From positions 1-64,000 of the forward strand of contig JAUJNZ010000004.1 of NCBI GenBank assembly GCA_030447905.1: a DNA stretch of 64,000 bases, in the 5' to 3' direction. Below, piece by piece: positions 1 to 64,000 of this stretch. The stretch is from Thermoleophilaceae bacterium (GTDB lineage Bacteria; Actinomycetota; Thermoleophilia; Solirubrobacterales; Thermoleophilaceae). A program made the translations under genes and the position numbers. The notes under the pieces are model-generated. The model ran no database searches, was not told the DNA's origin, and saw only the letters and a list, made by a program, of their open reading frames with translations. Every line of letters starts with the position of its first letter. Positions within the stretch are counted from its first letter, which is position 1.

Positions 1-608
1 CCGTAGGCCCCGCCGAGCACGAGCGCGAGCTCCTCCTGGTCGCGCTTGGTGATCCCGTAGACGCTGATCGGTCGCAGGCCGTGGTCCTCGCGCGCGGGCA
101 CGAACCCGACCGGCTCGCCGTCGAAGGGACAGCGCGGCTCCCAGTCGCGGCGGCGCAGCTGGTCCAGGGAGCGCACACCGGGCTGGACCTCGCCGTGCTC
201 GGCGCAGCGGTAGGTGCCCTCGCCGTAGACGACCATCGAGGAGGCGACCACGAGCCTGTGTATATGGTCGCGGCGGGCGAGCACGGCCTCGAGCAGCGTC
301 GCGGTGCCGCCGCAGTTGGCGTCGACGGCCCGGCGGACGTTCATCATCGACTCGCCGTTTCCAACCGCGCCGCCGAGGTGGAAGACGCGGTCGACGCCTT
401 CGAGGGCGCGCTCGACGGCGGCCGGGTCGCTCAGGTCGCCCTGGATGAGCTCGGCCTCGGGGTCGAGGTGAGCCGGGACGGTCGCCTCGGGATGGGCGAG
501 GCGATCGAGGTTGTCGAGCACCCGCACCCGCTCGCCGCGCGCGAGCAGCGCGTCGACGAGGTGGGAGCCGATGAAGCCGGCGCCGCCGGTGACCAGCACA
601 GTGCTCAC
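1..608 (-). CDS. NAD-dependent epimerase/dehydratase (3' end cut by window)
   Basis: Extended SDR-family nucleotide-sugar epimerase or dehydratase, likely acting on an activated sugar for surface polysaccharide. The GTG start at 608 is followed at once by the Rossmann NAD-binding loop VLVTGGAGFIGSHLVDALL, then an acidic cofactor residue in RVLDN and the conserved GDLSD. SSMVVYGEG and the YGITK catalytic Tyr/Lys pair lie further on. The C-terminal part lies beyond position 1. It is divergent from the ABC transporter genes. Family is clear; substrate cannot be read from what is visible. Confidence 0.85.
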   Translation of the reverse strand, partial: MSTVLVTGGAGFIGSHLVDALLARGERVRVLDNLDRLAHPEATVPAHLDPEAELIQGDLSDPAAVERALEGVDRVFHLGGAVGNGESMMNVRRAVDANCGGTATLLEAVLARRDHIHRLVVASSMVVYGEGTYRCAEHGEVQPGVRSLDQLRRRDWEPRCPFDGEPVGFVPAREDHGLRPISVYGITKRDQEELALVLGGAY

Positions 609-662
609 GGCGGCGGAGCATAGGCGGCGCGCCGCCGCGACCCTCGAAGACGGCGAGCGTCT

Positions 663-1397
663 GTGTCCATACTGTCGCGGGTGACCGTCGTCTCCGCCCG
701 CGGGCTCGTCAAGACGTTTGGCCGGGGCCGCGCCGCCCGGCGGGTGCTCGACGGCGCCGACCTCGACGTGGCCGCCGGGGAGATCGTCGCCGTGCTCGGT
801 CGTTCAGGCTCGGGGAAGTCGACCCTGCTGCACCTGCTCGGGGCGCTCGACCGCCCCGACGGCGGCACGATCAGCGTGGCCGGCCGCCGCCTCGAGCGCG
901 CGGGTGAGCGCGCGCTGACCGACTTTCGCCGCCGCCACGTCGGCTTCGTCTTCCAGTTCTTCCACCTCGTGCCCGAGCTCTCGGGCGAGGAGAACGTCCT
1001 GCTGCCCGGCCGACTGCTCGGCGGCGAGGCGGGGGCGGCCCGCCGCGGGCGAGAGCTCGTGGAGCGGCTCGGCCTCGAGGAGGTGGCGGGCGCCCTGCCC
1101 CACACGCTCTCGGGCGGCGAGCAGCAGCGGTTCGCGATCGCGCGGGCGCTCGTCAACGATCCCGAGCTCGTGCTCGCCGACGAGCCCACCGGCAACCTCG
1201 ACGCCGAGTCGGGGGCGGTCGTGCTGCAGTTGCTCCGGGAGATCGCCGCGCGCGACGGGCGCGCGGTAGTGCTCGTGACCCACGATCGCGATGCCGCGGC
1301 GATCGCCGACCGCGTGCTCTGGATGGGCGGTGGGCGCCTCGACCCCGAGCGCGGATCGCCGCCGCGGGCGCTGCGCGTCGGGGCCGGCGCGGCGTGA
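663..1397 (+). CDS. ABC transporter ATP-binding protein (LolD/MacB type)
   Basis: ATPase subunit of an MacB/LolD-type ABC exporter, about 244 aa as usual for the family. Walker A GRSGSGKS near residue 46, the Q-loop in FVFQFFHLVPELS, the signature LSGGEQQRFAIARAL and Walker B LVLADEPTGNLD are all present, with the H-loop in LVTHD. Start is GTG at 663; a second GTG at 681 is equally possible and would trim six residues. It overlaps the permease gene by 4 nt, so the two are translated together. Confidence 0.93.
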   Translation: MSILSRVTVVSARGLVKTFGRGRAARRVLDGADLDVAAGEIVAVLGRSGSGKSTLLHLLGALDRPDGGTISVAGRRLERAGERALTDFRRRHVGFVFQFFHLVPELSGEENVLLPGRLLGGEAGAARRGRELVERLGLEEVAGALPHTLSGGEQQRFAIARALVNDPELVLADEPTGNLDAESGAVVLQLLREIAARDGRAVVLVTHDRDAAAIADRVLWMGGGRLDPERGSPPRALRVGAGAA

Positions 1398-3712
1398 GCA
1401 ATCGCCCGGGCGCCGCGTATCTGACCGGCGCCCTCGCCCGCCTGCGCGTCCGCCGCGGCCGCGGCCTGCTTGCTGCGCTCGGAATCGTCGCCGCGGCGGC
1501 CATGCTCGGCGCCGCGGTCACCGTCGGCTACGGGCTGGCCACCGGCTTCGAGCGCACGGCCGAGCGCGCCGACCTGCCCGATGTGATCGCCCGCTTCGAC
1601 GAGGAGCGTCCCGCGCGGGTCGACGAGCGGGTGCGCGCGCTGCCCAACCTCGAGGCCGTCTCGCTGCGGCTCGAGATCCGCGACGTGCCCATCGGCGCCG
1701 GCTCGCGCTACACCGGGGACGGCGTGGCGCAGGTGGTGCGGGAGGGTCGTCGCGGCTATGCGATCGTCGAGGGCCGCGACCTGCGCCCGCGCGGCGATGA
1801 GGTGGTCGTCGAGAGCGGTCTCGCGCGGGAGTGGTCCCTCGAGGTGGGCGATCGGCTCGAGGTCGGCGGGCTCGACGGCGGCGCGCGCGTGGTCGGCGTC
1901 GCGGTCTCGCCCGACAACGTCGCCTACCCGCTGGCGGCCGGTCCCCGGTTCTACCTCTCGAACGAGGGGCTGCTCGCCCGCTACGGCGATCCGTCTGGGG
2001 CCGGCTTCGGCGAGCCGCCGGTCAACTCGCTGCTGCTGTGGACGCGTGACCCCGACCGGCTCGAGGAGACCCTGACCCAGGCCCGCGCGGTCTCCTACGG
2101 AATCACCGACCTGCGCTTCATCACCCGCTCGGGTGTGCAGGTCCTGATCGACCAGGCGGCCGGGATCGTCGTCGCCCTGCTCGTGGCGTTCTCGCTCGTG
2201 GCGCTCACCTCGGCGGTGCTGATGCTCGCCGCCTCGGCGCGGGCCGACGTCGAGCGCCGGCTCTCGACCATCGGGGTGATGCGCGCGGTTGGGTTCTCCC
2301 GGCGCGGGGTGGCGGTGCGCCACGCCGGCGAGGCCGCCCTCGTGGCGCTGCCCGCCGCGACGCTCGGGCTCGCGATCGGCTGGCTCATCGCCGCCGGGCC
2401 GAGCGCCGACCTGCTCGGGGCTATCAACCAGCTCGGCCCGGGGCTGGCGCTCCTGCCGTTGCTCGGCGCCTGCCTGGCCGGGATCGTCGCGGTGGTGTGC
2501 GCGGCCACGGCGTGGCCGGCGTGGCGGGCGGCGGGGCGGGCGCCGGCGGAGACGCTGCGGGGGGCGGAGCTGCGCGGTCGCGGGTCCGGCGCGGGGCGCT
2601 TCTCTCTGCGGCTCCCCGCCCCGCGCGGCGCCTTTGGGCTCGGGGTGCGCATCGTGGCCGCGCGGCGCGTGCGGCTCACGGCTACCGCGGCGGTGCTCGC
2701 CGTCGCGACGGCCGTCGTGCTCCTCATGCTCGCCTTGGCCGCGCTGCTCGAGCGCCTGGCCGAGGACCCGGGGACGCTCGGCAAGCGCTACGAGCTCACC
2801 GCCGACGCCTCGAGCACGAGCGCTCGCGAGGTCCGCGCGCTGCCCGGGGTCGAGTCGGTCTCGCCGCGCTACGCCGTCGAGGCGACCGACTCGTTCCGGC
2901 TGGGCGAGAACCTCCAGGTGATCGCCTTTCCGGGAGATCACACGCGGTTCGAGGCACCGCCGCTCGCCGAGGGGCGGCGCCTGCGCTCGAGCGCCGAGGC
3001 GGAGATCGGGGTCGGCCTCGCCCAGGCGCTCGGGCTGGGCGTCGGCGCCACCCTGGCCACCCAGCTTCCCTCGGGCGAGGAGACCCGCTTTCGCGTCGTC
3101 GGGCTGGTGCGGGCCCTCGAGAAGGACGGGCGCGTGGCCTATACGCGGCCCCGGCGCCTCTTGGCCGCCGACCCGAGCATCGAGCCCGAGCTCGCCGTGC
3201 GGCTCGAGGCCGGCGCCGACCGCGCCGTGGTCGAGCGGGGGCTCGCCGCGGCGGGGGCGCTGCCGCAGGTCACCGGCGGCGCGAGCACGAGCAACCGCAG
3301 CTTTCTCGCGCTGCTCGCGACGCTTCTCCGGGCGGTCGCCCTGGTGAACGGGCTCGTGTGCCTGTACGCGCTCGTGCAGTCGCTCTCGCTCACTGCGATC
3401 GAGCGCCGGGGCACGGTCGCGACGCTGCGCGCGTGCGGGGCGGGGCGTGCGCACGTGGTTCTCGTGCTCGCCGGGGCGGCGGCCGTGGTGGTCGCGCTGG
3501 CCGCCCCGTTCGGGTGGGCTCTGGAGCGCTTCGCCCTGGCGCCGGCGGTGGCTGGGCTCGCCGCCGACTACGCCGAGCTGCCGCTCGGGGCGGGTGGCGG
3601 CGAGCTCGCGCTCGTGGGCCTCGGGGTAGTGCTCGTCGCCGGCGCGGCGACCGCGCTCGTGGCTCGAAGGGCGGCGCGGGAGCCGATCGTGCGCGGGCTG
3701 CGGGAGGGGTAG
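1394..3712 (+). CDS. FtsX-like ABC transporter permease
   Basis: Large permease (772 aa) with two FtsX-type membrane blocks, partner of the upstream ATPase. One membrane segment sits near the N-terminus (about residues 25-50) followed by an extracytoplasmic MacB_PCD-like domain; three helices follow (about 255-390), then a second extracytoplasmic domain and a last three-helix block at the C-terminus. This duplicated layout is typical of actinobacterial FtsX permeases that move lipoproteins, peptides or other amphiphiles; the cargo is unknown. Start GTG overlaps the ATPase stop (GTGA). Confidence 0.9.
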   Translation: MSNRPGAAYLTGALARLRVRRGRGLLAALGIVAAAAMLGAAVTVGYGLATGFERTAERADLPDVIARFDEERPARVDERVRALPNLEAVSLRLEIRDVPIGAGSRYTGDGVAQVVREGRRGYAIVEGRDLRPRGDEVVVESGLAREWSLEVGDRLEVGGLDGGARVVGVAVSPDNVAYPLAAGPRFYLSNEGLLARYGDPSGAGFGEPPVNSLLLWTRDPDRLEETLTQARAVSYGITDLRFITRSGVQVLIDQAAGIVVALLVAFSLVALTSAVLMLAASARADVERRLSTIGVMRAVGFSRRGVAVRHAGEAALVALPAATLGLAIGWLIAAGPSADLLGAINQLGPGLALLPLLGACLAGIVAVVCAATAWPAWRAAGRAPAETLRGAELRGRGSGAGRFSLRLPAPRGAFGLGVRIVAARRVRLTATAAVLAVATAVVLLMLALAALLERLAEDPGTLGKRYELTADASSTSAREVRALPGVESVSPRYAVEATDSFRLGENLQVIAFPGDHTRFEAPPLAEGRRLRSSAEAEIGVGLAQALGLGVGATLATQLPSGEETRFRVVGLVRALEKDGRVAYTRPRRLLAADPSIEPELAVRLEAGADRAVVERGLAAAGALPQVTGGASTSNRSFLALLATLLRAVALVNGLVCLYALVQSLSLTAIERRGTVATLRACGAGRAHVVLVLAGAAAVVVALAAPFGWALERFALAPAVAGLAADYAELPLGAGGGELALVGLGVVLVAGAATALVARRAAREPIVRGLREG

Positions 3713-3714
3713 GC

Positions 3715-5256
3715 GTGGAGGCGACGACGCTGCGCCGACGCGGGCGCACGGCGGCTGCGATCGGTGGCGGACTGCTCGCACTCGCGCTGATCGGTGGGCT
3801 CGTCGCGCTGCTCGGGCCGGGAGACGACGGGCCAACCTCCGCCGGCGGTTCGGGCTCGACGCTCGGCGCGACCTGGACCGACCCCGACGGCGACGGCGCG
3901 CTCGCGTGGGGCCCGGGCGAGCCGCTGCGCGACCGCACCGATCTGGCTCCGGCGGCGCGTCCGGGGCGCACGCTCGCCACCTTCGCCCAGATCACCGACG
4001 CGCACGTGCGCGACGAGGAGTCGCCCGGGCGGCTGCCGGTGCTCGACCGCCTCGGGCCGCCGTTCGTGACCGCCTTCCGCCCCCAGGAGGCGCTGAGCAC
4101 GCAGGTCCTGGCCGCGACCGTCACGGCGCTCAACGAGCTCGATCCCCAGGCGGTGGCCGTGACCGGCGACATCGCCGACAGCGCCCAGGCCAACGAGCTC
4201 GAGCAGGCGATCGCCGTGCTGGAGGGTGGGCGCGTCGACCCGGACTCGGGTAGCCGCGGCTACGACGGCGTCCAGGCGACATCGAACCCCGACCCCTTCT
4301 ACTACCGCCCCGCGGTCGACGCTCCGAGCCATCGTGGCCTGCTCGACGCCGCCCAGCGCCCTTTCCGCTCGCCTGGGCTCGACGCGCCCTGGTACCCCGC
4401 CGCGGGCAACCACGACGTCCTCACCCAGGGCGTAGTCGCGCCCACGCAGCGGGTCGCGCGCGCGGCGACGAGCTCGCGTGCGATCGCCGAGCTTGACGAG
4501 GACCTCGAGCTCCCGCGCTCCTCCCGGTCGATCTCCCCCGAGCTCGTCGACCGGCTCCTGAGCCAGGGACTCGGGCGGACCGCTCGGACTCCGGCCGACT
4601 CCGGGCGCCGACCGCTGGCCGCCGGCGAGTCGCTGGCCCGGCTCCGACGCGCGAGCGCAGCGCGCGCGGCGCCGGGGACCGACATCGGCTCGGGCGGTCG
4701 GCTCGACCTCGCCTTCGACATCGGTCCGCGAGCCCGGGGGCTCGTGCTCGACACCGCCCGCCGCGACTCCGGCTCGGGGGGACTCGTGCGCCCCGAGCAG
4801 CTCGCCTGGCTCGAGGCAGAGCTCGACCGCGCCGGCGGACGCTACGTGGTCGTCTTCTCTCACCACCCTCTGCGGGCCTCTGAGGGCGGTGAGGCGGCGC
4901 TGGAGTCGCTCGAGCGCGATCCGCGGGTGGTCGCCGCGGTCTCCGGGCACGCACACCGCAACGCCCTCACCCCGCGGGGCGGGTCCGGAGGCGGGCTGTG
5001 GCTCGTGGAGACGGCGTCGCTCGCCGACTTTCCCCAGCAGGCTCGGGCCCTTCGCCTGGTGGAGACCGAGGGAGGCGGGGTGGCGCTCGAGACCTGGATG
5101 GTCGACCACACCGGCGGCACGCTCGCCCCGATCGCGCGCGAGCTCGCCTATCTGGACGCCCAGGGGGGCCGTCCGGCCGGCAGTCGCGGAGGCGTCGGGG
5201 ACCGCAACGTGCGCCTCGCGCTCGGCCGCCGCAGCGCGGAGGGGGCGAGTCGCTAG
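3715..5256 (+). CDS. Membrane-anchored calcineurin-like metallophosphoesterase
   Basis: Metallophosphoesterase of 513 aa. An N-terminal hydrophobic helix (about residues 15-35, after several Arg) suggests a membrane anchor or signal peptide, so the enzyme probably faces outward. Metal-binding motifs appear in order: QITDAHV, VTGDIADS, AAGNHD, VFSHHPL and VSGHAHRN. The GTG start 2 nt after the permease stop was chosen because the frame upstream is antisense-like and lacks family similarity. It may be co-transcribed with the ABC genes. Substrate unknown. Confidence 0.85.
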   Translation: MEATTLRRRGRTAAAIGGGLLALALIGGLVALLGPGDDGPTSAGGSGSTLGATWTDPDGDGALAWGPGEPLRDRTDLAPAARPGRTLATFAQITDAHVRDEESPGRLPVLDRLGPPFVTAFRPQEALSTQVLAATVTALNELDPQAVAVTGDIADSAQANELEQAIAVLEGGRVDPDSGSRGYDGVQATSNPDPFYYRPAVDAPSHRGLLDAAQRPFRSPGLDAPWYPAAGNHDVLTQGVVAPTQRVARAATSSRAIAELDEDLELPRSSRSISPELVDRLLSQGLGRTARTPADSGRRPLAAGESLARLRRASAARAAPGTDIGSGGRLDLAFDIGPRARGLVLDTARRDSGSGGLVRPEQLAWLEAELDRAGGRYVVVFSHHPLRASEGGEAALESLERDPRVVAAVSGHAHRNALTPRGGSGGGLWLVETASLADFPQQARALRLVETEGGGVALETWMVDHTGGTLAPIARELAYLDAQGGRPAGSRGGVGDRNVRLALGRRSAEGASR

Positions 5257-5257
5257 G

Positions 5258-5908
5258 TTGCGCGCGGTGATCGACGTCGTCCTCCCCGTGCTCGACGAGG
5301 CCGAGGCGCTCCCCTGGGTTCTCGAGCGCATGCCCTCCGGCTACCGGCCCCTCGTGGCCGACAACGGCTCGAGCGACGGCTCGGCCGAGGTCGCCGCGCG
5401 GCTCGGGGCCGAGGTCGTGCGAGAGCCCCGGCGGGGCTTCGGCGCGGCGTGCTTTGCGGGTCTGAGCGCCGCGACCGCGGAGGTCGTCTGCTTCATGGAC
5501 TGCGACGGGTCGCTCGATCCGGTCGAGCTGCCCCGGGTGGCCGATCCCGTGCTCGCCCGGCGCGCCGACCTCGTGCTCGGCGCCCGGCGCGCCGAGCGCG
5601 GCGCCTGGCCGCTGCACGCGAGGGTGGCGAACCGGGCGCTGACCCTCGAGCTGCGCCGCCGCAGCGGCGTGCGGCTGCGCGACCTGGGGCCGATGCGCTG
5701 CGCCCGCCGGGCCGACCTGCTGGACCTGGAGCTGCGCGACCGCCGCTTCGGCTGGCCGCTCGAGATGGTCCTGCGGGCGGCGAGCGAGGGCTGGCGAGTC
5801 GAGGAGGTCCCCGTCGCCTACCGCGCGCGCTCGGGGCGCTCCAAGGTGACCGGCTCGGTGCGCGGTACCGCCCGCGCGGTACGCGACATGGCGACGGCGC
5901 TTCGGTGA
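5258..5908 (+). CDS. Family 2 glycosyltransferase (dolichol-phosphate mannose synthase-like)
   Basis: GT-A fold glycosyltransferase of about 216 aa. The N-terminus VIDVVLPVLDEAEALPWVL, the DNGSSDGS motif and the metal-binding FMDCDGS (DxD-like) are typical of GT2 enzymes that transfer a sugar to a lipid or polyprenyl phosphate. There is no C-terminal membrane domain. TTG at 5258 lies just after the preceding stop; GTG at 5267 is an alternative. The stop overlaps the next GTG by 4 nt, so it is coupled to the DUF2064 gene. Confidence 0.87.
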   Translation: MRAVIDVVLPVLDEAEALPWVLERMPSGYRPLVADNGSSDGSAEVAARLGAEVVREPRRGFGAACFAGLSAATAEVVCFMDCDGSLDPVELPRVADPVLARRADLVLGARRAERGAWPLHARVANRALTLELRRRSGVRLRDLGPMRCARRADLLDLELRDRRFGWPLEMVLRAASEGWRVEEVPVAYRARSGRSKVTGSVRGTARAVRDMATALR

Positions 5909-6597
5909 GCCCCGGCGCGCCGCCGCCCACGGCGCTCATCGTCATCGCCAAGGCGCCCGTGGCCGGCCGGTCGAAGACGCGCCTCTGCCCGCCCTGCACG
6001 CCCCAGCAGGCGGCGGACCTCGCCGAGGCGGCCTTGGTCGACACGCTCGCGGCGGTCGCGGCGGTCCGCGGCGCGCGGCGCCGCCTGGTCGTGCTCGAGG
6101 GCTCGCCGGGCGACTGGGTCCCCGACGACTTCGAGGTCCACGCCCAGCGCTCGGGCGGGCTCGACAATCGCCTCGCTGGGGCGTTCGCCGCAGCGGGCGC
6201 GCCGGCCTTTCTCGTCGGCATGGACACCCCGCAGCTCGAGCCCCGACACGTGGAGCGGGGGTTGGCCGAGCTCGAGCGGCCCGGGGTCGACGCGGTCCTC
6301 GGGCGGGCGCCGGACGGCGGCTACTGGGCGATCGGCCTCCGCCGCCCCGACCAACACGTCTTTCGGGGCGTCCCCATGAGCAGCGCGGACACCGGCGCGG
6401 CCCAACGCCGCCGCCTCGACGACCTCGGCCTGGAGGTCGCCGAGCTCGACCCGCTCCGTGACGTCGACACGATCGCCGACGCCCGCGCGGTCGCCGCCGA
6501 GCGGCCGGGCTCGCGCTTCGCGCGCTCGCTCGGGGCCATGGGACTATCGCCGAGCGCCCGTTCGGTGGCGAGCGAGGCGATGTTCAGCGGACACTGA
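5905..6597 (+). CDS. TIGR04282/DUF2064-family nucleotidyl- or glycosyltransferase-like protein
   Basis: Protein of 230 aa of the DUF2064 (TIGR04282, CofC-like GT-A fold) family. The start region ALIVIAKAPVAGRSKTRL is the family hallmark, and VGMDTPQL and APDGGYWAIGL are the conserved nucleotide and metal-binding segments. Members occur next to GT2 enzymes and were first noted in arsenosugar clusters; here no arsenic gene is adjacent, so the arsenosugar label should not be carried over. GTG start overlaps the GT2 stop. Confidence 0.85.
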   Translation: MSPGAPPPTALIVIAKAPVAGRSKTRLCPPCTPQQAADLAEAALVDTLAAVAAVRGARRRLVVLEGSPGDWVPDDFEVHAQRSGGLDNRLAGAFAAAGAPAFLVGMDTPQLEPRHVERGLAELERPGVDAVLGRAPDGGYWAIGLRRPDQHVFRGVPMSSADTGAAQRRRLDDLGLEVAELDPLRDVDTIADARAVAAERPGSRFARSLGAMGLSPSARSVASEAMFSGH

Positions 6598-6673
6598 CCG
6601 CAGGCCACATCGCTTCCGCCAGAGGATGGGGTCCGGCTCGTACGACGCAACGCGTTGCCGCCGGTGTGCCGGG

Positions 6674-7654
6674 CTACCTCCTCGCCTCGCCGACGCTGGC
6701 GAGCCCCGATTCCTCCCGCTCCCGCATCCGCTCGAGCAGGTCGAGGGCCTCGCACAGGCCGCGACCGAAGCGGCCCGGCGTAGTCGCGGGAGCGAGGTGG
6801 TCGGAGTGGAGCTCGACCAGCGGCGCCTCGAGCCGTCGCGCGAGCTCGCGCTGGTGGCTGGGCGGGCACAGCAGGTCGAGGGTCGTGACGAGGACCACCA
6901 TCGGCTGGCGGACGTCCTCGAGCCAGGGCCGGCTGTCGAAGCGGCCGATGTCGCGTCCCGCCTCGGCGATGTCCTCGGCGGCCCCGCGGCGGAGCTCGCC
7001 GACCGCCCACGCCGTGGTCGCCTGGTCCCCCTGGACGACCGCGTTGACGGCGAGGGTCCACATCCACCGCGGCGCCAGCTTGAGCCACCACTGAAAGACG
7101 CCCATGCCGGACCACGTGAGCTGTAGGAGCAGGTTCTCGCGCAGCTCCGATGCCGTCGCCGCGAGCACCGCGCCCGCGACCTCCTCCGGATGGCGCTTGG
7201 CCATGAGCTGGGCGATCAGCCCACCCATCGAGTAGCCGACGCAGAGCACCGGCTCGCAACCCAGATAGCGGACGAGGGCGGCCGCGTCAGCCGCGCAGTC
7301 GGTGAGCTCGAAGCGCCGGCCCGGGCGCAACCCCCGCCCGTGTCCGCGCGCATCCAGCGCGATGACCCGGTAGCCCCTTTCGTGCAGCAGCGAGTAGGTC
7401 CGAAACCAGTGCGCGTCCGAGGGGACCATCCACCCGTGAAGGAGGAGCACGGTGCCCCGCGAGCCGGCTGCGGGCTCGCCGGTATCGCGGTAGAAGAGGT
7501 CGCCGGCGCCCGGTACCTCGGCGATGTACCCGGGCGGCATCGTAGGGCGGGGCCGCTCGAGGGAAGTGTGCCCTGACACCAGGAAGCGCACCAGGGACTG
7601 GGCCTGCTTGGCGAGGAGCGAGGTGGTCCGCAGCGCCCCGACCGGCGAGATCAT
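6674..7654 (-). CDS. Alpha/beta-hydrolase fold protein
   Basis: Serine hydrolase of about 326 aa. Oxyanion-region motif VLLLHGWMVPSD, nucleophile elbow GYSMGG and a C-terminal LHSDHLAP histidine fit the canonical Ser-Asp-His triad. The ATG at 7654 has GGAG nine nt upstream; a longer frame exists but its N-terminal extension is low-complexity and unlike the family. Convergent with the DUF2064 gene, divergent from the sigma factor gene. Substrate unknown (esterase, lipase or haloperoxidase-like). Confidence 0.85.
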   Translation of the reverse strand: MISPVGALRTTSLLAKQAQSLVRFLVSGHTSLERPRPTMPPGYIAEVPGAGDLFYRDTGEPAAGSRGTVLLLHGWMVPSDAHWFRTYSLLHERGYRVIALDARGHGRGLRPGRRFELTDCAADAAALVRYLGCEPVLCVGYSMGGLIAQLMAKRHPEEVAGAVLAATASELRENLLLQLTWSGMGVFQWWLKLAPRWMWTLAVNAVVQGDQATTAWAVGELRRGAAEDIAEAGRDIGRFDSRPWLEDVRQPMVVLVTTLDLLCPPSHQRELARRLEAPLVELHSDHLAPATTPGRFGRGLCEALDLLERMREREESGLASVGEARR

Positions 7655-8000
7655 CGGGGGACGCTCCGGGAGACCAGCATTGGCGACGGATCTTACCTGT
7701 GCCAGCGGTCGCGCGTGCCGCAAAGCGGAGTTGCTCCACTCGCTGGTCACGCGAGCCTCGGCCCGTGGTCGCGGCTTCCGCGGTTGGCGCGGCGCGAAAA
7801 ACTCGCAACGAGCAGCAACGCCAGCCAGACCGGGTCCTAACGGGGGCGAACCGGCTCGATCGGTTCGATTACTCCGGCGACGACCATTACGGCGGCTCGG
7901 AGTGAGAAAACCGCGCGCCGGGGACCGTTTGCGGTTGCGAGCCGCAGCCCACTGATTCATAGTTCCGCCGCGCGCGGGGCCGACCGGAGGAAAGCAGCGG
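7655..8000. other. Divergent intergenic region upstream of the ECF sigma factor gene
   Basis: About 345 nt between divergent genes with lower GC than its surroundings. It should hold the promoters of both the hydrolase and the sigma factor. A clear ribosome binding site GGAGGAAAG lies 8 nt before the ATG at 8001. I see no further conserved gene and no confident promoter consensus. Confidence 0.4.
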
Positions 8001-9563
8001 ATGAGTCTCGAGAGGGGAGCGGGAATCGACGGATGTGACCGCAACGGCGATGGCGCCCACGACGACGCGGCGCGGGCGGCCACTCTGCGCGTGATCGCGC
8101 GCCACGGCGCCCAGGTGATGCGCACGGCGCGGCGCTACGCCATGACGCCTGAAGACGCCGAGGATGCCTACCAGCGCGCCGTCGAGATCATGCTCACCAA
8201 GGCGCCCGACATCCCGGACGCGGACCTCCTGCCTTGGTTGAAGACCGTCGTAAAGCACGAGGCCTTTGCCATCCGCCGACAGGAGGAGCGCTGGCCCAGA
8301 GCCGCCGACGGAAGCCTCGACGGCGCGTGCGAGATCGAGGCGGCCATCGCATCACCGGTCGAGCAGTCCGAGCGCTTCGAGCGACTGCGCCTGGGCGCGG
8401 AGGCGATGCGGCACCTCAAGCCGCAGGAGATCCGCGCCCTGACCTTGCTCGCCCAGGGCTATAGCTATCAACAGATCTGCGACGCGACCGGCTGGACCTA
8501 CACCAAGGTCAACCGTTGCCTGGCCGAGGGTCGTCAGCGCTTTGTTCAGCGGGTCGCCGGCATCGAGTCGGGCGACGAGTGCCGGCGGCTCGAGCCGAAG
8601 CTCTCGGCCCTGGCCGACGGAGAGGCGTCGGAGGAGGAGCTCGTCGTCCTCCGCCGGCATCTGCGGCGGTGCCTGGCCTGCCGCGCGACCTTTCGCGAGC
8701 AGTACCTCGCTCCCGGGGTCATCGGCGCGCTCGCGCCAAGCGCCCTGCTCGGCGGAGGCGCCACGCTTTTCGAGCGCCTGCACGAGCTCGTCGCCACGAT
8801 CAAGGTCAAGGCGGCCTCCGTGGCCCGCCTTCCGGGCTTCGACGGCGGCCCGGGAGGTGGCCATCCGGCCCTATCGAGCGGTTCGGGGCGGCTCGCGTCC
8901 GCCGGATTGGCGAAGGGCCTGGCAGTCCTGGCCGTGGGCAGCGCAGGGGTGGGCGGTGCGATCGTGGGGGCGGAGCGGGTGCTGAACTCAACCGCGGAGT
9001 CGGCCGACGCGGCGACCGGCCAACAGAAGGGCGATCAGCCGGCTCCGGGCCGGGGGCCCCGCTCGGCCGATGCTCTCATGGAACGTGGCGGCCGTTCCCG
9101 GCGAGGTCACCGCGCGCCTCGACGAGGCGACAGGCCTCTGGACGCCGGCTCGGTCGATACGGATCACGCCGGAGGGGCTGCTCCCGATGTCACGCCGTCG
9201 GCTTCGGGCCCGCGTTCGGGCGAACGGCACCGCTCTCGTCCTGAGCGACGTCCGCGGAGCACGGCTAGCTCCCCTTCCCGCGACGACTACCGCCGATCTC
9301 CGAGCGACCAGCGACAGTCGGGTACGAGCTGCGAGCAGCAATGGGGGGGTTTTTCGGCGGACGAGAGCGATTCCGGGACCTGCTCGACCTCAGGGGAGTG
9401 CGTCGACCCCAGCGTCGCGGCCTCCAGCAACGAGACGAACCCCGTGGTGTGCTCGAGGCAGGAGGGCTGCGTGGACGCCAGCATCGCGGCCTCCAGCAAC
9501 GAGACCAACCCCGTGGTGTGCTCGGGACCAGAGGACGCTCACCCGCCCAATAGTGCGCCGTAG
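8001..9563 (+). CDS. ECF-type sigma factor with C-terminal zinc-finger, membrane and repeat extension
   Basis: Protein of 520 aa. Residues about 20-100 match sigma region 2 (DAEDAYQRAVEIML, LPWLKTVVKHEA), and about 130-185 match region 4 with an HTH (LTLLAQGYSYQQICDATGW). An anti-sigma-like zinc finger follows (HLRRCLACR near residue 215), then one hydrophobic helix near 305-330, a Pro/Arg-rich linker, and two copies of a 23-residue Cys-containing repeat (CVDPSVAASSNETN... / CVDASIAASSNETN...). Sigma and anti-sigma-like parts on one chain suggest self-control at the membrane (inference). Codon use in the linker (about 9065-9330) fits another frame better, so paired frameshifts are possible. 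Confidence 0.75.
   Translation: MSLERGAGIDGCDRNGDGAHDDAARAATLRVIARHGAQVMRTARRYAMTPEDAEDAYQRAVEIMLTKAPDIPDADLLPWLKTVVKHEAFAIRRQEERWPRAADGSLDGACEIEAAIASPVEQSERFERLRLGAEAMRHLKPQEIRALTLLAQGYSYQQICDATGWTYTKVNRCLAEGRQRFVQRVAGIESGDECRRLEPKLSALADGEASEEELVVLRRHLRRCLACRATFREQYLAPGVIGALAPSALLGGGATLFERLHELVATIKVKAASVARLPGFDGGPGGGHPALSSGSGRLASAGLAKGLAVLAVGSAGVGGAIVGAERVLNSTAESADAATGQQKGDQPAPGRGPRSADALMERGGRSRRGHRAPRRGDRPLDAGSVDTDHAGGAAPDVTPSASGPRSGERHRSRPERRPRSTASSPSRDDYRRSPSDQRQSGTSCEQQWGGFSADESDSGTCSTSGECVDPSVAASSNETNPVVCSRQEGCVDASIAASSNETNPVVCSGPEDAHPPNSAP
9399..9536 (+). repeat. Two tandem 69-bp coding repeats
   Basis: Two adjacent in-frame 69-bp units (9399-9467 and 9468-9536) in the 3' end of the ECF sigma gene encode near-identical 23-residue repeats that each begin and end near a cysteine. 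The two copies differ at only a few bases over the first 57 nt. Confidence 0.8.
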
Positions 9564-9748
9564 CGGCGACCTTCGAGATGACGGCGGCGCGATCGGTCGG
9601 GAGGACCCGTGGCCGGCGAGCCACGAACCCGCGCCCGCGACTAGCCACGAAGCCGGGGGTCGCAGTTCTCGCAGTAAGCGTGGCCGGGTCTGTGGAGCGA
9701 GTCCCCGACCGGGGTCGGGCGTCCTAGCGAGCTGCTTGACTCGGTTCG

Positions 9749-10465
9749 GTGTCTCCCACCACGGCGACCTCCCCCCGCCAGATCGCCTGCCCCGCCTGCG
9801 AGGGCAGCGGCTTCGTGCTCGAGGAGCTCACCGGCGTGGCCCGCCCCTGCGAGTGCCGTCCGCGCCGAATCGCGCTGGCCCGCACCCGAAGCCTCTCCCA
9901 CCACATTCCGCGCCGCTTCGTCGACGTGGGCTTCGACCGAAACCCCGTGCGGCAGATGGACCCGAAGGTCGTGCGGGTAGTCGAGCGCTACTGCGACAAG
10001 ATCGACGAGCGCCTCGACCGTGGCGAGGGGCTCTGGTTTCAGGGTCCGCGCGGCACCGGTAAGACGACGCTGGCCATGCTGGTCTCCCTGCACGCGCTGC
10101 GCGCCCAGCGCGCCGTGGCCATCTACACGGTACCCCAGCTCCTGGCCGAGGTCCGCAAGACCTACGACGACGACTCGCGCCACGACTACCTCGACCTGAC
10201 GGGGCGCCTGGCGAGCGTCGACCTCCTGCATCTCGAAGACATGGCTGTCGCCCGGACCAACGAGTGGGTCCTCGAGCAGCTCTACACGATCATCAACGAC
10301 CGCTACCAGGACCAGCGCTCGGTCGTCTTCACGGCTGACGTCGAGCGCCCGGAGGACCTCGGGCAGCACATCGGGGAGCGCACCTTCTCCCGGTTGATCG
10401 AGATGTGCGGAGATCCGCTGCCTCTGCTGGGAGAGGACCGCCGGAAGGTCGTGCGGGAGGGCTGA
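9749..10465 (+). CDS. DnaC/IstB-like AAA+ ATPase with N-terminal zinc ribbon
   Basis: ATPase of 238 aa resembling helicase loaders (DnaC) and IstB. An N-terminal CPAC...CEC cysteine cluster (residues about 14-37) precedes Walker A in FQGPRGTGKTTLA (about 105), a Walker B in VDLLHLEDM, and a sensor-like segment VVFTADVE. No DnaB, primase or transposase lies next to it, so a role in chromosomal helicase loading is likely but unproven. Start is GTG at 9749. Convergent with selB. Confidence 0.8.
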   Translation: MSPTTATSPRQIACPACEGSGFVLEELTGVARPCECRPRRIALARTRSLSHHIPRRFVDVGFDRNPVRQMDPKVVRVVERYCDKIDERLDRGEGLWFQGPRGTGKTTLAMLVSLHALRAQRAVAIYTVPQLLAEVRKTYDDDSRHDYLDLTGRLASVDLLHLEDMAVARTNEWVLEQLYTIINDRYQDQRSVVFTADVERPEDLGQHIGERTFSRLIEMCGDPLPLLGEDRRKVVREG

Positions 10466-10533
10466 GGACTCCGGCCCGGTCTACCGGCCGCGGCCGGACA
10501 TGCTCAGCGTCCCGCCGCCGCGGGCCGACCGGC
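10466..10533. terminator. Possible bidirectional terminator between convergent genes
   Basis: The 68 nt between the convergent ATPase and selB genes contain self-complementary GGCC/CCGG-rich runs (CCGGTCTACCGG near 10480). It could fold into a terminator hairpin, but no U-tract is visible. Weak support. Confidence 0.25.
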
Positions 10534-12168
10534 TCAGCGCCGCCGCCGCAGCACGTGCGCGTCGCCGCGGCGAACGGTGACCTTCTTGGCGTCGAGGTGC
10601 TCGAGCAGCGCCTGCGCGTAGCGACGCGAGGTGCCGAGCTCGTTGCGAACGCCGGCGATCGTCGCCTCGCCGTCGCGCTCGCACATCGCTACAACGCGCG
10701 CCTCGAGCCCCGCGAGCGGCTCGGGCGCCCAGTGCAGGTTCTGCCCCACGCGGACCGCCCGCCCGGCCCGGACGAGCTCGGCGAGCCGTCTGCGGGCTGA
10801 CGCGGGGTCGAGGCCGGCGGCCTCGACCAGCTCGGCGTCGGCGCGCGGACGTTCGCCGTCGTCGAGCAGGAGCTCGGCGAGCCTCAAGGCCGCTGCGTCG
10901 AGCTCCGGTGGCATCGGTGCGACCGAAGGCCGGTCGCGGGCCTCCGAGCGGCCGGAGCGGCGCGGCGCCGGCCCGGTGGCCTCGTCAGGCCGTTCGCCCC
11001 GCTCGAGAGCGGTCAGCCGCCGCAGCATCTCCTTCCCGCCCCGATGCCGGCGGGGGCGCGCGTCGACCACGACGCCCCCGCCGAGCGTGTCGGGTGGCGC
11101 GATCTGGCGGATGATCAGCCGGTCCCCGATGGCGGGCACGAGCGGGGACTCGAGCCGTAGCTGCGCCAGCGTCGCAGACCCGGGTCCAAACCCGTCCCCC
11201 TCGAGGGCGAAGATGCGGCCGGGCGCTTCGCGCGTGCCATGGTGCACCTGCACGCGCATCCCCGACTCGAGCCCGCCGGCGCTGCCGCCTCCCTCGAGCG
11301 AGAGTCGCGCGTCCACCCGATAGGTCGCGCGCAGCTCGTCGTTCACAGCGCAGACCACGTCGCCGCGTCCGAGCTCTCGCCAGCTCACCCCGGCCAGGTT
11401 CAACGCGAGACGCTGCCCGGCCCCCGCCCGCTCGACGGGCCTGTCGTGCACCTGCAGCGACCGCACGCGGGCCCTCAGCTCCTGAGGCACGACGCGCATC
11501 GCGTCTCCGGCGGCGATCTCGCCGGACCAGAGGGTCCCGGTCACGACGGTGCCGATCCCGCGCAGGGTGAAGGAGCGGTCGACGTGCAGCCGGGGCGAGC
11601 CGCCGGTCCCGCCGGCGGCGCGTCCGGGCAGCGTCGCCGCCGCCCGGGCGCGGGCGGCGAGCAGGTCGCCGAGGCCGGTCCCCAGCCGGGCCGACACGGG
11701 GACGGTCTCGACGCCCGGCACGAGCTCGGCGACCTCCTCCGCGGCCAGCTCAGGCTCGCCGACGTCGGCCTTGGTCACCGCAACGACGCCCGTGTAGACG
11801 CCGAGGCCGCGAAGCACCGCGAGGTGCTCGCGGGTCTGAGGCATTACCCCGTCGTCGGCGGCGACGCACAGCAGGAAGAGGTCGATCCCCGAGGCGCCCG
11901 CGACCATCGTGCGGACGAAGCGGCCGTGACCGGGAACGTCGACCACCGACAGCGGCCGGCCGCTCGGGAGGTCGAGCGGCGCGTACCCGAGCTCGATCGA
12001 GATCCCGCGCTTGTGCTCCTCGGGCAGGCGGTCGGTGTCGCGCCCGGTGAGCGCGGCGATCAGAGCGGTCTTGCCGTGGTCGATGTGACCCGCTGTGCCG
12101 AGCGTGAGAGGCGCGGATCCGGTTCCCGGCTGAGCCGGGCCGGTCACCGGCTTTGCGGCCGAGCTCAA
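10534..12168 (-). CDS. selB: Selenocysteine-specific translation elongation factor SelB
   Basis: SelB carries Sec-tRNA(Sec) to in-frame UGA codons marked by a SECIS hairpin. The GTPase domain has G1 [13 protein letters not shown], the GISIELGYA switch, G3 DVPGHGRF and G4 TKAD, followed by EF-Tu-like domains 2 and 3 ([16 protein letters not shown]). The C-terminal third (about residues 390-544) holds the winged-helix domains that bind SECIS RNA. About 544 aa is normal to slightly short. The TTG start overlaps the selA stop (TTGA), so translation is coupled; GTG at 12147 is an alternative start. Confidence 0.95.
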
Positions 12169-13460
12169 GCTTCCCTCAGGGCGGCTGCGACCGCCGCGGC
12201 AGCGAGGTCGGCGCCTTCGTCGTCCAGCGTTCGCGGGTCCAGCAGCAACCTTCCCTCCGCGGCGCGGGCGATCACCGGCGGCGATGTCATCCGCAGCCGC
12301 GCGGCCAGCTCGTCGACGCCGACTCCCTCGGCCGAGACCGCGCACACCGGACCCTCGAGCTCGAGCAGCGGCAGCGTGCCGCCGCCCATCTTCGCCGACG
12401 AGCGCTCCACGCCCGCCGCGATCCCGGCTCCACCAAGGGCCGCCTGCATTCGGCGCGCCCGCGCCTCGAGCTCGGTCTCGTCGGCGCGCAGCATCGCCAG
12501 CACCGGAACCTCCCGCGTAGCGGTGGCCGGGTCGCGGAGAAGGCGCAGGGTGGCCTCGAGCCCGGCCAGCGACAGCTTGTCGATCCGCAGCGCGCGCGCG
12601 AGCGGATGCCGGCGACAGCGCTCGAGCGCCGCGGCCGTCCCGGCCATCAGCCCGGCCTGGGGCCCGCCGAGGAGCTTGTCACCGGAAAAGCACACGACCG
12701 CGCAGCCCGCGGCCACCGAGCGCCTGACCGAAGGCTCGTCCGCCAGCTCCGCGACGCCCTCGACCACGGCCCCCGACCCGGCGTCGTCGATCACCGCCAG
12801 CCCCGCCGTCCGACCGAGCTCGCAGAGCTCCTCGATCGACGCCTCCTCGACGAACCCGACGGTCCGGAAGTTCGACGGGTGGACCCGCAGGATCGCCGCG
12901 GTCTCCGGACCCACGGCGCGTGCGTAGTCGCTCGCCCGAGTGCGGTTGGTCGTTCCCACCTCGACGAGCCGCGCCCCCGATGCCTCGACGACCTCGGGCA
13001 CCCGGAAGGACCCCCCGATCTCGACGAGCTGGCCGCGCGAGACCACGATCTCTCCCCCGCCGCCCAGCGCGCTCGCAGCGAGCAGCACCGCCGCGGCGCA
13101 GTTGTTGACGACGAGCGCGCCCTCGGCGCCGGTCAACTCGCGCACGAGTCCCTCCACGTGCTCTTGTCGCGACCCCCGGGCTCCTCGAGCGAGGTCATAT
13201 TCGAGCGTCGAGTAGCCCGCGCCGACGGCGACCGCGGCCTCGAGCGCGGGCCGGGCGAGCGGCGCCCGCCCGAGGTTCGTGTGGAGGATCACGCCGGTGG
13301 CGTTCAGGACCGGGCGCAGGCTCGGGGCGGCCGCGGCGGCGCCGAGCGCCCGCGCGTCGGCCTCTAGTTCCGCGGCGTCCGTGGCGCCGGACGCTCCGTC
13401 GCCCGCGGTCGCCACAAGCTCCGCCCGGCGGGCGTCGATCACCGTCCGGGCGGATTCCAC
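12165..13460 (-). CDS. selA: L-seryl-tRNA(Sec) selenium transferase SelA
   Basis: PLP enzyme that converts Ser-tRNA(Sec) to Sec-tRNA(Sec) using selenophosphate. The core NATGVILHTNLGRAPL, the DDAGSG aspartate and the PLP lysine in FSGDKLLGGPQAG are all present. The listed GTG start is the first conventional start, but the same frame continues upstream without a stop to about 13540 and encodes RRLRQLPSVEELASRLADLP, which matches the usual SelA N-terminus. The true start is therefore upstream and may be CTG (near 13526) or another non-standard codon. Stop overlaps selB. Confidence 0.93.
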   Translation of the reverse strand: MESARTVIDARRAELVATAGDGASGATDAAELEADARALGAAAAAPSLRPVLNATGVILHTNLGRAPLARPALEAAVAVGAGYSTLEYDLARGARGSRQEHVEGLVRELTGAEGALVVNNCAAAVLLAASALGGGGEIVVSRGQLVEIGGSFRVPEVVEASGARLVEVGTTNRTRASDYARAVGPETAAILRVHPSNFRTVGFVEEASIEELCELGRTAGLAVIDDAGSGAVVEGVAELADEPSVRRSVAAGCAVVCFSGDKLLGGPQAGLMAGTAAALERCRRHPLARALRIDKLSLAGLEATLRLLRDPATATREVPVLAMLRADETELEARARRMQAALGGAGIAAGVERSSAKMGGGTLPLLELEGPVCAVSAEGVGVDELAARLRMTSPPVIARAAEGRLLLDPRTLDDEGADLAAAAVAAALREA

Positions 13461-13599
13461 GGCGAGCGAGCGCGGCAGGTCGGCGAGCCGCGAGGCCAGT
13501 TCCTCGACGGAGGGAAGCTGTCGCAGCCGCCGGTTGATGTCCTCGGTCGCGGCGATGACACGATCGTAGTGACGCGGGGGCGCCCTTCCTCGAGGCGGG

Positions 13600-14268
13600 C
13601 TACGCCGGTGGGGTACCCTCCACCCAGCGCACCTCGTCGCCCTGGACCTCGCGCTTCCAGATCGGAGCCTCGGCCTTCACGCGGTCGATGATCTCGCGCC
13701 CGGCCGCGAAGGCCTCGCCGCGGTGGGGGGCCGAGCACGCGATCACGACGCTCGGCTCCGACAGGGCCACCGCCCCGACCCGGTGCTCGCACGCAGCAGC
13801 GCACAGCCCATGGCGCTCGACGGCCTCGGTCAGGATCGCCGCGATCCGGTCCTGCGCCATCTCGACGTAGGCCTCGTACTCGAGCCGCTCGACCGAGCGC
13901 GTGACACCCTGAAAGGTCACGATGGCGCCTGCGCGCGGATCGCGCACCCGGGCGAGGAGCGCATCCAGCGACAGCGGCTCGCCGGTGACCCGCGCGTAAG
14001 GTCGAGGGCGCTCGCCGGTCCGGTGCGTCGCCGCTCGCTCGCCGCCGCTGACCGGAGGTATGAGCGCCAGCTCGTCGCCCGGATCCAGCACCCGATCGCT
14101 CGGTGCGTACTCGCGATTGACCGCCATGACCAGTGGAAGGCCTGCCACCATCTCACCCAGCGCGGCGACGGCATCCCCGACACGTGCCCCCGCGGGAAGG
14201 TCGAGCGTGACCTCGCCGGCGCCCGCGCGCTCGCGGAGCACGGCGAACAGGCGGATCGTCACCTCCAT
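13600..14268 (-). CDS. moaE: MoaD-MoaE fusion (molybdopterin synthase)
   Basis: Both subunits of molybdopterin synthase on one 222-aa chain. Residues 1-80 are a MoaD ubiquitin-like domain ending in the Gly-Gly of PPVSGG. Residues about 90-222 are MoaE with VTFQGVTRS, EYEAYVEMA, the HRVGAV strand and the catalytic KAEAPIWKRE. MoaD normally needs a free C-terminal Gly-Gly for thiocarboxylation, so the fusion probably has to be cut, as reported for mycobacterial MoaX. It lies just upstream of selA; molybdopterin and selenium meet in enzymes such as formate dehydrogenase, none of which is in this window. Confidence 0.92.
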   Translation of the reverse strand: MEVTIRLFAVLRERAGAGEVTLDLPAGARVGDAVAALGEMVAGLPLVMAVNREYAPSDRVLDPGDELALIPPVSGGERAATHRTGERPRPYARVTGEPLSLDALLARVRDPRAGAIVTFQGVTRSVERLEYEAYVEMAQDRIAAILTEAVERHGLCAAACEHRVGAVALSEPSVVIACSAPHRGEAFAAGREIIDRVKAEAPIWKREVQGDEVRWVEGTPPA

Positions 14269-14372
14269 CGAGCTGACAGCGTAGGTGCTCGCGGCCTCAA
14301 CCCCCGTCTCGCTCAGCAGACACCTCCGTGGGTTGCTTGTGGCGATCGAGGGGTACCCGGCCCTTCGATCCC

Positions 14373-14660
14373 GTGGACCTGATCGCCTATCTGATCGCGC
14401 TGCTCGTGGCCGGCCTCTTCGTCGGCGCGCTCGGTCGCCTCGCGCTTCCAGGACGCGACCCGCTCAGCCTGCTCCAGACGGTGCTCATCGGGCTCGCCGG
14501 GTCGTTTCTCGCGGGAGTCCTGACGTGGCTGCTCCTCGGCCGCAGCGTGGGCGGGATCGCCCTGTCGGTGCTGTTCGCCACCGGCCTCGTCTACCTCGTG
14601 CGGCGCTCCCGCGGCGGCACGCTGGGGCGACCGGCACCGCGCTCGCGAATCGATCGCTGA
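14373..14660 (+). CDS. GlsB/YeaQ/YmgE-type small stress membrane protein
   Basis: Protein of about 95 aa with three hydrophobic helices (LIAYLIALLVAGLFVGALG, a middle LLQTVLIGLAGSFLAGVL, and GIALSVLFATGLVYLV) and a basic tail. Layout and the small-residue pattern match the transglycosylase-associated GlsB/YeaQ family of general-stress membrane proteins. GTG at 14373 gives the family-typical N-terminus; GTG at 14328 would add an unlikely basic leader. It precedes a CsbD gene, another stress gene. Confidence 0.75.
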   Translation: MDLIAYLIALLVAGLFVGALGRLALPGRDPLSLLQTVLIGLAGSFLAGVLTWLLLGRSVGGIALSVLFATGLVYLVRRSRGGTLGRPAPRSRIDR

Positions 14661-14673
14661 CCGGCGGTCGCTC

Positions 14674-14699
14674 GTTTGCGAGCAGCGGTCCGGGGGTAG
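14674..14699 (+). promoter_or_regulatory. SigB-like promoter candidate for the csbD-type gene
   Basis: GTTT at 14674-14677 and GGGTAG at 14694-14699 are separated by 16 nt, resembling the general-stress sigma-B consensus (GTTT, 13-16 nt, GGGTAT). It ends 38 nt before the CsbD start, and csbD is a sigma-B gene in Bacillus subtilis. A match this short in GC-rich DNA could be chance. Confidence 0.35.
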
Positions 14700-14736
14700 C
14701 TGAAACTGTCCGCATCGACACCAGGAGGGAAGGGCC

Positions 14737-14925
14737 ATGGGCATCACCGACAAGGTCTCCGGTCGCGCCAAGCAGGCCACTGGCGCGCTCACGGGAAGCA
14801 AGGCGACCGAGCGCGAGGGTAAGGAGGAGGAGCGCAAGGCCGACAAGAAGGAGGAGGCCGCCGAGGCGCAGTCCGTGGCCGAGCAGAAGCAGGCCGAGGC
14901 CGATCGCCTCGAGCGCAGGACCTGA
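14737..14925 (+). CDS. CsbD-family stress protein
   Basis: Small, highly charged protein of 62 aa. The N-terminus MGITDKVSGRAKQATGALTG is the CsbD signature; the remainder is Lys/Glu/Ala-rich and predicted helical. CsbD proteins accumulate under general stress in many bacteria; their biochemical role is unknown. A strong ribosome binding site AGGAGGGAAG precedes the ATG. Confidence 0.88.
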   Translation: MGITDKVSGRAKQATGALTGSKATEREGKEEERKADKKEEAAEAQSVAEQKQAEADRLERRT

Positions 14926-14961
14926 TCCATTCTCCGCCGCCCACCGCGGCGGCACCCTCTA

Positions 14962-15045
14962 CTAGAGCTTCACCACGACGATCACGGCGGAGATCAGCAC
15001 GCAGACGATGATGATGATCTGCATGGCGATCCAGAAGCGAGACAT
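14962..15045 (-). CDS. Small single-helix membrane protein
   Basis: Predicted 27-residue peptide that is almost entirely one transmembrane helix (AMQIIIIVCVLISAVIVVV followed by a Lys). The ATG at 15045 has AAGGA nine nt upstream, which fits better than the ATG at 15054 that directly abuts it. Not assigned to a family; similar one-helix peptides are common next to stress genes. Expression unproven. Confidence 0.45.
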   Translation of the reverse strand: MSRFWIAMQIIIIVCVLISAVIVVVKL

Positions 15046-15273
15046 TCCGGCCATTCCTTCATTCTGACCGGTCGACGGGGGAGCGGCAGGGCGAGCAGCG
15101 AGCACATGATGTGCTGATCGTCCGGACGACCTGAGCTGACGCCCGTGCGCCCGTGCGGGCGGCGGCCGAGGTCGAGAAGGGGCGACGCGCGGCGGTACGC
15201 TCAAGGGGCCAGTGAGGGGACGCGGCGCGAACAGCTTCCGAAGGTCGAGGGCTCCTCGATCGCGGGGTCAGCC

Positions 15274-16374
15274 GTGAAGGCGTGCGTGACGGGGGCGACC
15301 GGCTTCCTCGGTGCGCACGTGGCGAGCGCGCTCGCCGAGCGCGGCGACGACGTGCGAGTGACCTATCGCGACCTCCGTCGGTTGCGGCGCCTCGGGGGAC
15401 TCGACTGCGAGCCTGTCCGCGCCGACATCCTCGATCCCACGGGCATGCGCGCGGCGATGCGAGGGGTCGAGATCGCCTTCCACGCCGCGGGCTACGTCGC
15501 CTCCCAGCCGGTCGAGCGGGTCTTCCGCCTGAACGCCGTCGCCCCGCGGATCGCCGTCGAGGCGGCGGCTGCCGAAGACGTGCGGCGGATCGTCGTGACC
15601 TCGAGCGTGGCCGCGCTCGGCCCGGCGCCGGCCGGCGAGGTCGGCGACGAGCGGCAGGCCTACCGCGGTGGCCTCGGCCTCACCTACGCCGACGCCAAGC
15701 ACGAGGGCGAGCAGGAGGCGCTCGCGGCCGGCGAGCGGCACGGGATCGAAGTCGTCGTCGTGAACCCCTCCTACGTGCTCGGCGTGCCCGTCGACCTCAA
15801 CCAGCCGGGCGAGACGTCGACCCGGGCGGTCGGCAACTACCTCCTCGGGCGCCTGTCGCTCGTGGTCGCGGGAGCAGCCAACTTCGTCGACGTGCGCGAC
15901 GTGGCCGAAAGCCATCTGCGCGCCGCCGACGCCGGCGAGGCCGGCGAGCGCTACGTGCTCGGTGGGCACAACCTGGGCTGGGTCGAGTTCGTCGACCGCC
16001 TCGCGCGGCTCTCTCGCATTCGCCGCCGCGTGCTCGTCGTGCCCGCCGAGCTCGCCGGCCCGGCACGCCTCGCGGACGGCCTCCCCGGTCCCAATTTGGG
16101 GGAGGGAGCCTTTTTCATGGCCCAGAACTGGCGCGTGTCCTCGCGCAAGGCACGCCGGGAGCTCGGCCATGCCGCGCGTCCGCTCTCAGAGACCCTGCGC
16201 GCGACGATCGACTGGTACCGCGACCTGATCTCGGCCGGGGTCTTCGACCGCCAGCCCGTGTCACCGATGTCGGTTATGGCCACGGCGCTGCGCGTGGGCG
16301 AGCGCGCCGGCCTGCTCGGAGGGCTCCAGATGGCCGAGCGAGTGGTGGGACGGCGGCTCGTCGCGGGCGCTTGA
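15274..16374 (+). CDS. NAD(P)-dependent epimerase/dehydratase-like protein (HpnA/dihydroflavonol reductase-like)
   Basis: Extended SDR of 366 aa. The N-terminal ACVTGATGFLGAHVASAL is the cofactor-binding loop, VTSSVAALG the catalytic Ser segment and LTYADAKHEGE the Tyr-Lys pair. The sequence resembles the dihydroflavonol reductase/hopanoid-associated epimerase branch; the substrate is not predictable. The GTG at 15274 starts directly at the Rossmann strand. The stop overlaps the TTG of tadA. Confidence 0.87.
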   Translation: MKACVTGATGFLGAHVASALAERGDDVRVTYRDLRRLRRLGGLDCEPVRADILDPTGMRAAMRGVEIAFHAAGYVASQPVERVFRLNAVAPRIAVEAAAAEDVRRIVVTSSVAALGPAPAGEVGDERQAYRGGLGLTYADAKHEGEQEALAAGERHGIEVVVVNPSYVLGVPVDLNQPGETSTRAVGNYLLGRLSLVVAGAANFVDVRDVAESHLRAADAGEAGERYVLGGHNLGWVEFVDRLARLSRIRRRVLVVPAELAGPARLADGLPGPNLGEGAFFMAQNWRVSSRKARRELGHAARPLSETLRATIDWYRDLISAGVFDRQPVSPMSVMATALRVGERAGLLGGLQMAERVVGRRLVAGA

Positions 16375-16835
16375 GCGCTCACTTCTTTCCCCGCGACGAG
16401 TACTTCATGCGGCTCGCCCTGCGAGAGGCCGAGCGCGCGCTCGACCACGACGACGTGCCCGTCGGCTGCGTGATCGCTCACGAGGGCGAGGTACTCGCCT
16501 CGGCTCCCAACGAGCGCGAGCTGCGCGGCGACCCGACCGCCCACGCCGAGGTGCTCGGCCTGCGCGAGGCCGCCCGGCGGCTCGGGAGCTGGCGACTCTC
16601 GGGAACGGTCCTCTACGTCACCCTCGAGCCGTGCGCGATGTGCGCCGGGGCGATCGTGCTCGGACGGGTGCCGCGCGTCGTCTACGGCGCCACCGATCCC
16701 AAGGCGGGCGCGGCCGGCAGCGTCTTCGACGTGCTCGCCGAGCCGCGCCTCAACCACCGCCCCGCAGTGGGGGGAGGCCTGCTCGGCGAGGAGTCGGGTG
16801 AGCTCCTGCGGGCCTTCTTCGCGGGCAGGCGCTAG
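16371..16835 (+). CDS. tadA: tRNA-specific adenosine deaminase TadA
   Basis: Zinc deaminase that makes inosine 34 in tRNA-Arg(ACG), about 154 aa. Zinc and proton-shuttle motif PTAHAEVLGL and the second zinc motif LEPCAMCAGAI are intact. TTG at 16371 overlaps the previous stop (TTGA) and yields the family-like DEYFMRLALREA; ATG at 16407 would give 142 aa. Confidence 0.93.
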   Translation: MSAHFFPRDEYFMRLALREAERALDHDDVPVGCVIAHEGEVLASAPNERELRGDPTAHAEVLGLREAARRLGSWRLSGTVLYVTLEPCAMCAGAIVLGRVPRVVYGATDPKAGAAGSVFDVLAEPRLNHRPAVGGGLLGEESGELLRAFFAGRR

Positions 16836-16921
16836 CCTTCCCCCCGCGCCCGACGGCGAGCCGTAGCGGCCTCGTCGAGTCGCCAGCGCCGAGGTTCCGC
16901 AGCGCTGCCCGGGCGGCCACC

Positions 16922-17011
16922 GGAGGGGTGGCAGAGTGGTTGAATGCGGCGGTCTCGAAAACCGTTATGGGCCGAACCGGTCCATCGAGGGTTCGAATCC
17001 CTCCCCCTCCG
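16922..17011 (+). tRNA. tRNA-Ser (anticodon CGA)
   Basis: A 90-nt class II cloverleaf. Acceptor GGAGGGG (16922-16928) pairs with CCCCTCC (17004-17010), the T-arm GAGGGTTCGAATCCCTC is perfect, the anticodon loop is CTCGAAA, a long variable arm is present and the discriminator is G. No encoded CCA. It acts as the anchor for a degenerate island downstream. Confidence 0.95.
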
Positions 17012-17232
17012 CTGGATCAAAGAAAGCCACTCCTAAGGGGCGTTCTCGCTGGTCCCAGGAGCGGAACAACCGTCATAGATCCGTGAGAAACGTTCCCTAA
17101 GGCGGAAAACGCCGTGTGCGGGCAGTCCTGACGATCGCAAGTCGATCGCGCGATCCGCCCTCGGCGTGCCGGCGAGCATCGCTGTCGCTCATCCTCGCGC
17201 GATCCGGCAGCTCTCACGTGCGGCGCCCGCGG
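17012..17232. other. Low-information spacer between tRNA-Ser and the uvrA-like pseudogene
   Basis: About 220 nt, less GC-rich than the neighbours. I see a short GGCG-GAAAA-CGCC hairpin near 17101-17114 and no gene. It could be the remains of the island end. Confidence 0.3.
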
Positions 17233-18840
<1,608 letters not shown>

Positions 18841-18957
18841 TGAAGGCGGCCGGTGTGACCACTCTTCCGAGGGGTGATCCGCTCTCGTTGAGCTACGCTT
18901 TCCTTCGGACCCATCGAGCACGCCTGCGAAGTCTGCTGAATCGGGGCGGAATCAGGC

Positions 18958-19080
18958 GCTAGCTGAGGGGGTCGCAAGGGTGGGTTGTGCGATGGTCATC
19001 GAGACCGTCGTGCGGAGATCGTGAAAACCGTTATGGGCCAGATCGGTCCCTCGAGGGTCCGGATCCCTCCCCTCCGCTGA
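18958..19080 (+). repeat. Decayed tRNA-Ser 3'-half repeat (att-like remnant 1)
   Basis: 19022-19079 repeats the 3' half of the tRNA-Ser at 16922-17011: GAAAACCGTTATGGGCC is identical, followed by a diverged T-arm (TCGAGGGTCCGGATCCCTCC) and the CCTCCGCTG end plus flank. The 5' half does not match the tRNA, so it is not a tRNA gene. This is the pattern left by integration at a tRNA 3' end. The preceding 60 nt instead resemble the flank of the remnant at 21228. Confidence 0.7.
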
Positions 19081-19174
19081 GAGTCGAGAAGTCCCTGCAA
19101 ATGAAGCACTTCGGCGGGCTCTAGGCCCACACGTCGAAGGCTCGCGTCCCGCCCGGCCGCCGTGGGAGAGGCGG

Positions 19175-21202
19175 ATGTCGCCGGGAGCGGGGTTCCCGAC
19201 GATCGCGCCCCGATCGCGCGGTCGGCCGGGACGTCGGCCGGGTCGGGGCGGGGACAGTAGCCTGAGCCGCTTGCCCCGCCCCCTCAAGCCTAAGCGGCCT
19301 CAATCGGTCGAGCGAGGCGGGAGCCGGCGGGTCGGTCCCCGGCGCCGGCTGGCGGCGGGCGCGGTCGCCCTATCCCTGATCGCGGGCGCGGCGATCCTGC
19401 TCTGGCTTCTCCGTACCAGCCCGGCCGAGGCCGCTCTCCAGGGCTTCGTAGAGCTCTGGAGCCGGGGGGATGACCGAGGCGCCGCCCGGCTGACCGATGA
19501 GCCAAGGTCTGCCGCGGTCGCCCTCCAAGCCAACCGCCGTGGGTTGGACGGCGCCCGACTGGAGGCCGAGGTGCTGGGCGTCGAGGAGACGGCGGACGGT
19601 GCTCGCGGCAGGGTCCGGCTCACCTGGCGGGTGCCGGGGATCGGCCCCTTCTCTTACGTATCGCACGCCAACCTGCGAAGTGGAGAGGGGCGGTGGCGCA
19701 TCCGGTGGGCGCCTGCGGTCGTGCATCCTGGCCTTGCTGCCGGTGAGCGCCTCGGGACGGTCCGCGAGCCGCGCGCCCGAGGGGAGATCCTCGACCGCAG
19801 GGGTAGACCGCTCATGAGCGCGAAGCCGGTCAAGCGCATGGGGGTGGTGGCCGGGGAGGTCGAGGACCCCGCCGACGTCGCCCAGCGCCTGTCCAAGCTC
19901 CTCGGCGTCGAGCCCGGCCCGCTGAAGCTCGCGATCCGGGCCGGCGGGCGCGAGCAGTTCGTCGAGGCGGTCGCTCTGCGTCTCGACGAGGCCGAGAGGG
20001 TCGAGGAGGAGGTCGAGGCGCTTCCGGGCGGCGAGGTCGTCACGGGCACCGCGCAGCTGGCTCCGATACGCGCCTTCGGGCGCGCGGTCCTCGGCGCTGT
20101 CGGTCCGGTCACCTCCGAGCAGCTCGAGCAGCTCGGCGATGCTTACGCACCCACCGATGAGGTGGGCCAGTGGGGTCTCCAGCGACGCTTCGACCGCCAG
20201 CTCCGTGGTCGGCCACGGGCGGCCGTCGTCGAGCGGCGTGAGGGAGTCCCGACCAACACGCTCCTCGAACGTCCCGGGCGCGCGGGGCGCAACCTCAAGA
20301 CGACGATCGACCGCGACGTCCAGACGGCGGCCGAGAGGGCGCTTGGCGACGACGGTGGCCGAAACCGCGCCCTCGTCGCCGTCCAACCCTCGACCGGCGA
20401 TGTGCTCGCTGTGGCCAACCGGCCAACCGACGACACCTACAACCGAGCCTTTGAGGGCACCTACCCGCCGGGCTCGACCTTCAAGGTCGTGACCACGTCG
20501 GCTCTTATCCGTGAGGGCGGCCTGACCCCCGATACGCCGGTCGACTGTCCGCGTACACGCGTCGTCGGAGGGAGGCTGTTTCGCAACTTCGAGGGTCGCG
20601 CGGGCGGTGTCGGCCCGTTCAGGCGCAGCTTCGCCGAGTCCTGCAACACCGCCTTCGTCGGCCTCTCACGGCGATTGAAGAGCGGTGCGCTGTCACGGAC
20701 GGCCCGGAGCTTCGGGCTCGGGCGGGAGATCGACGCGGGCCTGCCGGCGTTCGGCGGGCGCATGAGCCTGTCAGACGACCGAACCGCCCTGGCCGCGGCC
20801 GCCATCGGCCAGGACGGCGTGCTGGCCAGTCCCATCTCGCTTGCGGTCGTCGCCGCGACGGTCGCCGATGGGCGCTGGCGTGGGCCTCGTCTCTTGCCCA
20901 GTCGACCCGCGGCGGTGGGACCCCCGGTTCGAGACGGGGAGCTCCGAGACCTGAGGATCCTGACGAGGCAGGTGGTTACCGAGGGCACGGCCGAGGCGCT
21001 GGCCGACGTGCCGGGCGAAGTTCACGGCAAGACCGGCACAGCCGAGTACGGGCAGGGGGACCCTCCCCCCACCCACGCCTGGTTCGTCGGCTACCGCGGC
21101 GATCTGGCGCTCGCCGTTCTCGTCGAAGGCGGGCGCTCGGGCGGCGAGGTGGCGGCGCCGATCGCGAGGCGGTTCCTAGGCGCTCTGGAAGGCGGCCCGT
21201 GA
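19175..21202 (+). CDS. Penicillin-binding transpeptidase (class B PBP with NTF2-like domain)
   Basis: D,D-transpeptidase of up to 675 aa that cross-links peptidoglycan. One membrane anchor (LAAGAVALSLIAGAAILLWL, about residues 60-80), an NTF2-like MecA_N-type domain, a PBP dimer-like segment (RARGEILDRRGRPL) and the transpeptidase domain with SxxK in GSTFKVV, SxN in ESCNTAF and KTG in HGKTGTAEYG. ATG at 19175 and TTG at 19271 are both possible starts; the latter removes a basic low-complexity leader. It sits between two tRNA-Ser remnants, which suggests it may have been acquired. Confidence 0.9.
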   Translation: MSPGAGFPTIAPRSRGRPGRRPGRGGDSSLSRLPRPLKPKRPQSVERGGSRRVGPRRRLAAGAVALSLIAGAAILLWLLRTSPAEAALQGFVELWSRGDDRGAARLTDEPRSAAVALQANRRGLDGARLEAEVLGVEETADGARGRVRLTWRVPGIGPFSYVSHANLRSGEGRWRIRWAPAVVHPGLAAGERLGTVREPRARGEILDRRGRPLMSAKPVKRMGVVAGEVEDPADVAQRLSKLLGVEPGPLKLAIRAGGREQFVEAVALRLDEAERVEEEVEALPGGEVVTGTAQLAPIRAFGRAVLGAVGPVTSEQLEQLGDAYAPTDEVGQWGLQRRFDRQLRGRPRAAVVERREGVPTNTLLERPGRAGRNLKTTIDRDVQTAAERALGDDGGRNRALVAVQPSTGDVLAVANRPTDDTYNRAFEGTYPPGSTFKVVTTSALIREGGLTPDTPVDCPRTRVVGGRLFRNFEGRAGGVGPFRRSFAESCNTAFVGLSRRLKSGALSRTARSFGLGREIDAGLPAFGGRMSLSDDRTALAAAAIGQDGVLASPISLAVVAATVADGRWRGPRLLPSRPAAVGPPVRDGELRDLRILTRQVVTEGTAEALADVPGEVHGKTGTAEYGQGDPPPTHAWFVGYRGDLALAVLVEGGRSGGEVAAPIARRFLGALEGGP

Positions 21203-21227
21203 CCTCTTAGCGAAGTCGGTCTCATCT

Positions 21228-21318
21228 CTAGCGCGAGATCGCGGGGAGTGGCGATTCTCATCGAGACCATCGTGAGAGTCCCGAAAACCCTTGTGGCCAA
21301 ATCGTTTATCGAGAGCAG
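21228..21318 (+). repeat. Decayed tRNA-Ser-like repeat (att-like remnant 2)
   Basis: Shares CATCGAGACC(A/G)TCGTG and a GAAAACC..TTGTGGCCAAATCG..TCGAG pattern with 18958-19060, hence more remotely with the tRNA-Ser 3' half. It lies directly after the PBP gene and before selO, so the PBP gene is bracketed by two related repeats. Confidence 0.55.
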
Positions 21319-21403
21319 GGCTTCCTTGGGCGGTGGCTCGGCCCGCAGGACCCGCCGCTCTTCCCGCCGAGTCGGCCGGCGACGAGGCCGCTAGCCTCAC
21401 CCT

Positions 21404-22885
21404 GTGACCGTCGCTGCTCCGCCGCTGTTTGCCTTCGACAGCTCGTATGTCCGTGAGCTCGGCGGGCTATACGAGCCGTGGCAGGCCGTACCCGCGCCGG
21501 CGCCCCGGCTGCTGGCGCTCAACGAGGAGCTCGCCACCGAGCTGGGAGTCGATCCCAACGCCCTGAGGTCACCCGACAGGGTCGCCGTCCTCGCCGGGAA
21601 CGCCATGCCGGAGGGGGCGTCGCCGGTGGCGCAGGCCTATGCCGGCCATCAGTTCGGCGCCTACTCGCCCCGGCTCGGCGATGGCCGGGCCCTGCTGCTC
21701 GGCGAGGTGGTGGACGTCCACGGACGCCGTCGCGACATTCATCTGAAGGGGTCGGGTCGCACGCCATTCGCGCGCGGCGGCGACGGGAAGGCCGCCGTCG
21801 GGCCGATGCTCCGCGAGTACCTGATCGGCGAGGGAATGCACGCGCTCGGCATTCCGACCACGCGGGCGCTCGCGGTCGTAGCGACCGGCGACACCGTCGC
21901 GCGGGAGACGCTGCTGCCCGGCGCGGTGCTCACACGAGTAGCGGCCAGCCATGTCCGGGTCGGCACGTTCGAATACGCGGCGCGCGGGGGCGACCCGGCG
22001 CTCGTATGGCGCCTCGCCGACCATGTCATCGCCCGTCATCACCCCGACGCATCGGAAGCCGATAACCCCTATCTCGCCCTCTTCGAAAGGGTCGTCGACG
22101 TGCAGGCGTCGCTGGTTGCCGACTGGATGCTCGTCGGGTTCATCCACGGCGTCATGAACACCGACAACATGACGATCTCCGGCGAGACGATCGACTACGG
22201 CCCGTGCGCGTTCATGGATGCCTTCGACCCCTCGACGGTCTTCAGCTCGATCGATTACGCGGGCCGTTACGCCTACGGCAACCAGCCGCAGATCGCACGG
22301 TGGAACCTCGCGCGGCTGGCCGAGACGCTGCTCCCTCTGTTCGACGCCGATACGGACAGAGCAGCGGCCGCGGCTACCGAGGTGCTCCAGTCCTTCCCCG
22401 ACCGCTTCCAGCGGTACTGGAGCAAGGGCATGCAGGCCAAGCTGGGGCTGGCGCAGGGCCAGGAAGGCGACGGCGCGCTGATCGACGACCTGCTGGCGCT
22501 GCTGCGCGCCCAGAGGGTCGACTACACCTCCTTCTTCCGGGCGTTGTCGGCGGCCGTGCTCGGAGACGCGACATCCACGCGGGCGCTCTTCGCCGAGCCG
22601 TCCGCCTTCGACGGCTGGGCGGAACGGTGGCGCGCTCGGCTGTCGTCAGAACGCGTCGATTTCGGCGCCGTCGCGGAAGCGATGAACGGGGTGAACCCCG
22701 TCTACATCCCGCGCAACCACTTGGTGGAGGAGGCTCTGGCCGCGGCGACGGCCGGCGACATGGCGCCCTTCAACCGACTGCTCGACGTGCTCGTCCACCC
22801 GTTTGACGAAAGGCCAGGACTCGAGCGTTACTCCGAACCGGCCCCACTGGGGTTCGGGGAGTACCGCACGTTCTGCGGGACCTAG
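21404..22885 (+). CDS. selO: Protein adenylyltransferase SelO (YdiU)
   Basis: Pseudokinase-fold enzyme (493 aa) that transfers AMP to Ser/Thr/Tyr of target proteins; Escherichia coli SelO AMPylates redox proteins such as glutaredoxin. Family signatures are clear: [18 protein letters not shown], the [20 protein letters not shown] nucleotide loop, the [12 protein letters not shown] catalytic-loop region and [10 protein letters not shown]. The C-terminus reads YRTFCGT, so the position that is Sec in eukaryotic SelO is not Sec here. GTG start at 21404. Confidence 0.95.
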
Positions 22886-23397
22886 TCCGCGCCGACGCCG
22901 TCACCCCAACGTCGCCGCCCGTCGAAGCAAAGCGGCGGGCTGATGCGCGCGGCGATGTTCGAGCGTTCCCTCGCCGCGAGACGACTTCGCACCCTACGAG
23001 GGCCCTCTGAGCCAGCGCCTGGCCTCGCACGGCCCTGGGCCTGCTCAGGTCGAAATCGCCGGGTTCCTGACGGTCGGGCGCCGAACGCGCGGGGCGGGCC
23101 CTCGAGGACCGACATCCCCGTGGACGAGGCCCAGGCTGGGCGCGGTCGCTCGACTCAGACTGCACCTGGGCGATCGAGGACTGCCGTCAAGTCTCGGGGG
23201 TCGCGATCCTCCACGACCAGGTCAGACCGGCGCGTGACGGACGTGATTCCAGCCGCCTGGAACGGATGGGTTGGAGCATGCCGGGACTGTGCGAGCACTC
23301 CGAGGCTGGCCGTAGGTACCGCGAGGCGGCGCTCAGAGAATCTCTGTGCTAATTCTTCTGCACCAAATCAGTCGGCAAACTGGGGAACGCTACGGAC
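22886..23397. other. Intergenic region without a recognised gene
   Basis: About 510 nt. No frame here has homologue-like composition on either strand; the last 60 nt are AT-richer and probably carry the promoter of the TauE/ChrA pair. Possibly degraded coding DNA. Confidence 0.35.
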
Positions 23398-24285
23398 ATG
23401 CACAAACTGCTCATACTCGGCCTCTTCGGTCTCGTCGCCCAGCTGGTCGATGGAACCCTCGGGATGGCCTACGGCGTGACGACGACAACGCTGCTGCTCA
23501 CTGCCGGCGCCGCACCCGCGATCGCCTCCGCCACGGTCCACCTGGCGGAGGTGGGGACGACGCTCGCCTCGGGGACCGCGCACTGGCGGTTCGGGAACGT
23601 CGACTGGCGGACCGTGGGTCTCATGGCCGTCCCAGGCGCGGTCGCCGCCTTCTTCGGGGCCGTGATCTTGAGCTCCCTCTCGGCCGAGGTCGCCGAGCCG
23701 TGGGTGGCGGCCATCCTGTTCTCGCTTGGTCTCTACATCCTCTGGCGCTTCTCGCGGCCGCGTCAGAGACGTGAGCCAAGCCCGGATCGCACGCCCCTGC
23801 GGGCGGTCTTCCTGTCTCCCCTCGGGGCCTTCGCCGGCCTAATCGACGCCATGGGCGGCGGTGGCTGGGGCCCGATCGGAACCTCGTCGCTCCTTGCCTC
23901 CGAGCGGCTTGAGCCCCGGAAGGTTGTCGGATCGATCGACACCTCCGAGTTCCTCGTGACCGTAGGGGCCTCGGCGGGCTTTCTCGTCGCGCTGAGCTTC
24001 TCCGAGATCAACGTGGGGTGGCTCGTCGCCCTGCTCCTCGGCGGCCTGATCGCCGCCCCGATCGCGGCGTGGCTCGTTCGCAAGCTGCCGGCGCGCGTGC
24101 TCGGTGCCGCGGTCGGCGGTCTGATCCTCGTCACCAACACGAAGACGTTCGGGGAGGCCGTCGGGGCCCCCGCTGAGGTGCTCGTCGCCGCCTACATACT
24201 CTTCATCGCCGTGTGGATCGCCGCCATCGCCCTGGCTGTCGTGGCCGTGCGGCGCGACCTCCGCGCCTCGCCACAACCCGCGTAG
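23398..24285 (+). CDS. TSUP family (TauE/SafE) membrane transporter
   Basis: Membrane protein of 295 aa with about eight helices in two homologous halves. The start HKLLILGLFGLVAQLVDGTLG and the second-half GAFAGLIDAMGGGGWGPIGT are the paired TSUP (PF01925) signatures. Members export or import small sulfur-containing anions. The chromate transporter follows after 8 nt, so they probably form an oxyanion-related operon. Confidence 0.9.
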   Translation: MHKLLILGLFGLVAQLVDGTLGMAYGVTTTTLLLTAGAAPAIASATVHLAEVGTTLASGTAHWRFGNVDWRTVGLMAVPGAVAAFFGAVILSSLSAEVAEPWVAAILFSLGLYILWRFSRPRQRREPSPDRTPLRAVFLSPLGAFAGLIDAMGGGGWGPIGTSSLLASERLEPRKVVGSIDTSEFLVTVGASAGFLVALSFSEINVGWLVALLLGGLIAAPIAAWLVRKLPARVLGAAVGGLILVTNTKTFGEAVGAPAEVLVAAYILFIAVWIAAIALAVVAVRRDLRASPQPA

Positions 24286-24293
24286 GGAGTTCG

Positions 24294-25475
24294 GTGCAGA
24301 CGGTCGACACCCCCGAGGCGGTCGTACCTAGCCGTCGAAGGCAGGAACGCTCGCTTCGCGGCCTCGTGCGCTACTTCGCGAAGCTCGGCGCGTGGGGCTT
24401 CGGTGGTCCGATCGCGCTCGTCGGCTACATGCACCGGGACCTGGTCGAGGACCGGCGCTGGTACACCGAGGCCGAGTATCAGCAGGCGCTCGCGATCGGC
24501 CAGACCATGCCCGGCCCGCTCGCGGCCCAGGCCGCGATGTGGCTGGGCTACCTCGAACGCGGCGCGCGCGGAGCAGCGCTGGTCGCGCTGCCGTTCGTGC
24601 TCCCGCCGTTTCTGATCGTCACGGCGGTCGCCGTCCTCTACGCCGAGTACCAGGGGCTTCCGTGGGTCGCCGACATCTTCTTCGGCGTCGGCCCTGCCGT
24701 GCTCGCCATCATCGCCATCGCGGCCGTCAAGCTCGCCCGCTCGACGGCGAAGCGCGACCCGGTGCTCTGGTCCATCGCCGCCGTCCTCTGTGCGACGACG
24801 GCCCTCGCCGGGGCGGAGATCGTGTGGCTGTTCCTCCTGGCCGGCGCCTTCGGAGCGATCTACTACGGAGGCGGCCTCCCGCGCGGCCTGGCCGCCCTCT
24901 CGCCCGCCGGAGCGCTCGCGGCGATACAGGGCCTCGCCGTCACGGGCTCGGGGGCGGGAGTCGGGAGCCTCGCCCTCTTCTTCCTGAAGGCCGGCGCCTT
25001 CACCTTCGGCTCGGGGCTGGCGATCGTGCCCTTCCTGCACGAGGGACTCGTCAGCGATCGCGGGTGGCTGACCGAGCAGCAGTTCGTCGACGCCGTCGCC
25101 ATGGGCCTCATCTCGCCGGGGCCGGTCGTGATCATGGCCACCTTCGCCGGATATCTCGTGTTCGGACTGGTTGGCGCAGTGGTGGCTACGGTGGCCGTCT
25201 TCGTGCCCGTCTACCTGTTCGTCGTCGTCCCCGGAGGTCTGTTCCGGCGGCACGAGAAGCATCCCCGGCTTCAGGGGTTCGTGAAGGGAGCGACGGCTGC
25301 GGCAGCCGGCGCCATCGCCGGAGCCGCGATCGTGATCGGGAGGGACACGATCGCGGGACCCGTTTCGATCGCTATCGGGACCGTTGCGCTGGCGGCGCTC
25401 TTACAGCCGAGGGTCAGGGTTCCGGAGCCGGCCGTCGTCGCGGTCGCGGCGGCCGCGGGGCTTTTGCTCCACTGA
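24294..25475 (+). CDS. chrA: Chromate transporter ChrA (two-domain)
   Basis: Chromate/sulfate antiporter of 393 aa made of two fused CHR domains. Each half carries the family motifs: FAKLGAWGFGGP plus QTMPGPLAAQ in the first, LKAGAFTFGSG plus LISPGPVVIMATFAGY in the second. About ten or more membrane helices. GTG at 24294 has GGGAG just upstream and follows the TSUP stop closely. Actual resistance to chromate is not provable from sequence alone. Confidence 0.92.
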   Translation: MQTVDTPEAVVPSRRRQERSLRGLVRYFAKLGAWGFGGPIALVGYMHRDLVEDRRWYTEAEYQQALAIGQTMPGPLAAQAAMWLGYLERGARGAALVALPFVLPPFLIVTAVAVLYAEYQGLPWVADIFFGVGPAVLAIIAIAAVKLARSTAKRDPVLWSIAAVLCATTALAGAEIVWLFLLAGAFGAIYYGGGLPRGLAALSPAGALAAIQGLAVTGSGAGVGSLALFFLKAGAFTFGSGLAIVPFLHEGLVSDRGWLTEQQFVDAVAMGLISPGPVVIMATFAGYLVFGLVGAVVATVAVFVPVYLFVVVPGGLFRRHEKHPRLQGFVKGATAAAAGAIAGAAIVIGRDTIAGPVSIAIGTVALAALLQPRVRVPEPAVVAVAAAAGLLLH

Positions 25476-25553
25476 GGGCGATGCATCACCGAAGAGTGCC
25501 TCCGCCCGTAGGGAGGCTGTCGCCACGAGCCAGGAAGAACCCGGCGCCCCAGC

Positions 25554-26837
25554 TCAGCGCGTGACCGCGGGAGCGGGCCTGGAGCTTGGACCGCCCGCCG
25601 CCGGATCGATGCGCACGTGCTCGGGCAGCACCCCGACGCCCAGAAGACGCGCCGGGAGCCTTCGCAGGAACGATATGCGACCGAGGGCACGCAGCGCCCT
25701 CGGCGTCCCGCCGCTCGTGCCTCCCAGCGTCGGGGCAAGCACACGCCGGCCGACGGCTCGCTGAAACGCCTGGGTCACCACGGTCGGCAACCGGCGTCGG
25801 CGAGCGACCCGCGCCAGGTCGCCATCGCCGAGCGTGCCCTCCCTCAACGGCCGGGCGAGCAGGTTGGCGGCCGCGACCGCGTCCTGCACGGCGAGGTTGA
25901 TCCCGACTCCCCCCACCGGGGACATCGCATGGGCGGCGTCCCCGATGCAGAGCAGACCGGGCCGATGCCAGCGCCTGAGGCGGTCGACCTGGACCTTGAG
26001 CGTCTTGACGTCATCCCAACCCGCGGGCTCGCGCTGAACCCTGTTCGCGAACGCCGGCATGAGCTCGGCCAGCGACCTTCTGAGTACGTCGATGCCCTGC
26101 CGGCGCAGCACGGCGTCAGAACCCTTCGGGATCACGTAACCGACCTGCCAGTAATCGCCGCGGTAGATCATGGCCACGATGTGACCGGCGCTGAAGCGGC
26201 CGAAGGTCGCACCGGGATCGGTCTCCTCGCGCGAGAGGCGAAACCAGAGCACGTCCATCGGCGCGCCGAAGGCGACCGGCTCGAGGCCGGCCCTGCGGCG
26301 TACGATCGAGTCACGACCGTCGGTGGCGACGGTCAGCGTGGCGGCCACCTCGCGAAGCCCGTCGGCGGAGCGGTAGCGCACGCCTGAGACGCGTCCGACC
26401 GTTTCGACGATGTCCTCCACCTCGGCGCCCATGCGCAGCTCGAAGTTCGGTAGCTCGCGCGCCGCATCGGTCAGGAAGTCGAGGAAGTCCCACTGAGGAA
26501 CGAAGGCGATGTATGGGTGCGCGACCTCGAGGTCCTCGAGGTCAGCCAGGCTCGTCATCCCTTCGTCGGTCATCACCAGCAGCTCCGATACACGCTGCTG
26601 GGGGACCTCCGCGAACCGATTGCCCAGGCCGAGCTCATCGAGTACGTCAAGCGTCGAGGGGTGGATCGTGTCGCCGCGGAAGTCGCGGAAGAAGTCGTCG
26701 TGCTTCTCGAGCACGAGGACATCGACGCCGGCCCGGGCAAGGAGGAGGCCGAGCATCGCGCCGGCCGGTCCGCAACCGACGATGCAGCAGGTGGTCGAGT
26801 CTTGCGAGGCCAATGGCGTTCCTCCGGGACGCTGCAT
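25554..26837 (-). CDS. FAD-dependent aromatic hydroxylase-type monooxygenase
   Basis: PF01494-type flavoprotein of 427 aa. Dinucleotide-binding GCGPAGAMLGLLLARAGVDV with the acidic ribose-binding end LEK, a middle ATDGRDS (DG motif), and the GD motif in LLCIGDAAHAMSPVGGVGIN. Similar enzymes hydroxylate phenols or other aromatic substrates with NAD(P)H. Single gene, divergent from the hemerythrin gene; substrate unknown. Confidence 0.88.
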   Translation of the reverse strand: MQRPGGTPLASQDSTTCCIVGCGPAGAMLGLLLARAGVDVLVLEKHDDFFRDFRGDTIHPSTLDVLDELGLGNRFAEVPQQRVSELLVMTDEGMTSLADLEDLEVAHPYIAFVPQWDFLDFLTDAARELPNFELRMGAEVEDIVETVGRVSGVRYRSADGLREVAATLTVATDGRDSIVRRRAGLEPVAFGAPMDVLWFRLSREETDPGATFGRFSAGHIVAMIYRGDYWQVGYVIPKGSDAVLRRQGIDVLRRSLAELMPAFANRVQREPAGWDDVKTLKVQVDRLRRWHRPGLLCIGDAAHAMSPVGGVGINLAVQDAVAAANLLARPLREGTLGDGDLARVARRRRLPTVVTQAFQRAVGRRVLAPTLGGTSGGTPRALRALGRISFLRRLPARLLGVGVLPEHVRIDPAAGGPSSRPAPAVTR

Positions 26838-26945
26838 CCCCCAATCCGAGCACGCCGCGAGTGGGTCGGCCCGGGCGCTCTCTCGAGGGTCGCGAGGATA
26901 CTGGTATTAAACACCCGAGGAGCCCACGATCGAGAAGGAGTCGGG

Positions 26946-27521
26946 ATGGCGGACCAGCAGCGTGACGTGATCGAGATCCTCGAGCACGACCATCGAGAGG
27001 TGGAGGAGATGTTCGCCGAGCTCGAGTCCCTGCGCGGCGCCACGGGCGACGACGCCGGTGTCCGGCGCCGGGACCTCATGGATCGCGTGACTATCGAGCT
27101 CGTGCGCCACTCCGTGGCCGAGGAGACCCAGGTCTACCCGGCGGTCAAGAACAAAGTCAGCGCCGAGGAGGCAGAGCGGGCGAAGCAGGAGCACGCCGAG
27201 GCGGAGGAGACCCTGCAGCGGCTGGACGGCATGGATCCGCATGATCCGTCCTTCGACGAGGAGCTGGCCACGCTCATGCGCGAGATCCGCGAGCACATCG
27301 CCGAGGAGGAGGGCGAGATGTTCGCGCACATGCGGCAGGTCTTCAGCCACGAGGAGCTTCTTGAGCTTGGCTCGGAGGTCGAGTCGGTCAAGAAGTTCGC
27401 CCCGACGCGGCCGCACCCGTCGGTGCCCAACGAGCCGGGCGTGCGGACGGCGCTGGGCCCGGTGGCCGGCCTGTTCGACCGGATGCGCGACGCGGTCAGC
27501 GGGCGCGGCACCGACGGGTGA
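26946..27521 (+). CDS. Hemerythrin domain protein
   Basis: Cytoplasmic helical protein of 191 aa with the di-iron ligands of PF01814: LEHDHREVEEMF, LVRHSVAEETQVYPAV, KQEHAEAEE and IREHIAEEEGEMFAHM. Likely binds oxygen, nitric oxide or iron under stress. The ATG at 26946 has GAAGGAG upstream. Confidence 0.88.
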   Translation: MADQQRDVIEILEHDHREVEEMFAELESLRGATGDDAGVRRRDLMDRVTIELVRHSVAEETQVYPAVKNKVSAEEAERAKQEHAEAEETLQRLDGMDPHDPSFDEELATLMREIREHIAEEEGEMFAHMRQVFSHEELLELGSEVESVKKFAPTRPHPSVPNEPGVRTALGPVAGLFDRMRDAVSGRGTDG

Positions 27522-27591
27522 GGTCGATCGGCCGGGGCTTCCCCAGCCCTCGCGCTGATTCGCCGGAGAGAGCGCCGGGTAGGTGAGGCCT

Positions 27592-28251
27592 ATGAGGCAG
27601 CCAATCGGCTCCCATCTGCACGGGCTCCTCGACTACCTCACCGGTACGGCGCTGATCGGAGCGTCGCGACTCTCCGTCCTGCGGCGGCGCTTCGCCGGCC
27701 GAGCGCTTGCGACGGCGGGCGGTAACCACCTCGTCTACAGCTTCTTCACCGACTACGAGCTCGGAGTGGTCAAGCGACTGCCCTACAAGGCCCATCTCGC
27801 GCTGGACGCGGTCGGTGCGTTGGGGCTGGCCGTGCTTCCCTGGGTACTCGGGCGTAAAGACCCCGTCGACCGGTGGGTGCCCGCCGCCGTCGGGATCTAC
27901 GAGCTCTCGGCGGTCGCCATGAGCGATCCGAGCGGCGCCGGCGGTTCGATTCGGGCCACCCGCCACCGGGCGGTGACGGTCGAAAAGCCCGAGGGTGAGG
28001 TTCGCGCTCTGCTCGAGGACCCCGCCGAAGTGCGCCGCTTCTCTCCGGCGGGGGAGTGGACCGGGCGCTTCGAGCTGCGCCCGGCGCCTGGCGGTCGCGG
28101 CACCGAGATCCACGCGGAGGCCGACCCGGCCGACCTGCGGCGGGCCAAGCAGCTCCTCGAGGCGGGCGAGATAGTCACCGCCGAGGGCGCGCCCGCCGGG
28201 CGCCGCGGTCCGATCAGCGCCGCTCTGCCGACCCTCGACACCGGCGCATGA
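27592..28251 (+). CDS. Membrane protein with C-terminal SRPBCC-like segment
   Basis: Protein of 219 aa. The N-terminal half has two or three weak membrane segments (residues about 10-110, e.g. LALDAVGALGLAVLPWVLG). The C-terminal half contains an SRPBCC/Coq10-like fragment (HRAVTVEKPEGEVRALLEDP, then RFELRPAPGGRGTEIH). Similar two-part proteins precede zinc-dependent dehydrogenases in actinobacteria. The stop overlaps the next ATG (ATGA), so it is coupled to the alcohol dehydrogenase. Function unknown. Confidence 0.75.
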   Translation: MRQPIGSHLHGLLDYLTGTALIGASRLSVLRRRFAGRALATAGGNHLVYSFFTDYELGVVKRLPYKAHLALDAVGALGLAVLPWVLGRKDPVDRWVPAAVGIYELSAVAMSDPSGAGGSIRATRHRAVTVEKPEGEVRALLEDPAEVRRFSPAGEWTGRFELRPAPGGRGTEIHAEADPADLRRAKQLLEAGEIVTAEGAPAGRRGPISAALPTLDTGA

Positions 28252-29432
28252 AGGCGATCACCTGGGCCGGACCCAACCGGGTCACCTGCGAGGAGACGCC
28301 CGACCCCTCCGTAACCAACCCCCGCGACGCGATCCTCAAGGTCACGGCGACCACGATCTGCGGCTCCGACCTGCATCTCTACGACGGCTATGTCCCGGCG
28401 ATGCAGCGCGGCGACATCCTCGGCCACGAATTCCTCGGTGAGGTCGTGGAGGCGGGCACCGCGGTGAGCGACAAGCTCTCGGTCGGCGACCGCGTCTGCG
28501 TCTCCCCGATGATCGCGTGTGGGTCCTGCTTCTTCTGCCAGCAGGAGCTCTTTTCGCTGTGTGACAACGGCAACCCGGACGCCGCGCTGGCGGAGGCCGT
28601 CTGGGGCCAGTCCCCGTGCGGGATCTTTGGCTACTCGCACCTGACCGGCGGCTACGCCGGCTCGCACGCCGAGTACATCCGCGTGCCGTATGCGGACGTC
28701 GGCGCGGTGAAGGTCCCGGACGGAGTCGACGACACCCAGGCGCTCTTCTGCTCGGACGCCTTCGCCACCGGCTACTTCGGCGCCGACATGTGCGGCTTGG
28801 GCGGCGGCGAGGTCGTGGCGGTCTGGGGAGCGGGGGCGGTCGGGCTGTTCGCCATTGCCTCCGCTTACCTGCTGGGCGCCGAGCGGGTGATCGCGATCGA
28901 CCGGTTCCCCGAGCGGCTCCGGCTGGCGCGCGAGCGGGCCGGCGCCTCCGAGGTCCTCGACTACACGCAGGTCGACGTCGTCGAGGAGCTGAAGGCCCTG
29001 ACCGGCGGGCGCGGCCCGGACTCGTGCATCGACGCGGTCGGGATGGAGGCGCACTCGGGCGGCCTCCAGGGCGCTTACGACCGCGTCAAGCAGGCGACCC
29101 GCCTCGAGTCGGAGCGCCCGTACGTCATTCGCGAGTGCATCCAGGCCTGTCGAAAGGGCGGCACGATCGCGATGATCGGCGTCTACGGCGGCGTCGCCGA
29201 CAAGTTCCCGCTCGGCGCGCTGATGAACAAGGCGCTTCACCTGCGCACCGGCCAGGTCCACGCCCAGCGCTACCTACCCAGGCTGCTCGAGCACGCCGAG
29301 CGAGGAGAGGTCGATCCGGCTTTCGTGGCGACGCACGAGATGTCGTTGACCCAAGCTCAAGAGGCCTACCAGACCTTCAAGCAGAAGACGGACGCTTGCG
29401 TGCGTGTCGTCTTCCGGCCCCACGGCGCCTGA
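28248..29432 (+). CDS. Zinc-dependent alcohol/formaldehyde dehydrogenase-like protein
   Basis: Medium-chain dehydrogenase of 394 aa. Catalytic zinc ligands in TTICGSDLHLY and GHEFLGEV, a structural zinc cluster CGSCFFCQQELFSLC, and the NAD loop VWGAGAVGLFAIASA. The long insert and C-terminal layout match the glutathione-independent formaldehyde dehydrogenase-like group. Translationally coupled to the SRPBCC-like gene. Confidence 0.92.
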   Translation: MKAITWAGPNRVTCEETPDPSVTNPRDAILKVTATTICGSDLHLYDGYVPAMQRGDILGHEFLGEVVEAGTAVSDKLSVGDRVCVSPMIACGSCFFCQQELFSLCDNGNPDAALAEAVWGQSPCGIFGYSHLTGGYAGSHAEYIRVPYADVGAVKVPDGVDDTQALFCSDAFATGYFGADMCGLGGGEVVAVWGAGAVGLFAIASAYLLGAERVIAIDRFPERLRLARERAGASEVLDYTQVDVVEELKALTGGRGPDSCIDAVGMEAHSGGLQGAYDRVKQATRLESERPYVIRECIQACRKGGTIAMIGVYGGVADKFPLGALMNKALHLRTGQVHAQRYLPRLLEHAERGEVDPAFVATHEMSLTQAQEAYQTFKQKTDACVRVVFRPHGA

Positions 29433-29477
29433 GCCAACCGCTGGAGCGGCGCGAGCGCCAACTCAGTCCCATCCCGA

Positions 29478-29651
29478 TCAAGGCGACGCAGAACGCGCCG
29501 GCAGCGAGCCGACGCCATATGCGGGGACGTAGAAGACCTCCTGGCCAGCGTGGATTATCGTCGCGGCGAAGGCAAGGATGAGTCCCGCCCCAAGCAGGAA
29601 GAAAGCCGCTTGGGCGATGAACTGTTTCGATGGGGAAGGCGGTCCCGACAC
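29478..29651 (-). CDS. Possible small membrane protein, perhaps frameshifted
   Basis: A 57-codon frame with GTG start and GGAG four nt upstream. It encodes one hydrophobic helix (AAFFLLGAGLILAFAATIIH) and ends soon after YVPAYGVGSLP. A one-base shift near 29500 would continue into a second helix (AGAFCVALIGMGLSW), so the full product was probably a two-helix protein of about 70-80 aa. No family recognised. The rest of the roughly 400-nt gap (29433-29837) shows no other gene. Confidence 0.35.
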   Translation of the reverse strand: MSGPPSPSKQFIAQAAFFLLGAGLILAFAATIIHAGQEVFYVPAYGVGSLPARSASP

Positions 29652-29837
29652 CGGACTCCGCCGCTACGGCGCGGACGGGTGAAGCCTGGCCCACCCTGCC
29701 CGCCACCGCACCCGCATCGCGCCCTGCCAAGCTCGCGAGCGCCTCCTCATCCACCTACCACTCCGAATCGACTTGCCGCGCCGCAGATCGGGTGACGTGG
29801 ACGCGCGGCGGGCGAACCCGCCTATAGTCGGAGGGGA

Positions 29838-30656
29838 ATGCACGCCGAGTTCGCTCCGCTCGAGGCCCCACCTGAGGGCCCGGTCGCGACGCTCGAGGAG
29901 GCGGTCGATCGCATGGTGGCGATCGACGCCGAGCTGGCTCCCGGAGACGGGGTCAGGTACTTCAACAACCTCTACCTCGAGGTGACTCGGGAGGTCGTCG
30001 CGAGGCTGAGCGGCGACGAGCTCGCCGATCCTCGCTTCCTGTCCCGACTCGCCGTCTTCTTCAGCAACGCCTACTTCCGGGCGCTGGATGACCTCGACCG
30101 CGGGATGACGACGGGGGAGGGCGTCTCGCACGCCTGGCGCCCGCTGTTCGCCGCCCGCCTCAACCGGCGCGTGGCCCCGATCCAGTTCGCGCTGGCCGGC
30201 ATGAACGCCCACATCAACTACGACTTGCCGATCGGCGTCCGTGACACCTGCCGCGAGTTCGACATCGCGCCGGTGGACGGTTCGCCGCAGCATCGCGACT
30301 ACGTCCACCTCAACGAGATCCTGGGGGACGTACAGGAGCGCGTGAAGCCCTGGCTCGCCGGCGGGCTGCTCGGGGTGATCGACCGCGCCTTCGGCCGCCT
30401 CGACGATGTCGTGGCCGGCTTCAGCGTGGCCCGGGCCCGCGACGCCGCTTGGATCCATTCGAAGGCGCTCTGGTCGATGCGTGACGACCGCGACCTCAGC
30501 GTGGCCTACCTCCGAACACTCGACCGCATGGTCGGGTTCGCCGGCCATGGCCTCGTGGTACCAACGCTCCTCGGCTTGGGGCGCTGGGCTGAGGCCCAGC
30601 GGTGGCTGGCACCCCCGGCGCGGCAGCTGCTCGGGAGCCCGCGAGCGACCTTTTAG
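29838..30656 (+). CDS. DUF5995 family protein
   Basis: Cytoplasmic protein of 272 aa. FNNLYLEVTREV, FLSRLAVFFSNAYFRALD and the HINYDLPIGV segment are typical for DUF5995, an actinobacterial family of unknown function that is predicted all-helical. The conserved His/Asn/Asp positions (AGMNAHINYDL) suggest a ligand or metal site, but no activity is known. Confidence 0.85.
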   Translation: MHAEFAPLEAPPEGPVATLEEAVDRMVAIDAELAPGDGVRYFNNLYLEVTREVVARLSGDELADPRFLSRLAVFFSNAYFRALDDLDRGMTTGEGVSHAWRPLFAARLNRRVAPIQFALAGMNAHINYDLPIGVRDTCREFDIAPVDGSPQHRDYVHLNEILGDVQERVKPWLAGGLLGVIDRAFGRLDDVVAGFSVARARDAAWIHSKALWSMRDDRDLSVAYLRTLDRMVGFAGHGLVVPTLLGLGRWAEAQRWLAPPARQLLGSPRATF

Positions 30657-30814
30657 GGTGCACGTCGGCCCAATTCGTCGGCAGTGGCGGGCTGACTCCC
30701 AGGTTCGCTCGCATGGCGAGGAGCTTCACTTCAGAGCGCAAGACCAAAGGCGAATCGAGCGCAGCGTACGGCGATCGAGGCTGGACTCGCGAAGGATCGC
30801 CTCTGCCGGACGGC

Positions 30815-31180
30815 CTATCCGCTGGCGAGCTGGGCCTCGACCTGGTGGCCGTAGAGGTCCATCCGGTCGGCCAGGCCCTCGCCGATGTGCCCGGCGATGA
30901 CGCCGAAGTGCTCGATCACGAGCCCCGCTCGGACGATGAGGCGCTGGTACTCGCCGTGGTCGCGCAGCCGGTCGAGCTGTTCGCGCGTTCCGCGCACCAG
31001 GAAGAACCCGGCAAGCTCGCCGCCGTGGGGGTCGAGCAGGACGGGCTCGAAGCTCTCGATCTCGCCGCGCTCCTGCAGGTTGGCGTAGAGGGCGAGCGCT
31101 AGGTTGAACAGCTCGATCGCCTGGCGCTCGCGCGCGCGAGCGGGGCGGCCGTAGCCGATGAACAGAGCGGCGTCGGCCAT
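30815..31180 (-). CDS. Conserved hypothetical protein, third gene of the MerR operon
   Basis: Protein of 121 aa beginning MADAALFIGYGRPARARERQ, with repeated patterns reminiscent of a dimeric alpha/beta-barrel-like small protein (SFEPVLLDPHGGELAGFFLV). I do not recognise a named family. It starts 2 nt after the stop of the Cys-rich gene, so it is read from the MerR operon. Confidence 0.7.
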   Translation of the reverse strand: MADAALFIGYGRPARARERQAIELFNLALALYANLQERGEIESFEPVLLDPHGGELAGFFLVRGTREQLDRLRDHGEYQRLIVRAGLVIEHFGVIAGHIGEGLADRMDLYGHQVEAQLASG

Positions 31181-31182
31181 GC

Positions 31183-31383
31183 TCAGGCTCGGGTCGGCTC
31201 GACCGCGGTCACCCGCCGGCGGATCTCCTCGAGGTGGCGCTCGGTATCGGCGGGGCGGGTCCCGCAGCCGCAGCCGCAGCCGGGGCCGCAACCGCAGCCG
31301 CAGTCGGGGCGTTCGCTCGCGACGCTCTCGGCTTTCCTCTGGGGCTCTCGTTCGGTGGTGGGGGTGCAGCACGGACAGGCCAT
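31183..31383 (-). CDS. Small Cys/Gly-rich protein, probable metal binder
   Basis: Protein of 66 aa with nine cysteines. MACPCC is at the N-terminus and a CGCGCGPGCGCGCG tract at about residues 29-42, followed by a charged helix. Alternating Cys-Gly is typical of soft-metal chelation. The ATG overlaps the merR stop (TGATG) and has GGAGGT six nt upstream, so it is translationally coupled. No known family was recognised; it may be a metallothionein-like buffer or chaperone for the metal sensed by the regulator (inference). Confidence 0.7.
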   Translation of the reverse strand: MACPCCTPTTEREPQRKAESVASERPDCGCGCGPGCGCGCGTRPADTERHLEEIRRRVTAVEPTRA

Positions 31384-31820
31384 CAGTTACCTCCGGTTTC
31401 GATTTGGATTAGGGGAGCATCGGTCAGACAACCGCAGAACGCGCCGTCACCGGAGCAGCCGCAGCCGCTGCGCTGACCGGCTCGGTAGGCGACGAGTCGC
31501 TCGCGAAAGGCGCGCAGCTCGGCGATCCGCTCGTCGACCTCTGAGACCTTGTCGTCGAGCAGCTTCTGCAACGCCGGGATGACCTCGCCGCAGCAGCCGC
31601 GCTCTGCGGCCGCCATGAGCTCTCTGATCTCCTCGAGGGAGAAGCCGAGCGCCTTCGCCTGGCGGACGAAGCGAAGCCTGCCCTCGCCACCTGCGTCGTA
31701 AAGGCGGTATCCGGCCTGGCTTCGCTGCTCGGGGGAGACGAGCCCGATGCTGTCGTAGTAGCGGACGGTGCGGCTCGGCAAGCCCACCCTCTCCGCGACT
31801 TGCTTGACGGTGCGAGCCAT
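31383..31820 (-). CDS. MerR-family metal-responsive regulator
   Basis: Regulator of 145 aa. Winged HTH ARTVKQVAERVGLPSRTVRYYDSIG, a long dimerisation helix, and a Cys-rich effector tail SGCGCSGDGAFCGC, beside another CC pair in ERGCCGEV. This fits a soft-metal sensor (Zn, Cd, Cu, Hg classes cannot be separated). First gene of a three-gene minus-strand operon and divergent from the membrane gene at 31984; the operator is expected in 31821-31983. Confidence 0.88.
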   Translation of the reverse strand: MARTVKQVAERVGLPSRTVRYYDSIGLVSPEQRSQAGYRLYDAGGEGRLRFVRQAKALGFSLEEIRELMAAAERGCCGEVIPALQKLLDDKVSEVDERIAELRAFRERLVAYRAGQRSGCGCSGDGAFCGCLTDAPLIQIETGGN

Positions 31821-31983
31821 GCCTTCACTGTAGACCCGACACCCGGGTGAAATGTCAAGCGATGACCCAGGATCGGCCGCCCCTGCACGCTCCTGTCCGT
31901 GCCCCCGGGCGCACGCTAGCCTACCCGCCGCGGGGCCGAGTAGTGCCTCGCGGGCGCGGCCAAGACGACATGGCGAGAGACGC

Positions 31984-33939
31984 ATGAAGCGCCCGTCGAG
32001 CATTCCAAAGGCGCCCTCTGGCGGCGACCCTCCGGCCACCCGAGGCCCGGACGCGGCGCACCGAGGCCCGGACGGCGAGCTAAGCGAACGTCGACGGACG
32101 CCCCGATCGAGCCGGGGAGAGAAGACGTCGACTCTGCGCCCGGTCGTGTTGGCAGCCGCGGCGTTCGCGATCGCGTGCGCCGCGACCATCGTCGGTGACT
32201 ACAACCCACGTTCTCCGCTCATGCCGGTGGGAAGCAAGGCGGTGCTCGCGGTCCTCGTCGTCGTGGTCACGCCTGCCTGGCTGTCTCGCGGGCGGCTGCG
32301 CACGTGGGCGCCCGACCTCACCGTGGCCGTCGCCGCCGCGTTCGCCGGAGGGATTCTCGCGGGCGCCCTGCACGGGTCCGATTACCCCGTCGGCGGGCTC
32401 AGCAGCGACATCGGGTTTCGCGTCGCGGCGGTGACGCGGTTCAGCGACACTTGGCAGCTCGTCGACTTCTCCTACCGGGGCCTACCCGCGTTCTACCCGC
32501 CGCTCATGCCCTGGACGGTGGGGAGGGCGGCGGCGCTTTTTGACCTGACGCCCTACTCGGCGTTGAAGCACGCATCGATCGTGATGGCGTTCGCTGTGCC
32601 GCTTCTGTCGTACCTCCAGTGGCGGCGCGTGGTGAGCCCCGCTCTCGCGGCGCTCATCGCCCTCGGGGCGCCCCTCGCGGTGTCCAACTTCATCCTCCAG
32701 CCGGAGTCCTGGGTCGCGCTGTTCCTCATCGTGCCGTGGTGGCTCGACGCCGTGTACGGGATCCGTCGGCATGGGGTGCGCGAGCTGCCCGTCTGGGCGA
32801 ACGGCCTCATCGGCGCGGCGCTCTTCTGCCTCTACTACTACTACTTCTTCATTCTCGCGGTCGCTCTGCTGCTCCTGCCGGCGCTGAATCGCCTGCACCC
32901 ACCGGCGGACCGGCGGCGGTGGCGTCGCCTTGGAGTCCTGGCGATCGCCGCGACCCTCTCGGCGGTCTACTGGCTACCGCTCCTGGTCAGCATCGTCGAG
33001 GCGCCGCAGCCCGCGTCCCTACAAAACCTCTACTTCGACGTAAAGACGCACCCGGAGCACGATGACGTCGTCGTTGACGTCTTCGATGGTTCTGTCGTCG
33101 GGTTCTTGATGCTCGCGGGGCTCGCGCACTTGACCTGGACTGTCCTTAGGCAGCGGCTGTCGGCCGGCTTATTGCTGCTCGTGGCCGCCGGCTATGCCTG
33201 GTATGTGATCGGGTTCGGTCTCGCCGCGGCGGGCAAGCCGGTGCTCGCCTTTCGAACAGAGCGGTTCGTCGAGCTGGTCCTCGTAATCGCCGGGATCAAG
33301 GCGGGCGGCGCGCTGGTGCAGGCGGCGGCCGCGCGCTGGAAGCCAGGCGACGTCACGCGCCTCGCCGCCGTCCTCGGAGCGGCTCTGGTCTTCGTGATCG
33401 GCCAGTCTTACGTCAACGTTTTGCTCAATGACCCCTTCGTGCGCCAGTCCCACGACACCGCCAGTCCGAACGGCGGCCTGGAGCCCTACGCCTCTTCGGG
33501 GGCCAGAGCTCCAGGGGTCCCGGCAGCGAGGGTGCTCGAGCTCGTGCGTGCGGTCCACGGGGGCGATGGCCAGCCGGTCGTCCTGGCGTCGGGGTCTGAC
33601 TTCCTCAGAAGCTCACCGATGTACGCCTTCAACGAGTGGCAGGCGATCTACGCACACCCCGCGGGAGAGTTCTTGGCGCGGCTGGACTTCACGCGGCAAC
33701 TGGCGCGCGAACGCGACCCGGGCCGGTTCGCGGCGCTGGCGCGCGGGAACCGCTTCGACCCGATCGATGTCTTCGTCCTCCAGTCGGCGGGTGAGAACCA
33801 ACTGGTCTACGAGGTGTCCACCGTCGACTTCCCGCACGGCTCCCGGAGGGTGCAGATCCCCTTTGCTCGCGACCAGTTCGATCGCTCGCGTTGGAAGACG
33901 GTCGAGGCCGGTGATTGGTTCATAGCCGCCCCGCGCTGA
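31984..33939 (+). CDS. AftA-like arabinofuranosyltransferase-type membrane protein
   Basis: Protein of 651 aa with about 11-13 membrane helices and a soluble C-terminal domain. The segment FRVAAVTRFSDTWQLVDFSY plus GLPAFYPPLMPWTVGR closely follows the AftA (GT85) pattern of mycobacteria, where the first arabinofuranose is added to galactan from decaprenyl-phosphoryl arabinose. The C-terminus has the AftA-like extracytoplasmic domain (about residues 490-651). A lipid-linked-sugar transferase is well supported; the arabinan role is inference. ATG at 31984 chosen; an earlier in-frame start would add a low-complexity leader. Confidence 0.75.
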   Translation: MKRPSSIPKAPSGGDPPATRGPDAAHRGPDGELSERRRTPRSSRGEKTSTLRPVVLAAAAFAIACAATIVGDYNPRSPLMPVGSKAVLAVLVVVVTPAWLSRGRLRTWAPDLTVAVAAAFAGGILAGALHGSDYPVGGLSSDIGFRVAAVTRFSDTWQLVDFSYRGLPAFYPPLMPWTVGRAAALFDLTPYSALKHASIVMAFAVPLLSYLQWRRVVSPALAALIALGAPLAVSNFILQPESWVALFLIVPWWLDAVYGIRRHGVRELPVWANGLIGAALFCLYYYYFFILAVALLLLPALNRLHPPADRRRWRRLGVLAIAATLSAVYWLPLLVSIVEAPQPASLQNLYFDVKTHPEHDDVVVDVFDGSVVGFLMLAGLAHLTWTVLRQRLSAGLLLLVAAGYAWYVIGFGLAAAGKPVLAFRTERFVELVLVIAGIKAGGALVQAAAARWKPGDVTRLAAVLGAALVFVIGQSYVNVLLNDPFVRQSHDTASPNGGLEPYASSGARAPGVPAARVLELVRAVHGGDGQPVVLASGSDFLRSSPMYAFNEWQAIYAHPAGEFLARLDFTRQLARERDPGRFAALARGNRFDPIDVFVLQSAGENQLVYEVSTVDFPHGSRRVQIPFARDQFDRSRWKTVEAGDWFIAAPR

Positions 33940-34017
33940 TTGGCGCGGCCCAGACGGCGGGCCGGCAGCCTTGGGGCGGCTCGCCGTCTTCGCCGACCAT
34001 CCCTATATGCTGGATCC

Positions 34018-34677
34018 ATGGCCCCGGTTGCGATCCTGGACATCGACGGAACGCTGGTCGACACCAACTTCCAGCACGCGGTGGCGTGGTACCGCGCCTT
34101 CCATCAGCACGGCGTGGTCATCCCCCTGTGGAGGATCCACCGCAGCATCGGGATGGGAGGCGACCAGCTCGTTCCCTCGGTCGCGGGGGACGAGGTCGAG
34201 GAGCAGCTGGGCGACGACGTCCGCCCCGCGCACGACGCGATCTACTTCACGATGATCGCCGAGGTCGAGCCGCTTCCCGGTGCCCGCGACCTGATCGTCG
34301 AGCTGAAGGACCGGGGACACACGGTGGTACTCGCAAGCTCGGCGAAGGCCACCGAGGTCGATCACTACCTCGATCTGCTCGATGCCCGCGACCTCGCAGA
34401 CGACTGGACCTCGTCCTCCGACGTCGAGGTCACCAAGCCGAGCCCCGATGTCGTGGGGGTGGCGCTCGACAAGATCGGCGGCGGCGAGGCGGTCCTGGTA
34501 GGGGACTCTATATACGACTGCGAGGCCGCCATCCGCGCCGGAGTCACGGCGCTCGGCGTCGTCACCGGAGGATTCGGCGAGGCGGAGCTCCGCGAGGCGG
34601 GGGCGGTGGCGGTATACGACTCCCTCCCCGATCTTCAGCACCAGCTCGACCAGTCCCCGCTCAACTCCGGGGGCTAG
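34018..34677 (+). CDS. HAD-superfamily hydrolase (phosphoglycolate phosphatase-like)
   Basis: Phosphatase of 219 aa. Motif I DIDGTLVDTN, motif II VLASSAKA, motif III lysine in EVTKPSPD and motif IV GDSIYDCEAA are all present, with a small helical cap between I and II. Substrate not predictable. Confidence 0.88.
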   Translation: MAPVAILDIDGTLVDTNFQHAVAWYRAFHQHGVVIPLWRIHRSIGMGGDQLVPSVAGDEVEEQLGDDVRPAHDAIYFTMIAEVEPLPGARDLIVELKDRGHTVVLASSAKATEVDHYLDLLDARDLADDWTSSSDVEVTKPSPDVVGVALDKIGGGEAVLVGDSIYDCEAAIRAGVTALGVVTGGFGEAELREAGAVAVYDSLPDLQHQLDQSPLNSGG

Positions 34678-34761
34678 CGCACCGCGGGGGACGGTGCCCG
34701 CAAACGTCGACCTGCGCTCCCTGAACCGCGGCCACGAGCCGCGGACCGTGTAATTGCTCGT

Positions 34762-35197
34762 CTAGGCGGTCTGGACCATGTCCGCCGGCCCCGCTCGACC
34801 GCCTCCGGGCTGATCCACATGACCTCCCGGAGGTGGCCGTCGAGATCGTGGAAGCCGCGCCCGTACATGAACCGTGGTCCATCGGCTCGTTGGCCGGTGT
34901 GCCCCCGGCGGCGAGCGCGGCGTCGGCGAAGGCGTCGACCGCTTCGCGGCTCTCGGCGACACGCAGAGGATCGCCTCGGTGCACCCGCGCGCGTCGGCGA
35001 TCGGCTTCGGCGTGGAAGTCCGCGAAGCGGGACTCTGCGAGCAGCATCACGTACGCCTGATCGCTGACGACCATGTAGGCGCCAAGTCATCTGTGACTTC
35101 TCGTCGAAGGCGAAGCCGAGCTCGCCGAATAAGGCCATCGACGCCGACAGTCCTTGGCGGGGACGTTGACGAAGATGAGCCGGGACTGGGTGGCCAT
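34762..35197 (-). pseudogene. VOC (glyoxalase/bleomycin-resistance) family gene, multiply frameshifted
   Basis: Pieces of one VOC protein of about 145 aa are spread over three frames. Start MATQSRLIFVNVPAKD, then MALFGELGFAFDEK, YMVVSDQAYVMLLAESRFAD, TPKPIADARGCTEAILCVS, ESREAVDAFADAALAAGG, FMYGRGFHDLDGHLREVMWI and the end PADMVQTA. At least five indels in 436 nt rule out a functional protein. It is divergent from a SigG-like ECF sigma gene, a common partner of VOC proteins in actinobacteria. Confidence 0.85.
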
Positions 35198-35298
35198 GGT
35201 GCCCTCTTGGGGGTGGAACGATGTCATGGGATAGACCGCTCGAGCTGGGCAAGCTCATCGGCGGTGCGTGTCTCGGCCCCAATCACTACGCTCGCCCT

Positions 35299-36297
35299 GT
35301 GACTGCGCGGACCGTGATGGACGCCGCCCGGGATGTCGGGCCCGAGCCCGTGGAGGCGCAGCTCGAGCGCCACCGCGTGGAGCTGACGGGCTACTGCTAT
35401 CGGATGCTGGGCGCCGCGGGGGAAGCGGAGGATGCCGTCCAGGAGACGATGACGCGCGCCTGGCGGAGCTTCGAGGGCTTCGAGAACCGCGCGACCCTGC
35501 GCACCTGGCTGTACCGGATCGCCAGCAACGTCTGCTTCGACCTTCTGCAGGCGAGCCGGCGGCGAGCGCTGCCGATGGACCTCGGCGATCCGGGCGAGGT
35601 GGACGCTCCGCTGGCGGCGCCCCTGCCCGATACGACGTGGGTAGGCCCCGCCCCCGACGAGCTGGTCCTGGGCGTCAACGGCGATCCGGCGAAGCGCGCC
35701 CAGGCCCGCGAGTCCGTGCGCCTGGCCTTTATCGCGGCGCTCCAGCACCTGCCGCCGCGCCAGCGAGCCGTCCTGGTCCTCCGGGACGTGGTGCGCTGGC
35801 GCGCGAGCGAGGTCGCCGAGCTGCTCGACATCAGCGTCGCGGCGGTCAACAGCGCGCTGCAACGCGCTCGGGCGACCCTGGCCTCTCGGGACCTCGACGC
35901 GCTCAGGGTGTCCGATGCGTCAGTCGACGAAGCCGACCGCGAGCTGCTCGCCCGCTACGTCGATGCCTTCGAGCGCTACGAGATCGACGCGCTCACCGAG
36001 CTGCTCCACGAAGACGCCACCCAGTCGATGCCGCCGTATCCGCTGTGGCTGAGGGGCCGCCGCGAGATGGCTCGCTGGATGCTCGGCCCCGGCGCGGGGT
36101 GTCGCCGCTCGCGGCTGGTTCCGGTGGCGGTCAACGGCGCCCCGGGCTTCGCCCAGTACCGCGACGGAGGCGACACGCCGTGGTCGATCCAGGCGCTTGA
36201 GGTGCGCGCGGGGCGGATCGCCGAGATTACGTACTTCCTCGAGACGGACGGTTCGCTGTTTTCGCGGTTCGGACTCTCGGCCCGGCTGTCGAGCTGA
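35299..36297 (+). CDS. SigG/SigJ-like ECF sigma factor with C-terminal NTF2/SnoaL domain
   Basis: Sigma factor of about 332 aa. Region 2 GYCYRMLGAAGEAEDAVQET and WLYRIASNVCFDLL, region 4 with HTH LPPRQRAVLVLRDVVRWRAS, then a SnoaL/NTF2-like domain (about residues 215-330, e.g. LLARYVDAFERYEIDALTEL) that regulates activity in place of a separate anti-sigma factor. GTG at 35299 chosen; ATG at 35317 is possible. The divergent VOC gene is decayed, so a former target may be lost. Confidence 0.9.
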   Translation: MTARTVMDAARDVGPEPVEAQLERHRVELTGYCYRMLGAAGEAEDAVQETMTRAWRSFEGFENRATLRTWLYRIASNVCFDLLQASRRRALPMDLGDPGEVDAPLAAPLPDTTWVGPAPDELVLGVNGDPAKRAQARESVRLAFIAALQHLPPRQRAVLVLRDVVRWRASEVAELLDISVAAVNSALQRARATLASRDLDALRVSDASVDEADRELLARYVDAFERYEIDALTELLHEDATQSMPPYPLWLRGRREMARWMLGPGAGCRRSRLVPVAVNGAPGFAQYRDGGDTPWSIQALEVRAGRIAEITYFLETDGSLFSRFGLSARLSS

Positions 36298-36355
36298 GCG
36301 CTGCCGCCCGAGCCGGCGACGGCGACGGCGAGCCGACGCAGTTACCGGACGCAAC

Positions 36356-36835
36356 GTGAGCGTGGTCGCCTGGCGAGACGTCGTCGAGTCGGAGCCCGAG
36401 TTCGCCGACCGTGCGAGCGGCTTCCTCGAGGCGGGCGTCCACAAGACGATCGCGACGCTGCGCCGCGACGCCTCGCCTCGGATCAGCGGGACCGAGGCCA
36501 AGTTCGCGAACCGCGAGCTGTGGTTCGGGGCCATGTGGCGATGGCGCAAGGCGCTCGACCTGCGGCGCGACCCTCGCTTCGCCCTCCACAGCGCCTCGAT
36601 CGACCCGCCGGCGTGGGAGGGGGACGCGAAGGTCTCCGGCTATGTCGAGGAGATCGACGACGACGAGCTCAAGAGCCGGCTCGTGGCCGGTGCCGGCGAG
36701 ACGCCGAGCGGGCCCTGGCATCTGTTCTTCGCGCGCATCAGTGAGGTGGTCGTCGTTCGCCTGAGCGATGCGCGCGACCGGCTCGTGATCGAGCTGTGGA
36801 AGGACGGCGAGGGATTGAAGCGAATGCAGCGCTAG
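36356..36835 (+). CDS. Pyridoxamine 5'-phosphate oxidase-like (split-barrel) protein
   Basis: FMN- or F420-binding split-barrel protein of 159 aa. HKTIATLRRDASPRISGTEA and the RRDPRFALHSAS segment match the PPOX-class family, followed by a shorter barrel end (LVIELWKDGEGLKR). Cofactor choice (FMN, F420, heme) cannot be decided here. GTG start. Confidence 0.8.
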   Translation: MSVVAWRDVVESEPEFADRASGFLEAGVHKTIATLRRDASPRISGTEAKFANRELWFGAMWRWRKALDLRRDPRFALHSASIDPPAWEGDAKVSGYVEEIDDDELKSRLVAGAGETPSGPWHLFFARISEVVVVRLSDARDRLVIELWKDGEGLKRMQR

Positions 36836-37123
36836 ACCGCGCCCGGCCACGCCGCGCCGGCCGCTGACGCCGGAGAGGCGGGACAAGCGCCCTCAGGAGC
36901 AGATCCCCGCGAGGGTCCCACCACTCGCCGGCGATGGCCCGACGCATGACCTCGGTAACCGTCCCGGAGGGGTCCCCACTCGGGCTCCATGCCACGGTGC
37001 TGCGGGAGTGCAACACCAACCTGACCGTTTTCGAGGCAGGCGTTGACCAGACTCCAAGGAAAGCACTAGGGTCAGACAGGGTGGGCGACGACGTATCGAC
37101 CCCATAGCGCGCGGCCTCAGCCA
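36836..37123. other. Intergenic region without a recognised gene
   Basis: About 290 nt with a less GC-rich stretch near 37000-37110 that probably contains the promoter of the lipoprotein hydrolase. Nothing else seen. Confidence 0.3.
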
Positions 37124-37936
37124 GTGAGACCGATCCTCGCCGCGCTTGGACTCGCGGGCGCTCTTGCCTTCGCTGCGAGCTGCGCCTCGGAGGGACCCGA
37201 TCCGACGTCCGGGAAAGGGGTGAGGGGGAGGAACGCCTCGGAGGGGCGGCTTGACGCGCGGCCCCAACCGCACCGCCGCCATGCCGGCTCGCCGACGCCC
37301 GGACTACAGAGCATGGCTGGGGGGGAGGGCGGCTTGCTGCAAGTCCCGTCGGGGTACAGGCCGGACCGGAGGTGGCCGCTCGTCGTCCTCCTCCACGGCG
37401 CAGGCTCGGATGCCCGTTCGGGAATCGCTCCGCTCGCTCAGTTGGCTGACCGCGCGGGGACCATCCTCCTGGCGCCAAACTCGCGCGACCGTACCTGGGA
37501 CGCAGTCCTAGGAGGCTATGGCCCGGACGTGGCCTCGATCGACGCGCTCCTCGAAGAGGTCTTTGAGCAGTTCTCTGTCGATCCGGAGCGGGTGGCGCTC
37601 GGTGGCTTCTCGGACGGGGCGTCGTACTCGCTGTCACTCGGTCTGGCGAACGGCGACCTCTTCACCCATCTGATCGCCTTCTCGCCGGGCTTCATCCCGC
37701 CCGGACGCCGACGCGGCCGGCCGACCGTCTACGTCTCTCACTGCTCGGGAGACCGCGTTCTCCCGATCGACCGCTGCAGCCGGCGGATCGTGCCGTCCTT
37801 GCGGCGTGCCGGCTACGAGGTCGACTACCGCGAGTTCCCAGGCGGGCACACCGTTCCACTCGAAGTCGCCCGGGCGAGCCTCGACTGGCTCTCGGCGCCC
37901 ATCCCCGAGGGAGCGAGGAGAACGGCATCTCGCTGA
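37124..37936 (+). CDS. Exported alpha/beta-hydrolase (esterase/PHB depolymerase-like), probable lipoprotein
   Basis: Protein of 270 aa. The N-terminus LAALGLAGALAFAASC has a hydrophobic core ending in a Cys that could be lipid-modified. A low-complexity linker leads to the hydrolase fold with VVLLHGAGSDAR (oxyanion), nucleophile GGFSDGASYS and a late GGHTVPLE histidine. It resembles LpqC/phospholipase-carboxylesterase-like enzymes. The frame of the following phosphoesterase begins about at its stop. Confidence 0.82.
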   Translation: MRPILAALGLAGALAFAASCASEGPDPTSGKGVRGRNASEGRLDARPQPHRRHAGSPTPGLQSMAGGEGGLLQVPSGYRPDRRWPLVVLLHGAGSDARSGIAPLAQLADRAGTILLAPNSRDRTWDAVLGGYGPDVASIDALLEEVFEQFSVDPERVALGGFSDGASYSLSLGLANGDLFTHLIAFSPGFIPPGRRRGRPTVYVSHCSGDRVLPIDRCSRRIVPSLRRAGYEVDYREFPGGHTVPLEVARASLDWLSAPIPEGARRTASR

Positions 37937-37950
37937 AGCTCATCATTCTC

Positions 37951-38924
37951 TTGGTTGTCGGATCGCTGCTGGGCGGGGCCATGGGTGCGGGTGCCGCTCT
38001 CGTCCTCGACCACGGCGACGTCGGTCCCCGAGGTCTGAGAGGGGCCAAAGGGCCCGCGGGCCCTCCGGCGGGCATCTACGCCGACGTCGGCGTGCTCGAG
38101 GCCCGTATCGCCGGCCTCGAGCGCAGGCTCTCCGGCCTTGAGCGGCGCGTGCGCCGGGCGAGGTCGCGCCTCGGACGAGGGCGTGCCGTCGTCTGGGCGG
38201 TCGGGGATGGCGCGGACGGCAGCCCGGAGGCGAGGGCGGTCGCCTCGCGGATCGCCTCGCAGCGCGTAGACCACTTCCTCTACCTCGGCGACGTCTACGA
38301 CGACGGAACGGCGAAGGAGTACGCGCGAAACTACAAAGGGACCTACGGCCGCCTCGACCCGATCACCGCCCCCACGCCGGGAAACCACGACTGGCCCAAC
38401 GCCGCGGAGGGCTATCGGCCCTACTGGCATCGGGTGCGGGAGCGGCCGATGCCGAGCTACTACTCCTTTACGGCCGGCGGCTGGGAGCTGCTGAGCCTCA
38501 ACTCGGAGGCCCCCCACGACCACGGCTCGCCCAGCTGCGGTGGCTGCGGGGTGCGCTCGCGCGCCCGGGCAGGTGCCGCATCGCCTTCTGGCATCGCGCG
38601 CGCTTTAGCGCGGGAAGGCACGGCGACCAAGCGGACACCGACCCGCTCTGGGCGGCGCTGTGCGACAAGGCGACGATCGTCGTGGTCGGCCACGACCACA
38701 ACATGCAGCGCCTGCACCCGATCGACGGGATCACGCAGTTTGTCTCTGGTGCCGGCGGCAGGAGCCACTACGAGTTCGACCCCAGCGACGAACGCCTTGC
38801 CTTTGCGAACGACCGCGACTACGGCGCGCTCCGTCTCGAGCTCAGTCCCGGTGTGGCCCGCTACGCGTTCGTCTCGGTCGCGGGCGAGACCCTCGACGCG
38901 GGAGAGCTCGGGTGCCGCGACTGA
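37951..38924 (+). pseudogene. Membrane-anchored metallophosphoesterase with collagen-like stalk, one frameshift
   Basis: Layout: N-terminal membrane helix, six or seven Gly-X-Y triplets (GPRGLRGAKGPAGPP), a short coiled coil (ARIAGLERRLSGLERRVRR), then a calcineurin-like phosphoesterase with AVGDGAD, YLGDVYDDG, PTPGNHDW and, in another frame, AFWHRARFSAG and VVVGHDHNM. The frames join near 38532, where one missing C (SPQLRWLR expected) explains the break. Either a recent null allele or a one-base assembly error. TTG 37951 taken as start; CTG 37933 overlapping the previous stop is also possible. Confidence 0.75.
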
Positions 38925-39142
38925 GCCGGCCGCCTCAGCGGCGCCGCTGGGTCGCGGTGCCCGCGCCGGAGGTCCAGGTCGGTCGCGTGGTCCCAGGTGC
39001 GTCGGGATCCCTTCAGGGCAGGCTGACTAAAGGCCCTGGCCGCTCATTCCCAGGCCTACTGGTTCCACTTGTCGGCGGTCTTCTTGCCCTTGCCGGAGTT
39101 CTTGTCGCGAGGGCTCCTTACGTCCTGCGGGCGGCCGGCCGT

Positions 39143-39280
39143 TTAGATGTCCTGCTGGTCGCCGGCGTCCTCCGGGCCTTCCGCGGAGGGGTGAGGGGGT
39201 GCCTCGGAGGCCCGCTTTGCGTCTTCCTTCTTCTGTTCGACTACCTCGCGGAATCTCTCGAGCTGGCGATCGTCGGGCAT
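39143..39280 (-). CDS. Small charged protein (45 aa)
   Basis: ATG at 39280 with GGAG four nt upstream. The product begins MPDDRQLERFREVVEQKK and ends in an acidic tail. The N-terminal RFREVVEQKK loosely recalls DUF5302-like small actinobacterial proteins; this is only a resemblance. After its TAA the same frame continues to a second tag-like end (RDKNSGKGKKTADKWNQ) that lacks a start codon. Remaining DNA between 38925 and 39376 shows no other gene. Confidence 0.5.
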   Translation of the reverse strand: MPDDRQLERFREVVEQKKEDAKRASEAPPHPSAEGPEDAGDQQDI

Positions 39281-39376
39281 GGTGCTCCTCTCGTCTAGGT
39301 ACGGGTCCCCGGAGCTACCCGCCGGAAACGCGCGGATTGAAGTGGATAGACGCGCCGGGGGAACTGAGCCGAGTCC

Positions 39377-40275
39377 CTAACCTCCGCTCTGGCGTGGCGA
39401 CTCGGGCGCCTGCCTCTGGCTGTCTGGCCGGTGGCCATGTTCGCGAAGCCCCTCGAGGCGCCGCCTCAGGGCTCGCGCATTGTCGACCGCAAAGCCCTCC
39501 CAGTCGTTGTTGAAGTAGGCGAAGACCTCGACCTTGCGGCGCCAGGCATCGATTCGCGCCGCCCACTCGGCGAGCTCGGTGTCCGAGTAGTTTCCTCGCC
39601 GCCCGCGCGAGCCATGGTGGAAGCGGATGAAGGTCCAGTCGGCGGTGAACGGGTGGGAGTCAAACCGGCGCGCGGGATGGTCACCGATCACGAGCGCAGC
39701 CGAGTGGGCGCGCAGGAGCTCGAAGACCTCGACCGAGAACCAGCTCGGGTGGCGGAACTCAAAGCAGTGCCGACCTGGCGGAAGACGCTCGAGAGCCTCG
39801 GCGAGGCGGTCGTCGTCGCGATGGAATCGCTCGGGGAGCTGCCAAGCACGGGACCCAGCTTGCCTGCCTCGACCAGCGGCTCGATTCGCTCGTAGAAGCG
39901 CTCGACGCCGACCTCCATGTCGGTCAGGCGCTTCATATGGGTGAGGAAGCGGCTCGCCTTGACCGCGAACACGAAGTCGGGCGGGGTCTGCTCTACCCAC
40001 CCGGTGACGGCGTGACGCGAGGCGAGCCGGTAGAAGGTGGCGTTCACCTCGACCGTGTCGAACTCGCGGGCGTAGTGCTCGAGCCAGCGCCGCGGCGAGA
40101 GTCCGGCGGGGTAGAGCCGGCCTCGCCAGTCCGCGTAGTTCCAGCCCGACGTGCCGATGTGAACGGTGGTGGCCAACTCTCCCCGGGGCGTCCGCGCGCC
40201 GAGTTTGACTGATTTCGAGAGGTCGGTGAGCGCTCCGACGACCTCGTCGACCAGCTGTCGGGATGACGCTGCCAT
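39377..40275 (-). pseudogene. DUF72 protein gene with a single frameshift
   Basis: DUF72 (YecE-like TIM-barrel) protein of about 300 aa. The first frame gives VHIGTSGWNYADWRGRLYPA, EFDTVEVNATFYRLAS and FAVKASRFLTHMKRL. The second gives QLPERFHRDDDRLAEALERL, FEFRHPSWF and VFAYFNNDWEGFAVDNA. They meet near 39852, where one base is missing (LGPVLWQLPERF expected). No other damage, so an assembly error is as likely as a true mutation. Function of DUF72 is unknown. Confidence 0.82.
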
Positions 40276-40422
40276 GATCCGTCAGAGGACACGACCTGAC
40301 GAACTCACGACCGCAAACGGGGGGAGTGAGGTGACCTGGCAGTCTCATCGCCTAGACGGGACGGCGGACCGGAGGCGCGCGGGGAGTGGACGGCGCAGGC
40401 TGCGGGCGAAGCCCGGTTCGAA

Positions 40423-40949
40423 CGCCCGGCCCTCCTCACCGTCGACGACCCGGCGGTGCTGCGGGCGATCGAGCGCGACCTGCGCCGCCGCTACGCCGAG
40501 CGGTACCGGGTCCTCCGCGCCGACTCCGGCGCCTCGGCGCTCGACCTCGTCCGCCAGCTCAAGCTGCGAGGACAGCCGCTGGCCATAGCGGTCGCCGACC
40601 AGCGCATGCCCGGGATGAGCGGCGTCGAGCTGCTCGAGGCGACGCGGGAGCTGTATCCCGAAGCAAAGCGCGTCCTGCTCACCGCCTACGCCGACACCGA
40701 CGCCGCCATCAGGGCGATCAACGACTTAGCCCTCGACTACTACCTGCTGAAGCCCTGGGACCCGCCCGACGAGCAGCCCTACCCCGTGGTCGACGACCTC
40801 CTCGAGGCGTGGCAGGAGCGCGACGAGCGCGGCTTCGTGCTGGCGGGACCCGATCTCGGCTCGGACGGCGACCGGCCGAGCGGATGGGGGAGTCGCGCCC
40901 GAGCGAGACGCGGTTCACGGTGACCCTGCCGCTGTCAGGCTCGGTCTGA
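40423..40949 (+). pseudogene. Collapsed remnant: response-regulator domain + thioredoxin-reductase fragment + histidine-kinase tail
   Basis: A receiver domain begins at RPALLTVDD and continues with VADQRMPGMSGVELLEA (phosphoacceptor Asp), VLLTAYADTDAAIRAIND and the LKPWD lysine. This is the N-terminal domain of actinobacterial fused response regulator/thioredoxin-disulfide reductases. It runs straight into GFVLAGPDLGSDGDRPSGW, which matches a segment normally near the reductase C-terminus, and then out of frame into ETRFTVTLPLSGSV, a typical histidine-kinase ATPase ending. No clear start codon. A large internal deletion probably fused three gene ends. Confidence 0.65.
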
Positions 40950-41018
40950 GCGTGAGGTCGAGGACGCCGGACACGAGGGCAGGACAAGGCAACTGCGCCT
41001 CCTGACCTGCGGCGACCG

Positions 41019-42620
41019 ATGGAGCACCTCGAGCTGATCATCTTCGGCCTGCTCGTGGCGATCGCGGGGCTTGCCGTCATCGCTCGCGTCGTCGACGTTC
41101 CGTATCCGATCCTGCTCGTCGTCGGCGGGCTCGCGCTCGGCTTCGTGCCGGGCATTCCGCGCATCGAGCTCCCGCCGCAGCTGGTCCTGCTCATCTTCCT
41201 TCCGCCGCTGCTCTACGGAGCCGCCTTCTTTACGTCGCTGCGGGACCTGCGCGCCAACCTGCGGCCGATCACCCTGAACTCCATCGGCCTGGTGATCGTC
41301 ACGATGGTCGCGGTCGCGGCCGTGGGGCACCTGGTCGTCGGACTGCCGTGGCCCGTCGCGTTCGTCCTCGGGGCGATCGTCTCGCCGACCGATCCGGTGG
41401 CGCCCGCGACGATCCTCCGTGAGCTGCGCGCGCCTCGCCGGATCCTCACGATCATCGAGGGCGAGAACCTGACCAACGACTGGACGGCGCTCGTCCTGTA
41501 CCGGTTTGCGGTCGCCGCCGTCCTCAGCGGGACCTTCTCCTTCTGGGAGGCCGGCGGGCGGTTCCTGATCACCGGGGTGGGCGGGCTCGTGGTCGGCCTG
41601 GCGGTGGGGCGGCTCATCCGCGAGGTGCGGCGGCGCATCGACGACTCGCCGACCGAGATCACGATCTCGATCCTGTCGGGCTACGCGGCCTATCTGCCGG
41701 CCGAGGAGCTCGGGGTCTCGGGCGTGGTGGCGGCGGTGACGGTGGGCATCTACATGGGCTGGCACACGCCCGAGCTCACGACGCCGATCATGCGCATCCA
41801 GGGGGTGTCGGTGTGGGAGATCCTCCAGTTCCTGCTCAACGCGGTCCTCTTCCTCCTCGTAGGCCTCCAGATGCCGAAAGTGCTCGAGGACCTGTCGGGA
41901 CAGTCGGTCGCCGCGCTTCTCGGCTGGGCGGTCGCCGTGAGCGTGGTCGTCATCGCGATCCGCTTCGTTTGGCTCTTCACGGTCACCTATGTCGTTCGCG
42001 CCCTCGACCGAAGGCCGAGCCAGCTTCTCCGCCGGGCCTCCTGGCAGCAGCGCGTGATCGTGGGATGGTCGGGGATGCGCGGTGCGGTGTCGCTTGCCGC
42101 GGCGCTTGCCCTGCCGCTAGAGACGGGCGGTGGCGCCCCGTTCCCCGAGCGCGACCTCGTCGTCTTTCTGACCCTCGCCGTGATAATCGTGACCCTGGTG
42201 GGACAGGGGCTCACGCTCAGGCCCCTGATTCGCGCCCTGAGGATCGAGGACGACGGCGCTGCCGAGCGGGAGGAGCTGGTCGCCCGCATGCAGACGGCCG
42301 AGGCCGCGCTGGCGCGGCTCGAGGACCTGGCGGGCGAGGACTGGATCTACGACGATACGGTCACGCGCGTCCGCGGGCAGCTCGACTACCGCCGTCGCCG
42401 GTTCTCGGCGCGAATCGACGCAGACTCAAGCGACGGCTACGAGGAGCGCTCGACCGCCTACCAGCGGGTCCTTCGCGAGCTGCTGGCGGCCGAGCGTCGG
42501 GAGTTGCTCGTGCTCCGCAACGAGGGCCACATCAGCGACGAGGTGCGCAGGAGGGTCGAGCGGGACCTCGACTTCGAGGAGTCACGGCTCGAAGGCGAGG
42601 AGGCGCAGGCGGGATCTTGA
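41019..42620 (+). CDS. CPA1-family Na+/H+ antiporter
   Basis: Membrane antiporter of 533 aa with about 12 helices (residues 5-410) and a cytoplasmic tail rich in charged helices. The family core is visible in VLGAIVSPTDPVAPATIL and the paired ion-binding region EGENLTNDWTALVLYR, then WSGMRGAVSLAAALALP. Likely exchanges Na+ or K+ for protons in pH or salt homeostasis. ATG at 41019. Confidence 0.93.
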   Translation: MEHLELIIFGLLVAIAGLAVIARVVDVPYPILLVVGGLALGFVPGIPRIELPPQLVLLIFLPPLLYGAAFFTSLRDLRANLRPITLNSIGLVIVTMVAVAAVGHLVVGLPWPVAFVLGAIVSPTDPVAPATILRELRAPRRILTIIEGENLTNDWTALVLYRFAVAAVLSGTFSFWEAGGRFLITGVGGLVVGLAVGRLIREVRRRIDDSPTEITISILSGYAAYLPAEELGVSGVVAAVTVGIYMGWHTPELTTPIMRIQGVSVWEILQFLLNAVLFLLVGLQMPKVLEDLSGQSVAALLGWAVAVSVVVIAIRFVWLFTVTYVVRALDRRPSQLLRRASWQQRVIVGWSGMRGAVSLAAALALPLETGGGAPFPERDLVVFLTLAVIIVTLVGQGLTLRPLIRALRIEDDGAAEREELVARMQTAEAALARLEDLAGEDWIYDDTVTRVRGQLDYRRRRFSARIDADSSDGYEERSTAYQRVLRELLAAERRELLVLRNEGHISDEVRRRVERDLDFEESRLEGEEAQAGS

Positions 42621-42680
42621 GGCGACGGCTCTCGAGCCGCGTGGTCCCGGGTCACGGCACGATCCCACCTCTGCAGCCGC

Positions 42681-45020
42681 TCATGCCCGCCGGGGCGGCT
42701 CGCGGCCCGGAGGCTGCACCGGGGCGGGTGGCTCGGGCGCGGAGGGGATCGCGCGCGTGACCGGCCGGCCGGCGGCCACGCGGGCGTGGTCGCCATGGTG
42801 GGTGACCGAGAGGGGGGCGCCGGCCTCGAGGCGGTAGGTGGCCGAGTCGGGGAGGACGTCGACGCGCAGGCGCCGCCCGCGCACGCCCATCCGAAACGAG
42901 AGGCGGGTGAGCGCGGAGGGCAGGCGGGGGCAGAACGACGGCCGCCCGTCGTGGTCGCGCATACCGCCGAAACCTGCCACGAGCCCGATCCATCCCCCCG
43001 CGAGCGAGGCCATGTGGACGCCGTCACGGGTGTTGTGCTCCAGGTCGTGAAGGTCCATGAGGGCCGCTACGCCCAGATAGTCGTAAGCGAGCTCGACGTG
43101 GCCGACCTCGGCGGCGATGACCGCCTGGGTGCACGCCGACAGCGACGAGTCACGCACGGTCCGTGCCTCGTAGTAGGCGAAGTTCCGCGCCTTCTCCTCG
43201 GCCGAGAAGGCATCGCCGCGCAGGTGCAGCGCGAGCACGAGATCGGCCTGCTTGACGACCTGCTTGCGGTAGAGGTCGAAGTAGGGGAAGTGGAGGAGCA
43301 GCGGATACTGATCCGGTCGCGTGGTGGCGAAGTTCCATTCCTCGTGCTGGGTGAAGTCCTCGGCCTCGGGGTGGACGCCTAGCTCCTCGTCGTAGGGGAT
43401 CGCGACCGCCTCGGCCGCCTCGCGCCAGCGGGCGATCTCCCCGTCGTCGACGCCGAGATCGGTACCGAGGTCCGGATGGCGGTCGACCGCGGCGGCGGCC
43501 GCGCGGAGGTTCCGCTGGGCCATGAGGTTCGTGTACACGTTGTCATCGGCGATCGCGCTGTACTCGTCGGGTCCGGTCACCCCATCGATGCGAAAGCCGC
43601 CGTGGGGGTCGTAGTGGCCGAGCGAGCGCCACAGCCGGGCGGTCTCCACGAGCAGCTCGACGCCGCACTCCCGCTCGAACTGCTCGTCGTCGGTCGCGTA
43701 GCGGTAGCGCTCGACCGCGTCGGCGACGTCGGCGCCCACGTGGAACGCCGCCGTCCCGGCGGGCCAGTAGCCCGAGCATTCCTCGCCGGCGATTGTGCGC
43801 CAGGGAAACGCGGCTCCGGCGAGACCGAGCTGGCGGGCGCGGGTGCGGGCGGCCGGCAGCGTGGCGTGGCGCCACTGCAGCGCGTCCCTCGCGGCCGAGG
43901 GCCGGGCGTAGGTCAGCACCGGCAGGACGAAGGACTCGGTATCCCAGAAGGCGTGGCCGTCGTAGCCGGGGCCGGTCAGGCCCTTCGCCGGGATCGCCCG
44001 GCCCTCCGCGCGCGCGCCCGCCTGGAGGACGTGAAAGAGGCCGAAGCGCACGGCCTGCTGAATCTCCGCGTCCCCCTCGAGCTCGACGTCGGCACCCGCC
44101 CAGAACTCCTCGAGGTAGTCCGCCTGGCTTGCGACCAGCCCGTCCCAGCCGGTGTGTCGAGCCTCGGCGAGGGCGGCGGCGACCTGACCGCGCACCGCCG
44201 GGAGCGAGCGCGCCGCCGACCATCCGTAGGCCAGGAACTTGACGACCTCGAGCCGCTGGCCGGCCCGCAGGTCGGCGGTCACGGTGATGCGCCCGAGGTC
44301 GGCCGAGCTCTCCGCTCCGAGGCCGGTGCCGGGGGGGCCGGCGACGACGTGGTCCATGCCCGCGGTCACGCGCAGGCCGCTCGCGTGCGTGACATGCGAG
44401 AGCAGCACCGATGTCTCACCGTGGCCCCAGGACTCGCCCTCGAGCGGGGCGCGCAGCGCCGCGGCCGCGCGCGGGTCGCGGTTGGGCGGAGGCAGGGGCT
44501 CGTTGGCGACGAGCTCGGACTGCACGACGACGCGCGCGCCCTCTTCGAGCGGCTCGACGATGTGGCGCACGGCCGCGACCCCCCGCTGGACGAAGGAGAC
44601 CAGGCGCACCGACGCGACCCGAACGCCCTGTCCGGCCGGGGAGACCCACTCGACCGCGCGACGCAGGACTCCGGCGCGCAGGTCGAGCTCGCGCTCGTGC
44701 GCGCGCAGGTGGCCGTAGCGGACGTCGAAGGGCTCGTCGTCCACGAGCAGCCTGAGGATCTTGCCGTTGGTGACGTTGACGACCGTCTGACCCGACTCGG
44801 GATAGCCGTAACCCGCCTCGGCGTGGGGGAGGGGCCGCAGCTCGTGGACGCCGTTGAGGTAGGTGCCGGGCAGCGCGTGGGGATCGCCCTCGTCGAGGTT
44901 GCCGCGCAGGCCGATGTGGCCATTGGCGAGGGCGAATACCGACTCGGTCTGGCCGAGCGCGTCGAAGTCGAGCCTCGTCTCGCGGACCGCCCAGGGATCT
45001 ACCGCGAACCGTCGGCTCAC
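42681..45020 (-). CDS. Glycoside hydrolase family 65 phosphorylase/hydrolase
   Basis: Protein of 779 aa acting on alpha-linked disaccharides (maltose, trehalose, kojibiose or nigerose). N-terminal beta-sandwich ([20 protein letters not shown]), then an (alpha/alpha)6 barrel with [19 protein letters not shown], the catalytic acid Glu in [18 protein letters not shown] and the [13 protein letters not shown] segment. The adjacent beta-phosphoglucomutase (overlap of 4 nt) argues for a phosphorylase releasing beta-glucose 1-phosphate. Exact disaccharide unknown. GTG start at 45020. Confidence 0.93.
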
Positions 45021-45760
45021 GCTGCTTCGAGGAGCTCGTCGAGGTCTGCGACCACGCGCGTGGCGCCGTGGGCGATGAGCGCGGCCGCCTGGCCGGTCCG
45101 GTCGACCCCGATCACCGCGGCAAAGGCGCCCGCCCGTCCGGCCTCGACGCCCGCGAGGGCGTCCTCGAACACCGCCGCCGCGCCGGGACGCACGCCGAGC
45201 GCCCGCGCGCCGGCCAGGAAGGTGTCGGGCGCGGGCTTGCCACGCAGGCCCTCGCGCTCGGCCACATTCCCGTCGACGTGAGCCTCGAGCAGGTCGGCGA
45301 TGCCCGCCGCCGCGAGCACCTCGCGGCAGTTGGTGCTCGAGGACACGACACCGCGCTGCAGCCCCGCCTCGCGGGCGGCGTGCAGATAGCGCACCGAGCC
45401 CTCGTAGGCGGCGACTCCGCGGTCGTGGATGAGCTTCAGCACGAGCTCGTTCTTGCGAGTGCCGAGACCCTGGACCGTCTCAGCGTCAGGGGGGTCGTCG
45501 GGGGCGCCGTCGGGGAGGTCGATGCCACGCGCGGCGAGGAAGGTCCGCACGCCGTCGGCCCGCGGGCGGCCGTCGACGTATTCGTCGTACTCGTGCACCG
45601 CGTCGAAGGGCACGAAGGCCTCGCCCGAGCGCTCGGCGCGCGCACGCAGGAAGGCGTCGAACATCTCCTTCCATGCCGCCGCGTGCACCTTCGCCGTCTG
45701 TGTGAGCACCCCGTCTAGGTCGAACAGGCACGCGGAGATCCCGTCGGGCAGGCCGAGCAC
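45017..45760 (-). CDS. pgmB: Beta-phosphoglucomutase-type HAD hydrolase
   Basis: HAD protein of 247 aa that should convert beta-glucose 1-phosphate to glucose 6-phosphate. [18 protein letters not shown] carries the nucleophile and acid/base Asp pair, VVSSSTNC is motif [13 protein letters not shown] motif III and [15 protein letters not shown] motif IV. It is upstream of and overlaps GH65, so both belong to one disaccharide-phosphorolysis operon that feeds the pgl/gnd/zwf genes encoded divergently next door. Confidence 0.9.
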
Positions 45761-45808
45761 GCCACGTATGCTCGCGGATACCGGCGCGAGGCGTGTCAGA
45801 CTCCGACG

Positions 45809-46492
45809 ATGGCGGTGGAGGTTCGCGTGCTCGACGACCCTGCCGCCGAGGCGGCGCGGCTTCTAGCCGCCGCCGCGAGCGCCGGGGGGCACCTCGCTTT
45901 GACCGGGGGCTCCAGCCCGGGAGCGGCCTATCAGCAGGCCGCCGGACTGTCCGCGCAGTGGGAGGAGGCCACGCTCTGGTGGGGCGACGAGCGCTGCGTG
46001 CCCCCCGACGACGACCGGTCGAACTACGGGATGGCGCGTGATGCCCTGATCGCCCGTCTCGACCCCGCGCCGACGGTCGAGCGGATCCGGGGCGAGGACG
46101 GCCCGGGGGCCGGGGCCGAGCACTACGAGCGAGCGCTGCGAGCCGCCTTCGGCGACCGACCGCCGATCTTCGATCTGCTGCTGCTGGGTCTGGGACCCGA
46201 CGGCCACTGTGCGTCGCTCTTCCCCGGCACTCCCGCGCTCGGGGTCAGCGACCGCTGGGTCGTCGGCGTCGAGCGGGCCGGTCAGCCGCCCTACGTCCCG
46301 AGGATCTCGCTCACGGTCCCGGCCCTCACCGCCGCCCGGGAGACGCTGTTCCTGGTCTGCGGAGAGGAGAAGGCGGACGCGGTGCGCGGTGCCTTCGGCG
46401 CCGGCGGCGAGGACCTGCCGGCCCGCCGGGTCGCCGCCGGCGCCGCTCACACCACGGTGCTGCTCGACCACGCGGCCGCCGGGAAGCTTTGA
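45809..46492 (+). CDS. pgl: 6-phosphogluconolactonase
   Basis: Second enzyme of the oxidative pentose phosphate pathway, 227 aa. [36 protein letters not shown] and [16 protein letters not shown] are the DevB/SOL-type signatures. First gene of a plus-strand pgl-gnd-zwf set, divergent from pgmB. Confidence 0.93.
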
Positions 46493-46541
46493 AACGACCG
46501 CGCTGTTCCCCGGGCGGCGCCGTGGCCTAGTCTCCGAGGCC

Positions 46542-47570
46542 ATGCAGCTCGGGATGGTCGGCCTCGGCCGAATGGGTGCGAACATCGTGCGCCGCCTCAT
46601 CCGCGACGGCCACGAGTGCGTCGTCTTCGACCTGGACGCCGACGCGGTCTCCGCGCTGGCGGGGGAGGGCGCCACCCCCGCCGGTTCGCTCGCCGAGCTC
46701 GCGGCCGGACTGGACCCGCCGCGCGCCGTGTGGAGCATGGTCCCGGCGGCGATCACCGGGCGCACCGTCGAAGGTCTCGCACAGGTCCTGGAGCGCGGCG
46801 ACACGATCCTGGACGGAGGGAACTCGTTCTACCGCGACGATGTCGCGCGCGCGGAGGCCCTCGCGCCGCGCGGGATCGCGTTCGTCGACGTGGGCACGAG
46901 CGGCGGGGTGTTCGGGCTCGAGCGGGGCTTCTGCCTGATGATCGGCGGCGAGCAAGAGGCCGTCGAGCGCCTCGATCCGATCTTCCGCTCGCTCGCCCCG
47001 GGGGCCGAGACGGCCGACCCCACGCCAGGACGCGGCGTCGGCCCCTCCACCGCCTCCGAGGGATACCTCCACTGCGGACCCCACGGCGCGGGCCACTTCG
47101 TGAAGATGGTTCACAACGGCATCGAGTACGGGCTCATGCACGCCTACGCCGAGGGGCTCAACCTCCTCCACAAGGCGGACGCGGGGACGCGGGACAGCCC
47201 GGCCGACGCCGAGACCGCGCCGCTGCGCGACCCGCAGGCCTACCACTACGAGATCGACGTCGGCGAGGTCGCCGAGGTCTGGCGCCGCGGCTCGGTCGTC
47301 GCCTCTTGGCTGCTCGACCTCACCGCCGCCGCGCTCGCCGAGTCGCCGGAGCTCGAGGGCTTCGGCGGGCGGGTTTCCGACTCGGGCGAGGGACGCTGGA
47401 CCATCGAGGCGGCCATCGACGTCGGCGCGCCCGTCCACGTGCTCGCCGCGGCGCTGTTCGAGCGCTTTGCGTCGCGAGGAGAGGCCCAGTGGGGAGATCA
47501 GCTCCTGTCGGCGATGCGCCAGCAGTTCGGCGGCCACGCCGAGGGCCCAGACACCCCCGTCGGCGGGTGA
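46542..47570 (+). CDS. gnd: 6-phosphogluconate dehydrogenase, decarboxylating (short GndA-like type)
   Basis: Enzyme of 342 aa that makes ribulose 5-phosphate. NAD(P) loop [19 protein letters not shown], substrate-binding [20 protein letters not shown] and the catalytic [20 protein letters not shown]. The short length matches the bacterial GndA/NAD-linked group rather than the 470-aa type. ATG at 46542; its stop overlaps the zwf start. Confidence 0.93.
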
Positions 47571-49036
47571 TGGCGACCACCACGCCCGACATCGATCCGC
47601 GGGAAGGGCGCGATCTGCCGGTCCCTCCGGACCACGTCATCGTCCTCTTCGGGGCCACGGGCGACCTCGCGCAGCGCAAGCTCTGGCCCGGCCTCTACCA
47701 CCTCGAGGTCGCAGGGCTCATGCCGGCCGAGTTCGCGGTAATCGGGAGCAGCCGCGGCGACTACTCCGACGACGATCTGCGCGCGCTCGCCCGCAAGGCG
47801 GTCGAGGACGCCGAAGGCGTGCCGGTCGACGAGGCCGCCTGGGCGCGCTTCGCGCACCGGCTTTCCTACACGATCACCGACACGAGCGGCCCGTGTCATC
47901 TCGACGCCGCCGTCGAGGCCGCCGAGCAGCGCGCCGGACGGCGCCTGCGCCGGCTCCACTACCTCTCGGTCCCTCCCGCGGCGATGGGGCCGATAGTGCG
48001 CGAGATCGGGCGCGCCGGCCTGGCGCCCCACTCGCGCGTGGTGCTCGAGAAGCCGTTCGGCACGGACCTCGCCTCGGCGCGCGAGCTCAACGCCCTCCTG
48101 CACGAGGTCTTCGAGGAGGACCAGGTCTTTCGCATCGACCACTTCCTCGGCAAGGAGGCCGTACAGAACATCCTGGCCCTGCGCTTTGCCAACGGGATGT
48201 GGGAGCCGGTGTGGAACCGCGGGCACATCGAGCACGTCCAGATCGACGTGCCCGAGACCCTGGGGCTGACCACCCGCACCGCCTTCTACGAGGCCACCGG
48301 CGCCTACCGGGACATGGTCGTCACCCACCTCTTCCAGCTGCTCGGCTTCGTAGCCATGGAGCCGCCGACGGCACTGAGGGCACGCGAGCTCGTCGTCGAG
48401 AAGAACAAGGTCTTCCAGGCGATGCGCGTGCTCGAGTCCGACGACCTCGTGCGGGCGCAGTACACGGGCTACCGCGACGAGCCCGGCGTGCGGCCGGGGT
48501 CGGAGACCGAAACGCTGGCGGCGGCCCGAGTGTGGGTCGACAACTGGCGCTGGGCGGGCGTGCCGTTCTACCTGCGCACGGGCAAGCTGATGGCCGAGGG
48601 CCGGCGTCTGGTCACGATCGTCTTTCGCGACGCCCCCACGCGGATGTTCCCGAGGGGGTCGGGCGTGGAGGAGCAGGACCCCAACCATCTCACCTTCGAC
48701 CTCGGCGATCCGGGCGTGCTCTCGCTCGGCTTTCAGGCTAAGGCTCCAGGCCCCGGCATGGACGTCGAGCACGCCGACCTGACGTACTCGTTCGCCTCCG
48801 CGCCCAGGCACGAGCAGTCACTAGAGGCCTACGAGCGCCTCATCCATGACGCGATGGTCGGCGATCACACGCTGTTCACGACCGCGGACGGGGTGGAGCG
48901 CCTTTGGGAGGTCTCCGCCCGCATCATCTCCGACCCGCCGCCGCTGCGCCGCTATCCGCCCGGCAGCTGGGGCCCGCCCGAGGTCGACGAGCTGATCGGT
49001 GCCCACCGATGGCACCTGAGCGGCCGCCATCAGTGA
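47570..49036 (+). CDS. zwf: Glucose-6-phosphate dehydrogenase
   Basis: First enzyme of the oxidative pentose phosphate pathway, 488 aa. Cofactor loop [19 protein letters not shown], the active-site peptide [20 protein letters not shown] and [13 protein letters not shown] are characteristic. ATG overlaps the gnd stop (TGATG). With pgl and gnd it completes the NADPH-forming branch. Confidence 0.95.
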
Positions 49037-49120
49037 TCGACCGCCGCGGGCGCCGTCGTGAGTCGCCGAGCCGGATCCCCGGCTGCCGGGCCCAGATCGG
49101 GCCTCAGGCCCAGCTAGGGC

Positions 49121-49204
49121 TCAGGAGAGCAGGAGGACCAGCAAGACCACCACGATGATGAGGATGATCGCTCCGCTGCTGATGTAAATGCCTCTGCCCT
49201 TCAT
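49121..49204 (-). CDS. Small hydrophobic membrane peptide (27 aa)
   Basis: Starts at ATG 49204 with GAGGGGG just upstream and encodes MKGRGIYISSGAIILIIVVV followed by more Leu/Val and a stop. One transmembrane helix with a positive N-terminus. Similar peptides are frequent in actinobacteria and of unknown role. Confidence 0.55.
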   Translation of the reverse strand: MKGRGIYISSGAIILIIVVVLLVLLLS

Positions 49205-49342
49205 ATGGCCCCCTCGGTTGAGCTGCGTTGCCACTTCCGCGGGCTACCCGATCCATGCGCCCCCGCGCGACGCGTTCGAGCTCGGCGATCTTCTCACAAG
49301 CGCTTCCTCCGCGCTCGGCCGCGTCCGGCGACTGCCCTCAGC

Positions 49343-49909
49343 TCAGCAGCTGCGGTACCCGAAGTGCGTCGTCCACACCTGGGCGTTCGAGCGACCCTGG
49401 AAAGTACCCTTGCGCAGGCCCACACCGAGGTGGATGAACTTCGAGTTGAGGATGTTGGCGCGGTGAGGGGTCGAGTTGACCCACCGGGTCATGATCGCCC
49501 GCGGGCTGCCGTAGCTGCCCGAGCCCCAGGCGATGTTCTCGCCAACGCTCCAGCTGCGGCATGACGTGTAGCCGACGGCCCTGATGTGGAAGAAGGTCTC
49601 GCGCCCGCAGGCCGTGTGGCTGAACTGGTTGCAGCGGATCAAGTCGGCTGTCTTGCGGTCGCTCGAGGTCTGGAGCAGCGCGTTGCCGCGGATACCCGCC
49701 CGGCGGGTCCTCGCGCGCGCGTAATTGTGGAGGCACCCCATGATGGCCTCCTGCTCGCCCGGTGAGAGGCTCGTATTGATCTGCTTCTGGCCGCCGCAGT
49801 TGGTCATCGGGGCGACCAGGTAGTCGTAGGTCCCGGCGGATGCGGTGGCGGGTCCGACCGCCAACACGGCGGCGGCGAGCGAAGCGACGAGGGCGAGGCG
49901 AAGGTGCAT
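49343..49909 (-). CDS. Secreted CAP-domain (SCP/PR1-like) protein
   Basis: Exported protein of 188 aa. Signal peptide LALVASLAAAVLAVGPATASA precedes the CAP domain. HNYARARTRRAG, SDRKTADLIRCNQFSH, GENIAWGSGSYGSPRAIMTR and HRANILNSKFIHLGVG carry the CAP His/Glu residues. At least five Cys suggest disulfides. ATG at 49909 has AGGAG upstream. Function of bacterial CAP proteins is uncertain. Confidence 0.9.
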   Translation of the reverse strand: MHLRLALVASLAAAVLAVGPATASAGTYDYLVAPMTNCGGQKQINTSLSPGEQEAIMGCLHNYARARTRRAGIRGNALLQTSSDRKTADLIRCNQFSHTACGRETFFHIRAVGYTSCRSWSVGENIAWGSGSYGSPRAIMTRWVNSTPHRANILNSKFIHLGVGLRKGTFQGRSNAQVWTTHFGYRSC

Positions 49910-50040
49910 GGTTCTCCTGAAGTGAGTCGAGACCAGATCGAGACAGAGCTGCTCTGTCTTTATCGACAGCGAGCGGTACCAAGACGACACCGTTCGACGG
50001 ATGTTCGAACGGTGCCCGCTCTCTCTGATCGACTAGAACC

Positions 50041-50982
50041 CTAAGGCGCGCCGGAAGGTTCGCCTGCTCTGCGCCACCCTCTGGTCTCCGGCAGCGGGGT
50101 GAGCGTCTGCTCGAGGCGCTCGCGCATCGGCTCGTAGTCGGGCGGCAGGGAGAGGCGCTCCCCGAGGCTCTCGAGTGGCTCGTCGGTCGTGAAGCCGGGG
50201 CCGAGCGTGGCGAGCTCGAAGAGCACGCCGCTCGGCTCGCGGAAGTAGACCGAGCGGAAGTAGAAGCGGTCGATGACCGGGGTCGCGTGGGCGCCCGCGG
50301 CGAGCGCGCGCTCGCGCCATCTCTCCTGCTCGTCGGCATCCGTGGCCCAGGCGACGTGGTGCACCGTGCCCGCCCCACCAACGCCCCGCCGGTCGGTGAC
50401 GTCGTAGACGATCCGACCGCCGCGGTGGGAGCCGCGCGCCTCGAACTCTCGCGGGGAGCGGGGCTCGAAGGCCAGGGCGTCCTCGAGCAGCGGGCGACTC
50501 GCCTCGGGGTCGGCCGTGAGGGCTCGAACGGCATCGAATCCCTGCAGGGCGAGCTCGTCCGGCACCCCGGCGGCGTGGGCGATGAGCGGCGCGTCCGCGA
50601 CGTCGGTCACCGCGAGCTCGTGCTCGAGGCCCTCCGGGTCGGCGAAGATCAGCGTGCCGTCCTCGTGGCGGGCCTCGATCCCCTCGTCGCCGAGGCGCCG
50701 TGCCCAGAACTCGATGGCGTCCGGAGAGGCCACCCGCCACACGACCCGGTGGACCATTCCGGCGCCGGCACGGCCGCGGGCGACCCCGGGATACTCGAAG
50801 AAGGTGAGATCGTTGCCGGGGGCGCCCTCCTCGTCGCCGTAGAACAGGTGGTAGACGGTCGGGTCGTCCTGGTTGACCGTCTTCTTGATCAGGCGCAGGC
50901 CGAGCACGCGCGCGTAGAAGTCGACGTTGCCCGGTGCGTCGCCGGTGATGGCGGTGATGTGGTGGATGCCCTCGAGCTTCAT
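50041..50982 (-). CDS. Ring-cleaving VOC-family dioxygenase (MhqO-like)
   Basis: Two-module VOC protein of 313 aa. EGIHHITAITGDAPGNVDFY with metal His, LRLIKKTVNQDDPTVYHLFY, VHHVAWATDADEQ and FREPSGVLFELATLGPGFTT (Glu ligand) fit the hydroquinone/catechol-type dioxygenase group. In Bacillus, MhqO is induced by quinones and electrophiles. Substrate here unknown. Confidence 0.9.
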   Translation of the reverse strand: MKLEGIHHITAITGDAPGNVDFYARVLGLRLIKKTVNQDDPTVYHLFYGDEEGAPGNDLTFFEYPGVARGRAGAGMVHRVVWRVASPDAIEFWARRLGDEGIEARHEDGTLIFADPEGLEHELAVTDVADAPLIAHAAGVPDELALQGFDAVRALTADPEASRPLLEDALAFEPRSPREFEARGSHRGGRIVYDVTDRRGVGGAGTVHHVAWATDADEQERWRERALAAGAHATPVIDRFYFRSVYFREPSGVLFELATLGPGFTTDEPLESLGERLSLPPDYEPMRERLEQTLTPLPETRGWRRAGEPSGAP

Positions 50983-51487
50983 CGTGTCGCTGTCCCTGGG
51001 GACGTCGCGAGTCTAGGCCTATGTCGCTTACGCGTCTTCGTACAGGCCCTCCCTGAGAAGATCTCGCTCGCCGTGGAGAGCCGATCGGAGGGCGACGAGG
51101 GGACACATGTGGCGGCACAGCGCCGGCGGCGCTCGACGTCTCGCGACGGGCGAACGCCGAGCCGGGATTCCGCCGAGGACTTCGAGGTCCCGAGCTGGGT
51201 CGACCGGCCGTCTTGAGCCGGTCCGACCGGTTTGGCGCGCGCCGAGCCGGGTAGCATCCCGCACGGATCCAAACCGCGATGAGTCGGACCAGTCCTCCGA
51301 GGACACTCCGCCCGAGGAGATTCACCAGGAGGAGGAGGAGCGGGAGGGCGCCGGCGGCGACGCCGAAGAGAACGCCGGAGTGCCGAACGAGGCAGGTCAG
51401 GCCACGGGCAACCCCGCAGCGCGGGCTGACGTACCGACGCTCATCGTCGGGCGGAGCTCTGCGCCCGCTGCCTACCCTTCGAGCGCC
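50983..51487. other. Intergenic region with an acidic open frame of doubtful status
   Basis: About 500 nt. From 51260 to 51487 the frame of the following metallopeptidase is open and encodes an acidic stretch (DESDQSSEDTPPEEIHQEEE), but I find no conventional start near it. It may be an N-terminal extension of that gene or noncoding. Nothing else seen. Confidence 0.3.
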
Positions 51488-52063
51488 GTGCTCGAGCCGG
51501 TCAAGCCCATCCTGCGCGCCGGTGCCGCGGCGCTCTTCGTCGTCGGGACGATCCTGTTCCTGGTCAACCCGCCGTCGCTCTCGGGCGCCGAGGACCTCAT
51601 CGCCGTGATCGCCGGGGGCTGTGCCCTCGCGCTCCTGACCGCCTGGGCCACGGTCGCCCTCCGCGGTCGGGATGAGATCACCGAGCCCGAGTTCGAGCGG
51701 GTGGTCGAGCGCACCGAGACGCTGGCCCAGGCGTCTTCGACCGCTCGCGAGCCGACGGATTTCGAGCGCATCGTCGGGGAGGCGATCGAGCGCTTGCCCG
51801 AGGAGTTCCGGAGCCTGCTGGACGAGGTCCCCGTCGTGGTCTCCCGCCGCGGCCGGGAGACGCGCGCCTACGGGCACTACTTCGGGGACACGGTCGCCCG
51901 CGGGGCCCATGAGGACCGCATCGTGGTCTATCAGGACACCCTCGAGCGCGACTTCGGTCACGACCCCGCGCTGCTGGCCGACCAGGTCGAGCGCACGCTG
52001 CGCCACGAGGTCGCCCACCATCTGGGCTGGGAGGAGCGCGGCGTCCGCGACCTCGGGCTCTGA
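51488..52063 (+). CDS. Membrane-anchored metallopeptidase-family protein (HExxH)
   Basis: Protein of about 191 aa with two membrane helices at the N-terminus (ILRAGAAALFVVGTILFLV and LIAVIAGGCALALLTAWATV). The zincin-like domain that follows has FERIVGEAIERLPEEFRSLL, DRIVVYQDTLERDFG and the zinc motif HEVAHHLG (PF06262-type). GTG at 51488 chosen because it starts just before the first helix; an extended acidic N-terminus is possible. Confidence 0.8.
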   Translation: MLEPVKPILRAGAAALFVVGTILFLVNPPSLSGAEDLIAVIAGGCALALLTAWATVALRGRDEITEPEFERVVERTETLAQASSTAREPTDFERIVGEAIERLPEEFRSLLDEVPVVVSRRGRETRAYGHYFGDTVARGAHEDRIVVYQDTLERDFGHDPALLADQVERTLRHEVAHHLGWEERGVRDLGL

Positions 52064-52142
52064 CCCGCCCCGCCGCGGGCGATCCAGCCGCTCCCCCGGC
52101 GGGTGGTCAAGCTCCCCGGCCGGGGGTAGCCTGTGGATCCTC

Positions 52143-52232
52143 GGAGAGGTGTCCGAGTGGCTTAAGGAGCGCGATTGGAAATCGCGTGGGCGGGGTCGAC
52201 CTGCCTCGAGGGTTCGAATCCCTCCCTCTCCG
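52143..52232 (+). tRNA. tRNA-Ser (anticodon GGA)
   Basis: A 90-nt class II tRNA. Acceptor GGAGAGG pairs with CCTCTCC (52225-52231), the T-arm is GAGGGTTCGAATCCCTC, anticodon stem CGCGA/TCGCG encloses TTGGAAA, and a long variable arm and G discriminator are present. No encoded CCA. Confidence 0.95.
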
Positions 52233-52278
52233 CTGCACTCGCCGCGAGTCGCGCCACCGGCCGGGTAGCGTTGCGCCC

Positions 52279-53028
52279 ATGACCCGCCCCCGCATCGGTC
52301 TGTGCGCCGCCATCGAGGACGTGAACTATCGCGTCTGGAACGAGGCGGCGGTGATGCTCCCGCGCGCCCATTCCGACGCGGTCGCCCGCGCGGGTGGCCT
52401 TGCCCTCCTGCTGGCGCCCGACGACACGCTCGCCGAGCGCCCCGACGAGGCGCTCGACGTGCTCGACGGCCTCCTGCTCGCCGGCGGCTCCGACGTCGAC
52501 CCGCTCACCTACGGGGCCCCGCCCCATCCGAGCGTGACCGAGACCAACCCCGCCCGCGACCGCTTCGAGCTCGCGCTCACCCATCGCGCCCTCGAGCGCG
52601 AGCTCCCCGTGCTCGGCATCTGCCGCGGAATGGAGCTGCTCAACGTCGCGACGGGCGGAACGCTCGTCGCCGACCTCCCCGAGGCGCTCGGAAGCGATCG
52701 CCACCGCGAGGAGCCCGGCGTCTTCGGAGAGCACGAGGTCCGGCTCGACCCGGGATCGCTGGCGGCCCGGGCCGTGGGAGGCGGGCGGACGAGCGTCATG
52801 TCTCACCACCACCAGGCCGCCGACGAGCTCGGCGAAGGGGTCGTCGCGAGCGGCTGGTCGGTCGAGGACGAGGTCGTCGAGGCCATCGAGGTGCCCGGAG
52901 CGGGTTTTGCCCTCGGCGTGCTGTGGCACCCCGAGATCGACCCCAGCAGCTCGGTGATCGCGTCCTTCGTCGAGGCGGCGAGGACGGCGCGGGATGCGGT
53001 CGCGGCGCCGGCGTCCGACCTCGGCTAG
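52279..53028 (+). CDS. Gamma-glutamyl-gamma-aminobutyrate hydrolase-like (class I GATase, C26)
   Basis: Amidotransferase-fold hydrolase of 249 aa. LDGLLLAGGSDVDPLTYG, nucleophile elbow GICRGMELLNVATGG and the catalytic His/Glu in LGVLWHPEID fit PuuD-like enzymes that cleave gamma-glutamyl amides. No puu genes are adjacent, so the precise substrate is open. Its stop overlaps that of the convergent DUF6812-like gene. Confidence 0.9.
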   Translation: MTRPRIGLCAAIEDVNYRVWNEAAVMLPRAHSDAVARAGGLALLLAPDDTLAERPDEALDVLDGLLLAGGSDVDPLTYGAPPHPSVTETNPARDRFELALTHRALERELPVLGICRGMELLNVATGGTLVADLPEALGSDRHREEPGVFGEHEVRLDPGSLAARAVGGGRTSVMSHHHQAADELGEGVVASGWSVEDEVVEAIEVPGAGFALGVLWHPEIDPSSSVIASFVEAARTARDAVAAPASDLG

Positions 53029-53280
53029 CCGCCACCCTCGAGCGGCAGCACGAGCCGGACGTGGCGCCGGGCCACGAGCATGAAGCCGACCTGCTGCGCC
53101 TCGCGCGAGGCGTCGAGCGGGGTCACCGCCGCGTCCTCGATCGAGAAGAAGTCCCGATCGTCCTGGTTGACGTAGTGACAGGCGGCTGCGAAAGCCCTCG
53201 GCGGGGAGGGTGAGCATGCCCTCGATGCGGTAGCGGTCGGTCTCGAGGAAGACCGGCTCGCGGCGCTGGTGGCTGCTCAC
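53025..53280 (-). pseudogene. DUF6812-like small protein gene with a frameshift
   Basis: First part: REPVFLETDRYRIEGMLTLP and AEGFRSRLS; second part in another frame: YVNQDDRDFFSIEDAAVTPL, QVGFMLVARRHVRLVLPL, then GGG and stop. Together they give about 85 residues resembling DUF6812. The break lies near 53178 and the total length is 3n+1. One indel only, so either a null allele or an assembly error. Confidence 0.65.
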
Positions 53281-53290
53281 CGGCGCGATG

Positions 53291-54319
53291 CTATCCGGGC
53301 GGCGGAGGCGGCGCGGGAGGCGCCGACGACGCAACGAGCGCGTACACGACGAAACCGGCGAACAGCCCGAGCCAGATGAGCTGGTAGACGCCGCCGAAGC
53401 TGCGCCGCCGCAGGCGCCACCACGCCAGCGCGCCGCCGACCAGGCCGACGATGCCGGCCACGAGTGCGGTCGGCTCGAGCACCCAGGGCGTGAAGGCCAT
53501 GCCGAAGGCGACCGGCAGCGAGGACTGGAAGACCATCGCGCCGGTGATGTTGCCGAGCGCGAGGCTGTCCTTGCCGTCGCGAACCCAGATGAAGCTGTTC
53601 GCCTTCTCGGGCAGCTCGGTCGCGAGCGGGGCGAGCACCAGAGCGAGCACGAGGAGCGGCACCCCGAGGCCGGTCGCCACCGCCTCGACCTCGTGCACGA
53701 ACAGCTCCGCCCCGCCGACGATCGCGGCGATCGAGAGCACGAGCTGGAGGATGAGCTGGAAGGCATTCGGCGGGTCCTCGCGCGTCGAGTCGAAGAACAG
53801 CGGGCTGGGCTCCTCCTCTTCGACCTCGCCTCCACGGCGGACCGTCACCACGACGTAGGCGCAATAGGCGAGCGCGAAGACGATCGCGATGGCGATGCGG
53901 ACCACCGTGCCGAGGCCGAGTCCGCCGATCAGGATCGCGACGCCGAAGAACGCGAGAAAGAAGGCGAAGTCGCGCTGGCCCGTGCGCATCTGCGACTGGA
54001 TCTCGCGGCCCTGTTCGCGGCGCTTGGCGAAGATCGTGGCCGAGAGACCGACGAGCGCCATGGCGAGGGTCCCGAGCAGAAACGGCGCTCCGATGATCGC
54101 TCCGATGGCGATCGCCTGCTGCGGCGGGTCGGAGCCCTGGAGGATGGCGATCACGGGGATCACCGACTCCGGCAGGGCGGTGGCCACCGCGGCGAGCAGG
54201 CTTCCGATCGCACCCTGTCCGAGGTTCAGGCGCCGCCCCGCCCACTCGACGGAGTTCGTGAAGAAGAACGCCCCCACGACGATGAGGACGAACGAGAGGG
54301 CCAGCAGGAGGATGGTCAC
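53291..54319 (-). CDS. Sodium/calcium exchanger-family (CaCA) cation antiporter
   Basis: Membrane protein of 342 aa with about ten helices. The two alpha-repeats are seen in GQGAIGSLLAAVATALPESV and VLAPLATELPEKANS, with GNITGAMVFQSSLPVA. Typical of the YrbG/CaxA-type branch. GTG start at 54319. Confidence 0.88.
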   Translation of the reverse strand: MTILLLALSFVLIVVGAFFFTNSVEWAGRRLNLGQGAIGSLLAAVATALPESVIPVIAILQGSDPPQQAIAIGAIIGAPFLLGTLAMALVGLSATIFAKRREQGREIQSQMRTGQRDFAFFLAFFGVAILIGGLGLGTVVRIAIAIVFALAYCAYVVVTVRRGGEVEEEEPSPLFFDSTREDPPNAFQLILQLVLSIAAIVGGAELFVHEVEAVATGLGVPLLVLALVLAPLATELPEKANSFIWVRDGKDSLALGNITGAMVFQSSLPVAFGMAFTPWVLEPTALVAGIVGLVGGALAWWRLRRRSFGGVYQLIWLGLFAGFVVYALVASSAPPAPPPPPG

Positions 54320-54393
54320 GCCCGAGTCCTTCCCCGCCGGGTGCGGTCCTAGGCGGAGTGCGCGAGCCCGGGCCGAAGCCGGGCTCGACAGGG

Positions 54394-55296
54394 CTAGCGC
54401 TCGCGGTTACCGCCGCCGCCCTGCCGAGGCGGCGCTTGGCCGCCCTGACCGCCACCTCGCCTTGGAGGGACCTGGCGGGTGGGCGGCTCCTCACCCGTTC
54501 GCGGGGCGGCAGGCGCCTCTCCGCCGCCGGCTTGGCTCCCGCCCCGCGCCGCGTGCTCCTGTTGAGCGCGCTGCTTGGCCCGCTGGGCGTCGCGCTGGCC
54601 GCGATCCTTGCCGAGCTCGTAGTCGCGCCGGACCTGGTCGCGCTGCTCCTGACCCTTCTGGTAGGCGTCGTTGATCATCTTGGCGGCGACTTCCCGACCG
54701 CCGAGGCCAAAGGCGAGGGCGAGGGCACCCGCCAGTCCGTAGAGAAGCGCCTGGAAGGCGATGGGCACGATCTCCGGCGCGATCTCGAGCTGGTCGAGGA
54801 CCATGAACGCGGCGATGACCATGATCAGTCCCGGTACGACCGCCTTGACGATGCTTCCGGTCGGCGTATCCCCCATCGTGCGCTGCACGAGACCCCCGAG
54901 TGCACCCGATGCCGCGGCCGCGATGACGAAGATCAGCACCGCGGCGGCGAGCTTCGGCAGGTAGCTGTAGATGCCCTCGAGCAGGGACGTGAGCCCCGGG
55001 TTGCCCGTGTAGGAGATGGCCACCGACAGCGCGCCGAGGAGGACGAAGAAGAAGACGATCGTCCCGATCAGCCGCGACGGGCTCGAGCCTGGGCTGATGC
55101 GCTCCGCGTACTGGCCGTACTCGTTGTTGTGGAGCGTGCGGTCGAGGCCGACCCGGTCGAGCAGGCGGGCCGTGAGCGAGCGAAGGACCCGCGCGACGAT
55201 GTAGCCGATGAGGAGGATCAGCAGGAACACGACGATCGTCGGGATCGCCTGCAGGACGGTGTTGAGAAGGTTGGTCAGGGTTTCGGTGACTTTCAA
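54394..55296 (-). CDS. MscS-like/conserved TM helix membrane protein
   Basis: Protein of 300 aa with four or five helices. The N-terminal IPTIVVFLLILLIGYIVARV and the second module LPKLAAAVLIFVIAAAASGA are TM_helix (PF05552) repeats found in small-conductance mechanosensitive channel relatives (CmpX-like). The C-terminal 80 residues are a charged, Gly/Gln/Arg-rich tail. TTG start at 55296 with GAGGAG upstream. Confidence 0.82.
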   Translation of the reverse strand: MKVTETLTNLLNTVLQAIPTIVVFLLILLIGYIVARVLRSLTARLLDRVGLDRTLHNNEYGQYAERISPGSSPSRLIGTIVFFFVLLGALSVAISYTGNPGLTSLLEGIYSYLPKLAAAVLIFVIAAAASGALGGLVQRTMGDTPTGSIVKAVVPGLIMVIAAFMVLDQLEIAPEIVPIAFQALLYGLAGALALAFGLGGREVAAKMINDAYQKGQEQRDQVRRDYELGKDRGQRDAQRAKQRAQQEHAARGGSQAGGGEAPAAPRTGEEPPTRQVPPRRGGGQGGQAPPRQGGGGNRER

Positions 55297-55433
55297 GGTG
55301 GGCTCCTCTCGTGCGCGCGCGGCGGCCCGGCACCATCGGGCGAGGCTGGCAAAGAAAGACGGTTCTTAGCAGATATGAGACCAGTTCGTCATTTGCTCGT
55401 CGTGATTACGAGCTAAGAAGTCCCATTTTCGGG

Positions 55434-55464
55434 GTCTGACTCCTACAGCGTACCGAAGTGAGAC
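55434..55464. promoter_or_regulatory. Inverted repeat upstream of the TetR-SpoIIE gene
   Basis: GTCTGACT (55434-55441) and AGTGAGAC (55457-55464) are complementary at 7 of 8 positions with a 15-nt spacer, in an AT-richer divergent promoter region. It could be an operator for the TetR-type HTH encoded immediately downstream; unproven. Confidence 0.3.
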
Positions 55465-55477
55465 TATTCGGAGGAGC

Positions 55478-57040
55478 GTGGTGCGGCGTCGGCGCAACGA
55501 CGAGGGAGCGATGTCGGAGATCAGCGAACAGGCGGGCGACGGGCGCGACGGCAGCGGACGCAGCCGGCAGGCCCGCCGCCGGGCGGATGCGCGCCGCAAC
55601 CGCGAACGCATCCTCAACGCGGCCGTGTCTCTGTACGCGCGGAACCCCAAGGCGAGCCTCAGAGCGATCGCCGATGCCGCGGGCGTCGGGCGATCGACGC
55701 TGTTTCGCCACTTCCCTTCGCGCGACGACCTCGACGGCGCGCTCGAGCTTCTAGAGCGCGACGCCGGCGAGGGACGCGGCTCGAGCTCGGCGCTGGAGCC
55801 TCGGGGCGGCGGGCTCGTGATCGCGGCGCCGGCCGCTGCCCACGATCTGACGAGCGCGGAGCTCGGCGAGCTCCGGTCGCCGGGTCGGCTCGGTCTCGAG
55901 CAGCCGCTCGTCGTGGACGCCACCCAGGTCCTGAACGAGGTGCCGCCGCACCTGGTCGCCGAGCAGCTCGTGATCGAGGCGTCGAGGATCGCCGGGGTCT
56001 CGGTCGCCCTCTACGTCGTCGACGTCGACGGCTCCCGGCTTCGTCGCCTCGCCGGCTCCGACGACTTTCCGCTCGAGCTACAGGAACCGCTCGCCGTCGG
56101 GCCGGAGATCGCCCCGGACGCGCTCTCCGAGCTGCACGGCCGGTTCCAATCGATGTTGCCCCGGTGCGAGCCGGTTCCGATGTGGCTTCGAGGACGCGCG
56201 ATCGGCGTGCTCGTCGCCATTCGATCGCCTCGGGAGCCTCTGGCCGAGATCGCCAGGCAGGGCACGGCGGCTCTCGAGCTCGCCGGCGTCTACACCGACG
56301 TCTTCGAGGTCGCCCGCCGGCGCAGAAAGACGAGCCCCGCCGCGGAGATCCAGCTCAACCTCCTTCCTCCCCGCAACGCCCGGATCGCCGGCGGCGAGCT
56401 CGCCGGGAGCCTTCTCCCGAGCTACGACGTCGGGGGGGACTGGTTCGACCACGTGGAGAATCGGGACGGAACTTGGCTCGCCACCGTCGACACCAACGGA
56501 ACGGGCCCGGAGGCGGCCGCCATGGGGTCGGTCACCCTCGGGGCCCTGCGAGCCGCGCGCCGTACCGGTGCCGGCATCGAGCAGGCCGCGCGCGACATGG
56601 ACCGAGTGGTTCGCGAAGTCGGCCACGCCGGCTTCGTCGCGGGCGGAATCGTCGCGCACTGGCACGCGCCGAGCGGGATCTTGAGGTGGGTGACCTGTGG
56701 CCATCCTCCGCCCCTTCTCGCGGGACCCGATGACCTCGTCGAAGAGCTCGATTCGCACAACCACCCCAGCTTCGGACGCGGGGAGCGGCGGCAGCTCTTC
56801 CGGGCCGACGAGCGAGAGCTACGACAGGGCGACCGCCTCGTCCTCTACACGAACGGAGTATCCGAGCGCCGTACCGCGAGCGGCGGTCGCTTGGGCTTCG
56901 ACGGCATACGACGGGCGGTCAGAGAGGCTGGTGGGCGATCGGCCGCGGCGACCGCGCGAGCCATTCAACGCGCAGTGACGGATGCCTCGCCGCACCCGAT
57001 CGGAGACGACTCGGCGGTCTTGGTCCTTGCCGTGAGTTGA
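55478..57040 (+). CDS. TetR-type HTH fused to a GAF-like region and SpoIIE/PP2C phosphatase
   Basis: Protein of 520 aa. Residues about 30-85 form a TetR DNA-binding domain (RERILNAAVSLYARNPKASL, RAIADAAGVGRSTLFRHFPS). A GAF-like sensory region follows (about 140-280), then a SpoIIE-type phosphatase (about 300-520) with YDVGGDWFDHV, VDTNGTGPEAAA, TCGHPPPLL, LVLYTNGVSE and GDDSAVLVLA. In the usual LYTDGVTE motif the Asp is Asn here, which may impair metal binding. GTG at 55478 has GGAGGAG upstream; ATG at 55511 is an alternative. Confidence 0.88.
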   Translation: MVRRRRNDEGAMSEISEQAGDGRDGSGRSRQARRRADARRNRERILNAAVSLYARNPKASLRAIADAAGVGRSTLFRHFPSRDDLDGALELLERDAGEGRGSSSALEPRGGGLVIAAPAAAHDLTSAELGELRSPGRLGLEQPLVVDATQVLNEVPPHLVAEQLVIEASRIAGVSVALYVVDVDGSRLRRLAGSDDFPLELQEPLAVGPEIAPDALSELHGRFQSMLPRCEPVPMWLRGRAIGVLVAIRSPREPLAEIARQGTAALELAGVYTDVFEVARRRRKTSPAAEIQLNLLPPRNARIAGGELAGSLLPSYDVGGDWFDHVENRDGTWLATVDTNGTGPEAAAMGSVTLGALRAARRTGAGIEQAARDMDRVVREVGHAGFVAGGIVAHWHAPSGILRWVTCGHPPPLLAGPDDLVEELDSHNHPSFGRGERRQLFRADERELRQGDRLVLYTNGVSERRTASGGRLGFDGIRRAVREAGGRSAAATARAIQRAVTDASPHPIGDDSAVLVLAVS

Positions 57041-57047
57041 GTCGGGA

Positions 57048-58085
57048 CTACGCGTTCTCGAGCTGGCGGTCGGTCGCCTCGAGCACACCCTGACGACCTT
57101 TGTGCCTGCGCTCGTAGTCGCGGATCTTTGCCACCCGCTCTCGATCGGCGGCGGTCAGCGCCCGCTCCACCTCACCGACGTTTAGCTCGTCGTATCCCGG
57201 CCACGGCTCCTCGCCGCGCAGGGAGTTCACCTTGTCGAGCACGCTCTTTCGGTTCGCGTGCTTGCGCTCGTACGAATCGACCTTGGCGAGGTCGATCTGC
57301 GAGAGCTCGCCCAGCCTCGAGACGATCTCGTTCGCGTTCAGGTCGTCGTAGTTGGCGATCGGGATGTCGGCCTCGTCGGCCACGGCGCCCTTGACCTGGC
57401 CCTCCGCTTGGGCCACGCCCGGTACCTTGCGCGCCTGGCGCGCTGTCCTGCGCGCCCGCCCGCTCGCCCGCTTGGCGGTGTCGCGGACCGCGGCGCCTCC
57501 GGCCCTGGCGGCGTCGGCGGCTCCGGTGGTGGACAGATCGAAGCTCGGATCGCCCTCCAGCTCGGCCCGCGCGACGGCGTCCGTGAGCTTGGGAATCTCC
57601 TCCCGCAGGTTGGCGAGCATCCGCTCCTCCTCCTCACGGATCGAGGCCGCGAGGTCCGCCGTCTCCTCGTCGCCGACGGTGGTCGCCAAGCGCTCGATCG
57701 CGTCGTAGGTGGCGATCTCGAGGGCCTCGGTGGCGCACTCGTCCTTGGCGTTCTTAAGCAGCTTCTCCTCGCCCGCCGTTCCCCTCACGAGATCGATCGG
57801 TCCCTTCGAGAGAGCGAGTGCCTGGCCCACGATGCTCTCCACGAGGCCGAGCCCCATCTGGATGACGTTCTTCGAGGCCCCGAGCTCGCCCATGCGGCGC
57901 TCGAGGCGGTCGGCGTGGCGCTTGGTCTCATTGAGGTGCTTCTCGAGGCCCGAGCGGTAGGAGCCGCGGGGAGTGACGGCGATATGGGCTTGAAGCGTGC
58001 GGGCGAGGGCGTGCTCGGTCGCGTGCGCCTCGTTCAGGTACTGGAGGAGCTTCTGGGTGGCGGCGGAGTCTTGTTGGGTAGGCAT
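57048..58085 (-). CDS. Ferritin-like (DUF892/YciE-type) protein with duplicated C-terminal helical module
   Basis: Protein of 345 aa. Residues 1-170 are a four-helix ferritin-like domain (LLQYLNEAHATEHALARTLQ, ECATEALEIATYDAIERLA, REEEERMLANLREEI). A basic Ala/Arg linker follows. Two related modules end the protein: YDDLNANEIVSRLGELSQID...YERKHANRKSVL and YDELNVGEVERALTAADRE...YERRHKGRQGVL. Likely a stress protein; the C-terminal modules resemble small helical domains found in many actinobacterial proteins. Confidence 0.82.
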   Translation of the reverse strand: MPTQQDSAATQKLLQYLNEAHATEHALARTLQAHIAVTPRGSYRSGLEKHLNETKRHADRLERRMGELGASKNVIQMGLGLVESIVGQALALSKGPIDLVRGTAGEEKLLKNAKDECATEALEIATYDAIERLATTVGDEETADLAASIREEEERMLANLREEIPKLTDAVARAELEGDPSFDLSTTGAADAARAGGAAVRDTAKRASGRARRTARQARKVPGVAQAEGQVKGAVADEADIPIANYDDLNANEIVSRLGELSQIDLAKVDSYERKHANRKSVLDKVNSLRGEEPWPGYDELNVGEVERALTAADRERVAKIRDYERRHKGRQGVLEATDRQLENA

Positions 58086-58204
58086 TGGGGGGGACCATAG
58101 CCAAGAGCGCTGCTCGATGAGCGGGCGCGCGCTCGTCTAGAGCGGCCAGCCGCGTCGAGCCGCCAGCCTCCCGCTCTCGGTCGCGCCGCCCTCCGCCCTC
58201 CGCC

Positions 58205-58561
58205 CTAGAAAGTCACCACCTCATAGCCGTCGGAGATCAGCCGCCGAAGGCTCGGATGCCCCTCGTACTCCTCGAGCAGGGGAACGGGACTCTGCTCGAC
58301 CTGCTCACGGACGCCGAAGGCACTCGAGCAGTAGGCGCAGGCGCCCTCCACGAGATCTTGGGTGTCGGCGAGCAGCTGGTGGTACTGGTGCTCGGGGTCG
58401 GAGAGCTCGGCGACCCACTTGGTGCCCGCGCCGTCGAAGACGATGAGAGCATCGTCGCCTGCATCCCTGAACTCCTTGGCGCTGGTCAGGGCGTTCACCG
58501 CCCGACCGAGTCCCTCGGGGGTGTCGGTATCGGCCAGGATGACCAAAGCGGCCTTGGGCAT
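58205..58561 (-). CDS. DsrE/DsrF-like small protein
   Basis: Protein of 118 aa. The N-terminal ALVILADTDTPEGLGRAVNAL and FRDAGDDALIVFDGAGTKWV strands, with a CAYCSS cysteine pair near residue 75, suit the DsrE-like fold. Members handle sulfur or persulfide, or are soluble regulators. ATG with AAGGAG six nt upstream. Confidence 0.78.
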   Translation of the reverse strand: MPKAALVILADTDTPEGLGRAVNALTSAKEFRDAGDDALIVFDGAGTKWVAELSDPEHQYHQLLADTQDLVEGACAYCSSAFGVREQVEQSPVPLLEEYEGHPSLRRLISDGYEVVTF

Positions 58562-58685
58562 GCTTGCTCCTTTTCTCGATCACACAGCTTCGTAAAGCCG
58601 CCCCACGCGGCGGGACCTACTTCCTCCGCCCCTCTTCGCGCCTCCCCCGGGAACGGTTCAATGGCGTCGATGCTCGTCAAGGATG

Positions 58686-59288
58686 TCATCCGCCCGGACG
58701 GGAGTCCCCTCCGGTGGGTAGCTCACGGCACGGCCTCGCGGGCGTCAGCCTCGCCGCGCGCACTGCTGCAGCGAGTCGGTCGACCGATGGGCGGTCCTCG
58801 GGGCCCCTGCTTCGGTAGGCCCACGTAAGACGCCCGCGAGCGTCGAACACCGCGTCGCCGCCGAGCTGCAGCGTGTCCTGGTCGGCCGGGCTCTCGGGAC
58901 GACGACCACGGAGGAGGAGGGCGGCGTAGCGCCGCCACACCCGGGGATCGAGCCAGACGCGGCGAGCCGAGGCACGGCCGAAGCCGAGCGCGCGGTAGGT
59001 AGCGCGGTCGGGATCGCCGTAGACCGGATACGGCAGGTCGAGCTTGCGCTCGAAGCCGCGGAGGGCCTGCGGCTCGGCGAAGGTCACGCAGACGACGCGC
59101 GCGCCGATCTCATCCAGGTGCTCAGCGACCTCGACCAGGTGCTCCCGGCAGGGCAGTCACCCGAGGTGGCGCAGATGGATGAGGAGCGTCGGCTCTCCTT
59201 CGCAGACAGCAGCGAGGCGATGGCGGTTCCCCGAGGGGTCGATGATCTCGAGCTCGGAGGGGAGCGGGTCGCCGAGGGCGAGGGCCAC
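58686..59288 (-). CDS. Predicted selenoprotein: AhpC/TSA-like thioredoxin-fold protein with UxxC motif (UGA = Sec at 59157-59159)
   Basis: One continuous frame of 200 codons interrupted only by TGA at codon 44. Before it: LALGDPLPSELEIIDPSG and PTLLIHLRHLG. After it: LPCREHLVEVAEHLDEIGAR, VVCVTFAEPQALRGFERK, LPYPVYGDPDRATYRALGFG and GGDAVFDARGRLTWAYRS. This is the AhpC/TSA-like peroxiredoxin fold, in which the usual redox motif reads CxxC after a hydrophobic strand; here it is U-L-P-C. Family similarity on both sides, correct frame and the position of the UGA at the redox residue make Sec far more likely than a nonsense mutation. GTG 59288 is the only start (in-frame TAG just upstream). selA and selB are in this window. 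Ordinary gene calling would keep only 58686-59087. Confidence 0.85.
59124..59143 (-). promoter_or_regulatory. Candidate bacterial SECIS hairpin
   Basis: Read on the minus strand, AGCACCT and AGGT(C)GCT form a 7-bp stem with one bulged C around the apical loop GGTCG. The stem starts 13 nt, and the loop 20 nt, after the UGA at 59157-59159, within the 16-37 nt loop distance usual for bacterial SECIS elements. A G-starting loop with GGU matches the SelB-binding feature of the E. coli fdhF element. Stem seen by eye; no folding energy was computed. Confidence 0.6.
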
Positions 59289-59391
59289 GGACTCAGGCTA
59301 CTCGCCGGGGAGCGGCGGGCGAGCGTCAGCGGGCGCGGCCGAGGCGGGCCAGCCGCTCCGGCGGCACGGCGAGCAGGTAACCTCCTTCGCC

Positions 59392-60453
59392 GTGGTCGAG
59401 GCCTTGGTTTGGATCTCCGGTGCCTCGAGCGGCATCGGGAGGGCGCTCGCCGACGCCGTTCCCTGGGAGGGCGCCCGCGTCATCGACATCAGCCGGCGAG
59501 GATCCTCGGACCTCGAGCACGTGGAAGCCGACCTCTCGGACCCGGCTTCGTGGACCACCGTGGCTCGGTCTTTCGAGCGAGAGCTCCGAGCTTTCTCCGG
59601 GGATGTCGCTGTCTTCGTCCACGCGGCCGGGACGCTCGAGCCGGTGGGCTTCGCCGGCGAGGTGGACAGCGACTCCTACGCCCGCAACGTCGTGCTCAAC
59701 AGCGCGGCACCGCAGACTCTCGGCCACAGCTTCCTGGCCGCCGCGAGGGAGGTGGACGCGCGGCGCCACCTCGTCATGCTCACCTCGGGCGCGGCAAGCA
59801 GCGTCTACGCCGGCTGGTCGTCCTACGGGGCGGGGAAGGCCGCGGTCGACCAATGGGTGCGCAACGTCGGGGCCGAGCAGGACCAGCGGGGAGGCGTCCG
59901 CGTGATTTCGATCGCCCCGGGCACGGTGGACACCGGCATGCAGGCCCGGATCCGCGAGACGTCCGGGGAGGACTTCCCCAAGCGGCAGAAGTTCGTCGAC
60001 CTCCACGAGAAGGGCGAGCTCGAGGACCCCGATCGCGTCGCCCGGGAGGTCTGGGGCCTGCTCGACCGCGACCTCGAAAACGGCGCGGTTGTGGACCTTC
60101 GGGCGCCGACCGCGGCGAGCCACGATAAGAGAGAGCAACGAAGGAGGCAGCGCATGGGAGCTCGAGTGGAGAAGGCGCAAGGCGGCCCGCCCGCCCGCGA
60201 GGAGATCGGAGCGAAGTTCGAAGAAGAAGGCCTCCGCCCTCACAGCTGGGGGAACGGGCCGCAAGAGAGCTACGAGTGGCACTCGCACGGCTACCACAAG
60301 GTGCTCTACTGCGTGTCCGGTGGGATCGTGTTCCACACGAACGAGGGCGACTTCGAGCTGGAGCCCGGCGACCGGCTGGATGTCGAGCCGGGCACCGAGC
60401 ACGCCGCGACGGTCGGGCCCGAGGGTGTGGAGTGCCTGGAGGCGGCTCGCTAG
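59392..60453 (+). CDS. Short-chain dehydrogenase in frame with a C-terminal cupin
   Basis: The first 250 residues are an SDR: LVWISGASSGIGRALADAV (NAD(P) loop), VHAAGTLEPVG, VLNSAAPQTLG, MLTSGAASS (catalytic Ser) and SSYGAGKAAVDQW (Tyr-Lys). No stop separates it from the cupin at 60154, so formally one 353-aa chain results. The joining stretch (near 60115-60150) has poor codon use and an out-of-frame TAA, and contains a strong ribosome binding site for the cupin. I think two separate genes lost a stop, but a real fusion is possible. GTG at 59392 chosen; divergent from the selenoprotein gene. Confidence 0.75.
   Translation: MVEALVWISGASSGIGRALADAVPWEGARVIDISRRGSSDLEHVEADLSDPASWTTVARSFERELRAFSGDVAVFVHAAGTLEPVGFAGEVDSDSYARNVVLNSAAPQTLGHSFLAAAREVDARRHLVMLTSGAASSVYAGWSSYGAGKAAVDQWVRNVGAEQDQRGGVRVISIAPGTVDTGMQARIRETSGEDFPKRQKFVDLHEKGELEDPDRVAREVWGLLDRDLENGAVVDLRAPTAASHDKREQRRRQRMGARVEKAQGGPPAREEIGAKFEEEGLRPHSWGNGPQESYEWHSHGYHKVLYCVSGGIVFHTNEGDFELEPGDRLDVEPGTEHAATVGPEGVECLEAAR
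60154..60453 (+). CDS. Cupin-domain protein (probable independent translation start inside the SDR frame)
   Basis: ATG at 60154 preceded by GAAGGAGGCAGCGC gives a 99-aa cupin: YEWHSHGYHKVLYCVSGGIV holds the first metal motif (His-x-His) and GDRLDVEPGTEHAATV the second (His). Probable small-molecule or metal-binding protein. The strong internal ribosome binding site supports separate translation. Confidence 0.6.
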   Translation: MGARVEKAQGGPPAREEIGAKFEEEGLRPHSWGNGPQESYEWHSHGYHKVLYCVSGGIVFHTNEGDFELEPGDRLDVEPGTEHAATVGPEGVECLEAAR

Positions 60454-60463
60454 GGGCGTCGGG

Positions 60464-60739
60464 TCAGGAGAGCCTTCGGCGCAGCTCCTCGGGGTACTCC
60501 GGGAAGTAGCCCGAGATCACGTCGAGCGAGAACTCGGACATGATCGACGAGGCAGGCTCGCGCTCCAGAAGGAAGTCGAAGGACTCCCGCACGACCCGCT
60601 CGTGATCTTCTTCGGAGAGCTCGAGCTCTTCGAGCAGGCTCTCGGGCACGGTGACGTGGTGGGTCGTATCGCGGTCCGCGTCGCGGACCTCGACCTGAAA
60701 TTCGCGCGTGCCCGTGGATGTGATCGTGATGCTGGCCAT
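60464..60739 (-). CDS. Conserved hypothetical protein (91 aa)
   Basis: Small acidic protein. N-terminal beta segment SITITSTGTREFQVEVRDAD is followed by VPESLLEELELSEEDHERVV and a C-terminal EFSLDVISGYFPEYPEELRR. The SitI-like pattern is known from many bacteria as an uncharacterised family. Convergent with the cupin gene. No function assigned. Confidence 0.75.
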   Translation of the reverse strand: MASITITSTGTREFQVEVRDADRDTTHHVTVPESLLEELELSEEDHERVVRESFDFLLEREPASSIMSEFSLDVISGYFPEYPEELRRRLS

Positions 60740-60751
60740 GGCCCAGGTCGC

Positions 60752-60964
60752 TTAGTCGTGCTCCCCTAGCGAGTCTCCGAGCAGCCAAAGAAGACCGGGC
60801 CAAAGCCCGACGAAGAGCGCTCGGCGCTCGGCGTTGCCCCGCTCGTCCTGGTCGACCGTCTTCGCGCGTATCCACAGTCCGATGCAGAGGCCGACGGCTC
60901 CGAAAGAGGCGGTGTGCAGATGCCAGTCCCGGAGGCGGGCACGGTAGAGGACCGCGGGGACCAT
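60752..60964 (-). CDS. Small two-helix membrane protein (70 aa)
   Basis: ATG at 60964 gives a protein with two hydrophobic segments (HLHTASFGAVGLCIGLWI and LFVGLWPGLLWLLGDSL) separated by a charged loop. No family recognised. It lies directly upstream of the 91-aa gene and probably shares its transcript. A longer upstream reading frame exists but runs antisense to the DUF1990 gene and is rejected. Confidence 0.55.
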   Translation of the reverse strand: MVPAVLYRARLRDWHLHTASFGAVGLCIGLWIRAKTVDQDERGNAERRALFVGLWPGLLWLLGDSLGEHD

Positions 60965-61027
60965 GAGCCCGGCCCTACCCGATCGGCGGCGCGCCATGCG
61001 CCGGGTCGCAGAGGGTAGGGGGGAGAC

Positions 61028-61747
61028 GTGGCTCGACACCTCGGTTCCTACCGTCGCATCGCCACAGCCGCCCGATGGCCGCTGGGCGTCGCCCTCACCT
61101 CCTGGCACTACATGTGGCGTACCACGCCGATGCGCCGTCGCGAGGTGGAGGGGTCCGGCGAGCGGGACGGGCCTCCCCCGCTTCCGGAGGGAATCTCGAC
61201 CGACGAGCTCCAACTGCCCGAGGCGGGCGTCGGGCCGCTCTTTCACCGTACTTACCGGCTTCGGATGCGCCACGCCCAGGTGTCGGCCGAGGAGATCGTC
61301 CGCGAGATCAGCGCCGACCTCGACCGCGTGGCTCCCTCGGAGTTGGCGACCTTCAACAAGGTCGGTGGCGACAAGGGTGAGATGCGGGCGGGCGACGAGT
61401 TCGTGGTCCGCATGCCGGGGCCTTGGGACGGCCCGGTGCGCGTCATCGACGTGACCCCGACGTCGTTTCGCTTCGTCACGCTCGCGGGCCATCTCGAGGC
61501 CGGTCAGATCGAGTTCCGCGCAGCCGATGAAGAAGACGGCCTCGTGTTCTCGATCGAATCCTGGGCACGCAGCGGCGACCGCCTCTCCAATCTGCTCTAC
61601 GGGCGGCTGCGTATGGCCAAGGAGGTGCAGTTGCATATGTGGACGTCGTTTCTCGAGCAGGTCACCGAGCTCGCCAAAGGGCGGCGAGCCGGCCTGCTCG
61701 AGAGCGACACGCGCCGCGTCGACGACGAGGTGAGCGGTGGCTCGTGA
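61028..61747 (+). CDS. DUF1990-family protein (first of a pair)
   Basis: Protein of 239 aa. FHRTYRLRMRHAQVSAEEIV, FNKVGGDKGEMRAGDEFVVR, FVTLAGHLEAGQIEFRA and LLYGRLRMAKEVQLHMWTSF fit DUF1990, a lipocalin/START-like family. The stop overlaps the start of a second DUF1990 gene by 11 nt; both are read from one transcript. Confidence 0.82.
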   Translation: MARHLGSYRRIATAARWPLGVALTSWHYMWRTTPMRRREVEGSGERDGPPPLPEGISTDELQLPEAGVGPLFHRTYRLRMRHAQVSAEEIVREISADLDRVAPSELATFNKVGGDKGEMRAGDEFVVRMPGPWDGPVRVIDVTPTSFRFVTLAGHLEAGQIEFRAADEEDGLVFSIESWARSGDRLSNLLYGRLRMAKEVQLHMWTSFLEQVTELAKGRRAGLLESDTRRVDDEVSGGS

Positions 61748-62432
61748 CCTCCTCTCGGACCCGCGAGCCGCCGCGCGCACCCTCGCCGACCTGAGCACCA
61801 GGGAACTGAACTACGACCTGGCCGCCCCCGGCCGGTTCACGGCCGGGAACGGCTGGAACGTCGACGACTACATCCAGCCGCTTCCCTCAGAGGGTCCTGG
61901 TCCTCCGGAGGAGGGCGGGCCGTGGGAGGTCGCGCGAGGGCTGCTGCGCGAGTACGAGTTCGTCGACCCGGCGATCGTCCGCGCCCTCTACCGCGCCGGT
62001 GACCCGCTCGAAGGCCGGACCATGCTGCTCGAGCTGCGCTTCTGGGGGCTGCGCTTCCACGTTGGCGTCAGGGTGGCGCAGGTCACCGACGGGGTGCGCG
62101 TGGAGGACGACAGGGAGGTGGTGGTGTGGGGCTGGAGCTATCGGACGCTCGTCGGGCATCTCGAGGCGGGCCAGATGGACTACGAGGTGAGGAAGTGGGT
62201 CGACACCGGGGAGGTCGAGTTCCGCATCCACGCTTACTGGCGCGCGGCGGACATAGGCAACCCGATCGTGCGTCTGGGCTTTCGCCTTTTCGGGCGCCGG
62301 GAGCAGAAGAGGTTCGTGCGCACCGCCTGCGAACGGATGCGCCGGCTGACCGAGGCGGAGCTCACGTCCGGCGGGCCCCGCCTCGGAGTCAGCGACGGAG
62401 GGGTCGGCCTCGTCATCCGTCCGGCAACGTAA
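61737..62432 (+). CDS. DUF1990-family protein (second of a pair)
   Basis: Protein of 231 aa paralogous to the preceding one: LNYDLAAPGRFTAGNGWNVD, LELRFWGLRFHVGVRVAQV, WGWSYRTLVGHLEAGQMDYE and FRLFGRREQKRFVRTACERM. GHLEAGQ is shared with its neighbour. GTG start at 61737. Function unknown; tandem duplicates may act together. Confidence 0.82.
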   Translation: MARDLLSDPRAAARTLADLSTRELNYDLAAPGRFTAGNGWNVDDYIQPLPSEGPGPPEEGGPWEVARGLLREYEFVDPAIVRALYRAGDPLEGRTMLLELRFWGLRFHVGVRVAQVTDGVRVEDDREVVVWGWSYRTLVGHLEAGQMDYEVRKWVDTGEVEFRIHAYWRAADIGNPIVRLGFRLFGRREQKRFVRTACERMRRLTEAELTSGGPRLGVSDGGVGLVIRPAT

Positions 62433-62632
62433 GGCCTGGGGAATGAGCCGTCCGTCGAGCAAGGGAAGTTGGCTAGACTCTCCTTATCGCCTTACAGTAG
62501 CGCTAACGCCGAATGTAGATTGTCTGTAGGAGGCATATCGTTGTATTCGGCAGAGACGGCGAACTGGGGCGTCGTGTGGACGCGCACGATCCGCTCATGC
62601 ACTGGACCGTGGGTCAGCGACCTCAACGGCCG
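62433..62632. other. AT-richer spacer at the border of the right-hand low-GC segment
   Basis: About 200 nt of clearly lower GC than the preceding genes, with no recognisable gene. It marks a change of base composition that continues to the window end. Confidence 0.35.
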
Positions 62633-63283
62633 TCAATGCACACTGAATACACCTAAAGCAGTACGGCTGGATGCTGGGGCCGTCCGTCCCACCTCTCGTC
62701 GCATCAAGCGCAAAAAGCTCTGCGAGCACATGCCGTTGATGAAGACGCTTCCCTCGGAAGATATCCGAACCTCGATCTGGTCGGCGACAGCGCCTAACCG
62801 AGGTGCCAGGTGCAAGTACCTTGGGGTTAGGAAACGGAAGCTTTGATTTCTTGAACCTACCCAGGGCCGCTCACGATCGGGCTGGGTACGGTCGTATGGG
62901 CCATCGATCAGGAGGTCGGTAACGGCGAGAAGTCGCTCCCATTCGTCGCGACCGGAGCTGGCCAGGACGTCATAAACGTAACCGGAGAAGGTGAGGATTG
63001 ACAGTCCCGCTGCCCGGACTCGCGCACCCAGCTCAGCCAAAGCTCCAGCTTGCTCGAACGGCTCCCCTCCTAGGAATGTCACACCTTCGATGCCGGGCGT
63101 CTCGATCACTCGGGACGCAAGCTGTTCAACCTGCACCGTTTGGCCAGTGTCCCGCGGCCACATATGCGAGTTGAAGCAACTCGGGCACCGGATCGAGCAG
63201 CCTTGAACCCACACACACGCCCGACTTCCCGGCCCCTCGACATTCGTCCGAGCCAAAAATCCGTGGATTCGGAGCTCAGTCAA
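62633..63283 (-). CDS. 4Fe-4S radical-SAM activating-enzyme-like protein
   Basis: Protein of 216 aa. CVWVQGCSIRCPSCFNSHMW carries the cluster cysteines in the spacing C-x3-C-x2-C, and EGVTFLGGEPFEQ the SAM-binding GGE. It resembles NrdG/PflA-like small activases. No glycyl-radical enzyme is nearby, so it may activate an unknown partner. TTG start overlaps the upstream stop (TTGA), so it is coupled to the HhH gene. Lower GC than the chromosome average suggests transfer. Confidence 0.82.
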   Translation of the reverse strand: MTELRIHGFLARTNVEGPGSRACVWVQGCSIRCPSCFNSHMWPRDTGQTVQVEQLASRVIETPGIEGVTFLGGEPFEQAGALAELGARVRAAGLSILTFSGYVYDVLASSGRDEWERLLAVTDLLIDGPYDRTQPDRERPWVGSRNQSFRFLTPRYLHLAPRLGAVADQIEVRISSEGSVFINGMCSQSFLRLMRREVGRTAPASSRTALGVFSVH

Positions 63284-64000
63284 AAGTCGACGATCCGGCC
63301 CCTTGGTCCGGATGAAGGGGTCTCCGGCGCTTGGTTCACGATCAGGCGTCCGCGTAGGCGCTGCAGGACGTGGGGCTTGAGTCCGACCGCGACAGCCATC
63401 TCTTCGACCGAGCGAAAGCCCCCGCGCTGGTGCCGTTCCGCGACGACCCGTTTGGCCAAGATTGCCCCTATGCCCGGGAGGGGAGCGAGCTCCTCCTCTC
63501 GAGCTGTATTAACATCCAGCGGTTGTGCAGGGACTTCGTGACCGCGCTGCTCGGCAGTAGAGGGGGCAATCTCCGACGAGCCGGACGATGTAGCGGATTG
63601 CGAGTGGAAGGAGACGGACGGTTTTGGCGCCTGGGTGTGTTCGGTCCACTCCGCCCCGCTCCACCACCGTTGAGCAGCGCCACCACCAGGGTCGGGGTAC
63701 CAGCCGGCGACCGCTTGACTAATCGGACTAGAGCCCGTGGCCGTGGAGTAAGCGGCGCGGGGTGTAGGAAAGCCACGACGCGCTGTTCGTCTCGCCGCAA
63801 GTCGACGGAGGTACTCCCCTCTTATGACGAAAGCGTGAACCGAGGAGGCCACCCATACCAGAAGAAGCAGCACCATCCCCATGTCAAATAGCCCGAAGCC
63901 TGGCGGGTCCTCGGAGGCCGCGACCAAGGGTACCCAAGGCAGGGCATAAGCCGCTGCCCAAACGACCCAGGCACGCTCCCTGACACGGAGCCCCGCATAC
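63280..64000 (-). CDS. Membrane protein with DUF2510 and helix-hairpin-helix domains (5' end outside window)
   Basis: Two N-terminal membrane helices (VWAAAYALPWVPLV, MGMVLLLLVWVASSVHAF) continue upstream beyond 64000, so the true start is not visible; TTG at 63927 is only the first internal start. A DUF2510 motif (WYPDPGGGAAQRWWSGAEWT) and a C-terminal ComEA-like HhH (NTAREEELAPLPGIGAILAK) follow. HhH domains bind DNA non-specifically, but a membrane context with DUF2510 suggests another use. Its stop overlaps the 4Fe-4S gene start. Confidence 0.75.
   Translation of the reverse strand, partial: YAGLRVRERAWVVWAAAYALPWVPLVAASEDPPGFGLFDMGMVLLLLVWVASSVHAFVIRGEYLRRLAARRTARRGFPTPRAAYSTATGSSPISQAVAGWYPDPGGGAAQRWWSGAEWTEHTQAPKPSVSFHSQSATSSGSSEIAPSTAEQRGHEVPAQPLDVNTAREEELAPLPGIGAILAKRVVAERHQRGGFRSVEEMAVAVGLKPHVLQRLRGRLIVNQAPETPSSGPRGRIVDF

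What the first reader, a model, noticed from the sequence alone, without database searches (positions are those of the whole stretch)
58686..59288. Hidden selenoprotein: thioredoxin-fold protein with an in-frame UGA in a UxxC motif
The frame is open on both sides of one TGA (codon 44). Both sides belong to the same AhpC/TSA-like fold, and the TGA sits exactly where a redox cysteine should stand (G-U-L-P-C-R-E-H). Only the downstream 133 codons would be predicted by standard software. Sec-containing peroxiredoxin-like proteins with UxxC or UxxU motifs are known in a few bacteria. An example in a lineage with its own selA/selB would be a genuine missed gene.
Basis: partly seen in the sequence, partly recalled or inferred. 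Interest (0 to 1): 0.92.

Follow-up and report, generated by a model that had tools for sequence, protein, structure and literature searches.

The report
Missed selenocysteine-containing Prx-like redox protein
A soil-type actinobacterium carries a real gene that standard software cuts in two, because one UGA 'stop' codon is read as the rare amino acid selenocysteine at the active site of a thioredoxin-fold redox protein; it belongs to an already catalogued family (SelL-related) and is a clear but not revolutionary new member.

Summary
Confirmed. On the minus strand, window 59288->58686, there is one continuous 200-codon gene (GTG start) with an in-frame TGA at codon 44 (59159-59157). The protein scores above the cut-off of NCBIfam NF040769 'SelL-related redox protein'. 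Among 81 distinct relatives, the codon aligned to this TGA is TGA in 67 and Cys in 14; nothing else occurs. A same-genus relative from a separate assembly keeps the TGA. The genome has SelA and SelB (both in this window), tRNA-Sec and SelD. SelA is present in 39/44 genomes with the TGA form, 5/12 with only the Cys form. Downstream hairpins covary across the family; the window copy's own hairpin is minimal (4 bp) and alone proves nothing. AlphaFold (pLDDT 94.7) gives a peroxiredoxin-like fold; the best PDB match is human PRXL2B with C44xxC47. Likely mechanism: Sec44-Cys47 cycles between selenol/thiol and Se-S bond as a thiol-disulfide oxidoreductase. A MerA/lipoamide-dehydrogenase-like FAD enzyme, encoded near it in 9 of 25 related loci, is the candidate reductase (inferred). 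New member of a known kind; substrate and partner open.

The parts
58689..59288 (-). SelL-related selenoprotein, 200 codons, GTG start at 59288, Sec at codon 44; terminal stop TGA 58688-58686
   Evidence: NF040769 145.5 bits, cut-off 120; PF13911 56.2 bits, cut-off 27; start matches the ATG start of the same-genus gene L068:3025
59157..59159 (-). in-frame TGA read as selenocysteine (Sec44)
   Evidence: TGA or Cys in every aligned homologue
59148..59150 (-). Cys47, the resolving cysteine of the UxxC motif
   Evidence: invariant in 58/58 aligned proteins
59128..59140 (-). candidate bacterial SECIS upper stem-loop ACCU-GGUCG-AGGU: 4 bp, 5-nt loop beginning with G, 20 nt after the UGA
   Evidence: consensus hairpin of the UL[PI]C clade (31 rows); fits the published bSECIS geometry only minimally, as do 46% of random stretches of this window
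58686..59087 (-). truncated 133-aa ORF that standard software would report
12225..13310 (-). SelA, selenocysteine synthase
   Evidence: PF03841 424 bits; TIGR00474 504 bits, cut-off 268
10543..12105 (-). SelB, Sec-specific elongation factor (next to selA on the same strand)
   Evidence: TIGR00475 285 bits, cut-off 242, in a 714-codon open frame

Best explanation
The gene encodes a selenocysteine-containing, thioredoxin-fold redox protein of the SelL-related (PRXL2-like) family. SHOWN by sequence comparison: UGA44 stands exactly at the catalytic Cys position of the family, the organism encodes SelA, SelB, SelD and tRNA-Sec, and the region after the UGA is a conserved coding sequence. INFERRED: SelB, bound to a short hairpin about 20 nt after the UGA, delivers Sec-tRNA-Sec. 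The selenol of Sec44 at the N-terminus of helix 1 attacks an oxidised substrate, and Cys47 resolves the intermediate as an intramolecular Se-S bond. A disulfide reductase then restores it. The best candidate is the MerA/dihydrolipoyl-dehydrogenase-like FAD enzyme whose gene lies beside this gene in many relatives; in this genome it is encoded on another contig. The protein therefore probably works as a fast thiol-disulfide or peroxide reductase of unknown substrate.
For: Family membership: NF040769 above cut-off, all 58 aligned relatives hit the same model. TGA/Cys alternation at one column with Arg40 and Cys47 invariant, 8-10 Sec/Cys changes on the tree and the window gene in a 100/99 clade of 5 Sec and 2 Cys rows. 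Sec machinery in the genome: SelA, tRNA-Sec 68.7 bits, ARAGORN tRNA-SeC with anticodon TCA, SelB, SelD. SelA in 39/44 genomes with the TGA form, 5/12 Cys-only (p=0.0017), 11/35 without the TGA form (p=3e-7). SECIS: main clade has an 8-bp stem, mostly with AGUU loop, 92.4% paired, covariation 0.699 against 0.230 shuffled; Leu codon in that loop is TTG in 19 of 20 main-clade Sec genes then held, against 7% TTG overall; clade of the window gene, 92.5% paired, covariation 0.182 against 0.063, inner 4 bp also found by RNAalifold. Fold: pLDDT 94.7 with residue 44 just before helix 45-56, best PDB match 9usa human PGFS C44S/C47S, E 8e-10, TM 0.82 by target. Reductase: FAD enzyme near the gene in 9 of 25 loci in two phyla (types), ortholog 64% identical in this genome.
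Against: The window copy's own hairpin is only 4 bp, its folding energy is not unusual among synonymous sequences (z 0.38), and nearly half of random stretches would pass the same geometric test. The hairpin codons also encode conserved residues, so part of the pairing is coding constraint. Five genomes with the TGA form show no SelA, three of them over 90% complete. No proteomic or 75Se evidence exists here. The FAD partner is not adjacent in this genome and its role is guilt by association; substrate unknown.
Confidence: 0.9

Rival explanations
1. Pseudogene or sequencing error: a TGC or TGT codon decayed to TGA, the protein is dead.
For: A single-base change makes TGA from TGC/TGT; Cys forms exist in the same order (L051, L052).
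Against: Identical TGA in an independent same-genus assembly and in dozens of genomes of several phyla; no other frame break; purifying selection after the TGA; TGA form tracks SelA.
Confidence: 0.02
2. UGA is a true stop and a shorter protein starts again at GTG 59087 (133 aa).
For: This is what gene callers report; a GTG stands there, and the same-genus gene also has a GTG-started ORF of 113 aa.
Against: That fragment lacks the catalytic motif and the first strands of the fold; the 43 codons before the TGA are conserved and aligned in all relatives, and in Cys forms the reading is continuous.
Confidence: 0.02
3. UGA is reassigned or misread as Trp or another amino acid rather than Sec.
For: None found.
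Against: The gene itself ends with TGA, as do many homologues; aligned residue is Cys, never Trp; tRNA-Sec, SelA, SelB and SelD are present.
Confidence: 0.01
4. Sec is right, but the protein is mainly a peroxidase (PrxQ/AhpE-like) reducing hydroperoxides, with Cys47 as resolving residue, and not a general thiol-disulfide oxidoreductase.
For: After 9usa, most of the listed Foldseek matches are peroxiredoxins such as PrxQ/Bcp and AhpE; 23 of 58 rows weakly hit the thiol peroxidase model PRK09437.
Against: The best family model is SelL-related and the best structure a PRXL2 reductase; the classical Prx signature PxxxTxxC is replaced by RHxxUxxC with the second redox residue three positions on, the arrangement of oxidoreductases (sequence; family knowledge).
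Confidence: 0.3

Closest known systems
NCBIfam NF040769, SelL-related redox protein (bacterial)
   Same: Full-length match above curated cut-off, UxxC/CxxC at the same place, many members with TGA
   Different: The window gene belongs to a UL[PI]C...HLV subclade whose SECIS hairpin lies about 5 nt nearer to the UGA and is shorter than in the RHYGUxxC main clade
Eukaryotic selenoprotein L (SelL)
   Same: Prx-like fold family with Sec in the redox motif; the GOS paper lists SelL among families shared by bacteria and eukaryotes (PMC2398784)
   Different: SelL has UxxU (my knowledge) and a 3'-UTR SECIS; here UxxC with the hairpin inside the coding region
Human PRXL2B (prostamide/prostaglandin F synthase), PDB 9usa
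   Same: Best structural match; C44xxC47 corresponds in spacing and number to U44xxC47
   Different: 19% identity, Cys instead of Sec; no reason to expect prostaglandin chemistry in this bacterium
Pfam PF13911 AhpC-TSA_2 selenoproteins with UxxS (AhpC/TSA family protein, PMC9312934, PMC13188914)
   Same: Same Pfam family, Sec in the redox motif
   Different: Second redox residue here is Cys, not Ser
Prx-like thiol:disulfide oxidoreductase, PF00578, UxxC/UxxU (PMC9312934)
   Same: UxxC motif and AhpC/TSA superfamily
   Different: Here PF13911 is the better Pfam match

Membership tests
NF040769 SelL-related redox protein | whole-protein score above curated cut-off of 120 bits | tested here: met
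   145.5 bits, residues 12-175 on profile 5-172 of 173
NF040769 SelL-related redox protein | CxxC or UxxC redox motif at the N-terminus of helix 1 | tested here: met
   U44-L-P-C47, helix 45-56 in the model
Bacterial selenoprotein | in-frame UGA aligned with Sec or Cys in homologues | tested here: met
   67 TGA, 14 Cys of 81 distinct genes
Bacterial selenoprotein | SelA, SelB, SelD and tRNA-Sec in the genome | tested here: met
Bacterial selenoprotein | bSECIS hairpin: 4-16 bp upper stem, 3-9 nt loop with early G, 16-37 nt after UGA (PMC13188914) | tested here: inconclusive
   geometry met at the minimum (4 bp, loop GGUCG, 20 nt), but 46% of random stretches also pass; clade-level covariation supports it
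Bacterial selenoprotein | Sec in the purified protein (75Se or mass spectrometry) | not testable with these tools
   no experiment
Selenoprotein L proper | UxxU with diselenide bond | tested here: not met
   UxxC: second residue is TGC/TGT Cys in this and all homologues examined
Classical peroxiredoxin (AhpC/TSA, PrxQ) | PxxxTxxC peroxidatic motif | tested here: not met
   sequence around codon 44 is LIHLRHLGULPC
PRXL2 / PF13911 AhpC-TSA_2 | Pfam gathering score of 27 bits | tested here: met
   56.2 bits, E 5e-15; fold match to PRXL2B

The most novel reading that the evidence does not exclude
The UL[PI]C clade is a functionally distinct branch of the SelL-related family. It has its own short SECIS set closer to the UGA and works as the Sec partner of a dedicated MerA/lipoamide-dehydrogenase-like flavoprotein, in a pathway that in relatives also includes a TIGR04283 (arsenosugar-type) glycosyltransferase and an Rv1681-like radical SAM enzyme, i.e. 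a selenium-dependent redox step in an undescribed small-molecule pathway.
Probability: 0.12. Interest if true: 0.65.

Novelty: new member of a known kind. Interest (0 to 1): 0.42.

Why it matters
It shows a real gene split by automated annotation, in a lineage (Thermoleophilia, soil actinobacteria) where selenoproteins are little discussed. The comparison gives a natural series of Sec/Cys replacements (at least 8-10 changes on one tree) within a single redox family, with the hairpin and its rare TTG codon mostly absent from the Cys forms. That is good material for testing what keeps Sec in a protein. The repeated neighbourhood with a flavoprotein disulfide reductase offers a first testable handle on the function of SelL/PRXL2-like proteins in bacteria.

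Tried and rejected
Whole-window Rfam scan found no SECIS or tRNA-Sec in the window; tRNA-Sec is on another contig. Single-sequence folding after the UGA is not convincing (z -1.5 on dinucleotide shuffles; z 0.4 on synonymous shuffles). The main-clade stem register (+20..27/+32..39, counted from 0 at the U of UGA) does not fit the window copy (5 of 8 pairs); the clade-specific register (+19..22/+28..31) does. A scan of the window for further UxxC/CxxU-type readthrough frames gave only low-complexity frames besides this gene. Sec in SelD was excluded: it is the Cys form (GCASK). Other TGAs in flavoprotein hits: in L158 it lies at the natural end of the gene; L160 is only a partial match. phmmer against PDB sequences found nothing useful; the fold search did. 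A phylum search centred on the Myxococcota locus was not accepted by the tool. Papers on NF040769 by name: none in the library.

Full report
WHAT IS THERE. The frame lies on the minus strand, 59288 to 58686: GTG start, 43 codons, TGA (59159-59157), 156 codons, terminal TGA. An in-frame TAG stands a few codons upstream of the GTG, so the start is tightly bracketed; the same-genus gene L068 starts at the aligned position with ATG. Standard ORF calling yields only the 133-aa part after the TGA. The plus strand at these coordinates has no comparable protein.

WHAT FAMILY. Read through the TGA, the protein matches NCBIfam NF040769 'SelL-related redox protein' with 145.5 bits (cut-off 120) along nearly the whole model and Pfam PF13911 AhpC-TSA_2 (56.2 bits, cut-off 27). 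All 58 members of the alignment made with it hit the same NCBIfam model.

THE TGA POSITION. Searches in the family (31 genomes), order (232), class (399) and phylum (397) (the sets overlap) and a scan of named genomes gave 81 distinct relatives (the window gene included) for the tree. At the aligned position 67 have TGA and 14 have TGC; the residue three positions later is always Cys. With TGA read as Cys, the only invariant columns of a 58-row alignment are Arg40, position 44 and Cys47. The nearest relative (MGR_bin71, labelled Thermoleophilaceae, 72% identity) has the same TGA at codon 44. Other TGA forms come from Candidatus Siliceabacter, Solirubrobacteraceae, Acidimicrobiales, Myxococcales and 'Deltaproteobacteria' MAGs now placed in Myxococcota. 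On a maximum-likelihood tree at least 8 (best 10) Sec/Cys changes are needed, and the window gene sits in a fully supported clade of 5 TGA and 2 Cys forms. Between the window gene and its same-genus relative dN/dS is about 0.20 after the TGA and 0.55 before it (rough NG86 counts).

MACHINERY. SelA (window 12225-13310, minus) and SelB (10543-12105, minus) are in the window itself, tRNA-Sec with anticodon TCA on contig C24, SelD (Cys form) on C4. SelA occurs in 39 of 44 genomes that carry the TGA form, in 5 of 12 with only Cys forms (Fisher p=0.0017) and in 11 of 35 genomes without a TGA form (p=3e-7) (search; I made the counts from its table, tests). One genome with both forms (G185) was left out of these counts. 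Many of the genomes are incomplete drafts, so absences are soft, and the genomes are related, so the p values are only indicative.

SECIS. The 36 main-clade rows with TGA show an 8-bp hairpin 25 nt after the UGA with, in most, an AGUU loop: 92.4% of cells paired, six of eight pairs with double changes, covariation 0.699 against 0.230 in shuffles and at most 0.181 when slid. The loop forces a Leu TTG codon, used in 19 of the 20 main-clade TGA forms held at that stage (the other has Ser TCG) against 7% TTG among Leu codons overall, while only one of the 14 Cys forms has TTG there. The 31 rows of the window's clade (ULPC, ULIC and similar motifs) use another register, 20 nt after the UGA: 92.5% paired, covariation 0.182 against 0.063; RNAalifold picks the same inner four pairs unaided. 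The window copy keeps exactly those four pairs (ACCU-GGUCG-AGGU) and lacks the outer two. It thus meets the published bSECIS limits (PMC13188914, Fig. 2) at their minimum, but 46% of random stretches of this window do so too. So the hairpin of this single gene is plausible, not shown. Part of the clade-level signal is coding constraint (His-Leu-Val-x-Val).

FOLD AND FUNCTION. AlphaFold2 with the 58-row alignment gives mean pLDDT 94.7, residue 44 immediately before helix 45-56. The best PDB match is human prostamide/PGF synthase (PRXL2B) with its C44/C47 pair mutated, followed by many PrxQ/Bcp and AhpE peroxiredoxins. I infer a Sec-based thiol-disulfide oxidoreductase or, less likely, a peroxidase; the substrate is unknown.

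NEIGHBOURS. In 9 of 25 loci of the window's clade and its Myxococcota relatives a MerA/lipoamide-dehydrogenase-like FAD oxidoreductase lies within a few kb, directly beside the gene on the same strand in L129, L130 and L142 and divergently beside it in L136 and L148. In the window's genome four flavoproteins match the same query at E<=1e-20 in 2.58 Mb, so about 0.3 would be expected in the roughly 0.215 Mb examined; the loci are related, so this is only a rough comparison. The ortholog in this genome (64% identity) is on contig C24, a few genes from another Rv1681-like radical SAM gene. In the same-genus relative the gene follows a TIGR04283 glycosyltransferase and an Rv1681-like radical SAM gene. 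In the window a DsrE-like gene lies 124 bp downstream on the same strand.

VERDICT. The gene is a new member of a known, curated family with many Sec members, so the surprise is moderate. What is open is the Sec insertion signal of this clade, the reductase and the substrate. What rests on my own knowledge: the Prx signature PxxxTxxC, UxxU in eukaryotic SelL, and the general UxxC mechanism.

Noticed in passing
window 59326-59379, minus strand: Just upstream of the selenoprotein start is a 15-18 codon stretch (YLLAVPPERLARLGRAR-stop) like the C-terminus of the TIGR04283 glycosyltransferase that precedes the gene in the same-genus locus L068; the rest is replaced by an oppositely oriented SDR-like gene, as if the old gene order had been cut there. 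An intact copy of the glycosyltransferase lies on contig C3.
   Followed up: partly
window 58205-58561, minus strand: Small DsrE/DsrF-like protein (PF02635) directly downstream of the selenoprotein with a CAYC motif; DsrE-like UxxC selenoproteins are known (PMC9312934), so a Cys form next to a SelL-related Sec protein is notable.
   Followed up: no
L089, L090, L095, L102 (same class): A further Sec subclade with motif RHPGUxVC and a stem in the main-clade register whose loop carries GU (CGUGYC) instead of AGUU.
   Followed up: partly
L135, L136, L137, L139, L145, L148: DUF3179-like genes (named from their sequence, not scanned) near the SelL-related gene in six loci; DUF3179 proteins are another reported selenoprotein family (PMC9312934).
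   Followed up: no
G000 contig C19:11961-14107 (L166, L167, L169): Formate-dehydrogenase-like alpha subunit without in-frame TGA but with a change of frame between two matched parts; possible frameshift or assembly error.
   Followed up: no
L161:9440-11422 (own genome, C24): Near the FAD-enzyme ortholog: DoxX-like, AhpD/CMD-like (CRYC motif; both named from sequence only) and Rv1681-like radical SAM genes, a possible redox cluster.
   Followed up: no
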